Assembly (NCBI GenBank): GCA_031270725.1
Contig: JAISWS010000193.1
Coordinates: 1-37,727, forward strand
Source of the DNA: Syntrophomonadaceae bacterium
GTDB lineage: Bacteria; Bacillota; Syntrophomonadia; Syntrophomonadales; Syntrophomonadaceae
Reading direction: 5' to 3'
Length of the DNA stretch: 37,727 nucleotides
Both the position numbers and the translations under genes were made by a program. Position 1 is the stretch's first letter. The number at the start of each line of letters is the position of its first letter. The notes beneath the pieces are model-generated. The model searched no databases. It was not told the DNA's origin and saw only the letters and a program-made list of their open reading frames with translations. This document shows, in pieces, positions 1 to 37,727 of the stretch.

Positions 1-291
1 ACTAAGGCTTATGAACTATATAAAAAAAGTGAAATAGAGGAGCGGCACCGGCACCGTTATGAAATAAATAACGAATACAGAGAAATTATGAAAGAACACG
101 GATTACTTATAAGCGGTACTTCTCCCGACGATTATTTGGTGGAAATGGTTGAACTGGAAAATCATCCCTGGTTTGTCGGCTGTCAGTTTCATCCGGAATT
201 TACTTCCAGGCCGAACAGGCCGCATCCATTATTCAGGGGTTTTGTAAACAGCGCGATAGTATACAAAGAACAAAAAACGCTCCGGTGCTGA
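1..291 (+). CDS. pyrG: CTP synthase, C-terminal end (partial)
   Basis: The reading frame is open from base 1 and ends at TGA 289-291, so only the last 96 residues are present. CTP synthase aminates UTP to CTP with glutamine as nitrogen donor. The visible part is the end of the class I glutamine amidotransferase domain: [10 protein letters not shown], the [15 protein letters not shown] stretch, and QFHPEF, which carries the His and Glu of the Cys-His-Glu triad. RPNRPHPLF near the end is also typical of PyrG. The catalytic Cys lies upstream of the window. The tail after the family core ([10 protein letters not shown]) is ordinary. Confidence 0.96.
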
Positions 292-520
292 TTAATTTGC
301 TGGAAGCGGGTTAATTTGACAAAGAGCGCCGTTTAGACCTGCTATAAAGTGCCTGGGAACGCTTTTCAGCGGGTTTCCGTCTTTAACGGCGGCATTGAAG
401 GAAGCGGCCGGTTTTTGGGAGCGGCAGGGCTCAGAACGGCAAGCCGGCGTAGTTATGTCATTATTGGGGATATTTATTTAACAGGCGGGCTATGCTGGCC
501 AGCGGAAAAAAGGAGCAATT

Positions 521-1609
521 ATGTTTGCGACCAGAGTAATCGATATTGAAGATAAGGAAAACTATAACAGATTTATTTGCGGCCATCCAAAAGGGCACTT
601 CCTGCAATTATGGGAATGGGGACAAGTGAAAAAAGGGACCGGCTGGATGCCGTTGCCGTTAGTTTTAGAACGGGACGGGGAGATATGCGGGGCGATGATG
701 ATGCTGAAAAGAAAACTGCCGGTACCTAAATTAAATAAATGCATTTTATACGCGCCCAGGGGGCCGGTAATAGATATTGGACAAGCCGAATGGTGCCGTC
801 ATCTTTTTATGGGCGCTCAAAAAGTCGCGAGAAATGAACGGGCCATATTTATTAAGATTGACCCGGATATTAAAAAGGCTCAGGGAGGATTTACGGAGAT
901 TTTGCGCAATAATGGCTTCAGGCGCAATGAAACCGGCATGAATTTTGAAGGCGTTCAGCCTAATTTTGTTTTTCGCTTAAATGTTGCCGAAGCGGAGGAA
1001 ACTTTGCTGGCGGCGATGCATTCAAAATGGCGTTACAATATCCGTTTGGCTGATAAGAAAGGGGTAACGGTCAGGATAGCCCAGGATAAAGGGGCATTGC
1101 CGGGATTTTACTCTTTATTAAAAGAAACCGCGGCCCGGGATAAGTTTTTAGTGAGAGAATACGCTTACTTTGAATGGATATGGGATTATATGGTGGAACA
1201 GGGGTTTGCTAAAATATTTTTAGCGGAATATCAGGAAAAAATTATCGCGGCGGCTTTAGTCATGATAACCGGCGGAAAAGCATGGTACTTGTATGGAGCT
1301 TCCAGCAATGACTATCGCAATGTAATGCCTAATTATTTAATTCAGTGGGAAATGATCCGCTGGGCTAAGGGGCAGGGCTGCCATATATATGATTTCCGCG
1401 GCGTTTCCGGAGACTTAGATGAAAGCAACCCTCTTTACGGATTGTACAAATTTAAAAAAGGCTTCAATGGTGAACTGACAGAATTTGTAGGAGAATGGGA
1501 TTTAGTCAATCTGCCGGTATATTATTGGCTTTGGAATAACTTGTTGCCTCATTACCAAAAACTCTCCCGGCGAAAAAACGGTGAGGCACAGGAGGCGGGA
1601 AAGCAGTGA
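521..1609 (+). CDS. FemX/FemAB-like lipid II aminoacyltransferase
   Basis: 362 residues. FemAB-family enzymes use aminoacyl-tRNA to add amino acids to the peptidoglycan stem peptide at the cytoplasmic face of the membrane. Typical features are the N-terminal HPKGHFLQLWEWGQVK, YAPRGPVID, the central KWRYNIRLADKKGV, and the C-terminal YDFRGVSGDLDESNPLYGLYKFKKGFNG that closes the second GNAT fold. ATG 521 follows AAGGAG at about the right distance. The stop overlaps the start of the alanine racemase gene by 4 bases (GTGA), so the two are probably co-translated; both act in cell-wall synthesis. Which amino acid is transferred, and whether this organism has a cross-bridge at all, cannot be read from the sequence. 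Confidence 0.88.
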   Translation: MFATRVIDIEDKENYNRFICGHPKGHFLQLWEWGQVKKGTGWMPLPLVLERDGEICGAMMMLKRKLPVPKLNKCILYAPRGPVIDIGQAEWCRHLFMGAQKVARNERAIFIKIDPDIKKAQGGFTEILRNNGFRRNETGMNFEGVQPNFVFRLNVAEAEETLLAAMHSKWRYNIRLADKKGVTVRIAQDKGALPGFYSLLKETAARDKFLVREYAYFEWIWDYMVEQGFAKIFLAEYQEKIIAAALVMITGGKAWYLYGASSNDYRNVMPNYLIQWEMIRWAKGQGCHIYDFRGVSGDLDESNPLYGLYKFKKGFNGELTEFVGEWDLVNLPVYYWLWNNLLPHYQKLSRRKNGEAQEAGKQ

Positions 1610-2790
1610 CGCGGTATAATAAGTGGATAGAAATAGATTTAGACGCGCTGAAAAATAATTTACAGCAGGTGCGGGCGTGTTTGGAAGACCGGGTCAGGCT
1701 GATTGCGGTAATAAAAAATAACGCTTATGGACACGGGGCGTTGGAATCAGCTCATATCCTGTATCAAAACGGAGTTGATTTTTTTGCCGTATCCTATCTG
1801 GAGGAGGCACTGGAGTTAAAGCAATCAGGTTTTAAAGGGCGCATAATGCTGCTGGCCCCGTTGTGGAATGAAGGCGAATATACGGAGGCTATAAAAAATA
1901 ATATTACTTTAACCATAGCTTCATTAAAAGATTGGGAAAAAGCCTGCCATTTATCAGCCCGTTTGCATATGCTCACTGCCGTTCATCTCAAAATTGAAAC
2001 CGGACTGGGACGGTTTGGATTCAGCCGGGAAGAAGTTTTAAAGCTGTTAAAAGAACCCTATGATAGGGAATATATATATATAGAAGGTATATACACCCAT
2101 ATGGCGCAAGCGCACAATGAAAATTACACTCAAAAACAATTTTCCTTATTTGAACATATATGTATAGAATTAGAAGAAGCGGGGCTGCGTATACCAGTTA
2201 AACATTGCGCTAATAGTACGGTATTTATTAAATATCCCCATCTGCATTTAGATGCGGTCAGAATTGGCACTCTTTTGACGGGGCAGTATCCGGCCGGGAA
2301 ATTGCCTCATTTTTTGGAACTTCAGGATCCTTATAAATATAAATGCAGAATAATTTCCTTGAAAAATCTGAAAAAAGGCAGTAAACTTGGCTACAATAGC
2401 ACTTATAAAATTAAAAGTGACGCCCGGATTGCGGTTATACCAGTGGGATATTGTGACGGCCTGGCACTGGAAGTAGGCAATCCGCCGTCGGGATTTGCAG
2501 ATATGTTGAAATTGTTGGGCAAAATCGTTTTTAGGTATTTGAATATTCCGCGCTTTAATTTTAATGTGAAGATTCGCGGCCAATATTTTCCTGTCCAGGG
2601 AAAAGTTTTTATGCAAATGGCTTTAGTGGAGATTCCTAAAAAGGTTTTTGTTCAAGTGGGGGATGAAGTGGAGTTGCCAATTAAAAAAACGTTAACCGCT
2701 AAAAATGAATTACGCCTCTACACCAGCGAGAATGAAGCCGGCAAAAAATCGCACGGGGCCGGTGTTACCTATTTAACTGAAGGAGAGTAA
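1606..2790 (+). CDS. alr: Alanine racemase
   Basis: 394 residues, GTG start overlapping the femX stop, with GGAGG at 1591-1595. PLP-dependent conversion of L- to D-alanine for peptidoglycan. The PLP lysine is K37 in AVIKNNAYGHG, and the second catalytic base is Y263 in LGYNSTYK, followed by the usual IPVGYCDG. GLGRFGF and the fold-type III barrel pattern are also present. Two oddities: the usual 'MD' after GRV/GKV is M336-Q337, so an Asp that is conserved near the active site in well-studied Alr enzymes is Gln here; and about 15 extra residues (LKLLGKIVFRYLNIP) precede the VKIRGQ strand. Alanine racemase is still the best call; a related racemase specificity is possible. Confidence 0.9.
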   Translation: MTRYNKWIEIDLDALKNNLQQVRACLEDRVRLIAVIKNNAYGHGALESAHILYQNGVDFFAVSYLEEALELKQSGFKGRIMLLAPLWNEGEYTEAIKNNITLTIASLKDWEKACHLSARLHMLTAVHLKIETGLGRFGFSREEVLKLLKEPYDREYIYIEGIYTHMAQAHNENYTQKQFSLFEHICIELEEAGLRIPVKHCANSTVFIKYPHLHLDAVRIGTLLTGQYPAGKLPHFLELQDPYKYKCRIISLKNLKKGSKLGYNSTYKIKSDARIAVIPVGYCDGLALEVGNPPSGFADMLKLLGKIVFRYLNIPRFNFNVKIRGQYFPVQGKVFMQMALVEIPKKVFVQVGDEVELPIKKTLTAKNELRLYTSENEAGKKSHGAGVTYLTEGE

Positions 2791-2791
2791 A

Positions 2792-3709
2792 ATGGAAAAA
2801 AAACTGGTTGCGGGAGTTTTTATATTATTTCTCTTTGTAATGACTGTAATATCAGGCTGGAAAGTGTTTTTTGGCGATAATACAGACAATTACGGCAGTA
2901 AGCTGTTGATGGGGGATAAGGTTGGGGTTATTGAAATAAACGGAGTTATCAGCGAGAATGGAAGCGTTAGCGTATTCGGAGGCGGCGGGACCGCTTCTCA
3001 ATCCATTGTTAAAGCCATGCACCGGGTTGCCGAAAGGCCGGACATAAAAGCCGTTGTCCTGCGCATCAACAGCCCGGGCGGGAGCAGCGCCGCTTCTCAG
3101 GAGATTGGGATTGAACTGGATAGGTTAAAACAAAGCGGTAAAATTATTATTACCTCTATGGGTGAGGCTTGCGCTTCGGGAGGGTATTGGATTGCGAGCG
3201 GCTCCGATTTTATTATGGCTAACGGGACTACTTTGACCGGCAGTATCGGCGTTATTATGGAATGGGCGAATTTGCAGGAACTTTATGAAAAACTGGGAAT
3301 AAGGATGGAAGTTTTAAAAAGCGGGGAATTCAAGGATATGGGCTCTAGCGCCCGCTCTTTAACTGAGGGGGAACTGCAAATGTTTGACGCCATGATTCAA
3401 GATACCTATCAGCAGTTTTTAGACAAAGTTCAGGCTGGACGCGGTGATAAAATAGAAGCGGAAAAACTTTTGGAGATAGCGGATGGCAGGGTCTTTACAG
3501 GCCGGCAGGCTTTAAATTTGGGGTTGGTAGACGGGCTGGGCAATTATTATGACGCGCTTGATAAAGCGAAAGAGCTGGCCGGTTTGCCTAAAGATACCGG
3601 AATTGAGATAATAAACGGCAGTGAATTTTGGGAATATTTTAATTTCCCGTACCAAACAAGCCTGACAGACTGGCTGAAAATGGGGATCGGCTGGGATCTG
3701 AAGTTTTAG
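2792..3709 (+). CDS. sppA: Signal peptide peptidase SppA, short type
   Basis: 305 residues. SppA cuts leftover signal peptides in the membrane. Residues 5-25 form a single N-terminal membrane anchor. The S49 protease core holds NSPGGSSAASQEI, the nucleophile S129 in GEACASGGYW, and the general base K181 in KSGEFKDMGS. The S129-K181 gap of 52 residues is the one known for the Bacillus enzyme (S147/K199). The length fits the single-domain Gram-positive form, not the duplicated E. coli form. The ATG lies 1 base after the alr stop with GGAGAG upstream, so it belongs to the same operon. Confidence 0.94.
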   Translation: MEKKLVAGVFILFLFVMTVISGWKVFFGDNTDNYGSKLLMGDKVGVIEINGVISENGSVSVFGGGGTASQSIVKAMHRVAERPDIKAVVLRINSPGGSSAASQEIGIELDRLKQSGKIIITSMGEACASGGYWIASGSDFIMANGTTLTGSIGVIMEWANLQELYEKLGIRMEVLKSGEFKDMGSSARSLTEGELQMFDAMIQDTYQQFLDKVQAGRGDKIEAEKLLEIADGRVFTGRQALNLGLVDGLGNYYDALDKAKELAGLPKDTGIEIINGSEFWEYFNFPYQTSLTDWLKMGIGWDLKF

Positions 3710-3731
3710 ATTTTAGTAGAGGGATGTTTTT

Positions 3732-4310
3732 ATGGGCATAAATGATATTATATATGGAATAATATTTACTCCCAAAGAGACCTTTGCCGGTTTGTGTTCA
3801 GACAGGAAAAAGACAGGATGGGCCATAGCTTTTTTCCTGATAATTATGCTGGTGCAGAGCATTACCGGACATGCGCTTGCGGCTCAAAACGGAGCCCTTC
3901 TTTTCGCGTGGCCCAAAATAATTCTGGGTTTTTATTGGAGCGGGAAATTAATAGCCTGTTTGTTAACACTTTTTTTGATGATAGGATTTATATCATTATT
4001 GGCGGATTTGTTTTATAGGAAAAAGGATACCGTAGGATTGTTGATAACTTTTTGCTTTGCGGCTTTGCCGGGCGCTTTGGGAGCAGGCCTCCAACTGGCT
4101 ATGGCCTTTATCGGTTTAAACAGGTTGGGCGTTTGTTTTGCGATTTTTACCTTTCTGTGGATACTGGCGTTACAGGTTATATCCATAAAAACGGTTTTGG
4201 AAATCAAAACCGAGCAAGCGCTGGCCCTTTTGTTAAGCCCGGTCATAATAGTTGTTTTAAGTGTGATAATAGTAGTTATGTCAGGAACATTTTTAGGGTC
4301 TTTATTTTAA
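3732..4310 (+). CDS. Yip1-domain integral membrane protein, function unknown
   Basis: 192 residues with about five hydrophobic segments (near 29-45, 70-92, 103-126, 132-152 and 166-188). The N-terminal 'IIYGIIFTPKETF' is the usual opening of bacterial Yip1/YIF1-family proteins, which have no settled role. It follows sppA by 22 bases with GAGGG before ATG 3732, so it is probably the last gene of the femX-alr-sppA unit. Nothing in the sequence shows catalysis. Confidence 0.75.
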   Translation: MGINDIIYGIIFTPKETFAGLCSDRKKTGWAIAFFLIIMLVQSITGHALAAQNGALLFAWPKIILGFYWSGKLIACLLTLFLMIGFISLLADLFYRKKDTVGLLITFCFAALPGALGAGLQLAMAFIGLNRLGVCFAIFTFLWILALQVISIKTVLEIKTEQALALLLSPVIIVVLSVIIVVMSGTFLGSLF

Positions 4311-4478
4311 ACAGCAATTTATTAAAGCTAAAGATACGCGCGCGAGAAACAGGCGCACTTATATTAAATGATAAAATGATAAAAAGCCGCTTCGTAAACT
4401 GCCGGAAGCAATATACGGCCAGGGAGGAGGCTGATGGAAAGTTGCTGATGTAAAAGGGGCGGGTGCGGATATGCGCCA

Positions 4479-4493
4479 ATGTAATATTTACAT
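4479..4493. promoter_or_regulatory. Short palindrome upstream of fba
   Basis: ATGTAA-TAT-TTACAT, a 6-base inverted repeat in the 205-base gap between the Yip1 gene and fba, ending 22 bases before the fba start. It could be an operator or chance AT-rich symmetry. The rest of the gap shows no gene. Confidence 0.2.
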
Positions 4494-4515
4494 ATGTGAT
4501 AAGGAGTGAGAAAAT

Positions 4516-5370
4516 GTGTCTTATGTAGGTGTAAGTGAGCTTTTGGCTGAAGCGGACCGGGGACGGTATGCGGTGGGAGCGTTTAACGCCAATAATATGG
4601 AAATAGTCCAGGCCATTGTCGAAGCCGCGGAATTGGAGCGAGCTCCGGTGATTATGCAGGCCAGCCAGGGCGCCATTAGTTACGCGGGATTGGATTATAT
4701 TACGGGATTAGTGAAGATGGCGGCTTACAAAGCTACGGTACCGGTGGCCTTGCATTTGGATCATGGTACGGATTTTGAGCAGATAGTACGCTGTGTTCGC
4801 AGCGGCTTTTCCTCAGTGATGTATGACGGCTCTAAATTAACATTGGAGGAAAATATAGCCGTTACTAGAAAAGTTTTGGAAATAGCCCGGCCTATTGGAG
4901 TTTCCGTCGAAGCGGAACTGGGTAAAATAGGAGGTACGGAAGATCAGGTGCATGTAAGTGAAAAAGAAGCGATGTTTACCGATCCGGAGGAAGCCGAATA
5001 CTTTGTGGAACAAACGCAAGTGGAAAGTCTGGCGATAGCTATCGGCACCGCTCATGGACAGTATAGAGGAACCCCTCAGTTGGATTTCGCGAGGCTGGAA
5101 AAAATAAAAAAACTGGTCAATATTCCCATAGTATTGCACGGTTCTTCCGGAGTTCCGGATGACGCGGTAAAGCGCGCGATAAAATTAGGGGTGTGTAAAG
5201 TAAATATTGATACTAACATAAGGGAAATATTTGTGAGTAAAATGAGAGAAGTTTTAGCCGGAAAGCCTGATGAAATAGACCCGCGGAAAATTTTAGGGCC
5301 GGCCCGTCAGGCGGCGGTTGACGTGATCAGAGATAAAATAAGGGTTTTTGGCAGCAGCAATATGGCTTAG
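4516..5370 (+). CDS. fba: Class II fructose-bisphosphate aldolase
   Basis: 284 residues. Zinc-dependent cleavage and synthesis of fructose 1,6-bisphosphate. Visible site residues are D82 and H83 in LHLDHG, E134 in EAELGKIGG, H180 in GTAHGQY, and H208 in LHGSSG; NIDTN near the end binds phosphate. The start is GTG 4516, placed by AAGGAG at 4501-4506. An ATG two bases earlier (4514) reads only four codons before a stop and is rejected. It is followed by fsa and glpX, so three enzymes of sugar-phosphate metabolism are grouped, in a set that suits gluconeogenesis. Confidence 0.96.
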   Translation: MSYVGVSELLAEADRGRYAVGAFNANNMEIVQAIVEAAELERAPVIMQASQGAISYAGLDYITGLVKMAAYKATVPVALHLDHGTDFEQIVRCVRSGFSSVMYDGSKLTLEENIAVTRKVLEIARPIGVSVEAELGKIGGTEDQVHVSEKEAMFTDPEEAEYFVEQTQVESLAIAIGTAHGQYRGTPQLDFARLEKIKKLVNIPIVLHGSSGVPDDAVKRAIKLGVCKVNIDTNIREIFVSKMREVLAGKPDEIDPRKILGPARQAAVDVIRDKIRVFGSSNMA

Positions 5371-5372
5371 CT

Positions 5373-5408
5373 GGCCGGCGCTTAACACAGATTACGCCGC
5401 CTTTTTTC
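5373..5408 (+). terminator. Probable terminator or attenuator between fba and fsa
   Basis: CGGCG and CGCCG pair around a 14-base loop, with one further G-C pair outside a mismatch, and TTTTTT follows at once. The RBS of fsa begins about 10 bases later, so fba may be partly uncoupled from fsa. Confidence 0.5.
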
Positions 5409-5429
5409 TTGATTGCAGGAGGGATTGCT

Positions 5430-6077
5430 TTGTTAATTTTCATAGATTCCGCTAATATTGAAGAGATAAAAGAAATACATGAAATGGGATTTTTGTCAGG
5501 AGTTACCACTAATCCGACTTTAGTTGCTAAGGAAAAAAAAGGTTACCATCAGGTTATACGTGATATTTGTGCCATTGTGGACGGGCCAGTAAGCGCTGAA
5601 GTACTCAGCGGCGATTACTGCTCCATGATGGAAGAGGCTAAAATATTAGCGGGTTTACATCCTAATGTGGTGGTTAAAATTCCGGTTTGTTCTGAAGGGC
5701 TGAAAACTGTCGCCAAACTGGCCGGGTTGGGGATAAAAACTAACGCTACTTTGGTGTTTTCCGCTAATCAGGCTTTATTAGCCGCCAGAGCGGGCGCTTC
5801 ATATGTCAGCCCTTTTATTGGCAGGATTGATGATGTGAGCCACGAGGGAATTAATTTGTTAGCGGATATAATCAGTATTTTTCAGCAAGGGAAAATAAAA
5901 ACCCAAATTATATCGGCTAGCGTCAGGCATCCGGGCCATGTGCTGGCTTCTTCCAAACTAGGGGCGCATATCAGCACCATACCGTTCAATGTTATTAAAC
6001 AGATAATTTTTCATCCGCAGACCGAAGAAGGCATAGCCAGGTTTAAACGGGACTGGGAAGCCGCCGTCAATAATTGA
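5430..6077 (+). CDS. fsa: Small transaldolase / fructose-6-phosphate aldolase family protein
   Basis: 215 residues from TTG 5430, the usual length of the TalC/FSA family. An in-frame TTG at 5409 would add seven residues, but AGGAGGG at 5418-5424 fits only the 5430 start. The Schiff-base lysine is K83 in VVKIPV, with D6 in FIDSAN and TTNPT at 27-30. Other hallmarks are TNATLVFS and ASYVSPFIGR. Members are either transaldolases of the pentose phosphate pathway or fructose-6-phosphate aldolases; the sequence alone does not decide. The context (fba, glpX) favours sugar-phosphate interconversion. Confidence 0.92.
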   Translation: MLIFIDSANIEEIKEIHEMGFLSGVTTNPTLVAKEKKGYHQVIRDICAIVDGPVSAEVLSGDYCSMMEEAKILAGLHPNVVVKIPVCSEGLKTVAKLAGLGIKTNATLVFSANQALLAARAGASYVSPFIGRIDDVSHEGINLLADIISIFQQGKIKTQIISASVRHPGHVLASSKLGAHISTIPFNVIKQIIFHPQTEEGIARFKRDWEAAVNN

Positions 6078-6158
6078 TTAAGATAGATTAAGATAATAGT
6101 AAGCTGGGATATTTTTAACATAGGGGCGTGGTAAAAAAATGAAGTGGAGGAGTGGGAT

Positions 6159-7154
6159 TTGGAACGAGAATTAGCGCTGGAATTTGCGCGTGTTACTGAA
6201 GCCGCTGCTTTGGCGGCTTCGCAGTGGGTAGGGAAAGGAGATAAAGAAGCGGCCGACGGAGCGGCTGTGGCGGCGATGAGAGTGATGTTTGATACTGTTC
6301 ATGTGGAAGGGACAGTAGTGATAGGGGAAGGGGAAATGGATGAAGCCCCTATGCTGTACATAGGCGAAAAAGTTGGGGCGGGAGGCCCTCCGGTTGTTGA
6401 TATAGCAGTTGACCCGCTGGAAGGGACGTCTATAGTATCAAAAGGACTGAACGGAGCTATCGCTGTTTTGGCGATTGCGCCCAGGGGGACTTTGCTCCAT
6501 GCGCCTGATATGTATATGGATAAAATAGCCGCCGGGACAGCGGCCAAAGGCCGGATACATCTGGAGGCTTCCACAAAGGAAAATATAAAAGAAGTGGCCA
6601 AGGCTTTGAATAAGTCGGTGCGTGAAGTTACGGCAGTGATTTTAGACCGGCCGCGGCATCAAAAAATTATTGAAGAAGCGCGCCGGGCCGGAGCGCGTAT
6701 AATGCTGATTTCTGACGGAGACGTGTCTCCTGGGGTAGCTACCGCGTTTGAGGATTCGGGGGTAGATTTGATGATAGGGATTGGGGGCGCTCCGGAAGGG
6801 GTAATAACAGCCGCCGCCTTAAAATGCATGGGGGGTGATTTTCAGGCCCGCCTTTGCCCTGAAGATGAGGCTGAGATAGAGCGGTGTAAAAAAATGGGTA
6901 TCGACGATATAAACAAAATATTTAGTATTGATGAATTAGTGCGTTCAGATGATGTGATTTTTTCAGCTACAGGGATAACTGATTCCCATCTTTTGAAAGG
7001 AGTAAGATATTATAATAAAAAAACGGCGACTACACAAACATTGGTCATGCGCAGTACTTCGGGCACGGTGAGAATTATAGAAGCCGCTCATAATTTGGAT
7101 AAAAAGCCGTTATTTAAAGATAAAAGGATAAATTGGCTCATAAATGCTGAATAA
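6159..7154 (+). CDS. glpX: Class II fructose-1,6-bisphosphatase GlpX
   Basis: 331 residues from TTG 6159, giving MERELALEF, the standard N-terminus. GGAGG at 6146-6150 supports this start over an in-frame GTG at 6144. It hydrolyses fructose 1,6-bisphosphate, the committed step of gluconeogenesis. The metal and phosphate motifs are visible: GEGEMDEAP at 56-64, DPLEGT at 85-90, and IGIGGAPEGV in the second half. Two in-tandem GATTAAGATA-like units sit in the short gap before it and look incidental. Confidence 0.95.
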   Translation: MERELALEFARVTEAAALAASQWVGKGDKEAADGAAVAAMRVMFDTVHVEGTVVIGEGEMDEAPMLYIGEKVGAGGPPVVDIAVDPLEGTSIVSKGLNGAIAVLAIAPRGTLLHAPDMYMDKIAAGTAAKGRIHLEASTKENIKEVAKALNKSVREVTAVILDRPRHQKIIEEARRAGARIMLISDGDVSPGVATAFEDSGVDLMIGIGGAPEGVITAAALKCMGGDFQARLCPEDEAEIERCKKMGIDDINKIFSIDELVRSDDVIFSATGITDSHLLKGVRYYNKKTATTQTLVMRSTSGTVRIIEAAHNLDKKPLFKDKRINWLINAE

Positions 7155-7400
7155 TAGGCTAATTTGTTGTAAAAAGAATACATAAAATGGTTTTATATTA
7201 TTTTTATTTGTGTATAATTTAATATAGAAAACATATGTAAATACCTGCTGTGATCCTGCCTACTATTAATAATTAATATCTGTTATCAATAATAGACCGG
7301 CAAAAAATCAATTTATAGGGACTTTTTTTATAAAAAACATATCGCTTGTAAATTAAAAATACTTAATAGCGCAAACTGCAAATTTGAAAGGAGAAAAAAA

Positions 7401-8684
7401 TTGCATATCTCGATTTCTGAGTTAGAAAACAAAACCATGCTGGAATTATACCAAATTGCCCGCGACCTTGGACTGTCGGGCTATTCCAGGTTACGCAAAA
7501 AGGAATTGATATTTGAAATTACCAAAGCGTTAACCAAAGCGGATGAATTATTACAAGCACAGGGAGTATTGGAAATAATGCCTGATGGTTATGGTTTTTT
7601 AAGGCCGTTTAGTTATTTACCAAGTCAGGACGATATTTATGTATCTCCTTCGCAAATTCGAAAATTTGAACTCAAGACCGGTGATTTAATAAGCGGACAA
7701 GTACGATCCCCCAAAGACAATGAACGCTTTTTCGCTTTGCTGAAAGTTGAGGGAGTAAATGGCTTCCCCCCCGCGGATTCGGTAAAAAGAATACATTTTG
7801 ATGCTTTAACGCCGCTGTATCCAACCGAAAAGATCCATTTAGAAACTACTTCGCAGGAACTTCCCACCAGGATCATTGACTTAATATCACCTATAGGGAG
7901 AGGGCAGCGCGGAATAATTGTCGCACCCCCGAAAGGGGGCAAAACTATATTATTGCAGCGTATCGCTCAGGGAATAAGCGTTAATCATCCGGACATAGAG
8001 CTTATTATTTTATTAATTGACGAAAGGCCGGAAGAAGTTACGGATATGCAGCGTTCCACCAAAGCGGAAGTGGTGGCTTCCACCTTTGACGAGCCGCCGG
8101 AAAATCATGTAAAAGTGTCGGACATGGTATTGGAAAGGGCGAAACGCTTAGTGGAGCATAAAAAAGATGTGGTAATACTGCTGGACAGTATGACCAGGAT
8201 GGTAAGAACCCACAATTTAGTAGTTCCGCCTAGCGGAAGAACCTTGTCCGGAGGAATCGATCCTGCGTCGCTGGATAAGCCCAAAAGATTTTTCGGAGCG
8301 GCCCGCAATGTGGAAGAAGGCGGCAGCCTTACTATAATCGCGACCGCTTTGATTGAAACCGGCTCCCGTATGGATGATGTAATATATGAAGAATTTAAAG
8401 GGCGCGGCAATATGGAGCTGGTACTGGACCGCAAATTAGCTGAAAGAAGATTATTCCCGGCTATTGATATTAAACGTTCTGGAACCCGTAAAGAAGAACT
8501 GCTGTTGCAGGAAGACGAAATGGAACTGGTTTGGAATTTGAGAAATGCTTTTAGCGACAATAATCCGGTAGAATCCATGAACCTGATGAAAGAAACCATG
8601 AAAAAGACCAGATCCAACAAAGACCTTTTACGGGCGGCCCCGCTGGTTTTCGGCAAGAAAGAATATGCTAAAAATCCCTATTAA
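7401..8684 (+). CDS. rho: Transcription termination factor Rho
   Basis: 427 residues; TTG start with AAAGGAG upstream. Hexameric RNA helicase that ends transcription. In order: a Rho N-terminal domain (1-45), the cold-shock-like RNA-binding domain with DGYGFLRP, then the RecA-type ATPase. The Walker A loop is APPKGGKT with K181, where the common form is PPKAGKT. Other marks are [13 protein letters not shown], the Walker B LLDSMTRM, and [20 protein letters not shown]. It lacks the long charged N-terminal insert found in some high-GC bacteria. The 246-base gap before it is AT rich with a TATAAT at 7213-7218 but no good -35 box. Confidence 0.97.
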
Positions 8685-8733
8685 AACCAACCTAATTTAC
8701 CGAATGAATAAAAAACAGCAATTAAGTTTATCA

Positions 8734-8761
8734 TAAAGGGCAGGAGCCCTTTATTTTTTTT
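8734..8761 (+). terminator. Intrinsic terminator after rho
   Basis: TAAAGGGC - AGGA - GCCCTTTA, an 8-base-pair perfect stem with a four-base loop, followed directly by a run of eight or more T. It lies about 50 bases after the rho stop and separates rho from the M23 gene. Confidence 0.9.
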
Positions 8762-8818
8762 AAAATTCTTTAAACGCTGAAAGATAAAATAAGCTGCAAA
8801 AGTGAGGTGACACGGTTT

Positions 8819-9694
8819 ATGAAGTGGTATGATAAAGTGCTTGCGGCAGTAATTTTGAGCATCTTCATGATTGGGGCACGGCCGGCGCAGGCTGCTTTGC
8901 GTGAAGGGGATTTTGTGCCTTTTGGCAATAGTTATATGGCTGCGGCGATAGCTGAGAATAAATATTACTATGTAAAAAAAGGAGACACCTTATGGAATAT
9001 CAGCGCCCAATATCAGGTGGATTTAGATAGTCTGTTCCTGCTGAACGATTTGGATTATGATTCAACATTAACTGTCGGGGCCAGAATAATTATACCTGCC
9101 CCCACAGGCGGCGGCACTTATCGTGAGATAGCCAAAGGCGATACCTTTTGGCGTATAAGCCGGGAATACGGAGTGCCTTTGACGGAATTGATGAAAGCCA
9201 ATCCTGACGCGAAGGAAAAAAATATGAGCATCGGGAGTAAAATTTTTATTCCGCGGGGAAGCGCTGAAAAACAACAGGCAATAGCGAAAAGGGCGGAGGG
9301 CGAACCTTCCCGCGGACATGTAAAAGGAGCGTTATGGGTCTGGCCTTTAGCGGGTACAATAACTTCGCCGTTCGGGCCAAGGAGATCAGGATTTCACCAC
9401 GGCATAGATATTGCCGGAACAAGCAGTGATCAGGTTCGGGCCGCCGCTGAAGGAAAAGTAAGTTTTACCGGAGCTAAGGAAGTATATGGGAATATGGTGC
9501 GCATTGTACACAACGACGGAAGTGAGACTCTATACGGACATTTGAGTAAAATATTGGTTAAAACGGGGCAGCATGTAAGCCAGGGGGAAATCATAGGGAA
9601 TGTTGGGGCGACTGGCAACGCCACCGGCCCTCACCTGCATTTTGAAGTCAGGAGGGGAACGGAATATATAGACCCGATGAAGCTGATACGTTAA
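8819..9694 (+). CDS. Secreted LysM-LysM-M23 metallopeptidase
   Basis: 291 residues from ATG 8819, with GAGGTG at 8804-8809; an in-frame GTG at 8807 would add four residues but overlaps that RBS. A signal peptide covers residues 1-26, ending ARPAQA-A. Two LysM domains follow (about 49-93 and 101-145), then a lysostaphin-type M23 domain (about 175-285). Zinc ligands: H193 or H194 and D197 in HHGID, and the His pair in GPHLHFE. All motif residues are present, so it is probably an active peptidoglycan endopeptidase working at the wall. Role in division, sporulation or turnover is unknown. Confidence 0.92.
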   Translation: MKWYDKVLAAVILSIFMIGARPAQAALREGDFVPFGNSYMAAAIAENKYYYVKKGDTLWNISAQYQVDLDSLFLLNDLDYDSTLTVGARIIIPAPTGGGTYREIAKGDTFWRISREYGVPLTELMKANPDAKEKNMSIGSKIFIPRGSAEKQQAIAKRAEGEPSRGHVKGALWVWPLAGTITSPFGPRRSGFHHGIDIAGTSSDQVRAAAEGKVSFTGAKEVYGNMVRIVHNDGSETLYGHLSKILVKTGQHVSQGEIIGNVGATGNATGPHLHFEVRRGTEYIDPMKLIR

Positions 9695-9983
9695 GCGCTC
9701 CGGAATTATCCGGCGGAAAACGCGCGGCACTATTAATCCGCGAAAAATCCGTTTGATGTATTAGTACGCGTGATTTTCGCGTTGCGGACAAATAAATATC
9801 CCAATACCTTTCGGTGTGCTTGCTTGTCGCCCTAAGAGGCCGTCAGGTATTATTAGGGAATAGTAAATTAAATTTACGGAAAACGCAAAAATGTTTCAGA
9901 AAGAAAAAAGATAGGAAAAAGATGCGGGGGGAAGGGATTTAATTAGAGGCTCCCTGTAAATACCGGTAGCTGAAAAAATGAGA
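9695..9983. other. Gene-free stretch with possible structured RNA
   Basis: Together with the terminator and tail up to 10073 this gap holds no gene I can support. A small hairpin CCGGA-ATTA-TCCGG (9700-9713) follows the M23 stop. CGCGAAAAATC (9739-9749) pairs imperfectly with GATTTTCGCG (9772-9781). Then TCCC and AATACCT (9799-9809) pair with AGGTATT (9845-9851) and GGGA (9856-9859), with a four-base bulge, enclosing about 35 bases that can fold further. This could be a 3' untranslated structure or a small RNA; no known RNA family was recognised. Confidence 0.25.
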
Positions 9984-10009
9984 CGGAAAAGTTTATTGAA
10001 ACTTTTCCG
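9984..10009. terminator. Bidirectional terminator between M23 gene and SDR gene
   Basis: CGGAAAAGTTT - ATTG - AAACTTTTCCG, an 11-base-pair perfect stem with a four-base loop between convergent genes. On the minus strand it is followed by TCTCATTTTTT, on the plus strand by CCTTAATTTT, so it can end transcripts from both sides, most strongly that of the minus-strand SDR gene. Confidence 0.75.
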
Positions 10010-10073
10010 CCTTAATTTTGTGTTCCGGTTATTAAATATTAATCAAAAAAGATAAAAGCAAATCCCGCTTTTT

Positions 10074-10853
10074 TTATTGAGCAACCAGGCCGCCGTCAAC
10101 GGGCAAAGTAATGCCGGTGACATACGATGCGCCCGGAGAAGCCAGGAAAAGAACGGCTGCTTTTAATTCGTCGTCCGTTCCGAAATGCCCTACGGGTATA
10201 TAGTAATCGTTAAGTTTAGTATGGACCGCGCTGTTCATATCGCCCATATCGCTGCCAAACCATCCTGGAATCAAAGCGTTCACGGTAACATTCTTTTTGG
10301 CCCATTTAACCGCAAGGTCTCTGGTCAGACCTATAACGGCGGCTTTAGAAGCACTATAAGGAGGGGATAAAACAAAATCGGAGGCGAAGCCTACTAAACC
10401 GGTTATAGAAGAAATATTAACAATCCTTCCATAGCCTTGTCTGCTCATCATCGACCCTGCTTTTTGACACATTAACCACAGCCCGGTAAGATTAGTATCT
10501 ATTACCTGATGCCATTTATCTAAAGGATATTTAAATATAGGATCAGTCAGTACCACACCGGAGTTATTGACCAGAATATCTACTTTACCATATTCTTTAT
10601 TTACAAGTTCAAACAAAGCGTCTATCTCTTCTGGAACAGTCAAATCCAAACGAGCTGGAAGGACTTTGATACCAAGTTCTTTTTCCATTTTGGCAGCCGC
10701 TTCTTTACATTTATCGACTTTTCTGGCGGCTATAACTAAATTAGCGCCCGCTTCTCCCAGAGCATAAGCCATTTGTACTCCCAGACCATATGCTCCGCCT
10801 GTAACGATGGCTACTTGCCCGGATAAATCAAATAATTCTTTGTTAGTTTTCAT
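10074..10853 (-). CDS. Short-chain dehydrogenase/reductase (SDR), first copy
   Basis: 259 residues, classical SDR. Cofactor loop TGGAYGLG at 18-25, NNSG at 96-99, catalytic S148/S149 in NISS, Y166 and K170 in YSASK, and PVDGG near the end. After the second strand the sequence is IAARKVDK, where an Arg often goes with NADP(H) rather than NAD. The overall pattern resembles the group annotated as gluconate 5-dehydrogenase-like, but that name is used loosely and the substrate is unknown. GGAGG lies 8 bases before the ATG. It is transcribed away from the zinc alcohol dehydrogenase, from a sigma-54-type promoter about 200 bases upstream. Confidence 0.88.
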   Translation of the reverse strand: MKTNKELFDLSGQVAIVTGGAYGLGVQMAYALGEAGANLVIAARKVDKCKEAAAKMEKELGIKVLPARLDLTVPEEIDALFELVNKEYGKVDILVNNSGVVLTDPIFKYPLDKWHQVIDTNLTGLWLMCQKAGSMMSRQGYGRIVNISSITGLVGFASDFVLSPPYSASKAAVIGLTRDLAVKWAKKNVTVNALIPGWFGSDMGDMNSAVHTKLNDYYIPVGHFGTDDELKAAVLFLASPGASYVTGITLPVDGGLVAQ

Positions 10854-10928
10854 CTTTTTGCCTCCATAAAATAAATTATTTTAACATGGTGTATATTGTT
10901 TACACGAACGGAAGGTCACGCTAATTTA

Positions 10929-10961
10929 TCAAAATAATAAACGGCCGACCTTCAAGAACAA
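10929..10961 (-). other. Possible 10-codon leader peptide in the SDR 5' leader
   Basis: On the minus strand AGGAGG (10972-10967) stands 5 bases before a TTG that opens MFLKVGRLLF and then TGA. The RBS is perfect, yet no long frame follows, and the short frame overlaps one arm of the GAAGGTC/GACCTTC repeat. It may be a regulatory leader peptide or a chance RBS-like string. Confidence 0.25.
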
Positions 10962-11067
10962 ATTCACCTCCTACTATCATTATAAGTTATAAGAAAAACA
11001 TAAAAAATAATTTTCCTCAATTAAAAAAAGCGCAAGCTATTCTTATAGAGATTTATATTTTAATTAT

Positions 11068-11083
11068 TGCATGTAGCGTGCCA
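11068..11083 (-). promoter_or_regulatory. Sigma-54 (-24/-12) promoter for the first SDR gene
   Basis: Reads TGGCACGCTACATGCA on the minus strand. It matches the sigma-54 consensus TGGCACG-N4-TTGCW in all seven -24 bases and in TGC at -12, with the GG and GC pairs at the required 12-base step. Start of transcription would fall near 11057, about 200 bases before the SDR ATG. Confidence 0.75.
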
Positions 11084-11241
11084 GCTTTTAAGATCCAGCA
11101 GTAATAATTGTGTTTTCAAAGCCGCCGCGATGAAAATATAAAAGCGTTTTCTATCGAATAACGCGTAAATTCTTACTTTTTATAAAAAATAAAAAAAAAG
11201 AATAAACCGTTTGATTTTAAATTTTCTCAGCTTAATGTATG

Positions 11242-11283
11242 GCAAATAGGACATTGATAAGGTGAAACAACTGTCTTATTTGC
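11242..11283. promoter_or_regulatory. Upstream activator dyad A
   Basis: GCAAATAGGACA - N18 - TGTCTTATTTGC, an inverted repeat matching in 11 of 12 positions. It lies about 180 bp from the minus-strand SDR promoter and about 270 bp from the plus-strand ADH promoter, so one site could serve both. The same half-site with the same spacing recurs at 12943 and 24586. The likely binding protein is the sigma-54 activator encoded at 20954-22963 (inference). Confidence 0.7.
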
Positions 11284-11533
11284 TTCATAAATCGTTACAA
11301 AAACAGTAAATCCTTATTAAAAGCAACATATTTTTAAGCATATTATCGTCTGGCGGCGGCAAAGGCTCTCTTTTTATTAAGAAGGCCGGACAGACGCCGG
11401 GTGTTTAACATGTGTGCTGGAAAGTGGGGGCTTACTGCCGGATAAGCGTAACGAAAACTATTGTTCCATGGCCTTAAACAACAGGGAGTTTGTGCTGATA
11501 AGTAAAAACTTTTCAGCTTACTTTCAGATTATA

Positions 11534-11549
11534 TGGTATAAAATTTGCT
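11534..11549 (+). promoter_or_regulatory. Sigma-54 (-24/-12) promoter for the zinc ADH gene
   Basis: TGGTATAAAATTTGCT: TGG and TTGCT match the sigma-54 consensus, with GG (11535-11536) and GC (11547-11548) exactly 12 bases apart; the CAC of the -24 box is weak (TAT). It lies 134 bases before ATG 11683. Confidence 0.6.
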
Positions 11550-11682
11550 ACAATAAAAACATATCCGGACAATTATGCGCATAGATTAGGGAAAACGCTG
11601 GGGGTTAATTGAGTTTTATAAAGCGCGGGCGGTCCGTGATAAAAAAGCGTAGCGTTGTTTTAATTTGAAAGGGGATTGGGAA

Positions 11683-12735
11683 ATGAAGGCAGTTGTATTT
11701 CGCGCGAATAAGGATATCAGGATTGAAGAAGTAAGAGAAAGTAAGATTGAACGCATGGATGACGCGTTGGTCAGGGTTACGACTTCGACTATATGCGGTT
11801 CTGATATCCATATCAAAAATCATGGGGAAACAATGGGCATTTTACCGGGAACCGTCATAGGGCATGAATTTGTAGGGATAGTAGAAGAAACAGGGGAGTC
11901 GGTAAGCGGTTTCGCTAAGGGAGACAGAGTGGCGGTATCGTGTATATTCAATTGCGGCCAATGTTTTTATTGTAAAAAAGGCAATATTTCCATGTGTACC
12001 AGCGGCACGGTATTTGGCGGGAAGGCTGTAACTTCAGAAATTCCGCACGGCTGTCAGACGGAGCTGGTCAGAATACCCTATGCTTCACAGATTATGCACA
12101 AAATACCCAACCATCTGTCAGATGATGACGTATTGTTTGTGGGGGATATACTTTCCACAGGCTTTTTCGGCGCTGAACGCGGAGAAATAAAACTCGGGGA
12201 TACGGTGGTAATAATCGGCGCCGGGCCTGTCGGTATGTGCGCCGCGATAGGAGCTAAATTATTAGGGGCCGCGCAAATCATTATGCTGGACATTGAAGCG
12301 TACCGGCTGCAAATCGCCAGAGAGCAGAATCTGGCGGATATGGTCGTCAACATTAAAACCGAAGACCCGCTGCAGGCCATTCTGGATGCTACCGGAGGCA
12401 GGGGCGCGGATGTAGTAATTGAGGCCGTAGGCAGCTCCCAAAGTTTTCAAGATGCATTCAATTATGTCCGCGCCGGCGGGACAATTTCTTTGCTGGGGAT
12501 ATACACAGCGGAAACTACGTTCGCTATCAACAAGCACTGGCGCAAAAATCTGATTGTCAAAATGGGCTTGGTGGAAGTGAAAAATATGGGCTCTTTGATA
12601 AATCTGATTTCTTCCGGCAAAATTGACACGCACTTTTTGATTACCCATTCTTTCCCCTTTGCTCAGGTAATGGAAGCCTATGACGTAATGGAAAAACGTT
12701 TGGATAACGTGATGAAAGTAGTGCTGAAAATGTAA
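11683..12735 (+). CDS. Zinc-dependent alcohol dehydrogenase (MDR family)
   Basis: 350 residues from ATG 11683, set by GAAAGGGG at 11667-11674; an upstream in-frame TTG (11665) overlaps that RBS. Catalytic-zinc residues C38 (TICGSD) and H61-E62 (GHEF); structural-zinc cysteines C91, C94, C97 and C105 all present. Rossmann loop GAGPVGMCA follows, then GGRGADVVIEAVG. The family oxidises alcohols or polyols with NAD(P). Features such as LVEVKNMGSLINLISSGKID resemble secondary-alcohol and butanediol-type enzymes, but the substrate cannot be fixed. Own transcription unit with a sigma-54-type promoter upstream; part of the catabolic island. Confidence 0.9.
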   Translation: MKAVVFRANKDIRIEEVRESKIERMDDALVRVTTSTICGSDIHIKNHGETMGILPGTVIGHEFVGIVEETGESVSGFAKGDRVAVSCIFNCGQCFYCKKGNISMCTSGTVFGGKAVTSEIPHGCQTELVRIPYASQIMHKIPNHLSDDDVLFVGDILSTGFFGAERGEIKLGDTVVIIGAGPVGMCAAIGAKLLGAAQIIMLDIEAYRLQIAREQNLADMVVNIKTEDPLQAILDATGGRGADVVIEAVGSSQSFQDAFNYVRAGGTISLLGIYTAETTFAINKHWRKNLIVKMGLVEVKNMGSLINLISSGKIDTHFLITHSFPFAQVMEAYDVMEKRLDNVMKVVLKM

Positions 12736-12942
12736 AACAACGATAACGTAAATGATAATATAATATAGTATAGATTAAGGGATTTAATGTAAATTATGCC
12801 CGAAATATGCGGGGGAGCGTCTTAAAAAACGCCGCGTAAATACGCGTAAATAATTGAATAAAAAAATTTAATTAAAAAAATTAAAGGATATTAAAGAATA
12901 AAGTAAAATTTATTAATTTAATATTATGTATGAAGATATGAA

Positions 12943-12985
12943 GCAAATGAGACAATATTTCTAATGGGACAGGTGTCTCATTTGC
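12943..12985. promoter_or_regulatory. Upstream activator dyad B (possible second role as terminator)
   Basis: GCAAATGAGACA - N19 - TGTCTCATTTGC, 12 of 12 positions symmetric. The centre lies about 200 bp upstream of the sigma-54-type promoter at 13162. A GCC and seven T (12989-12995) follow, so as RNA it could also terminate the ADH transcript, although the 19-base loop and AT-rich stem are unusual for that. Its half-sites match dyads A and C, which are not followed by T-runs, and this favours a protein-binding role. Confidence 0.65.
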
Positions 12986-13161
12986 GCCTTTTTTTAGAAT
13001 AATTTACTGCATACAACAGACTAAACGCTTTAATTAAAAAGAAAATAAAGAAATACTTCACGCTCAAAATATTATTTAAAGCCTTTAAATATTAATTTTC
13101 GGCAATTATCGCCCTTGTTTGTCGAGTTATGAAGAAAATTATTTTTTAAAATTAACTCTGC

Positions 13162-13177
13162 TGGCATAATAATTGTA
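13162..13177 (+). promoter_or_regulatory. Sigma-54 (-24/-12) promoter of the main catabolic operon
   Basis: TGGCATAATAATTGTA: TGGCA and TTG match the sigma-54 consensus at the correct spacing, but the -12 GC is GT. It lies 230 bases before the TTG start at 13392 and would drive the second SDR, the small membrane peptide, the transporter and the beta-oxidation genes. Confidence 0.55.
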
Positions 13178-13391
13178 TTACACCTAAATTCAGACAATAA
13201 ATGACCTTGCGGGTGTGGTTTTTGTTGAAAACCAGGATCTTCACAGAACAGAAAGCGAATAACTATGCTACAGGGTTATGTTATGTGTAATGTCAGTGTT
13301 TAATTACGGCGGTAAAGGGGATGAGGCTTTAAACTCTCAGCATAAGCGGCAAACCGAATACAACAGTAGATCACCAAGGAGGGATTTTTAA

Positions 13392-14153
13392 TTGAATTTT
13401 GATTTAAGAATGGACGGCAAGGTAGCTATTGTGACCGGAGGCGCTATGGGATTAGGGAAAGGTGTTGCTAAAGGATTTGCGTCTTTAGGCGCGGATGTGG
13501 TGATTGCGGATATAAATGAGAAGGCCGGGCGGGAAACGGCCGACGCGATAGCAAAAGAGGGCGGCAAGGCCAGTTTTTATTCTCTTGACGTTACTGACAG
13601 CGGACAGTTTGAACAGATGGTAAAAGACACTACCGGTAAGCTGAAACGCATTGACGTTTTGGTAAATAACGCGGGGATAGCCACTAAAGCTGACTGTATC
13701 GATATGAAAGTAGAAGATTACCGGCGTATAATAGATATAAACCTGACGGGAGTCTGGATAGGCGGCAGAGCTGTGGCTCCGGTGATGATAGAGCAGAAAT
13801 ACGGAAAAATCATAAACATGTGTTCGCTTTTTGGGTTTGTAGCCCTCGCGGGCTTGAGCGCGTACGCGTCAAGCAAGGGCGGAGTAAGCCAGCTGACTAA
13901 AACGTTGGCTTTGGAGCTGGTTGACCATAATATTAACGTCAACGCGGTAGCTCCCGCTTATATAGAGACGGAGATGACAAACAACGCCCGTACCGACAAA
14001 GCGAGATTTGAGGACATATTAAGAAGGACCCCTAAAAACCGTTTGGGCACTATAGAGGAAGTGGTGGGGCCGGTAGTGTTTTTAGCTTCCGAACTGTCAA
14101 GTTTTATGGTGGGGGAGACTATGCTCGTGGATGGCGGTTGGACAGCCTGGTAA
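13392..14153 (+). CDS. Short-chain dehydrogenase/reductase (SDR), second copy
   Basis: 253 residues; TTG 13392 start with AAGGAGGG upstream. Classical SDR: TGGAMGLG at 15-22, D40 after the second strand (VVIADINEK), which points to NAD, NNAG at 92-95, S145 in NMCS, and Y158/K162 in YASSK; LVDGGW closes the fold. It is quite different from the minus-strand SDR at 10074, so this is not a recent duplication. First gene of the operon holding the transporter and the beta-oxidation genes, so it probably oxidises a hydroxy group on the imported compound or on a catabolic intermediate. Substrate unknown. Confidence 0.88.
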   Translation: MNFDLRMDGKVAIVTGGAMGLGKGVAKGFASLGADVVIADINEKAGRETADAIAKEGGKASFYSLDVTDSGQFEQMVKDTTGKLKRIDVLVNNAGIATKADCIDMKVEDYRRIIDINLTGVWIGGRAVAPVMIEQKYGKIINMCSLFGFVALAGLSAYASSKGGVSQLTKTLALELVDHNINVNAVAPAYIETEMTNNARTDKARFEDILRRTPKNRLGTIEEVVGPVVFLASELSSFMVGETMLVDGGWTAW

Positions 14154-14267
14154 CAACCGGTCTGAAAATATAAACGAGAGTCTTTATAGAAGAGATCATT
14201 TTAGTAAAGAGGTGGTATATGAAAAATTAAAATTTTTATTGCGCTGTAAATATGAAAGGAGGTATGA

Positions 14268-14366
14268 ATGGAATATTTTAGCCCCAAGTATTTTTTATTG
14301 TTGATATTCTATTTGGTACTTTACGTTGCGGTAAAAAGATTTATTGTTAAAAGGTATAGGAAATAA
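14268..14366 (+). CDS. 32-residue single-span membrane peptide next to the MFS transporter
   Basis: ATG 14268 has a near-perfect RBS (AAAGGAGG at 14255-14262, five bases away) and reads 32 codons to TAA 14364-14366. The product begins MEYFSPKYFLLLIFYLVLYV, one hydrophobic span, and ends in a strongly basic tail (KRFIVKRYRK), so the C-terminus should be cytoplasmic. It ends 23 bases before the transporter ATG. Small one-span partners of transporters are known for other families; a helper role here is inference from position. I do not recognise the sequence. An overlapping ATG at 14264 stops after five codons and is rejected. Confidence 0.65.
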   Translation: MEYFSPKYFLLLIFYLVLYVAVKRFIVKRYRK

Positions 14367-14389
14367 TTTGATTAATTGGAGGTAAATTA

Positions 14390-15664
14390 ATGAATAATGC
14401 AGCGACTAAAAGCGACCTGATAATCGCTGACCCATCTAAGTATAAGTGGAAAGCGTTAATAGGAGCAATAATGGGCTATTTGTTTGACGCTCTGGATTTT
14501 ATGGTATTGGCTTTGGCTATCCCTTTGCTGGTACAACTGTGGGATATTAGTCTGGCCAGCGCCGGGTTAATATCTACCGCTACTATTTTTGGGGCGGCGC
14601 TCGGCGGATACGCGTGGGGCCCTTTATCTGACAAATTCGGACGTAAAAAGACGATGATGGTATGTCTGGCCTGGTTTGGAATTTTTACTTTCCTGTGCGG
14701 CCTGGCAACCGGTTATTCGCAGCTGCTGATTTTCAGATTTATAGCCGGCCTTGGGCTAGGCGGAGAATGGGTTATCGGCGCGGCGTTTATTACGGAATAT
14801 TTCCCGCCGGAACAAAGAGCGCGCGCTACTTCATCGGTTCAGAGCGCGTGGCCGTTAGGTTACGCGGTAGCTTTAGGGGTTAACGCGTACATCGTCCCTC
14901 TGTATCCTTTGGAGACAGGGTGGAAATGGCTTTTCTACACCGGGATACTGGCTTTCCTGGCCGTCTTTTATATAGCGGCGTTCGTCCCTGAATCTCCGGC
15001 CTGGCTGCAATCGCAAAAAAATAAGGCTGAGGGCAAGGAGTCGATTTCCAAGACGGTAACCGATGCCGCTACCTGGACAGATCTGTTTAAGAAAGGCAAT
15101 CTGAAACCAACACTTCTGGCTTTTGGAATTTGCGCCAGCTGCCTGGTCTCTTACTGGGGCGCCGGCACCTGGGTACCCAGCTATCTGTCTGTTGAACGGG
15201 GGCTGAATGTCAGAGCGATGAGCGGCTACTTAATGGTATTGAACGCCTGCGGCTTTGTAGGTTATTACGCTTACGGATATTTAGCCGACAAAGTGGGGCG
15301 CCGGGCCAATTTTATTCTGGGCTCCCTGGGTTCAGCGATAGTTATACTGGTGTGGATAAATGTGTCGAGCCCCTCGCTGGCCTTGGTGATGGCAGGGATA
15401 TTCGGCTTTGTGACCTACGGATACTGGGGACCTCTGGCGGCGTTCACCGCTGAACAGTTCCCGACCGCCGTACGCGGCGTAGGAGCTGGTTTCGCGTACG
15501 CGAGCGGAAGAATGATGGCGGCTCTGGCGCCCTTTGTAATGGGAGGGATCGCGACCAGCATCAGTTTAGGTTTCGCTTTGGGGTTAATCGGAATTATATA
15601 TGCCCTGGGCGCCGTAATCGCGTACTTTATGAAAGAAACCAAAACTACTATTGTTGTTGACTAA
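14390..15664 (+). CDS. MFS transporter, organic-acid:H+ symporter type
   Basis: 424 residues, 12 hydrophobic segments expected. GGAGG stands 7 bases before ATG 14390. The first loop motif is GPLSDKFGRKKTMM and its second-half counterpart is YLADKVGRRAN. FRFIAGLGLGGEWVIGAAFITEYFPPEQRARATS is the pattern seen in metabolite:H+ and aromatic acid:H+ symporters. The N-terminal GYLFDALDFMVLALAIPLL is also typical of that group. The position among CoA-thioester genes suggests uptake of a monocarboxylate. The exact substrate is not visible. Confidence 0.87.
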   Translation: MNNAATKSDLIIADPSKYKWKALIGAIMGYLFDALDFMVLALAIPLLVQLWDISLASAGLISTATIFGAALGGYAWGPLSDKFGRKKTMMVCLAWFGIFTFLCGLATGYSQLLIFRFIAGLGLGGEWVIGAAFITEYFPPEQRARATSSVQSAWPLGYAVALGVNAYIVPLYPLETGWKWLFYTGILAFLAVFYIAAFVPESPAWLQSQKNKAEGKESISKTVTDAATWTDLFKKGNLKPTLLAFGICASCLVSYWGAGTWVPSYLSVERGLNVRAMSGYLMVLNACGFVGYYAYGYLADKVGRRANFILGSLGSAIVILVWINVSSPSLALVMAGIFGFVTYGYWGPLAAFTAEQFPTAVRGVGAGFAYASGRMMAALAPFVMGGIATSISLGFALGLIGIIYALGAVIAYFMKETKTTIVVD

Positions 15665-15715
15665 TGACTAATAATTACAGCTTAAATATTTTCGGTATGG
15701 AGGTTTTTTATAATC

Positions 15716-16570
15716 ATGGATATTAAAAAAGTCGGAGTATTAGGAGCCGGCACGATGGGCGCGGGAATAGCCCAGGTTTGTGCTGAATCCGGTTTTGAGA
15801 CAGTGGTAGTGGATATCGAAGAAGCTATTCTTCAGAAAGCGCTTGCTGGTATCGGCAAATCATGGCAAAAAGCTGTCGATAAGGGAAAAATTGATGACGC
15901 GGCTAAAGCCGCGCGGGAAAAACTTATAAGTTTCAGCACAGAAATTGCCAGCTTCAAAGACTGTGATTTAGTAATTGAAGCTATAGCGGAACAAATTACC
16001 ATTAAACAGAAAGTGTTCAAAGAAATGGATGGAGTGTGCCCCAGCCATACCATATTGGCTACCAACACTTCCGCGCTGAGTATTACGGAAATAGCCGCCG
16101 CGACATCACGGGCCGACCGGATTGCCGGAATGCATTTCTTTAATCCGGTTACAGCGATGAAACTGGTGGAAGTGGTGCCGGGGACCGCTACCAGCGAAGC
16201 CACAAAAGAAACCATAGTTACTTTTACGAAAAGTATAAAGAAGGAGCCGGTAATAGCGAAGGAAACCCCCGGATTTATTGTTAACCGGATATTAAATTCG
16301 TTAATAATCGAAGCCGCGTTTGCTTATCAGGAAGGTATCGCTTCCGCTGAGGAAATAGATAAAGCGATGAAGCTGGGAGCCGGACTGCCTATGGGGCCTT
16401 TGGCGCTCGCGGATTTAGTGGGGCTGGATATAGCTCTCCATGTGAGCGAGTATTTTTATAATGAGTTCAACGATCCGAAGTACAGGCCGCCCATTGTTTT
16501 GAAACAGAAAGTGCGGGCCGGGGATTTAGGGGTAAAAACAGGCAAAGGTTTTTTTGATTACAGTAAATAG
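15716..16570 (+). CDS. hbd: 3-hydroxybutyryl-CoA dehydrogenase
   Basis: 284 residues, the normal length of the short monofunctional enzyme. It interconverts 3-hydroxyacyl-CoA and acetoacetyl-CoA with NAD(P). N-terminal GAGTMGAGIAQ nucleotide loop (10-20), TNTSALSI, and catalytic H140 in GMHFFNPV; the second domain has the usual KETPGFIVNRI. GGAGG sits 12 bases before ATG 15716, longer than usual, which could lower its translation. Directly upstream of the hydratase and CoA-transferase, so it belongs to the same oxidation pathway. Confidence 0.95.
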   Translation: MDIKKVGVLGAGTMGAGIAQVCAESGFETVVVDIEEAILQKALAGIGKSWQKAVDKGKIDDAAKAAREKLISFSTEIASFKDCDLVIEAIAEQITIKQKVFKEMDGVCPSHTILATNTSALSITEIAAATSRADRIAGMHFFNPVTAMKLVEVVPGTATSEATKETIVTFTKSIKKEPVIAKETPGFIVNRILNSLIIEAAFAYQEGIASAEEIDKAMKLGAGLPMGPLALADLVGLDIALHVSEYFYNEFNDPKYRPPIVLKQKVRAGDLGVKTGKGFFDYSK

Positions 16571-16584
16571 CAAGGAGATCCGGA

Positions 16585-17364
16585 ATGAATTTCAATAACC
16601 TTTTATATCAAAAAGAAAATGGCATAGGTATAATTACTTTGAACCGCCCCAAGGTTTATAACGCTACTAATACGGAGCTGATAGGGGAATTATCTTCCCT
16701 GGTGGAAAGCATAGAACGGGACGATGAAGTAAGGGCGGTAATCCTGACCGGCGGCGACAAGGTTTTCGCGGCCGGCGGCGATATAGAATTTATGTCCAAA
16801 GCGACTCCGCTGGAAATGGAGGCTTTCATAGGGCTGGGGCATAAGACGTATGACCAGATAGCGAATTCAAATAAGCCGGTAGTCGCGGCCATAGCCGGTA
16901 TGGCTTTAGGCGGCGGCTGTGAGCTGGCGCTGGCTTGTGACATCCGCGTCGCGGCGGATGACGCTAAATTCGGACAACCGGAAATTAATTTGGGGATTAT
17001 ACCGGGCGCCGGAGGGACGCAAAGGCTTACCAGGGTGGTAGGCCCGGGCTGGGCCAAGCATTTGATTATGACCGGAAAAGTAATTGACGCGGAAGCGGCT
17101 TTAAAAATTGGCTTGGTTACGGAAGTAGTGCCTTCCGACCAATTGATGGCCAGGGCGAAAAAAATAGCCGCGGATTTGGCTTCTAAATCCCCGGTCGCGA
17201 TGAGATTGGCTAAAAGCAGTATCAATAACGGCTGTAACAGCAGTTTGGATTCGGCGTTATTATATGAACAAAAAGTTTGGGCTTTATTATTTGCCACGGA
17301 AGACCAGAAAGAAGGAATGAAAGCGTTCCTGGAGAAAAGGAAGCCGAATTTCCAAGGCAAATAA
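16585..17364 (+). CDS. Enoyl-CoA hydratase (crotonase type)
   Basis: 259 residues. Adds water to crotonyl-CoA or a related enoyl-CoA. The two acid/base glutamates are E113 (GGGCELALACD) and E133 (GQPEINLGIIPGAGGTQRL), 20 residues apart as in rat enoyl-CoA hydratase (E144/E164). The oxyanion-hole stretch AAGGDIEFM lies at 62-70. AAGGAGA is 7 bases before ATG 16585, and the gap to hbd is 14 bases, so the two are translated from one message. Confidence 0.94.
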   Translation: MNFNNLLYQKENGIGIITLNRPKVYNATNTELIGELSSLVESIERDDEVRAVILTGGDKVFAAGGDIEFMSKATPLEMEAFIGLGHKTYDQIANSNKPVVAAIAGMALGGGCELALACDIRVAADDAKFGQPEINLGIIPGAGGTQRLTRVVGPGWAKHLIMTGKVIDAEAALKIGLVTEVVPSDQLMARAKKIAADLASKSPVAMRLAKSSINNGCNSSLDSALLYEQKVWALLFATEDQKEGMKAFLEKRKPNFQGK

Positions 17365-17433
17365 ACTGGATGACGTTAAGTTAATTATATGTAAAAGGTC
17401 GGTTATTATTTAATTAGAGGTGAAGAAAAGTAT

Positions 17434-18780
17434 ATGAGTTATATAAAAGAATATCAGAGTAAGCTTAAATCAGCCGATGAAGCGGTGAAGTCCGTAAAAT
17501 CAGGAGACACGGTCCATTACAGCGAGTTTGCCATGGCGTCTCATATTTTAGATGAAGCGTTGGCGAAGAGGAAAGATGAGTTGCGGGATGTTATCGTCAG
17601 AACGGTTTCGAATTATTTTCCGCCTAAAACTATTCTTTCAGATCCGGAAAAGAAGCATTTTATTTTGCATGAATCACATATGAGCGCCGCGACCAGAAAA
17701 CTGCATGATCAGGATCTGTGTTATCATCTGCCTATTTCTTATTCAGAATGCGGGCAATATTACGACCGGGGGCAAATACCGGTGGATGTCGCGCTTCTAA
17801 GGGTAGCCCCTATGGATAAACACGGGTTTTTTAATCTGGGGGCATCAAACTCGGTGGGACCTAATGTCTTAGATGCCGCCAAAACGGTGGTTTTAGAAGT
17901 AAACAAGTCGGTGCCAAAATGCTTAGGCGGCAATAAAGAGGCCGTGCATATATCAAAAGTTGATATTATAGTTGAGGGAGACGACAAACCGCTGGTTGAA
18001 GTACCTCCGGCTCCGGTCAGCGAAGAAGACAAAGCTATAGCGGCGCTGATAATGAAAGAAATTGAAGACGGAGCCTGCCTTCAGTTAGGGATTGGCGGTA
18101 TGCCTAATACCATCGGCGCTTTGATCGCTGAATCGGATCTGAAAGATTTAGGAATTCATACCGAAATGCTGTGCGATTCTATGGTGGACATGTATGAAGC
18201 GGGGAGAGTAACAGGAAGGAAAAAGAATATAGATCCCGGCAAAATGGTTTGGACTTTTGCGATGGGCAGACAGCGCTTATATGATTTTCTGGATGAAAAC
18301 CCCGCATGCGCCAGTTATCCCGCGGATTACACCAATGACCCTTTTGTTATTTCTCAGAATGATAAGGTTGTTTCTATCAATAACGCGCTGGAAATCGATT
18401 TATATGGACAGGTATGTTCGGAATCTTCAGGCACACGCCACATATCCGGTACCGGCGGGCAGTTTGATTTTCATTATGGAGCGTTCAGATCCAGAGGCGG
18501 AAAAGGTTTTCTGTGCTTGAGTTCGACGGCCAAGAGCAAAGAAGGAGTAGTCTCAAGGATAAAACCGATTATAACTCCTGGCGGAATTGTAACCATGCCG
18601 AGAAGCCTGGTTTTCAAAATAGTAACTGAGTATGGAATGACCAAGATGATAAAAGGGCTCAGCAATTGGGAGAGAGCCGAAGAGCTTATTAAGGTTGCTC
18701 ACCCTGATTTCCGTGATGAATTAATAAAAGAAGCGCAGAAAAACAAGATATGGAGAAGGTCCAATAAAATAGACAATTAA
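17434..18780 (+). CDS. Acetyl-CoA-dependent CoA-transferase (butyryl-CoA:acetate / 4-hydroxybutyrate type)
   Basis: 448 residues, full length for the family of acetyl-CoA hydrolases and CoA-transferases. It would move CoA from acetyl-CoA to the incoming acid, so no ATP is needed for activation. The active-site glutamate is E330 in QVCSESSG, followed by GTGGQFDFHYGA; GIGGMPNTIG in the middle is the second CoA-binding loop. GAGGTG stands about 10 bases before ATG 17434. Together with hbd, the hydratase and the dehydrogenase it gives a complete short-chain acid oxidation set minus thiolase. Butyrate, 4-hydroxybutyrate, crotonate or branched acids are all possible substrates. Confidence 0.9.
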   Translation: MSYIKEYQSKLKSADEAVKSVKSGDTVHYSEFAMASHILDEALAKRKDELRDVIVRTVSNYFPPKTILSDPEKKHFILHESHMSAATRKLHDQDLCYHLPISYSECGQYYDRGQIPVDVALLRVAPMDKHGFFNLGASNSVGPNVLDAAKTVVLEVNKSVPKCLGGNKEAVHISKVDIIVEGDDKPLVEVPPAPVSEEDKAIAALIMKEIEDGACLQLGIGGMPNTIGALIAESDLKDLGIHTEMLCDSMVDMYEAGRVTGRKKNIDPGKMVWTFAMGRQRLYDFLDENPACASYPADYTNDPFVISQNDKVVSINNALEIDLYGQVCSESSGTRHISGTGGQFDFHYGAFRSRGGKGFLCLSSTAKSKEGVVSRIKPIITPGGIVTMPRSLVFKIVTEYGMTKMIKGLSNWERAEELIKVAHPDFRDELIKEAQKNKIWRRSNKIDN

Positions 18781-18921
18781 GAACAGTACGCGGACGGTTT
18801 GTTTTGACACGGGCCCGTTACGTGATTATCGCCTCGCGGCGGTAAATGCCATTATAAGTGACGGAAGAATATAGGTGGATTAAATACCGTGCGTTTTATG
18901 AAATTAATTAGTCAGATATGG

Positions 18922-18957
18922 TTTTTGTGGGGGTATCTTTGGAAACCCCCACAAAAA
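18922..18957 (+). other. Strong hairpin in the leader of the acyl-CoA dehydrogenase gene
   Basis: TTTTTGTGGGGGT pairs over 13 bases without mismatch with ACCCCCACAAAAA around a 10-base loop, ending 35 bases before ATG 18993. The T-run is on the 5' arm and the A-run on the 3' arm, on both strands, so it lacks the T-tract an intrinsic terminator needs. It could protect or process the message between the CoA-transferase and dehydrogenase cistrons. The 212-base gap also holds TTGACA at about 18804 but no convincing -10 box. Confidence 0.6.
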
Positions 18958-18992
18958 ACAATTAATATAAATTAGAAAAGGAGTCAACGGCC

Positions 18993-20831
18993 ATGGGAGC
19001 AAATTTTGCTTATCAAAATACAAGAGATTTTGAATTTATTCTGCAGGAATGGTTGCCAACAGACAAAATATTTTCTTATGAGCAATTTGCTGGATATTAT
19101 TCTAAAGATGAAGTTAAATCAATATTTGAACCTATACTGAAGTTGTGCAAGGAAGTCATTGAACCGGTTAATGAAGCCGGAATTACTAATCCTTCGAGTT
19201 TTGTAAACGGAAAGGTTATATCGCCTCCCGGGATGGGGGATTTGTTCCACCGCCTTCAGGAGGAAGGATGGGGAACCAGTAATATTAACGAAGAAAAAGA
19301 CGCTATGATCCTGCCCCATATACTGTATGCCATGATATGGGAGATGATGGGGGCGGCAAATCCGTCTTTAACCCCGTATATAGAGCTTACTGACGGCGCG
19401 GCTAACTTGATTCAGACATTTGGCGATGAGAAATTAAAGGATATGTTTTTGCCCAAAATGATGGACGGAAGCTGGTCGGGTACGATGTGTCTGACTGAAC
19501 CCAGCGCTGGTTCTGATGTAGGGGATATATTATCAAAGGCTTATCCGACAGATGATCCGCGGATTTTTAAAATAAAAGGGACCAAGATATTTATTACCGG
19601 CGGGGACAATGATTTTACCGACAATATTATACATTTGTACTTAGCCAGAGTGGAGGGAGCGAAGGCCGGAACGTCAGGGATATCCCTTTTTGTAGTGCCT
19701 AAGTATTGGGTTAATGAAGACGGCAGCCTGGAAGAAAATGACGTTGAGACGACGGGAATTGAACATAAGATGGGGCTTTTGGGTTCGATTACCGCTTCTC
19801 TAAGTTTCGGGGACAATAATAATTGCCGGGGCTGGCTGCTTGGAATCAATCCGTTGACTAATGACGGCAAGGGGAACGGTATGGCGCAAATGTTTCAAAT
19901 GATGAACCTGGCGCGTCTGGAAACAGGATTATCCGCTCTTTCTATGCTGTGTAACGGATATTATAACGCCAGGGATTATTGTAAAGAAAGAATTCAGGGA
20001 AGGCCGTTTTCTGACCCTAAGGGAGCGCGCCTTCCCCTTATTAACCATGAAGACATAAAGCGGACTCTTCTTATGGGCAAAGCCCATATGGAGGCCATGA
20101 GAGCGATGATTTATAAGACATTTTTCGCCTTTGACGTGAGGCATTATGACCCGGATCCGGAGACCAAAGCGAAAGCGAGTAATCTTGTAGAAATTGCGAC
20201 GCCCTTATGTAAAGCGTATAACAGTGACGAAGCTTGGTGGCTGCTGGGGGAAGCTATTCAAACTTACGGCGGTTACGGGTATATGAATGAATATCCCATA
20301 AGCCAGATTGCGCGTGATGTAAAGATTTATTCCATTTGGGAAGGGACTAACTTTATCCAGTCCTTAGACCTGGTAGGACGCAAATGGGGTTTGGGCAAAG
20401 GGCAGGCTTTTGAGGAGTTTTTACAGGAAATCAGGGATTTTTGCAAGAACAACGCCAATAACGAAACTTTCTCTAAAGAATTTGCGATACTGGAGAAAGC
20501 CTTGGCAGCCTATGTAACTATAAAGAGCAATATGCAGGAATTCCAAAAACAGGGCCGTTCAGAAATGATCCCGTTATTTTCCAGAAGAATTCTCACAGCT
20601 ACAGCCCAGTTATATGCCGGAAGTTTAATTTTGGAGCAGGCTTTAATAGCTGATAAAAGGGCGAAAGAACTGGGGCCTGACCATTATGACCATGATTTTT
20701 ACTCCGGTAAAGTAGCTTCGGCGAAGTATTATTTATGCAATGTAGTACCGAATGTTATATCTCTGGCTGGAATAGTGGAAAGTGCTGATACGTCAGCTAT
20801 CGATATCCCTGTGGGGGCATTTGATTATTAA
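18993..20831 (+). CDS. Acyl-CoA dehydrogenase, long form (about 600 aa)
   Basis: 612 residues, against about 380 for the classic short-chain enzymes. FAD-dependent introduction of the C2-C3 double bond into an acyl-CoA, passing electrons to an ETF. Seen: the flavin/substrate stretch MCLTEPSAGSDVGD, KGTKIFITGGDND, the AIQTYGGYGYMNEYPISQIARD core, and the expected catalytic E450 in SIWEGT. An extra C-terminal helical domain follows from about 470, as in the FadE-like and DmdC-like long families. The start is ATG 18993, with AAAAGGAG 9 bases before. Chain length or branching of its substrate is unknown; no etfAB genes lie in the window. Confidence 0.92.
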   Translation: MGANFAYQNTRDFEFILQEWLPTDKIFSYEQFAGYYSKDEVKSIFEPILKLCKEVIEPVNEAGITNPSSFVNGKVISPPGMGDLFHRLQEEGWGTSNINEEKDAMILPHILYAMIWEMMGAANPSLTPYIELTDGAANLIQTFGDEKLKDMFLPKMMDGSWSGTMCLTEPSAGSDVGDILSKAYPTDDPRIFKIKGTKIFITGGDNDFTDNIIHLYLARVEGAKAGTSGISLFVVPKYWVNEDGSLEENDVETTGIEHKMGLLGSITASLSFGDNNNCRGWLLGINPLTNDGKGNGMAQMFQMMNLARLETGLSALSMLCNGYYNARDYCKERIQGRPFSDPKGARLPLINHEDIKRTLLMGKAHMEAMRAMIYKTFFAFDVRHYDPDPETKAKASNLVEIATPLCKAYNSDEAWWLLGEAIQTYGGYGYMNEYPISQIARDVKIYSIWEGTNFIQSLDLVGRKWGLGKGQAFEEFLQEIRDFCKNNANNETFSKEFAILEKALAAYVTIKSNMQEFQKQGRSEMIPLFSRRILTATAQLYAGSLILEQALIADKRAKELGPDHYDHDFYSGKVASAKYYLCNVVPNVISLAGIVESADTSAIDIPVGAFDY

Positions 20832-20885
20832 TTAAAGCTCTGGATATGTAAGAAAAGAAAAAGAGACGGCGGGCGTAAAAAAATC

Positions 20886-20936
20886 AGGCGGGGAACTTTA
20901 AATAAAGGAAGGTTCCCCGCCTTGGGTTTTTTATGA
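20886..20936. terminator. Bidirectional terminator between acyl-CoA dehydrogenase and regulator genes
   Basis: AGGCGGGGAAC - 15-base loop - GTTCCCCGCCT, an 11-base-pair GC-rich stem between convergent genes. The plus strand continues TGGGTTTTTT, the minus strand GATTTTTTT, so both transcripts can end here. Confidence 0.9.
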
Positions 20937-20953
20937 TTATTAATTTAATTATA

Positions 20954-22963
20954 CTAATAAATATTATATTTCTGCATTTTACGATACAAGCTGCTGCGGG
21001 AAATTTTCAGCAATTTAGCTACTTGGCTTCTATTGTTGGATTTTTTGCTTAAATAATACTCAATAAGCTGGCGCTCTTTTTCTTCATCTTCCTGAAGAAT
21101 AGATTTTTTCCATTTCAAAATACCGGTATTCATAGTAGCTTCTTGTATTTCCAGGGGAATCAAATCTAAAGTCAATGTATCGCTCACGCAGAGATTGATA
21201 GCTCTTTCTATGATGTTGTTCAATTCGCGGATATTTCCGGGCCAGTCGTAATTTATCAAGCAGTCGTACACTTCCGGTTTGACATGTTTTACGGTCTTGT
21301 TCAGCCGGTTCGATAAGGAATATACGAAATGCTCCACTAATAAGGGGATATCACCTTTCCGTTCCCGTAAAGCGGGAAGGTGGATAGAAATTACATTCAA
21401 CCGGAAATAAAGGTCCTGCCGAAAACTGTTGGCCTCAATTTGCTGCAGTAAATTACGGTTGGTGGCGGTAATAATTCTAACATTTACAGGGATAAAATGC
21501 TTGCCGCCCAAACGGATAATATTGCGTTCCTCAAGGACTCTTAGTAAAGACGCTTGCAAATCTATAGGCATTTCAGCGATTTCATCAAGAAAAATAGTAC
21601 CTTGATCGGCTAACTCAAATTTACCGGGATTGCCTCCTTTGCGCGCCCCTGTAAAAGCTCCTTCCTCATAACCGAATAATTCGCTGGAGATGAGCTCCCG
21701 TGGAATAGCGGCGCAGTTTATTCCTAAAAAAGGCTCGTTTTTCCTCGGGCTGGCGTTATGGATTGACTGCGCGAATAAATCTTTGCCGACGCCGCTTTCC
21801 CCAATCAGCAAAATGTTAGACGAATTGTCAGAGGCGATTTTAGCTTGCTCGACGGCTTTTAAAAAAACGCCGCTTTCGCCTACCATATCTTCAAATGAAG
21901 TTTTGGCCCGGGCGCCGACGACTTTGTTAATTATATTATTAGGCTTGTTCAATATTAATAAAGCGCCGTTTATTGAGTTGTCATCATCATATAATATGTC
22001 TTCATAAGGCGTACAGTTTATCATGAAACGTTTTTTCTGGCCATTTATTTTAATAGTCATGTTTTCGGCAAAAAATTTACTTTTAAATTGAATGGTTTTA
22101 TTGAGATATTCTTCGGTTATATCTCCTATTTCGCTTATGTGTTTACCGACCCAAAAAGAGCTTTCAAAGGGGGATAAGCCAAGCATTTTGCAAGCCTGAG
22201 TGTTTATGGTGGTTATTATTTGGTTACGGTCTATAGAGATTAACCCTTCCGACATAGCGTTAATGATGGCTGACTTGGCTACATTCATGAGTTTTAATTC
22301 TTTATAAAGTTTTGTTTTCAGGTGGTTCATATTTTTAAGTTCCAGTTCTCTTTCGATGGCTTTGGCCGACGCGACGGCCATACCCAAAGTATGGACATTG
22401 GAGTTTTGGTAAGAAGCGGTTAGATCCAGAACCCCGATGATATTACCGTGCTGGTCGTGAATAGGAGCCGCGGAACAAGTTGCTAAACAGTTATGTTTGC
22501 AGAAATGTTCATAACCGTGAACTTGAAAAGGCTTATCCAGTTTTAAGGCTAAACCGATAGCGTTTGAGCCCATAACATCTTCGGACCATTTAGAACCCTC
22601 AATAAAATTGGTGTAAGAAATGTACTTAATGTCGCTAGGATTGCCAAGCCGTTTCAGAATGTAGCCTTCCGCGTCTGCAAATACCACTCCGAATTTATCG
22701 CCCTTTGTGATATGATGCAACGTATTGAGAGTAGCCATAACCACGTCTAATACTTTTTGACTTTTAATTAACCGCTGATCTAAAGATTTTTTGTTTAATA
22801 TCTCAAAATTAGAGCGTTTGAATGGGTCAACACCATAAGCTTCGCTCCTAGCCCAGGAAGATATTATTTCTTTGTTTATTGTAACATCGTCAAAATTTTT
22901 CTCAACATGCAGTTTATGCCACATGCTAAGCATTTCTTTAGAAGTCATAATATGTTCGTGCAT
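20954..22963 (-). CDS. Sigma-54-dependent transcriptional activator, AcoR type
   Basis: 669 residues. In order: N-terminal sensor with a GAF domain (about 80-215), a PAS domain (about 230-340), a sigma-54 AAA+ domain (about 365-590) and a Fis-type helix-turn-helix at the end (NRSQVAKLLKISRSSLYRKM). Walker A GESGVGKD, the sigma-54 contact loop GAFTGA, Walker B TIFLDEIAEM and the WPGNIRELNN sensor II are intact, so it should be active. The GAF contains HFCKHNCLATCSAAP, with three Cys in a C-x3-C-x3-C pattern. The architecture is that of AcoR/acetoin-type activators sensing small alcohols or ketones. The island's sigma-54-type promoters and dyads are its likely targets. Confidence 0.93.
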   Translation of the reverse strand: MHEHIMTSKEMLSMWHKLHVEKNFDDVTINKEIISSWARSEAYGVDPFKRSNFEILNKKSLDQRLIKSQKVLDVVMATLNTLHHITKGDKFGVVFADAEGYILKRLGNPSDIKYISYTNFIEGSKWSEDVMGSNAIGLALKLDKPFQVHGYEHFCKHNCLATCSAAPIHDQHGNIIGVLDLTASYQNSNVHTLGMAVASAKAIERELELKNMNHLKTKLYKELKLMNVAKSAIINAMSEGLISIDRNQIITTINTQACKMLGLSPFESSFWVGKHISEIGDITEEYLNKTIQFKSKFFAENMTIKINGQKKRFMINCTPYEDILYDDDNSINGALLILNKPNNIINKVVGARAKTSFEDMVGESGVFLKAVEQAKIASDNSSNILLIGESGVGKDLFAQSIHNASPRKNEPFLGINCAAIPRELISSELFGYEEGAFTGARKGGNPGKFELADQGTIFLDEIAEMPIDLQASLLRVLEERNIIRLGGKHFIPVNVRIITATNRNLLQQIEANSFRQDLYFRLNVISIHLPALRERKGDIPLLVEHFVYSLSNRLNKTVKHVKPEVYDCLINYDWPGNIRELNNIIERAINLCVSDTLTLDLIPLEIQEATMNTGILKWKKSILQEDEEKERQLIEYYLSKKSNNRSQVAKLLKISRSSLYRKMQKYNIY

Positions 22964-23050
22964 TTTTGTTGGGCCCCCTTAAAGTTCCTGTTGGAAAAAC
23001 TTTTGTGGTATGCCGAAAACCACTACATAATAAAATATGGTTTTTACTTA

Positions 23051-23078
23051 ATTATAAATGAGCCGGCTGTTTTTTCAG
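23051..23078 (-). promoter_or_regulatory. Probable sigma-70-type promoter of the activator gene
   Basis: On the minus strand, CTGAAA (23078-23073), a 16-base gap, and a perfect TATAAT (23056-23051). Transcription would start about 80 bases before ATG 22963. No sigma-54-type element was found in this gap, which fits constitutive expression of the regulator. The RBS is AAGGGGG about 12 bases before the ATG. Confidence 0.5.
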
Positions 23079-23082
23079 TATA

Positions 23083-23123
23083 AAAAATTTGGTAATCCTT
23101 GCAGATTTTACTCTGCAAGGATT
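23083..23123 (-). terminator. Terminator of the thiolase gene
   Basis: AATCCTTGCAG and CTGCAAGGATT form an 11-base-pair perfect stem with an 8-base loop (23094-23123). On the minus strand it is followed by ACCAAATTTTTT. The thiolase stop lies about 115 bases upstream. The T-run is a little far from the stem. It separates thiolase from the activator gene on the same strand. Confidence 0.6.
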
Positions 23124-23237
23124 GTTGTACAAACTGACCAAACAAGTACATATAATAAATATTATCAGGGGCATGGTTTCAAAAACTGTCCCATAATAAA
23201 CATATGATACCATTTTATCATGAAAATAATTAAGTTA

Positions 23238-24419
23238 TTATATGGATTCAACTATAAAAGCTACTCCAGGCCCGCCGCTGGCACATAAGGAAGCGCAGCC
23301 GTAACGGACGTTGCGCCGTTTCATTTCATTAATCAAAGTTATGATTAAGCGGCATCCGGTCGCTCCGACAGGATGTCCGATGGATACGCCGCCGCCTACG
23401 CCGTTCAGTATTTCCCAATCTATTTTGAGTTCCCGGTTTACGCCGAGTACTTGAGCGGCAAAAGCTTCATTTATTTCCCAATAGCCTATATCACTCTGCT
23501 GCAATCCGGCGAATTTCAAGGCTCTTTGTACAGCTGGCACTACGCTCATTCCCATTATTTTAGGATCCACACCGCCTGATGCGGAAGCTACTACGCGCGC
23601 TAAAGGTTTAATATTAAGCTCTTTAGCCTTGTCGGCTGACATCATGATAATGGAAGAAGCCGCGTCATTTAAACCGGAAGCGTTTCCGGCGGTTACGGTG
23701 CCGCCTTTTTTGAAAGCCGGTTTTAATTGTGCCAGAGCTTCAAGAGTAGTATTCGCTTTCACGTGTTCGTCAGTATCAAAAATGGTGGTCCCTTTTTTAG
23801 TTTTGACTTCTACAGGGACGATTTCGTCTTTAAACCAGCCTTTTTCAATGGCTTGGCTGGCTCTTTGATGGCTCATAAGAGCTAATTGGTCCTGTTCTTC
23901 TCTGCTTATGTTGTACATTTCAGCGATATTCTCAGCGGTAACCCCCATATGATAACCATTCCACGGGCATATTAATCCGCTGACAAACATAGAGTCCAGT
24001 AATGGTTCCCCATCGCCGAGGCGATAACCTCTGCGCGCTTTGTTAAGCACATAAGGCACATTGGTCATACTCTCGGTGCCGACAGCGGCGCCTATTTCAA
24101 CTTTGCCCAGCATAATTTCATGCGAAAGGATTTCGGCCGCACGCATTGAAGACGGACATTGCTGATGTACCGTCGCGGCGTAGGATTCAACTTTACAGCC
24201 CGCGTTCAAAGAGATAAGGCGCGCGATATTTCCAGGAACTCCGGCTTGACAGGTATGCCCGGCCACAATCGATTCTACTTGTTCGGGGGTGATGCCTGCT
24301 TTTTCCAGAGCGCCTTTAAAAGCGACGATACCCAAATCAATAGCGCTTACATCTTTAACGGCTCCAAAAAAGTCACCTACGGCGGTCCTTGCTCCGCCTA
24401 CAATTACTACTTCTTTCAT
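23238..24419 (-). CDS. Acetyl-CoA acetyltransferase (thiolase)
   Basis: 393 residues, normal length. It cleaves acetoacetyl-CoA (or a longer 3-ketoacyl-CoA) with CoA, the last step of the pathway in this island. Nucleophile C88 in HQQCPSSMRA, the His in GHPVGATG, and C379 in CASGGPG are all present. The nucleophile context QQCPSSM differs from the common NxxCxSG form, which may reflect a subfamily with its own substrate range. GGGAGAG is 8 bases before the ATG. It stands apart from the other beta-oxidation genes, on the other strand, with its own sigma-54-type promoter. Confidence 0.94.
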   Translation of the reverse strand: MKEVVIVGGARTAVGDFFGAVKDVSAIDLGIVAFKGALEKAGITPEQVESIVAGHTCQAGVPGNIARLISLNAGCKVESYAATVHQQCPSSMRAAEILSHEIMLGKVEIGAAVGTESMTNVPYVLNKARRGYRLGDGEPLLDSMFVSGLICPWNGYHMGVTAENIAEMYNISREEQDQLALMSHQRASQAIEKGWFKDEIVPVEVKTKKGTTIFDTDEHVKANTTLEALAQLKPAFKKGGTVTAGNASGLNDAASSIIMMSADKAKELNIKPLARVVASASGGVDPKIMGMSVVPAVQRALKFAGLQQSDIGYWEINEAFAAQVLGVNRELKIDWEILNGVGGGVSIGHPVGATGCRLIITLINEMKRRNVRYGCASLCASGGPGVAFIVESI

Positions 24420-24467
24420 AAATTAAACTCTCCCTTCAATTTGTGTTTCGTGTTTCATAAAATTACA

Positions 24468-24483
24468 AGCAATATACATGCCA
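24468..24483 (-). promoter_or_regulatory. Sigma-54 (-24/-12) promoter of the thiolase gene
   Basis: Minus strand TGGCATGTATATTGCT. It matches the consensus TGGCACG-N4-TTGCW at every defined base but one (C to T in the -24 box), with the GG and GC pairs 12 bases apart. The start of transcription would be about 36 bases before ATG 24419. This is the clearest sigma-54 promoter in the window. Confidence 0.82.
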
Positions 24484-24585
24484 TTTCTCGAACAAAAAGA
24501 CAACATTCGTTAAGAATCGGCACAAATAGGGGATTATAGACATATTAAAAAAATTTTCTCCGCGCCTGAATATGATTATTATTAT

Positions 24586-24627
24586 AATAATGAAACAAAT
24601 GTGTCCCGAACATACTGTTTCATTTTC
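24586..24627. promoter_or_regulatory. Upstream activator dyad C
   Basis: AATGAAACA - N18 - TGTTTCATT: nine perfectly symmetric bases per arm (24589-24597 and 24616-24624), with partial symmetry beyond. The centre is about 125 bp upstream of the thiolase sigma-54-type promoter. Half-site and spacing match dyads A and B. The rest of the 393-base gap holds the panE promoter and no gene. Confidence 0.65.
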
Positions 24628-24748
24628 GTACAAACAGGACAGTTTTATAATTGGCTGAAAATTTTACAATGACAAAACTGTGCAAAAAAAACACTTTAAC
24701 ACATTTACGTGAGACACTTACCACTTGATAAAAACCGGGCGGACGTCG

Positions 24749-24777
24749 CTGACAGGCTCAAATTTTTATGTTATCAT
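24749..24777 (+). promoter_or_regulatory. Sigma-70-type promoter of the panE-like gene
   Basis: CTGACA (24749-24754), a 17-base gap, and TATCAT (24772-24777), each one base off consensus. The start of transcription would be about 30 bases before GTG 24813. It marks the return from the sigma-54-controlled island to ordinary housekeeping transcription. Confidence 0.6.
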
Positions 24778-24812
24778 AATACAACGAAATTATAAAAAGA
24801 AGGTCGTTACTA

Positions 24813-25769
24813 GTGAAGATATTAATTTACGGGCTTGGCGCGATTGGTTCCGTTTACGCGGGTGTACTGGCCGGAGCCGGTCATCAGGTATGGGCTTGGG
24901 ATGTAGCTGATGTAATAGAAGAAATAAAAAACCGTGAGGTTAAAATAACTGGTATCTTGGGGTCTCATACCTCATGTCTTGAACAGATTGTTTCTTCTGT
25001 GGACCAATTAGACAACCGCGAATTTGATTTAATAATGATTTCGGTTAAAGCTTATGATACGAAAATAGCCGCTCAAAACATAAAATCTTTGCTCAGCAAG
25101 AATAATTATGTGATTCTGGGACAAAATGGTTATGGCAATTATGAAGCGGCCAGCGAAGCCATACCTAAAGAAAACCTTATTGTGGCCAGGATTATTTTTG
25201 GAGCGGAAACTTTGCGGCCGGGGCAGGCCAGAGTTACAGTTATAGCTGATGATGTGACTATTGGGAACCCGGATAAATTAATAGATGAACAAAAACTTGA
25301 AGAATTAGCCGCCATTATTTCAGCGGCGGGTGTTCCTACTAAAACCGTACCTGATATAATGAAATCCTTATGGGGTAAAATTCTTTATAATTCGGTTTTA
25401 AACCCGTTAGGAGCAATTTTGGAAGTTAATTACGGCGCCCTGGCTGCTGACCCTGGAATTTGCAGTATCATGGAGCAGCTGATTGATGAGATATTCGCGG
25501 TGCTGAAGGCGGAAGGACAGGAAATGGACTGGAGAAGCGCAGAGGACTATAAATCTTATTTTCACCGGAAATTAATGCCGTCTACAGGGGGCCATTTTCC
25601 TTCTATGTTATATGATATAAAAAATAGCCGCCGAACTGAAATCGACGCTTTAAATGGCGCCGTATCATACCTGGGGGCTAAACATCATGTCGCGACGCCG
25701 GCTAACGACATGGTGATTAAATTGTTAAAAGCCAAGGAACAGATGGCGCTGAAACTGGCTGAAAGGTAG
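24813..25769 (+). CDS. panE: 2-dehydropantoate 2-reductase (ketopantoate reductase) family protein
   Basis: 318 residues; GTG start with AGAAGG about 11 bases upstream. It would reduce ketopantoate to pantoate with NADPH in coenzyme A synthesis. N-terminal Rossmann loop YGLGAIGSVYAG, then the VKAYDT and QNGYGN stretches, and the catalytic Lys in SLWGKILYNSVLNPLGA. The C-terminal part has KLMPSTGGHFPSMLYDIKNSRRTEIDALNG, the usual substrate-binding stretch. Several paralogues of this family act on other 2-keto acids, so the symbol is given with moderate confidence. The next gene starts 7 bases later. Confidence 0.85.
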   Translation: MKILIYGLGAIGSVYAGVLAGAGHQVWAWDVADVIEEIKNREVKITGILGSHTSCLEQIVSSVDQLDNREFDLIMISVKAYDTKIAAQNIKSLLSKNNYVILGQNGYGNYEAASEAIPKENLIVARIIFGAETLRPGQARVTVIADDVTIGNPDKLIDEQKLEELAAIISAAGVPTKTVPDIMKSLWGKILYNSVLNPLGAILEVNYGALAADPGICSIMEQLIDEIFAVLKAEGQEMDWRSAEDYKSYFHRKLMPSTGGHFPSMLYDIKNSRRTEIDALNGAVSYLGAKHHVATPANDMVIKLLKAKEQMALKLAER

Positions 25770-25775
25770 CTGACA

Positions 25776-27029
25776 GTGATTTTTTATACCTTGTATGCCA
25801 ATGACAGAGGAGAATTGCTGGATGACCCTTATTTGCAGATGTTGGGCGGCAGCGGCGACAAATGGGTAGCGCCTGATCCGGAGGAAATGACGCCTTTGCC
25901 GGAGGGGGCTTCTTTGGTAACGGTTCCTCGGCAACGGGCCGTAGGTTTAGACGGTTATGGCAGCCCTAAGTTAGTTTCAGGTGACGAAGCGGCATGGGCG
26001 GTTGCGGCTTTATTGCCGCAGGGGTTTACGCGTACGCTTATTCCGGCCGGTGTAAGAGCGGAAAATGGTAACGGAAAATTACCTTTACTAGGTTATGCCG
26101 CAATCGGTTTTTATGACGGGCAGATATATGCGGCGGCCTTGCAGACAGACGAACACCGTAAATGGCATCCGGACAACTTTAATACTGATGATTTGCCGCT
26201 GAAAATCAAGAAATTCAGAACAAAATATCCCCGCAACCGGATTTACGCTCAGCTGGAACAGTGCGCCGCGGAGTACAGCTGTTTTACCGCGCAGAATATA
26301 TTTTACCGGCGCTGGGAAGGGGGAATCCCGACGGAAAATGCTTGTAACGCCTGTTGTTTAGGATGCATCTCAGAGGACCATATGGGGATATTATCACCGC
26401 AAGTCCGGTTATCTTTTCATCCTGAGCTGGAAGAAATTTGCGCAGTGGGAGTGGAACATTTGGCAAAGGCTGAAGACGCTATTATCAGTTTTGGGCAAGG
26501 CTGCGAAGGGGATCCGGCTTTAAACGCGGAGCTTTTGGCCGCGGCAATCCGAAAAATACGCGCCGCCGCCGGAACAGGGACTATAAATATGAATACCAAT
26601 GCCGGCTATGCCGAAGGCGTAAAAAAAATGTGCGCGGCGGGGCTGGATAGTATGAGAGTAAGCATTTTTTCCTGTTTAAGTCATAATTATAATAAGTATC
26701 ATAATCCGCGGGGGTATGATTTGCAAACAGTAACTGATTCGCTAAAACTGGCCAAAGAGCATGGCTGCTTTATAGCGCTTAATTTATTGACTTTTCCCGG
26801 TTTTACAGATATGGAGAGTGAAATTGAAGCTCTGCTGGCTTTCGTAAGTAAAAATCCGGTGGATATGATTCAATTTCGTAACCTTAATATTGATCCGCTA
26901 CAATTATGGCAGCAAATAGATATATCCGAAGAAGGAACCGGGATTGTCAATTTAATCAGGGTATTGGAGACAGAAGCGCCTCATTTGCGATTAGGTTCAT
27001 ATACTCCGCCGGTGGGAAAAAAGATTTAA
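25776..27029 (+). CDS. Radical SAM protein, function unknown
   Basis: 417 residues, GTG start 7 bases after the panE-like stop. The iron-sulfur motif is CX3CX2C at C190, C194 and C197 (CNACCLGC, with an extra C193), so the radical SAM core sits in the middle of the chain. GQGCEGDP is a likely SAM-contact stretch after the second strand, followed by INMNTNAGY and the late barrel strand MDMIQFRNLNIDP-like region. The first 185 residues are a separate N-terminal region (WVAPDPEEM, VTVPRQRAVGLDGYG) that I do not recognise. Reaction and substrate unknown. Probably co-transcribed with the panE-like and yhaM-like genes. Confidence 0.8.
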   Translation: MIFYTLYANDRGELLDDPYLQMLGGSGDKWVAPDPEEMTPLPEGASLVTVPRQRAVGLDGYGSPKLVSGDEAAWAVAALLPQGFTRTLIPAGVRAENGNGKLPLLGYAAIGFYDGQIYAAALQTDEHRKWHPDNFNTDDLPLKIKKFRTKYPRNRIYAQLEQCAAEYSCFTAQNIFYRRWEGGIPTENACNACCLGCISEDHMGILSPQVRLSFHPELEEICAVGVEHLAKAEDAIISFGQGCEGDPALNAELLAAAIRKIRAAAGTGTINMNTNAGYAEGVKKMCAAGLDSMRVSIFSCLSHNYNKYHNPRGYDLQTVTDSLKLAKEHGCFIALNLLTFPGFTDMESEIEALLAFVSKNPVDMIQFRNLNIDPLQLWQQIDISEEGTGIVNLIRVLETEAPHLRLGSYTPPVGKKI

Positions 27030-27046
27030 TTCAAGGAGCGTAACAA

Positions 27047-28090
27047 ATGGACAATGACAACAATAAAAAAGGGCCGTATACCATCAGCGAATTAAAAGCG
27101 TTTACTACCGGCCAGCAAATATGGGGCAAATATTTACTGCTGGCTTTGTATAAGCGCAAAACACGGGACGGAAAGGATTTCAGTAATTTAAAAATTGGTG
27201 ATAAAAGCGGGGAAATAGATGTAGTTGCCTGGGAAAATTGCCAATGGAGCGGAGACGTAGAGGCAGGTAGAGTGATCGGGCTGCTGGGAGATATAGGATT
27301 TTACAATAATCGTCAGCAGCTTACGGCTAAAAGGATAAAAATTTTGGACGGCGAAGACAATATCAATTATCAGAAGTCCCCGGAAACCGATATTAATGTG
27401 TTGGTAGTGGAATTTGAGCGATCTTTGCAGGAAGTTGAGGATTTGTACCTGCAGGGGCTGCTGCAAATAATTTTTACTTCCGAACGCAAAAACAAATTTT
27501 TCCAGTCTCCGGCGGCGAAAAAAATCCACCATAACTATACGGGGGGGTTGCTGGAGCATACGGTCTATTTGATAAAATTATCGCGCCGGATAGCTGAAGT
27601 TTATCCGAAGATTAATAAAGATTTGCTTCTTGCGGGCGCCCTTTTGCATGATGTCGGCAAAACGGCTGAACTGAGCATGTCCGTGGTGACGCCTGAATAT
27701 ACCACTGTAGGGAGGTTGCTGGGGCATATTACCTTAGGCGCGGATATTGTGGCGGAAGCCGTACGCGAATATCGCCGCAGCGTAGGGTTTTTCCCGGAAG
27801 AACTGGAAATGGCGCTAAGGCATATGATTCTCAGCCATCATGGCGTACTGGAATTCGGTTCGCCGGTTAAACCGTTATTTCCGGAAGCGTTCATGTTATA
27901 TTTTATGGATAATTTAGACGCTAAAATGTTTGTTTATTTTAACCAGATAGAGGAAGATAAAGAAAATCCGGCTCTTTTTACGCCATACGATAATTTATAC
28001 CAGCAGAATTATTATAAATACCGTTATTCATATGAAAAAATGAAAATGCCCGCTCAGGAAACTGAAACAGAAGAAAATGAAGCGGAATAA
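27047..28090 (+). CDS. yhaM: YhaM-like 3'-5' exoribonuclease (OB-fold plus HD domain)
   Basis: 347 residues. An OB-fold nucleic-acid-binding domain comes first (about 18-100: GKYLLLALYKRKTRDGKDFSNLKIGDKSG begins it), then an HD metal-dependent domain with the His of GGLLEHTVYL and the HD pair in GALLHDVGKTAEL, later LSHHG. This order matches YhaM, a 3'-5' exonuclease of Bacillota that trims RNA ends. It ends in an acidic tail (ETETEENEAE). AAGGAGCG precedes ATG 27047. A weak hairpin AAAGGGAAC/GTTCTCTTT just after the stop may end the transcript. Confidence 0.85.
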   Translation: MDNDNNKKGPYTISELKAFTTGQQIWGKYLLLALYKRKTRDGKDFSNLKIGDKSGEIDVVAWENCQWSGDVEAGRVIGLLGDIGFYNNRQQLTAKRIKILDGEDNINYQKSPETDINVLVVEFERSLQEVEDLYLQGLLQIIFTSERKNKFFQSPAAKKIHHNYTGGLLEHTVYLIKLSRRIAEVYPKINKDLLLAGALLHDVGKTAELSMSVVTPEYTTVGRLLGHITLGADIVAEAVREYRRSVGFFPEELEMALRHMILSHHGVLEFGSPVKPLFPEAFMLYFMDNLDAKMFVYFNQIEEDKENPALFTPYDNLYQQNYYKYRYSYEKMKMPAQETETEENEAE

Positions 28091-28176
28091 ATAAAGGGAA
28101 CCTCTAAAGTTCTCTTTCAAATAGCCTGATAGTGCCTGTAGGCGGTTGGGCCGGGTATAAAATCGATGAACAGCGC

Positions 28177-28205
28177 TTGTTTTTTATTTTTTTTATTGGT
28201 ATAAT
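28177..28205 (+). promoter_or_regulatory. Sigma-70-type promoter of rpmE
   Basis: TTGTTT (28177-28182), a 17-base T-rich gap, and a perfect TATAAT (28200-28205) preceded by TGG, an extended -10. Transcription would start about 60 bases before rpmE. Confidence 0.65.
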
Positions 28206-28271
28206 TTTATCCGGGTAATGGTTTTTTTATGGACTTATTATAAAAAATTAATATAAAGAGAGGTGAAAAGA

Positions 28272-28475
28272 TTGAAAGAAAAAATTCATCCTCAATATTT
28301 CAAAGCGTCGGCGCGCTGTGCTTGCGGCAATGAATTTGAAATTGGCTCTACTAAAGAGAATTTAAAAGTTGAGATTTGCGCCAAATGCCATCCTTTTTAT
28401 ACCGGCAACAGAGGCAAACTGATTGATACTACCGGCAGAGTGGACAGATTTAAAAAGAAGTATGGTTTGCAATAA
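28272..28475 (+). CDS. rpmE: 50S ribosomal protein L31, zinc-binding form
   Basis: 67 residues from TTG 28272, giving MKEKIHPQY, the standard L31 opening; AGAGGTG at 28259-28265 fits it. An in-frame GTG at 28263 lies inside that RBS and would add three residues. The four cysteines of the zinc ribbon are present (CAC in ARCACGN and CAKC before HPFYTG), so this is the zinc-containing C+ type and not the zinc-free paralogue used under zinc shortage. It has its own promoter and terminator. Confidence 0.95.
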
Positions 28476-28480
28476 AAACG

Positions 28481-28508
28481 AAGCAGGGCTTAGGTCTCTG
28501 CTTTTTTT
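28481..28508 (+). terminator. Terminator after rpmE
   Basis: AAGCAG pairs with CTGCTT around an 11-base loop that can pair further, followed by seven T. It begins 6 bases after the L31 stop. Confidence 0.8.
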
Positions 28509-28699
28509 CTTGACGGATACGTGCCGGAACCCGTAAATATGAATGTCGCTATATGTTATATTCATGATGTAATAATTGTGCGAAAATTTGCGCAATTAAA
28601 CGTTGCCAGGCGCTTTTAAGGTTGTTTTATTAATCAGGGCTTTATCAAGGCGCTTATTTTAATGTTAATAAGTTTAATGAAATAATTAATGAGGGGAAA

Positions 28700-29767
28700 A
28701 TGTTAGAAAAATTAAAAGTTTTAGACGCTAAATATGATGAAATTACCTCTTTGCTGAGCCGGCCGGAGATTATTTCCGACCAGAGCAAATTTCAGAAGTA
28801 TGCCAAGTCTCATTCGGATTTGACCGGAATTATTGAAAAATATCGTGAGTATCAAAATGTGCTTAAACAGTTGGACGACAGCAAAGAGATGCTTGAGGAG
28901 GAGCAGGAGCAGGAATTTAAGCAAATGCTGCAGGAAGAAATATATGTTCTGCAGGAAAAAAAGACGGCCTTGGAACAAATTCTTAAAATTTTACTGCTTC
29001 CTAAAAACCCCAATGATGACAAAAGCGTTATTATGGAAATACGGGCGGGAACCGGCGGGGAGGAAGCGGCTCTTTTTGCTAATGTTCTTTTTCGGATGTA
29101 CAGCCGTTATGCGGAGTTACAAGGGTGGAAAATAGAAATTCTGGATATTAATAATACCGACATAGGCGGCATAAAGGAAATAGTTTTTGTGGTCGACGGA
29201 AGCGGGGCTTACAGCAGGCTTAAATTTGAATCGGGGGTACACAGGGTACAGCGGATACCGACTACGGAATCCAGCGGGCGTATTCATACTTCAGCCGCTA
29301 CGGTGGCAGTGCTGCCGGAAGCGGAAGAAGTGGAAATAGATATAGACCCGAATGATTTGAAAATAGATGTTTTTTGCTCCAGCGGCCCGGGCGGGCAGTC
29401 TGTAAATACCACTCAATCGGCGGTGCGTATCACTCATGTGCCTACGGGAGTTGTGGTTTCATGCCAGGATGAAAAGTCGCAGCATAAAAATAAAGCCAAA
29501 GCGTTACGCGTTTTGCGGGCCCGGCTCAAGGATATTATGGAAGAAGAATATAACGCCGAAGTGGCCGGTAATAGAAAAAGCCAGGTAGGAAGCGGAGACC
29601 GCAGCGAAAGGATACGGACTTATAACTATCCGCAGGGACGGGTAAGCGATCACCGGATAAATTTGACTCTGCACCGGTTGGATTCCATTTTGGACGGACA
29701 GTTAGATGAAATAATTGAAAATTTGATAACTAATGACCAGGCCGAACATCTTAAGCGGGTAGAATAA
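28700..29767 (+). CDS. prfA: Peptide chain release factor 1
   Basis: 355 residues, typical length. It ends translation at UAA and UAG. The catalytic GGQ is at 231-233 in [20 protein letters not shown]; the codon-recognition stretch before the HTSAA motif reads [26 protein letters not shown]. The downstream [27 protein letters not shown] is also standard. GAGGGG precedes ATG 28700. The PrmC methylase that modifies the GGQ glutamine is encoded next, one base after the stop. Confidence 0.97.
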
Positions 29768-29768
29768 A

Positions 29769-30617
29769 TTGAGTAAAGAATGGACCGTTAAGTCTTTGCT
29801 GGAATGGACGAGAGGGTATTTTGAAAAAAAAGGGGTCCCCGCCGCTCGTTTAGAGGCGGAATTACTCCTGGCGGCGGTTTTAGGGCATGACCGGGTTTAT
29901 CTGTACGCGAATTATGACAAACCTTTAAATGCTCAGGAATGCAAGCTATACAGAGAAGTTATTTTGCGCAGGGTTCATCATGAACCCTATGCTTATATTA
30001 CAGGCCAAAAAGAATTTATGTCGCTGAAAATGAATGTAAATAACCAGGTGCTTATTCCGCGTCCTGAAACAGAAATGTTAGTGGAAGAGGCGTTACAGGC
30101 CGCCGCCGCGTTAAAATCCGCCAGGATTTGTGATATTGGTACGGGATCAGGAGCTATAGCTGTAAGTTTGGCTTATTACTGCCCTTCAGCCCAGGTTTAC
30201 GCTAGTGATATTTCAGAGGCGGCGCTGGCCGTAGCCGCTGAAAATGCCAGAATAAATAATGTTAAAGTGGATTTCCGTTTGGGAGATTTGCTGGAACCTT
30301 TCATGAGCGAAGAATCTTTCGATATTATCGTGGCCAATCTTCCGTATATATCTGAAGCCGAGTATCAAAAACTGATGCCGGAAGTGCGTAAGCATGAACC
30401 GCCCCAGGCGCTGCTGGCGCCGGAGGATGGCTTGGGCCTGTACCGGCGTTTCCTGCCTCAAGCCAGAGAATTATTATATTCTAAAGGGTATCTTTTCATA
30501 GAAATAGGATATACGCAAGGCGTTAAAGCGGCGGAAATGATGCAGGGGTTTAACGAAGTACGGGTCAGGCGGGACTATTCCGGGAAAGACCGCATGATTC
30601 AGGCCAGGAAAGTGTAA
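29769..30617 (+). CDS. prmC: Release factor glutamine methyltransferase
   Basis: 282 residues, TTG start one base after prfA. It methylates the glutamine of the release factor GGQ motif with SAM. N-terminal helical domain (1-90), then the methyltransferase: RPETEMLVEEA, CDIGTGSGAIAVSLA, and the active-site motif N190-L-P-Y193 in FDIIVANLPYIS. The common form is NPPY; the NLPY variant is found in some Bacillota and keeps the Asn and Tyr that hold the amide. Translational coupling to prfA is likely. Confidence 0.95.
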   Translation: MSKEWTVKSLLEWTRGYFEKKGVPAARLEAELLLAAVLGHDRVYLYANYDKPLNAQECKLYREVILRRVHHEPYAYITGQKEFMSLKMNVNNQVLIPRPETEMLVEEALQAAAALKSARICDIGTGSGAIAVSLAYYCPSAQVYASDISEAALAVAAENARINNVKVDFRLGDLLEPFMSEESFDIIVANLPYISEAEYQKLMPEVRKHEPPQALLAPEDGLGLYRRFLPQARELLYSKGYLFIEIGYTQGVKAAEMMQGFNEVRVRRDYSGKDRMIQARKV

Positions 30618-30622
30618 TATTT

Positions 30623-31273
30623 ATGAAAACGATGGTTTGGAAAATGGATCCTCTGTTTCCGGAGGAGAAAATAATTATGGAAGCGGTAAATCTTTTGCGG
30701 CAAAAGCAATTGGTTGCTTTTCCGACTGAAACGGTTTATGGAGTGGGAGCGGATGCGTTTTCAGCTGAAGCGGCCACAAAAATTTTTGCGGCTAAAAATC
30801 GTCCGCAATCCAACCCTTTGCTGCTTCACGTCAGTAATATGGAGCAGGTAAAGTGGATTGTAAAAGATATTTCTCCCGAGGCGATAAAATTAATGCAGGC
30901 TTTTTGGCCGGGGCCGCTGTCAATAGTTTTACCGGGCGGGGATGAGCTGCCCGAAGAAGTACGGGGAGGCAAGGACAATATTGGTTTAAGAATGCCGTCG
31001 CATCCGGTAGCATTGGCTTTAATAGAAAAATCCGGCCCTTTAGTCGCTACCAGCGCCAATTTATCCGGACGGCCCAGCCCGGTTACCGCTCAAGATGTTA
31101 TGCGCGATTTGGAGGGGCGTGTCGCGGCAATTATAGATGGAGGCCCGGCTACCGCTAAAGTTGAGTCAACCGTAGTTGATTTAACCGGGCGTCCTTATAA
31201 AATATTGCGATTGGGCGCGATTTCAGCGGAAAAATTGAAAAAAGCCGCGCCGGGATGTTTTGATAACAATTAA
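30623..31273 (+). CDS. tsaC: Threonylcarbamoyl-AMP synthase, YrdC domain only
   Basis: 216 residues. It makes threonylcarbamoyl-AMP for the t6A modification of tRNAs reading ANN codons. Motifs of the YrdC/Sua5 fold: VAFPTETVYGVGADAF, KNRPQSNPLLLHV, FWPGPLSIVLP, and PLVATSANLSGRPSP. The protein stops after the YrdC domain, so it is the short TsaC form; many Bacillota have the longer Sua5 form with an extra C-terminal domain. ATG 30623 follows prmC by 5 bases; the RBS is weak, which fits coupling to the upstream gene. Confidence 0.92.
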   Translation: MKTMVWKMDPLFPEEKIIMEAVNLLRQKQLVAFPTETVYGVGADAFSAEAATKIFAAKNRPQSNPLLLHVSNMEQVKWIVKDISPEAIKLMQAFWPGPLSIVLPGGDELPEEVRGGKDNIGLRMPSHPVALALIEKSGPLVATSANLSGRPSPVTAQDVMRDLEGRVAAIIDGGPATAKVESTVVDLTGRPYKILRLGAISAEKLKKAAPGCFDNN

Positions 31274-31305
31274 ATTCCTGTTTTTATTATGAACAGAGAC
31301 GTAAA

Positions 31306-31320
31306 TTAACAGTCTGTTAA
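31306..31320. promoter_or_regulatory. Short palindrome between tsaC and ywlE
   Basis: TTAACAG-T-CTGTTAA, seven symmetric bases per arm. It could be an operator. A TTGACA at 31439-31444 with a weak TAATTT 17 bases on may be the promoter of ywlE. No other feature seen in this 275-base gap. Confidence 0.25.
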
Positions 31321-31548
31321 GAAAATAGCTGCGCGGGCAGTGATGGAAATGGAAATGTTTTTTGCGGGCCGTTGCCGGTAAGCGTAGGGAATTATGGCTT
31401 CTTAGATTATGAAAACGCAGTTCGGCAAGATTTTTGTCTTGACAGGGGAAATAGGTTTGGTTAATTTTATAACATCATGTTTGGTTTTTATAAATGTGTA
31501 AATATAAGGAGGGAAATGCAAGGAGGCAGGTTTCTTCTTGTTGAGTTG

Positions 31549-32028
31549 GTGATAAAAATTGTTTTTGTATGTACTGGCAATACCTGCCGGAGTCCTATGG
31601 CGCAGGCTTTGTTCCGCAAAATAATTGAAGATAGCAATATGCCGGGGCATCAATTTAAAATATTGTCGGCGGGGCTGAACGCGGTTAGGAACCAACCGGC
31701 GACCGCCGAAGCTATAGACGTTATGAAAATGTTTGGCATAGATTTGTCGGCGCATCAAGCGATACCGATAGAAGACCTTCCGGAACAAGATGTGGATATT
31801 TTATTTACCATGACTAAAAGGCAGGCTGAAACTTTAAAAGAAATGCTCCCTGCTTTTGAGAACAAAGTGTTTACGTTAAGCGGATTCGTTGAAACGGAAA
31901 AAGAAATAGAGGATCCTTTTGGGTTGAATTTTTCAGTTTACCAAAAATGCGCTGATGATTTGCTGGCTTTGTTGTCAAAAGCGTTGGATAAAATAAAAAT
32001 GGAATATGAACAGCGGGAGCTATCATGA
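31549..32028 (+). CDS. ywlE: Protein-arginine phosphatase, YwlE type
   Basis: 159 residues if started at GTG 31549 (MIKIVFVCTGNTCRSP), which matches the family's N-terminus; ATG 31516 in the same frame has AAGGAGG but only three bases away, and TTG 31546 is also possible, so the start is uncertain. It is a low-molecular-weight phosphatase: nucleophile C8 and R14 in CTGNTCRSP, general acid in EDPFG. The Thr in CTGNTC, in place of the Ile of tyrosine phosphatases, is the residue linked to arginine specificity in Bacillus YwlE. It overlaps rpiB by 4 bases (ATGA). Confidence 0.88.
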   Translation: MIKIVFVCTGNTCRSPMAQALFRKIIEDSNMPGHQFKILSAGLNAVRNQPATAEAIDVMKMFGIDLSAHQAIPIEDLPEQDVDILFTMTKRQAETLKEMLPAFENKVFTLSGFVETEKEIEDPFGLNFSVYQKCADDLLALLSKALDKIKMEYEQRELS

Positions 32029-32480
32029 ATTTGTATATTGGCAGCGATCACGCTGGGTATCGTTTGAAACAAAAAATACTGGCGGTATGGGACACAGAGA
32101 CTGATTTTAAGTTGGTTGACTGCGGAACCTTTGATGAGAGCAGCGTTGATTATCCGGACATTGCTTTTAAAGTTGCTGAGAGAGTAAAAGCTGACTCTGC
32201 TCTGGGAATTTTGATTTGCGGAACCGGACTGGGCATGTCGATTGCGGCTAATAAAGTGGATGGAATCAGGGCGGCGTTGTGTTCGGAACCTTTATCGGCC
32301 CGTTTGGCCCGCGAACATAATGACGCCAATATATTGGTTTTGGGAGCGCGGATAATTGGTACGCTGCTGGCGCTGGAAACTGTGAGAGTTTTTGTTAACA
32401 GTGGTTTTGCCGGAGACAGGCATGAAAAAAGGATAGAAAAAATAGCTTGCATAGAAATAATGATGAAGCAGGGGGAATAA
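32025..32480 (+). CDS. rpiB: Ribose-5-phosphate isomerase B
   Basis: 151 residues. It interconverts ribose 5-phosphate and ribulose 5-phosphate. Motifs: GSDHAGY with D8 and H9, VDYPDIA, and C65 in [14 protein letters not shown], the catalytic Cys and anion hole; RAALC and [12 protein letters not shown] complete the pattern. The ATG overlaps the ywlE stop (ATGA) with GGGAG upstream. Position between ywlE and glyA is the usual one in Bacillota. Confidence 0.95.
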
Positions 32481-32485
32481 CGAAG

Positions 32486-33733
32486 GTGGATTATATAGAA
32501 CAGTATGTAAAAGCGGCGGATCCGGAGATAGCTGACGCTATCGAACGAGAAAAAGAAAGACAAAATGATCATCTGGAGCTTATTGCTTCGGAAAATTTTG
32601 TATCATTAGCGGTTATGGCGGCTCAAGGCTCGGTAATGACAAATAAATACGCCGAAGGGTATCCGGGAAAGAGATATTACGGAGGCTGCGAATTTGTGGA
32701 CGTTGCTGAAAATTTAGCCAGGGAACGGGGAAAAAAGCTGTTCGAGTGTGAGCATATAAATGTTCAGCCTCACTCTGGAGCGCAGGCCAATACCGCAGTA
32801 TATTTAGCGGTTTTGCGGCCGGGGGATACCGTGTTGGGAATGAATCTTAATCATGGAGGACATCTTACCCACGGCAGCAAGGCGAATATATCCGGGAAAT
32901 ATTATAATTTTGCTGAATATGGCGTTCGAGCTGATACGGAAGTTATAGATTACGATAAGCTGAGGGATTTGGCGTTAGAAGTAAAACCGAAACTCATTGT
33001 GGCCGGTGCCAGCGCGTATCCGCGCTTTTTGGATTTTGACCGTTTTCGGGCTATAGCTGATGAGGTGGGAGCTTATTTAATGGTGGATATGGCGCATATA
33101 GCCGGGCTGGTAGCGGCCGGACTGCACCCAAGCCCGATTAAACAGGCTGATTTTGTTACGTCCACTACCCATAAAACGCTGCGGGGACCCAGAGGAGGAT
33201 TCATCATATGCAAGGAAGAATGGGCAAAGAAAATTGACAGCGCGGTTTTCCCAGGCATACAAGGCGGGCCATTGATGCACGTTATCGCCTCCAAAGCAGT
33301 GTGCTTCAAAGAAGCCTTGAACGAGGGCTTTGTCCAATATCAAAAGAATGTGCTGGCTAACGCCGAAGCGCTGGCTCAAGCGTTAATTAGCAACGGCTTG
33401 CGATTGGTGTCGGGAGGAACGGATAACCACTTAATACTGGTGGATGTCAGGCCCAAGGGGATAACGGGAAAACAAGCGCAGGATTTTTTGGGACAAGTCA
33501 ACATAACCGTAAATAAAAATACCATACCTTTTGATCCGGAGAGCCCGATGGTGACGAGTGGAATTCGCTTGGGAACCCCGGCTATCACCAGCCGCGGGCT
33601 ACGGGCAGAGGATATGCGATTAATCGGAGAAGCGATAAAGTTAGCTTTAGAAGTTCCCGATAAAATAGAAGAAGCAAAAGCTATTGTGAAAGAGTTGTGC
33701 AATAAATATCCGCTTTATGACCTGAAGAATTAG
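32486..33733 (+). CDS. glyA: Serine hydroxymethyltransferase
   Basis: 415 residues from GTG 32486, placed by AGGGGG at 32470-32475 and lying after the rpiB stop; an in-frame TTG at 32447 would overlap rpiB and add 13 non-family residues. It makes glycine and methylene-tetrahydrofolate from serine with PLP. The PLP lysine is K230 in [45 protein letters not shown] and [10 protein letters not shown] near the N-terminus bind substrate and folate. Length and motifs are complete. Confidence 0.97.
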
Positions 33734-33743
33734 GAGAGCAGGC

Positions 33744-34241
33744 ATGGAAAGGCCTTCGTGGGATGAATACTTTATGCAGGTAGCGAAACTGGTGGCCACC
33801 CGTTCCACTTGTTTACGCCGGCGTGTCGGCGCAGTGCTGGTCAGGCAGGAACGTATTATTTCTACCGGTTATAATGGATCGCCCAGGGGAATAGTACATT
33901 GTGAAAAGACCGGATGTCTGAGGAACATGATGTCAATACCGTCCGGAGAACGGTACGAACTATGCCGGGGAGTACACGCCGAACAAAACGCGATAATAAA
34001 TGCCGCGTATTACGGGATTAATACAGCCGGTACGGTTTTGTACTGCACGGAACAGCCTTGTATTATTTGTGCGCGGATGATTATAAACGCGGGGATCGTT
34101 CGTATTATACATAACGGCGATTTTCAAGATGATTTGTCGTTAAAACTTTTACATGAAGCCGGGATACCAATAGAATTCATGACTTTGGAGAAAGAAGATG
34201 GAGAACAAAATACTTTCTTTACCGAAATTAAACGGGCTTAA
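33744..34241 (+). CDS. comEB: dCMP deaminase, ComEB type
   Basis: 165 residues. It deaminates dCMP to dUMP for dTTP synthesis. Zinc and proton-transfer residues: H78 and E80 in GVHAEQNAI, C106 and C109 in QPCIICAR. The extra Cys/His stretch HCEKTGCLR near 52-59 is typical of dCMP rather than free-cytidine deaminases. GGAGAG precedes ATG 33744. Its last 44 bases overlap the start of the mazG gene in another frame. Confidence 0.93.
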   Translation: MERPSWDEYFMQVAKLVATRSTCLRRRVGAVLVRQERIISTGYNGSPRGIVHCEKTGCLRNMMSIPSGERYELCRGVHAEQNAIINAAYYGINTAGTVLYCTEQPCIICARMIINAGIVRIIHNGDFQDDLSLKLLHEAGIPIEFMTLEKEDGEQNTFFTEIKRA

Positions 34242-34509
34242 TCCCAGTTTGGAATCTACTGCTTTGAAACTTATGGAAGAAGCGGGTGAGTTAGCGCAAG
34301 TAATAGGTAAATTTCGGGGATTGAGCGGGGAAAAAGTGGTATATCCGGAAAGAGTTCTGGCGGAAGAGATTTCCAAAGAATTGCTGGATGTAGCGCAAAC
34401 AGCGGTAACGATGATGTTTGTCATGCAGGAACAATACGGAATAAACATAGAACAAATGCTGAAAGCCCATTTGCGAAAACTGGAAGACAAAGGGTATTTG
34501 TTAAAGTAG
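34198..34509 (+). CDS. MazG-like nucleotide pyrophosphohydrolase
   Basis: 103 residues. Single all-alpha NTP-PPase domain: the metal-binding pattern EExxE...ExxD is seen as LMEEAGELAQ (near 24-33) and EEISKELLDVAQ (near 61-72). These enzymes hydrolyse (d)NTPs to monophosphates and may clean the nucleotide pool. ATG 34198 with GGAGAAAGAAG just upstream starts inside comEB, giving a 44-base out-of-frame overlap; the next in-frame Met lies inside the metal motif, so a shorter start is unlikely. Length is right for the small iMazG/MazG-like group, not for full two-domain MazG. Confidence 0.85.
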   Translation: MENKILSLPKLNGLNPSLESTALKLMEEAGELAQVIGKFRGLSGEKVVYPERVLAEEISKELLDVAQTAVTMMFVMQEQYGINIEQMLKAHLRKLEDKGYLLK

Positions 34510-34584
34510 AGCGTCGTGTTATTTGATAATGTTTATTGAAAAAACCGGGATATGAATACAATTAAACAGTAAATTAAGATAAAC

Positions 34585-34600
34585 TGGCTTATATTTTGCA
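34585..34600 (+). promoter_or_regulatory. Sigma-54-like element upstream of the ATP synthase operon
   Basis: TGGCTTATATTTTGCA: TGGC and TTGCA with GG and GC exactly 12 bases apart. It lies 83 bases before atpI. No dyad like those in the catabolic island is near. It may be a real sigma-54 promoter or a chance match in AT-rich DNA. Confidence 0.3.
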
Positions 34601-34667
34601 GGATTTATTATTTTTATGGCGAATAAGCATGTGATAAAGGCGCGGTAAAGGCTTGGAGACAATGTTT

Positions 34668-34883
34668 ATGTCTGAAAATAAAAAAACAAATTGGGCAAAA
34701 TCTCTGAGCGAAGCGATAAATTTTACCACTTCTATCGCCGCAGCGGTTGGAGGGTGCGGTTTTTTAGGATATTATCTGGATAAGAAATTTGCTACCAATC
34801 CATGGTTTACTCTTTTAGGAAGCGTATTAGGATTAGCTGCGGCAATGAAAATAATGTGGGATAAAATGAACTCCAAAAAATAA
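34668..34883 (+). CDS. atpI: ATP synthase-associated AtpI/AtpZ-type membrane protein
   Basis: 71 residues from ATG 34668; GGAG at 34654-34657 fits this ATG or ATG 34662, and less well TTG 34653. Two membrane spans with the loop GYYLDKKFATNPWFTLLGSVLGL, the signature of the AtpZ/AtpI family. These small proteins help assemble the c-ring or carry magnesium or calcium next to the F1Fo ATP synthase; the role here is by family and position. It is first in the atp operon, 115 bases before atpB. Confidence 0.85.
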   Translation: MSENKKTNWAKSLSEAINFTTSIAAAVGGCGFLGYYLDKKFATNPWFTLLGSVLGLAAAMKIMWDKMNSKK

Positions 34884-34998
34884 TCCTGCTTAATATTTAA
34901 TTTATATTAGGGATTTTTGTATAATTTGGGTAATAATAGCTTTCATAAGGATAAAACGCTGTTTTTGCCGAAAAACCCTTAGAAAGGAGGGAAATCTG

Positions 34999-35682
34999 AT
35001 GATTTTTGGAATGTGGGACGGCACTTTTTTCAGGCTGGGGCCAATTCCCGTGGATCATTTAATTGTAACACAGTGGGTCATCATAGCGCTCATTGGTATA
35101 ATAGCTTATGCCGCTACCAGAAACATGCAATTAGTTCCTAAAGGGTTGCAGAATGTTTTTGAGATGGCAATTGTTTGGACTTACGAATTTTTTACTCAGC
35201 TTATGGATGAAGAACGCGTAGCGAAAAAATGGGCACCATTGCTTACTTCTTTTTTCTTTTTTATTCTGTTGAGCAATTACAGCGGTTTGATTCCCGGCGC
35301 GGCTCATGTCGAGGGCTTTCAGCCGCCGACGAGCAACTGGAATGTTACCATGGCTTTGGCGCTTGTGACCTTTTGCGCTGTCCATATCGCGGGTATTTCT
35401 GAACATAAGTTGCATTATTTAGGGCATTTTATAAGCCCTAGTGTGGCTATGCTGCCGCTTAATATTATTGAGGAAGTAGCGCATCCGCTGTCCCTGACTT
35501 TCCGGTTATTCGGCAATATATTCGGAGAAGAAATGGTTATAGCGTTTCTGCTGTTTTTAGCGCCTTTTTTGATCCCGTCTTTGATAATGGGATTGAGTTT
35601 ATTGCTGGGCGCAATCCAAGCTATAGTTTTTACTATATTATCAGCGAGCTACATTGGCAATGCCGCAAGTAAAGGGCATTAA
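34999..35682 (+). CDS. atpB: F1Fo ATP synthase subunit a
   Basis: 227 residues, five to six membrane spans. It forms the ion half-channels against the c-ring. The essential arginine is R169 in SLTFRLFGNIFGEE; the C-terminal IQAIVFTILSASYI is the other conserved helix. LLSNYSGLIPG earlier is also typical. GAAAGGAGGG directly upstream gives a very strong start at ATG 34999. Confidence 0.97.
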   Translation: MIFGMWDGTFFRLGPIPVDHLIVTQWVIIALIGIIAYAATRNMQLVPKGLQNVFEMAIVWTYEFFTQLMDEERVAKKWAPLLTSFFFFILLSNYSGLIPGAAHVEGFQPPTSNWNVTMALALVTFCAVHIAGISEHKLHYLGHFISPSVAMLPLNIIEEVAHPLSLTFRLFGNIFGEEMVIAFLLFLAPFLIPSLIMGLSLLLGAIQAIVFTILSASYIGNAASKGH

Positions 35683-35754
35683 AGACTAGTTTGATGTAAT
35701 AAAAAACAGGTTAAAACGAAAATTATTTTAATTAATGTAAAAAAAGGAGGATGA

Positions 35755-35979
<225 letters not shown>

Positions 35980-36097
35980 TCACTGAAAAATAATGCAATA
36001 AACATACAAACGAGCTTGAGATTTGTAGGCGATAGAGTAAAGTAATAAATTACAGCTCTGTCGTCTTGCAGTATTAAGCTGATAGATTGGAGGAAAC

Positions 36098-36733
36098 ATG
36101 TCCGTGAAAACTGGCAAAAGGATAAGCTTTAAAGGGTCAATTGTTATGTTTTTAACAATTATCATGTTATTTGGATTTGTGTCCTTCTGCATGGCTTCAG
36201 GGGATAGTACGCTTCCTGTCAGCGCACCGGGCGGAGAAACTCCGGCTTTCCCCAACCTGTATGTCATAGGTTGGTCTTTAGTGAACTTTCTGGTGCTGGT
36301 AGCGTTAATTTATAAATTTGGGTACGGACCCATAAGCAATATACTGGAACAGCGTTCAGTCGCTATTGAAGGTTCCCTTAAACATGCGGAAGAAGTAAAG
36401 TTGGAAATAGAAAAAATGAAAATAGAAGCTCAGGCTAATTTAGTTGAATCACGCAAGGAAGCTCAGGAAATTGTTGCTAAAGCATCTAAAGCCGCTGAAG
36501 ACGCTAAAAATGAGATAATAGCCGCAGGCAGAGAAGAAGCTGCTAATATTAAAGCTAAAGCGGAAACAGAAATCAAAGCGGCTACTGAAGCGGCTAAAGC
36601 TGAATTGAGGGAAACCACTGTGATTTTATCGATGCTGGCGGCTGAAAAAGTTTTGGGCAGAGTCATTACCGAGGCGGATCACAGGCAAATGGTACAGCAG
36701 TTTGTTAATGAGGCAGGCGATTTGTTATGCTGA
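36098..36733 (+). CDS. atpF: F1Fo ATP synthase subunit b with extra N-terminal hydrophobic segment
   Basis: 211 residues, against about 160-170 for most b subunits. The usual b-subunit span is residues 54-72 (YVIGWSLVNFLVLVALIYKFGYGP), followed by the long charged coiled coil (about 85-190) that forms the stator. Ahead of it lies a basic N-terminus and a second hydrophobic stretch (14-31), ending SFCMASG, which looks like a signal peptide. GGAGG 5-6 bases before ATG 36098 supports the long start; internal Met codons lack an RBS. It overlaps atpH by 7 bases. Confidence 0.93.
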   Translation: MSVKTGKRISFKGSIVMFLTIIMLFGFVSFCMASGDSTLPVSAPGGETPAFPNLYVIGWSLVNFLVLVALIYKFGYGPISNILEQRSVAIEGSLKHAEEVKLEIEKMKIEAQANLVESRKEAQEIVAKASKAAEDAKNEIIAAGREEAANIKAKAETEIKAATEAAKAELRETTVILSMLAAEKVLGRVITEADHRQMVQQFVNEAGDLLC

Positions 36734-37275
36734 ATAAGAGTGTGGCCAGGCGTTACGCGGAGGCGTTTTTTAAAATTGCCCAGGAAACCGGACAAATTGA
36801 TAAATTGCAACAGGAATTGGAGAATGTGGTAGCGACGATAAATGGAATTGATGAATTAAAAACATATTTAAATCATTTGCTGGTTCCGGTAAAACAGAAA
36901 AAAGAAATCATAGACAAAATTTTTTCAGAACAGCTGTCTGCTGTAACGGTTAAATTTTTAAAACTGGTTGTTGATAAAAGAAGGGAAGGCTATCTGGACG
37001 CCATTGTGGGGGAATACTGTGATATGGCGGATGAATCCCGCAATATTATTAAAGCCTATTTGTTTTCAGCTCAGGAAGTACCGGAAGATGAAGTGAAGGT
37101 TTTACAGGAAAAGCTGTCGGCTTCAACCGGAAAAACGGTAGAATTGAAACAGACAGTGGACGAATCACTTATAGGCGGTATAAAAATAAGGGTGGGCGAT
37201 CGCATAATCGACGCTTCAGTTACTAAAAAATTGGAGATGCTGCAAACGAAATTACAAACGTTGAAGATAAGTTAA
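36727..37275 (+). CDS. atpH: F1Fo ATP synthase subunit delta
   Basis: 182 residues, usual length. It links F1 to the stator b subunits. N-terminal VARRYAEAFFKIAQETGQID, the central LKLVVDKRREGYLDAIVGEY, and the C-terminal DESLIGGIKIRVGDRIIDASVTKKLEML are the conserved stretches. ATG 36727 lies inside the end of atpF, so translation is coupled. Confidence 0.96.
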   Translation: MLNKSVARRYAEAFFKIAQETGQIDKLQQELENVVATINGIDELKTYLNHLLVPVKQKKEIIDKIFSEQLSAVTVKFLKLVVDKRREGYLDAIVGEYCDMADESRNIIKAYLFSAQEVPEDEVKVLQEKLSASTGKTVELKQTVDESLIGGIKIRVGDRIIDASVTKKLEMLQTKLQTLKIS

Positions 37276-37288
37276 GTGATAGGGGTGA

Positions 37289-37727
<439 letters not shown>

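Follow-up and report, generated by a model that had tools for sequence, protein, structure and literature searches.

A likely one-enhancer, two-promoter sigma-54 control region between SDR and zinc-dependent alcohol dehydrogenase genes of a Syntrophomonadaceae bacterium

We analyzed a stretch of 37,727 nucleotides (hereafter, the window) from the genome of a member of the Syntrophomonadaceae, a family whose known members include fatty-acid oxidisers living in syntrophy. Two oxidoreductase genes, SDR1 and ADH, are arranged divergently in this window and are separated by an 829-bp intergenic region. The features of this region, and of the gene cluster to its right, are as follows.

10074–10853, minus strand: SDR1, an SDR-family oxidoreductase (Pfam adh_short_C2/adh_short), the proposed leftward target gene
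11068–11083, minus strand: predicted −24/−12 element of the SDR1 promoter, TGGCACGCTACATGCA
11242–11283, no strand: candidate shared upstream activator site, a 42-bp dyad with 12-nt arms, GCAAATAGGACA-N18-TGTCTTATTTGC
11534–11549, plus strand: predicted −24/−12 element of the ADH promoter, TGGTATAAAATTTGCT
11683–12735, plus strand: ADH, a zinc-dependent medium-chain alcohol dehydrogenase (Pfam ADH_N and ADH_zinc_N), the proposed rightward target gene
12943–12985, no strand: second copy of the candidate activator site, GCAAATGAGACA-N19-TGTCTCATTTGC, preceding SDR2 and the operon that follows it
13162–13177, plus strand: putative −24/−12 element of SDR2, TGGCATAATAATTGTA, with GT instead of GC at −12
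13392–14153, plus strand: SDR2, the first gene, followed by MFS transporter, hbd, crt and CoA-transferase genes
20954–22963, minus strand: sigma-54 activator (EBP) and proposed dyad binder, with GAF (PF01590), PAS (PF00989), AAA+ (PF00158) and Fis-type HTH (PF02954) domains
23238–24419, minus strand: thiolase (acetyl-CoA C-acyltransferase; TIGR01930 above cut-off), upstream of the EBP gene
24468–24483, minus strand: predicted −24/−12 element of the thiolase promoter, TGGCATGTATATTGCT
24586–24627, no strand: degenerate copy of the candidate activator site upstream of thiolase, with six mismatches to the dyad consensus

The SDR1 reading frame begins with an ATG at 10853; its nearest NCBIfam model is PRK08213, gluconate 5-dehydrogenase, with a score under that model's cut-off, and its nearest solved structure is 1vl8. 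ADH begins with an ATG at 11683, preceded by GGGGATTGGGAA, and its nearest PDB entry is 5yln. The ADH residues typical of zinc ligands (C38, H61, E62, C91, C94, C97 and C105) are invariant among its orthologs. Farther rightward, the gene order is SDR2, MFS transporter, 3-hydroxybutyryl-CoA dehydrogenase, enoyl-CoA hydratase, CoA-transferase and acyl-CoA dehydrogenase; the best model for the CoA-transferase is butyryl-CoA:acetate CoA-transferase, again under the model's cut-off. Beyond the acyl-CoA dehydrogenase gene, EBP and thiolase are encoded on the opposite strand. In Syntrophomonas wolfei, the zinc dehydrogenase Swol_1727 is reported to be abundant only in methanogen co-culture (PMC4324140).

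A sequence-only reading of this DNA had proposed that two near-perfect −24/−12 elements face away from each other around a dyad, and that one bound activator could switch on both genes through DNA loops of different length. The minus-strand element at 11083–11068 is present, with an intact GG-N10-GC core and a single mismatch to TGGCACN5TTGC. The plus-strand element lies where it had been placed and likewise keeps GG-N10-GC, but with two mismatches the description of it as near-perfect was generous, and this promoter is weak (GGTAT). The elements do point outward around the dyad, each toward its own gene, and would be expected to give transcription starts at about 11056 for SDR1, with a 5′ UTR some 200 nt long, and at about 11561 for ADH. 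Measured centre to centre, the dyad is 187 bp from the SDR1 promoter and 279 bp from the ADH promoter, which is consistent with loops of unequal length.

Several observations concern the DNA to the left of the dyad. In the SDR1 5′ UTR (window 10905–10985, minus strand), an unusually good Shine-Dalgarno-like sequence, AGGAGGTG, precedes the SDR1 start by about 120 nt; after it come what may be a short ORF (TTG TTC TTG AAG GTC ...) and a hairpin, GAAGGTC...GACCTTC. By eye, GGGGGTG is seen in the corresponding 5′ UTR of the sister species (G001), where the stem appears to be compensated; in that of a Syntrophomonas MAG from another genus (G067), AAGGAGGTG occurs together with a different hairpin. 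This stretch is possibly a leader or attenuator. An Rfam search of the window gave zero matches, and we rejected the idea that the 5′ UTRs contain a riboswitch or another RNA of known type. Between the dyad and the SDR1 promoter, the block GATGAAAATATAAAAGCGTTTTC (11130–11152) is identical at 23 of 23 positions in the sister species and is the most conserved of the intergenic stretches tested in that comparison. It includes ATAAAAGCGTTTTCT, one mismatch from a cre site, but we dropped CcpA control because the CcpA model matches nothing in the genome.

Lone matches to the sigma-54 consensus mean little, since the window holds 31 sites with at most two mismatches and 30 are expected. We also evaluated sites with a consensus score devised for this analysis (threshold of at least 13), taking expectations from shuffled windows. 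At this threshold, 1.9 sites are expected per shuffled window, corresponding to about 0.04 per 829 bp; the intergenic region contains two, each facing its own gene. A search of the whole 2.08-Mb genome for TGGYAYN5WTGCW gives 21 sites, versus 13 for a reversed control, and three of these 21 sites fall inside the window, all aimed at genes of the SDR/ADH cluster. The intergenic DNA of the window has five sigma-54-like sites in total, four of which belong to the proposed regulon. A sigma-54-like element, CTGGCTTATATTTTGCA, is found at 34584–34600, in the intergenic region 34242–34998 upstream of an ORF at 34999.

We compared the region among the source genome (G000), the sister species and the Syntrophomonas MAG. 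Of the 74 positions that make up the two promoters and the dyad, 69 are identical between the window and the sister species; the remaining intergenic region is identical at 480 of 755 (Fisher p = 1e-8). The dyad alone is identical at 39 of 42. Taken singly, the 16-bp promoters are not outliers in this two-species alignment, with 12.7% of same-length windows equally conserved; the dyad is one (3% of same-length windows). The SDR1 promoter has the counterparts TGGCACGTTACATGCA in the sister species and TGGCATATCTCGTGCA in the MAG, and the ADH promoter has TGGTATAGAATTTGCT and TGGCATAAAAATTGCT, respectively; both promoters keep GG-N10-GC in all three genomes. Cluster proteins of the MAG are 69–89% identical to those of the window (73–89% for SDR1, ADH and EBP), and its cluster is rearranged such that thiolase-EBP adjoins SDR1/ADH, with the layout of minus element, dyad and plus element retained. 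The centre distance from the dyad to the SDR1 promoter is nearly constant (187, 186 and 197 bp in the window, sister species and MAG), whereas that to the ADH promoter varies (279, 249 and 85 bp). A fixed spacing on one side and a variable one on the other fit enhancer behaviour, as expected.

ADH orthologs of at least 73% identity have sigma-54 elements upstream. We rejected such control as a general trait of the ADH family, given that none of 24 homologs at 46–52% identity has an upstream sigma-54 element. One genome (G022) has an ADH ortholog with an excellent sigma-54 element, TTGGCACAAGTATTGCT, but it lacks both the SDR1 partner and the dyad, and that ortholog is therefore probably under a different EBP. 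A scan of the genome contigs for ADH found no additional ortholog. Another genome (G021) has a 50% ADH homolog with no sigma-54 element upstream.

The dyad is a recurrent motif. Nine sites in the three genomes align as (tgaa)GCAAATGAGACA-N18/19-TGTYTCATTTGC, each including an inner ACA just ahead of TGT, and every one of them has a sigma-54 element 85–279 bp away that faces a cluster gene. Besides the site between SDR1 and ADH, which is the sole dyad in that intergenic region in each of the three genomes, the copy at 12943–12985 has zero mismatches to the dyad consensus and is conserved in the sister species, where the SDR2 promoter reads TGGCATAATAACTGCA. The thiolase gene of the MAG is preceded by a near-perfect copy (two mismatches), and dyad copies in that genome also precede SDR2, SDR1/ADH and a maoC-crt-hbd operon. 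In Syntrophomonas sp. BL5_bin.17 (L073 17467–17725), a further activator site and a sigma-54 element, TGGCACGCCTTATGCA, stand before genes for a MaoC-like hydratase, crt and hbd, and this site extends the regulon in that species. The exact dyad pattern finds six sites among 54 genomes of the family, only in the source genome, the sister species and the MAG and all in the SDR/ADH cluster; a reversed-pattern control has no hits in the same 54 genomes. Relaxing the scan of the source genome to three mismatches adds two sites and one control site, which is noise.

In a genome of another family (G043), CAAATGGGACA-N17-TGTCCCATTTG and a sigma-54 element lie before an SDR1 ortholog, and the neighbourhood also encodes an EBP of 45% identity. 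At this locus (L124 8651–8765), a palindromic TGTCCCAWTTGGGACA pair precedes the sigma-54 element and the SDR1 ortholog. The pair is perhaps a diverged form of the dyad, and is suggestive only because it is embedded in a longer hairpin-like repeat. UAS of the NifA/FhlA type are inverted repeats of TGT and ACA with a spacer of 10–12 bp (TGT-N10-12-ACA). The main dyad reads ACA-N18/19-TGT, and some arms, not all, read TGA-N10-ACA (TGAAGCAAATGAGACA).

The EBP encoded in the window is the proposed binder of this motif. It carries GAFTGA and a Walker A sequence (GESGVGK), its Pfam domains score above cut-off, and its N-terminal sensor, AAA+ sigma-54 interaction domain and C-terminal Fis HTH make it a one-component Fis-type EBP. 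The genome also contains rpoN (PF04552, 207.9 bits, G000:C47). EBP orthologs of at least 74% identity are found in exactly those three genomes that contain the exact dyad, and other close matches reach at most 55%. The C-terminal HTH is identical at 48 of 48 positions in the sister species and 37 of 48 in the MAG; the other EBPs compared match at no more than 27 of 46. Thiolase is immediately followed by the EBP gene, both being on one strand (window 24419–20954), and the MAG has this order too. Given this adjacency, the sigma-54 promoter of thiolase could also feed the EBP gene, in positive autoregulation.

With considerable confidence, we interpret the SDR1–ADH region as a control region in which divergent sigma-54 promoters flank a single enhancer, belonging to the regulon of the window's EBP. 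The comparative evidence supports the earlier proposal of one activator site for the SDR and zinc ADH promoters, and this conserved site very probably serves both. At the sequence level, the elements, their conservation, the shared motif, its co-occurrence with the EBP and the presence of rpoN are observed directly; EBP binding, looping, transcription starts, which activator is involved, joint induction and a metabolic role are inferred. The comparative sample is small, as the system is present in just three genomes and two of these belong to one genus. In the proposed mechanism, the EBP (22963–20954) would sense a signal via its GAF and PAS domains and bind the dyad at 11242–11283 through its Fis-type HTH. 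There it would oligomerise, loop the DNA to sigma-54 RNA polymerase at the leftward (187 bp) and rightward (279 bp) promoters, and spend ATP to open both. It would also act at the sites before the SDR2 operon and thiolase, and SDR1, ADH, SDR2, the MFS transporter and the C4 beta-oxidation enzymes would thus form one regulon. The sequence-only reading omits both this cognate activator gene in the window and the multi-operon regulon of the dyad.

Other explanations of the region can be weighed against the same data. It is improbable that the dyad serves one promoter only, the other gene being decayed, sigma-70-driven or fed by a different site. The departure of the plus element from consensus and the swing in its distance from the dyad would suit this arrangement, as would the nearly fixed distance of the minus promoter, but the plus element is retained in the sister species and is a better match in the MAG, and none of the three intergenic regions offers another dyad. 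Binding of the dyad by another EBP of the genome has, in our estimate, a slim chance. Four EBPs of the genome, that of the window and three others, have a sigma-54 interaction domain at full strength, and the C76 EBP, the nearest paralog of the window's EBP, is 52–55% identical across the aligned part. However, the HTH region of the C76 paralog matches at only 22 of 45 positions, the dyad tracks the ortholog of the window's EBP across genomes, and dyad and EBP lie in one cluster. Chance resemblance of the −24/−12 matches and the dyad is strongly disfavoured and hardly credible: although the count of two-mismatch sites in the window equals expectation, this explanation is opposed by the conservation, the presence of the motif at nine places and its genome-wide specificity.

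A variant of the shared-enhancer interpretation, which we regard as possible though doubtful, is that a single EBP hexamer contacts one promoter at a time, so that the dyad divides activation between SDR1 and ADH according to loop length and phase, instead of switching both genes on to the same degree. The contrast between SDR1 spacings of 187, 186 and 197 bp, about one helical turn apart, and ADH spacings of 279, 249 and 85 bp would then tune the ratio between species.

A single EBP serving two promoters has precedents. In enterobacteria, zraP and zraSR have sigma-54 promoters that point outward within one intergenic region and are both activated by one EBP, ZraR, as proposed here for SDR1 and ADH (PMC4987338). 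ZraR is a two-component response regulator that controls its own operon, whereas the EBP of the window is a one-component GAF-PAS protein, encoded about 10 kb away and proposed for metabolic dehydrogenases. In Desulfovibrio, one EBP likewise controls the divergent sigma-54 operons of the orp system, but the orp promoters need IHF, which binds between them and the DVU2106 sites; in the SDR1–ADH region, from a Firmicute, a single activator site was found.

Closer in gene content are the sigma-54 butyrate and alcohol regulons of the Clostridiales, defined by comparative genomics and checked in vitro for sigma-54 binding, whose groups include CrbR, AdhR, BldR, SadR, XcgR and AhcR (PMC6615313). These share with our cluster one-component Fis-type EBPs, sigma-54 promoters and thl/crt/hbd/bcd or alcohol dehydrogenase genes; compared by gene content, none of the 39 groups listed there has the gene set of the window. 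The scope of that study is the Clostridiales, and our window is from the Syntrophomonadaceae. In those regulons, UAS usually lie 100–250 bp from the promoter, a range that the ADH promoter slightly exceeds at 279 bp, and most regulons have several UAS copies (PMC6615313).

Because such precedents exist, and because the Clostridiales study lists no group with this gene content, the divergent pair is a switch of known type, and the region is a new, well-supported example of it. Two promoters at unequal distances from one enhancer, with one distance changed between species, provide a natural test of enhancer sharing. For syntrophic Firmicutes, the analysis defines an apparently so far undescribed EBP regulon and its DNA motif, and assigns a proposed activator to an uncharacterised dehydrogenase/beta-oxidation gene set.
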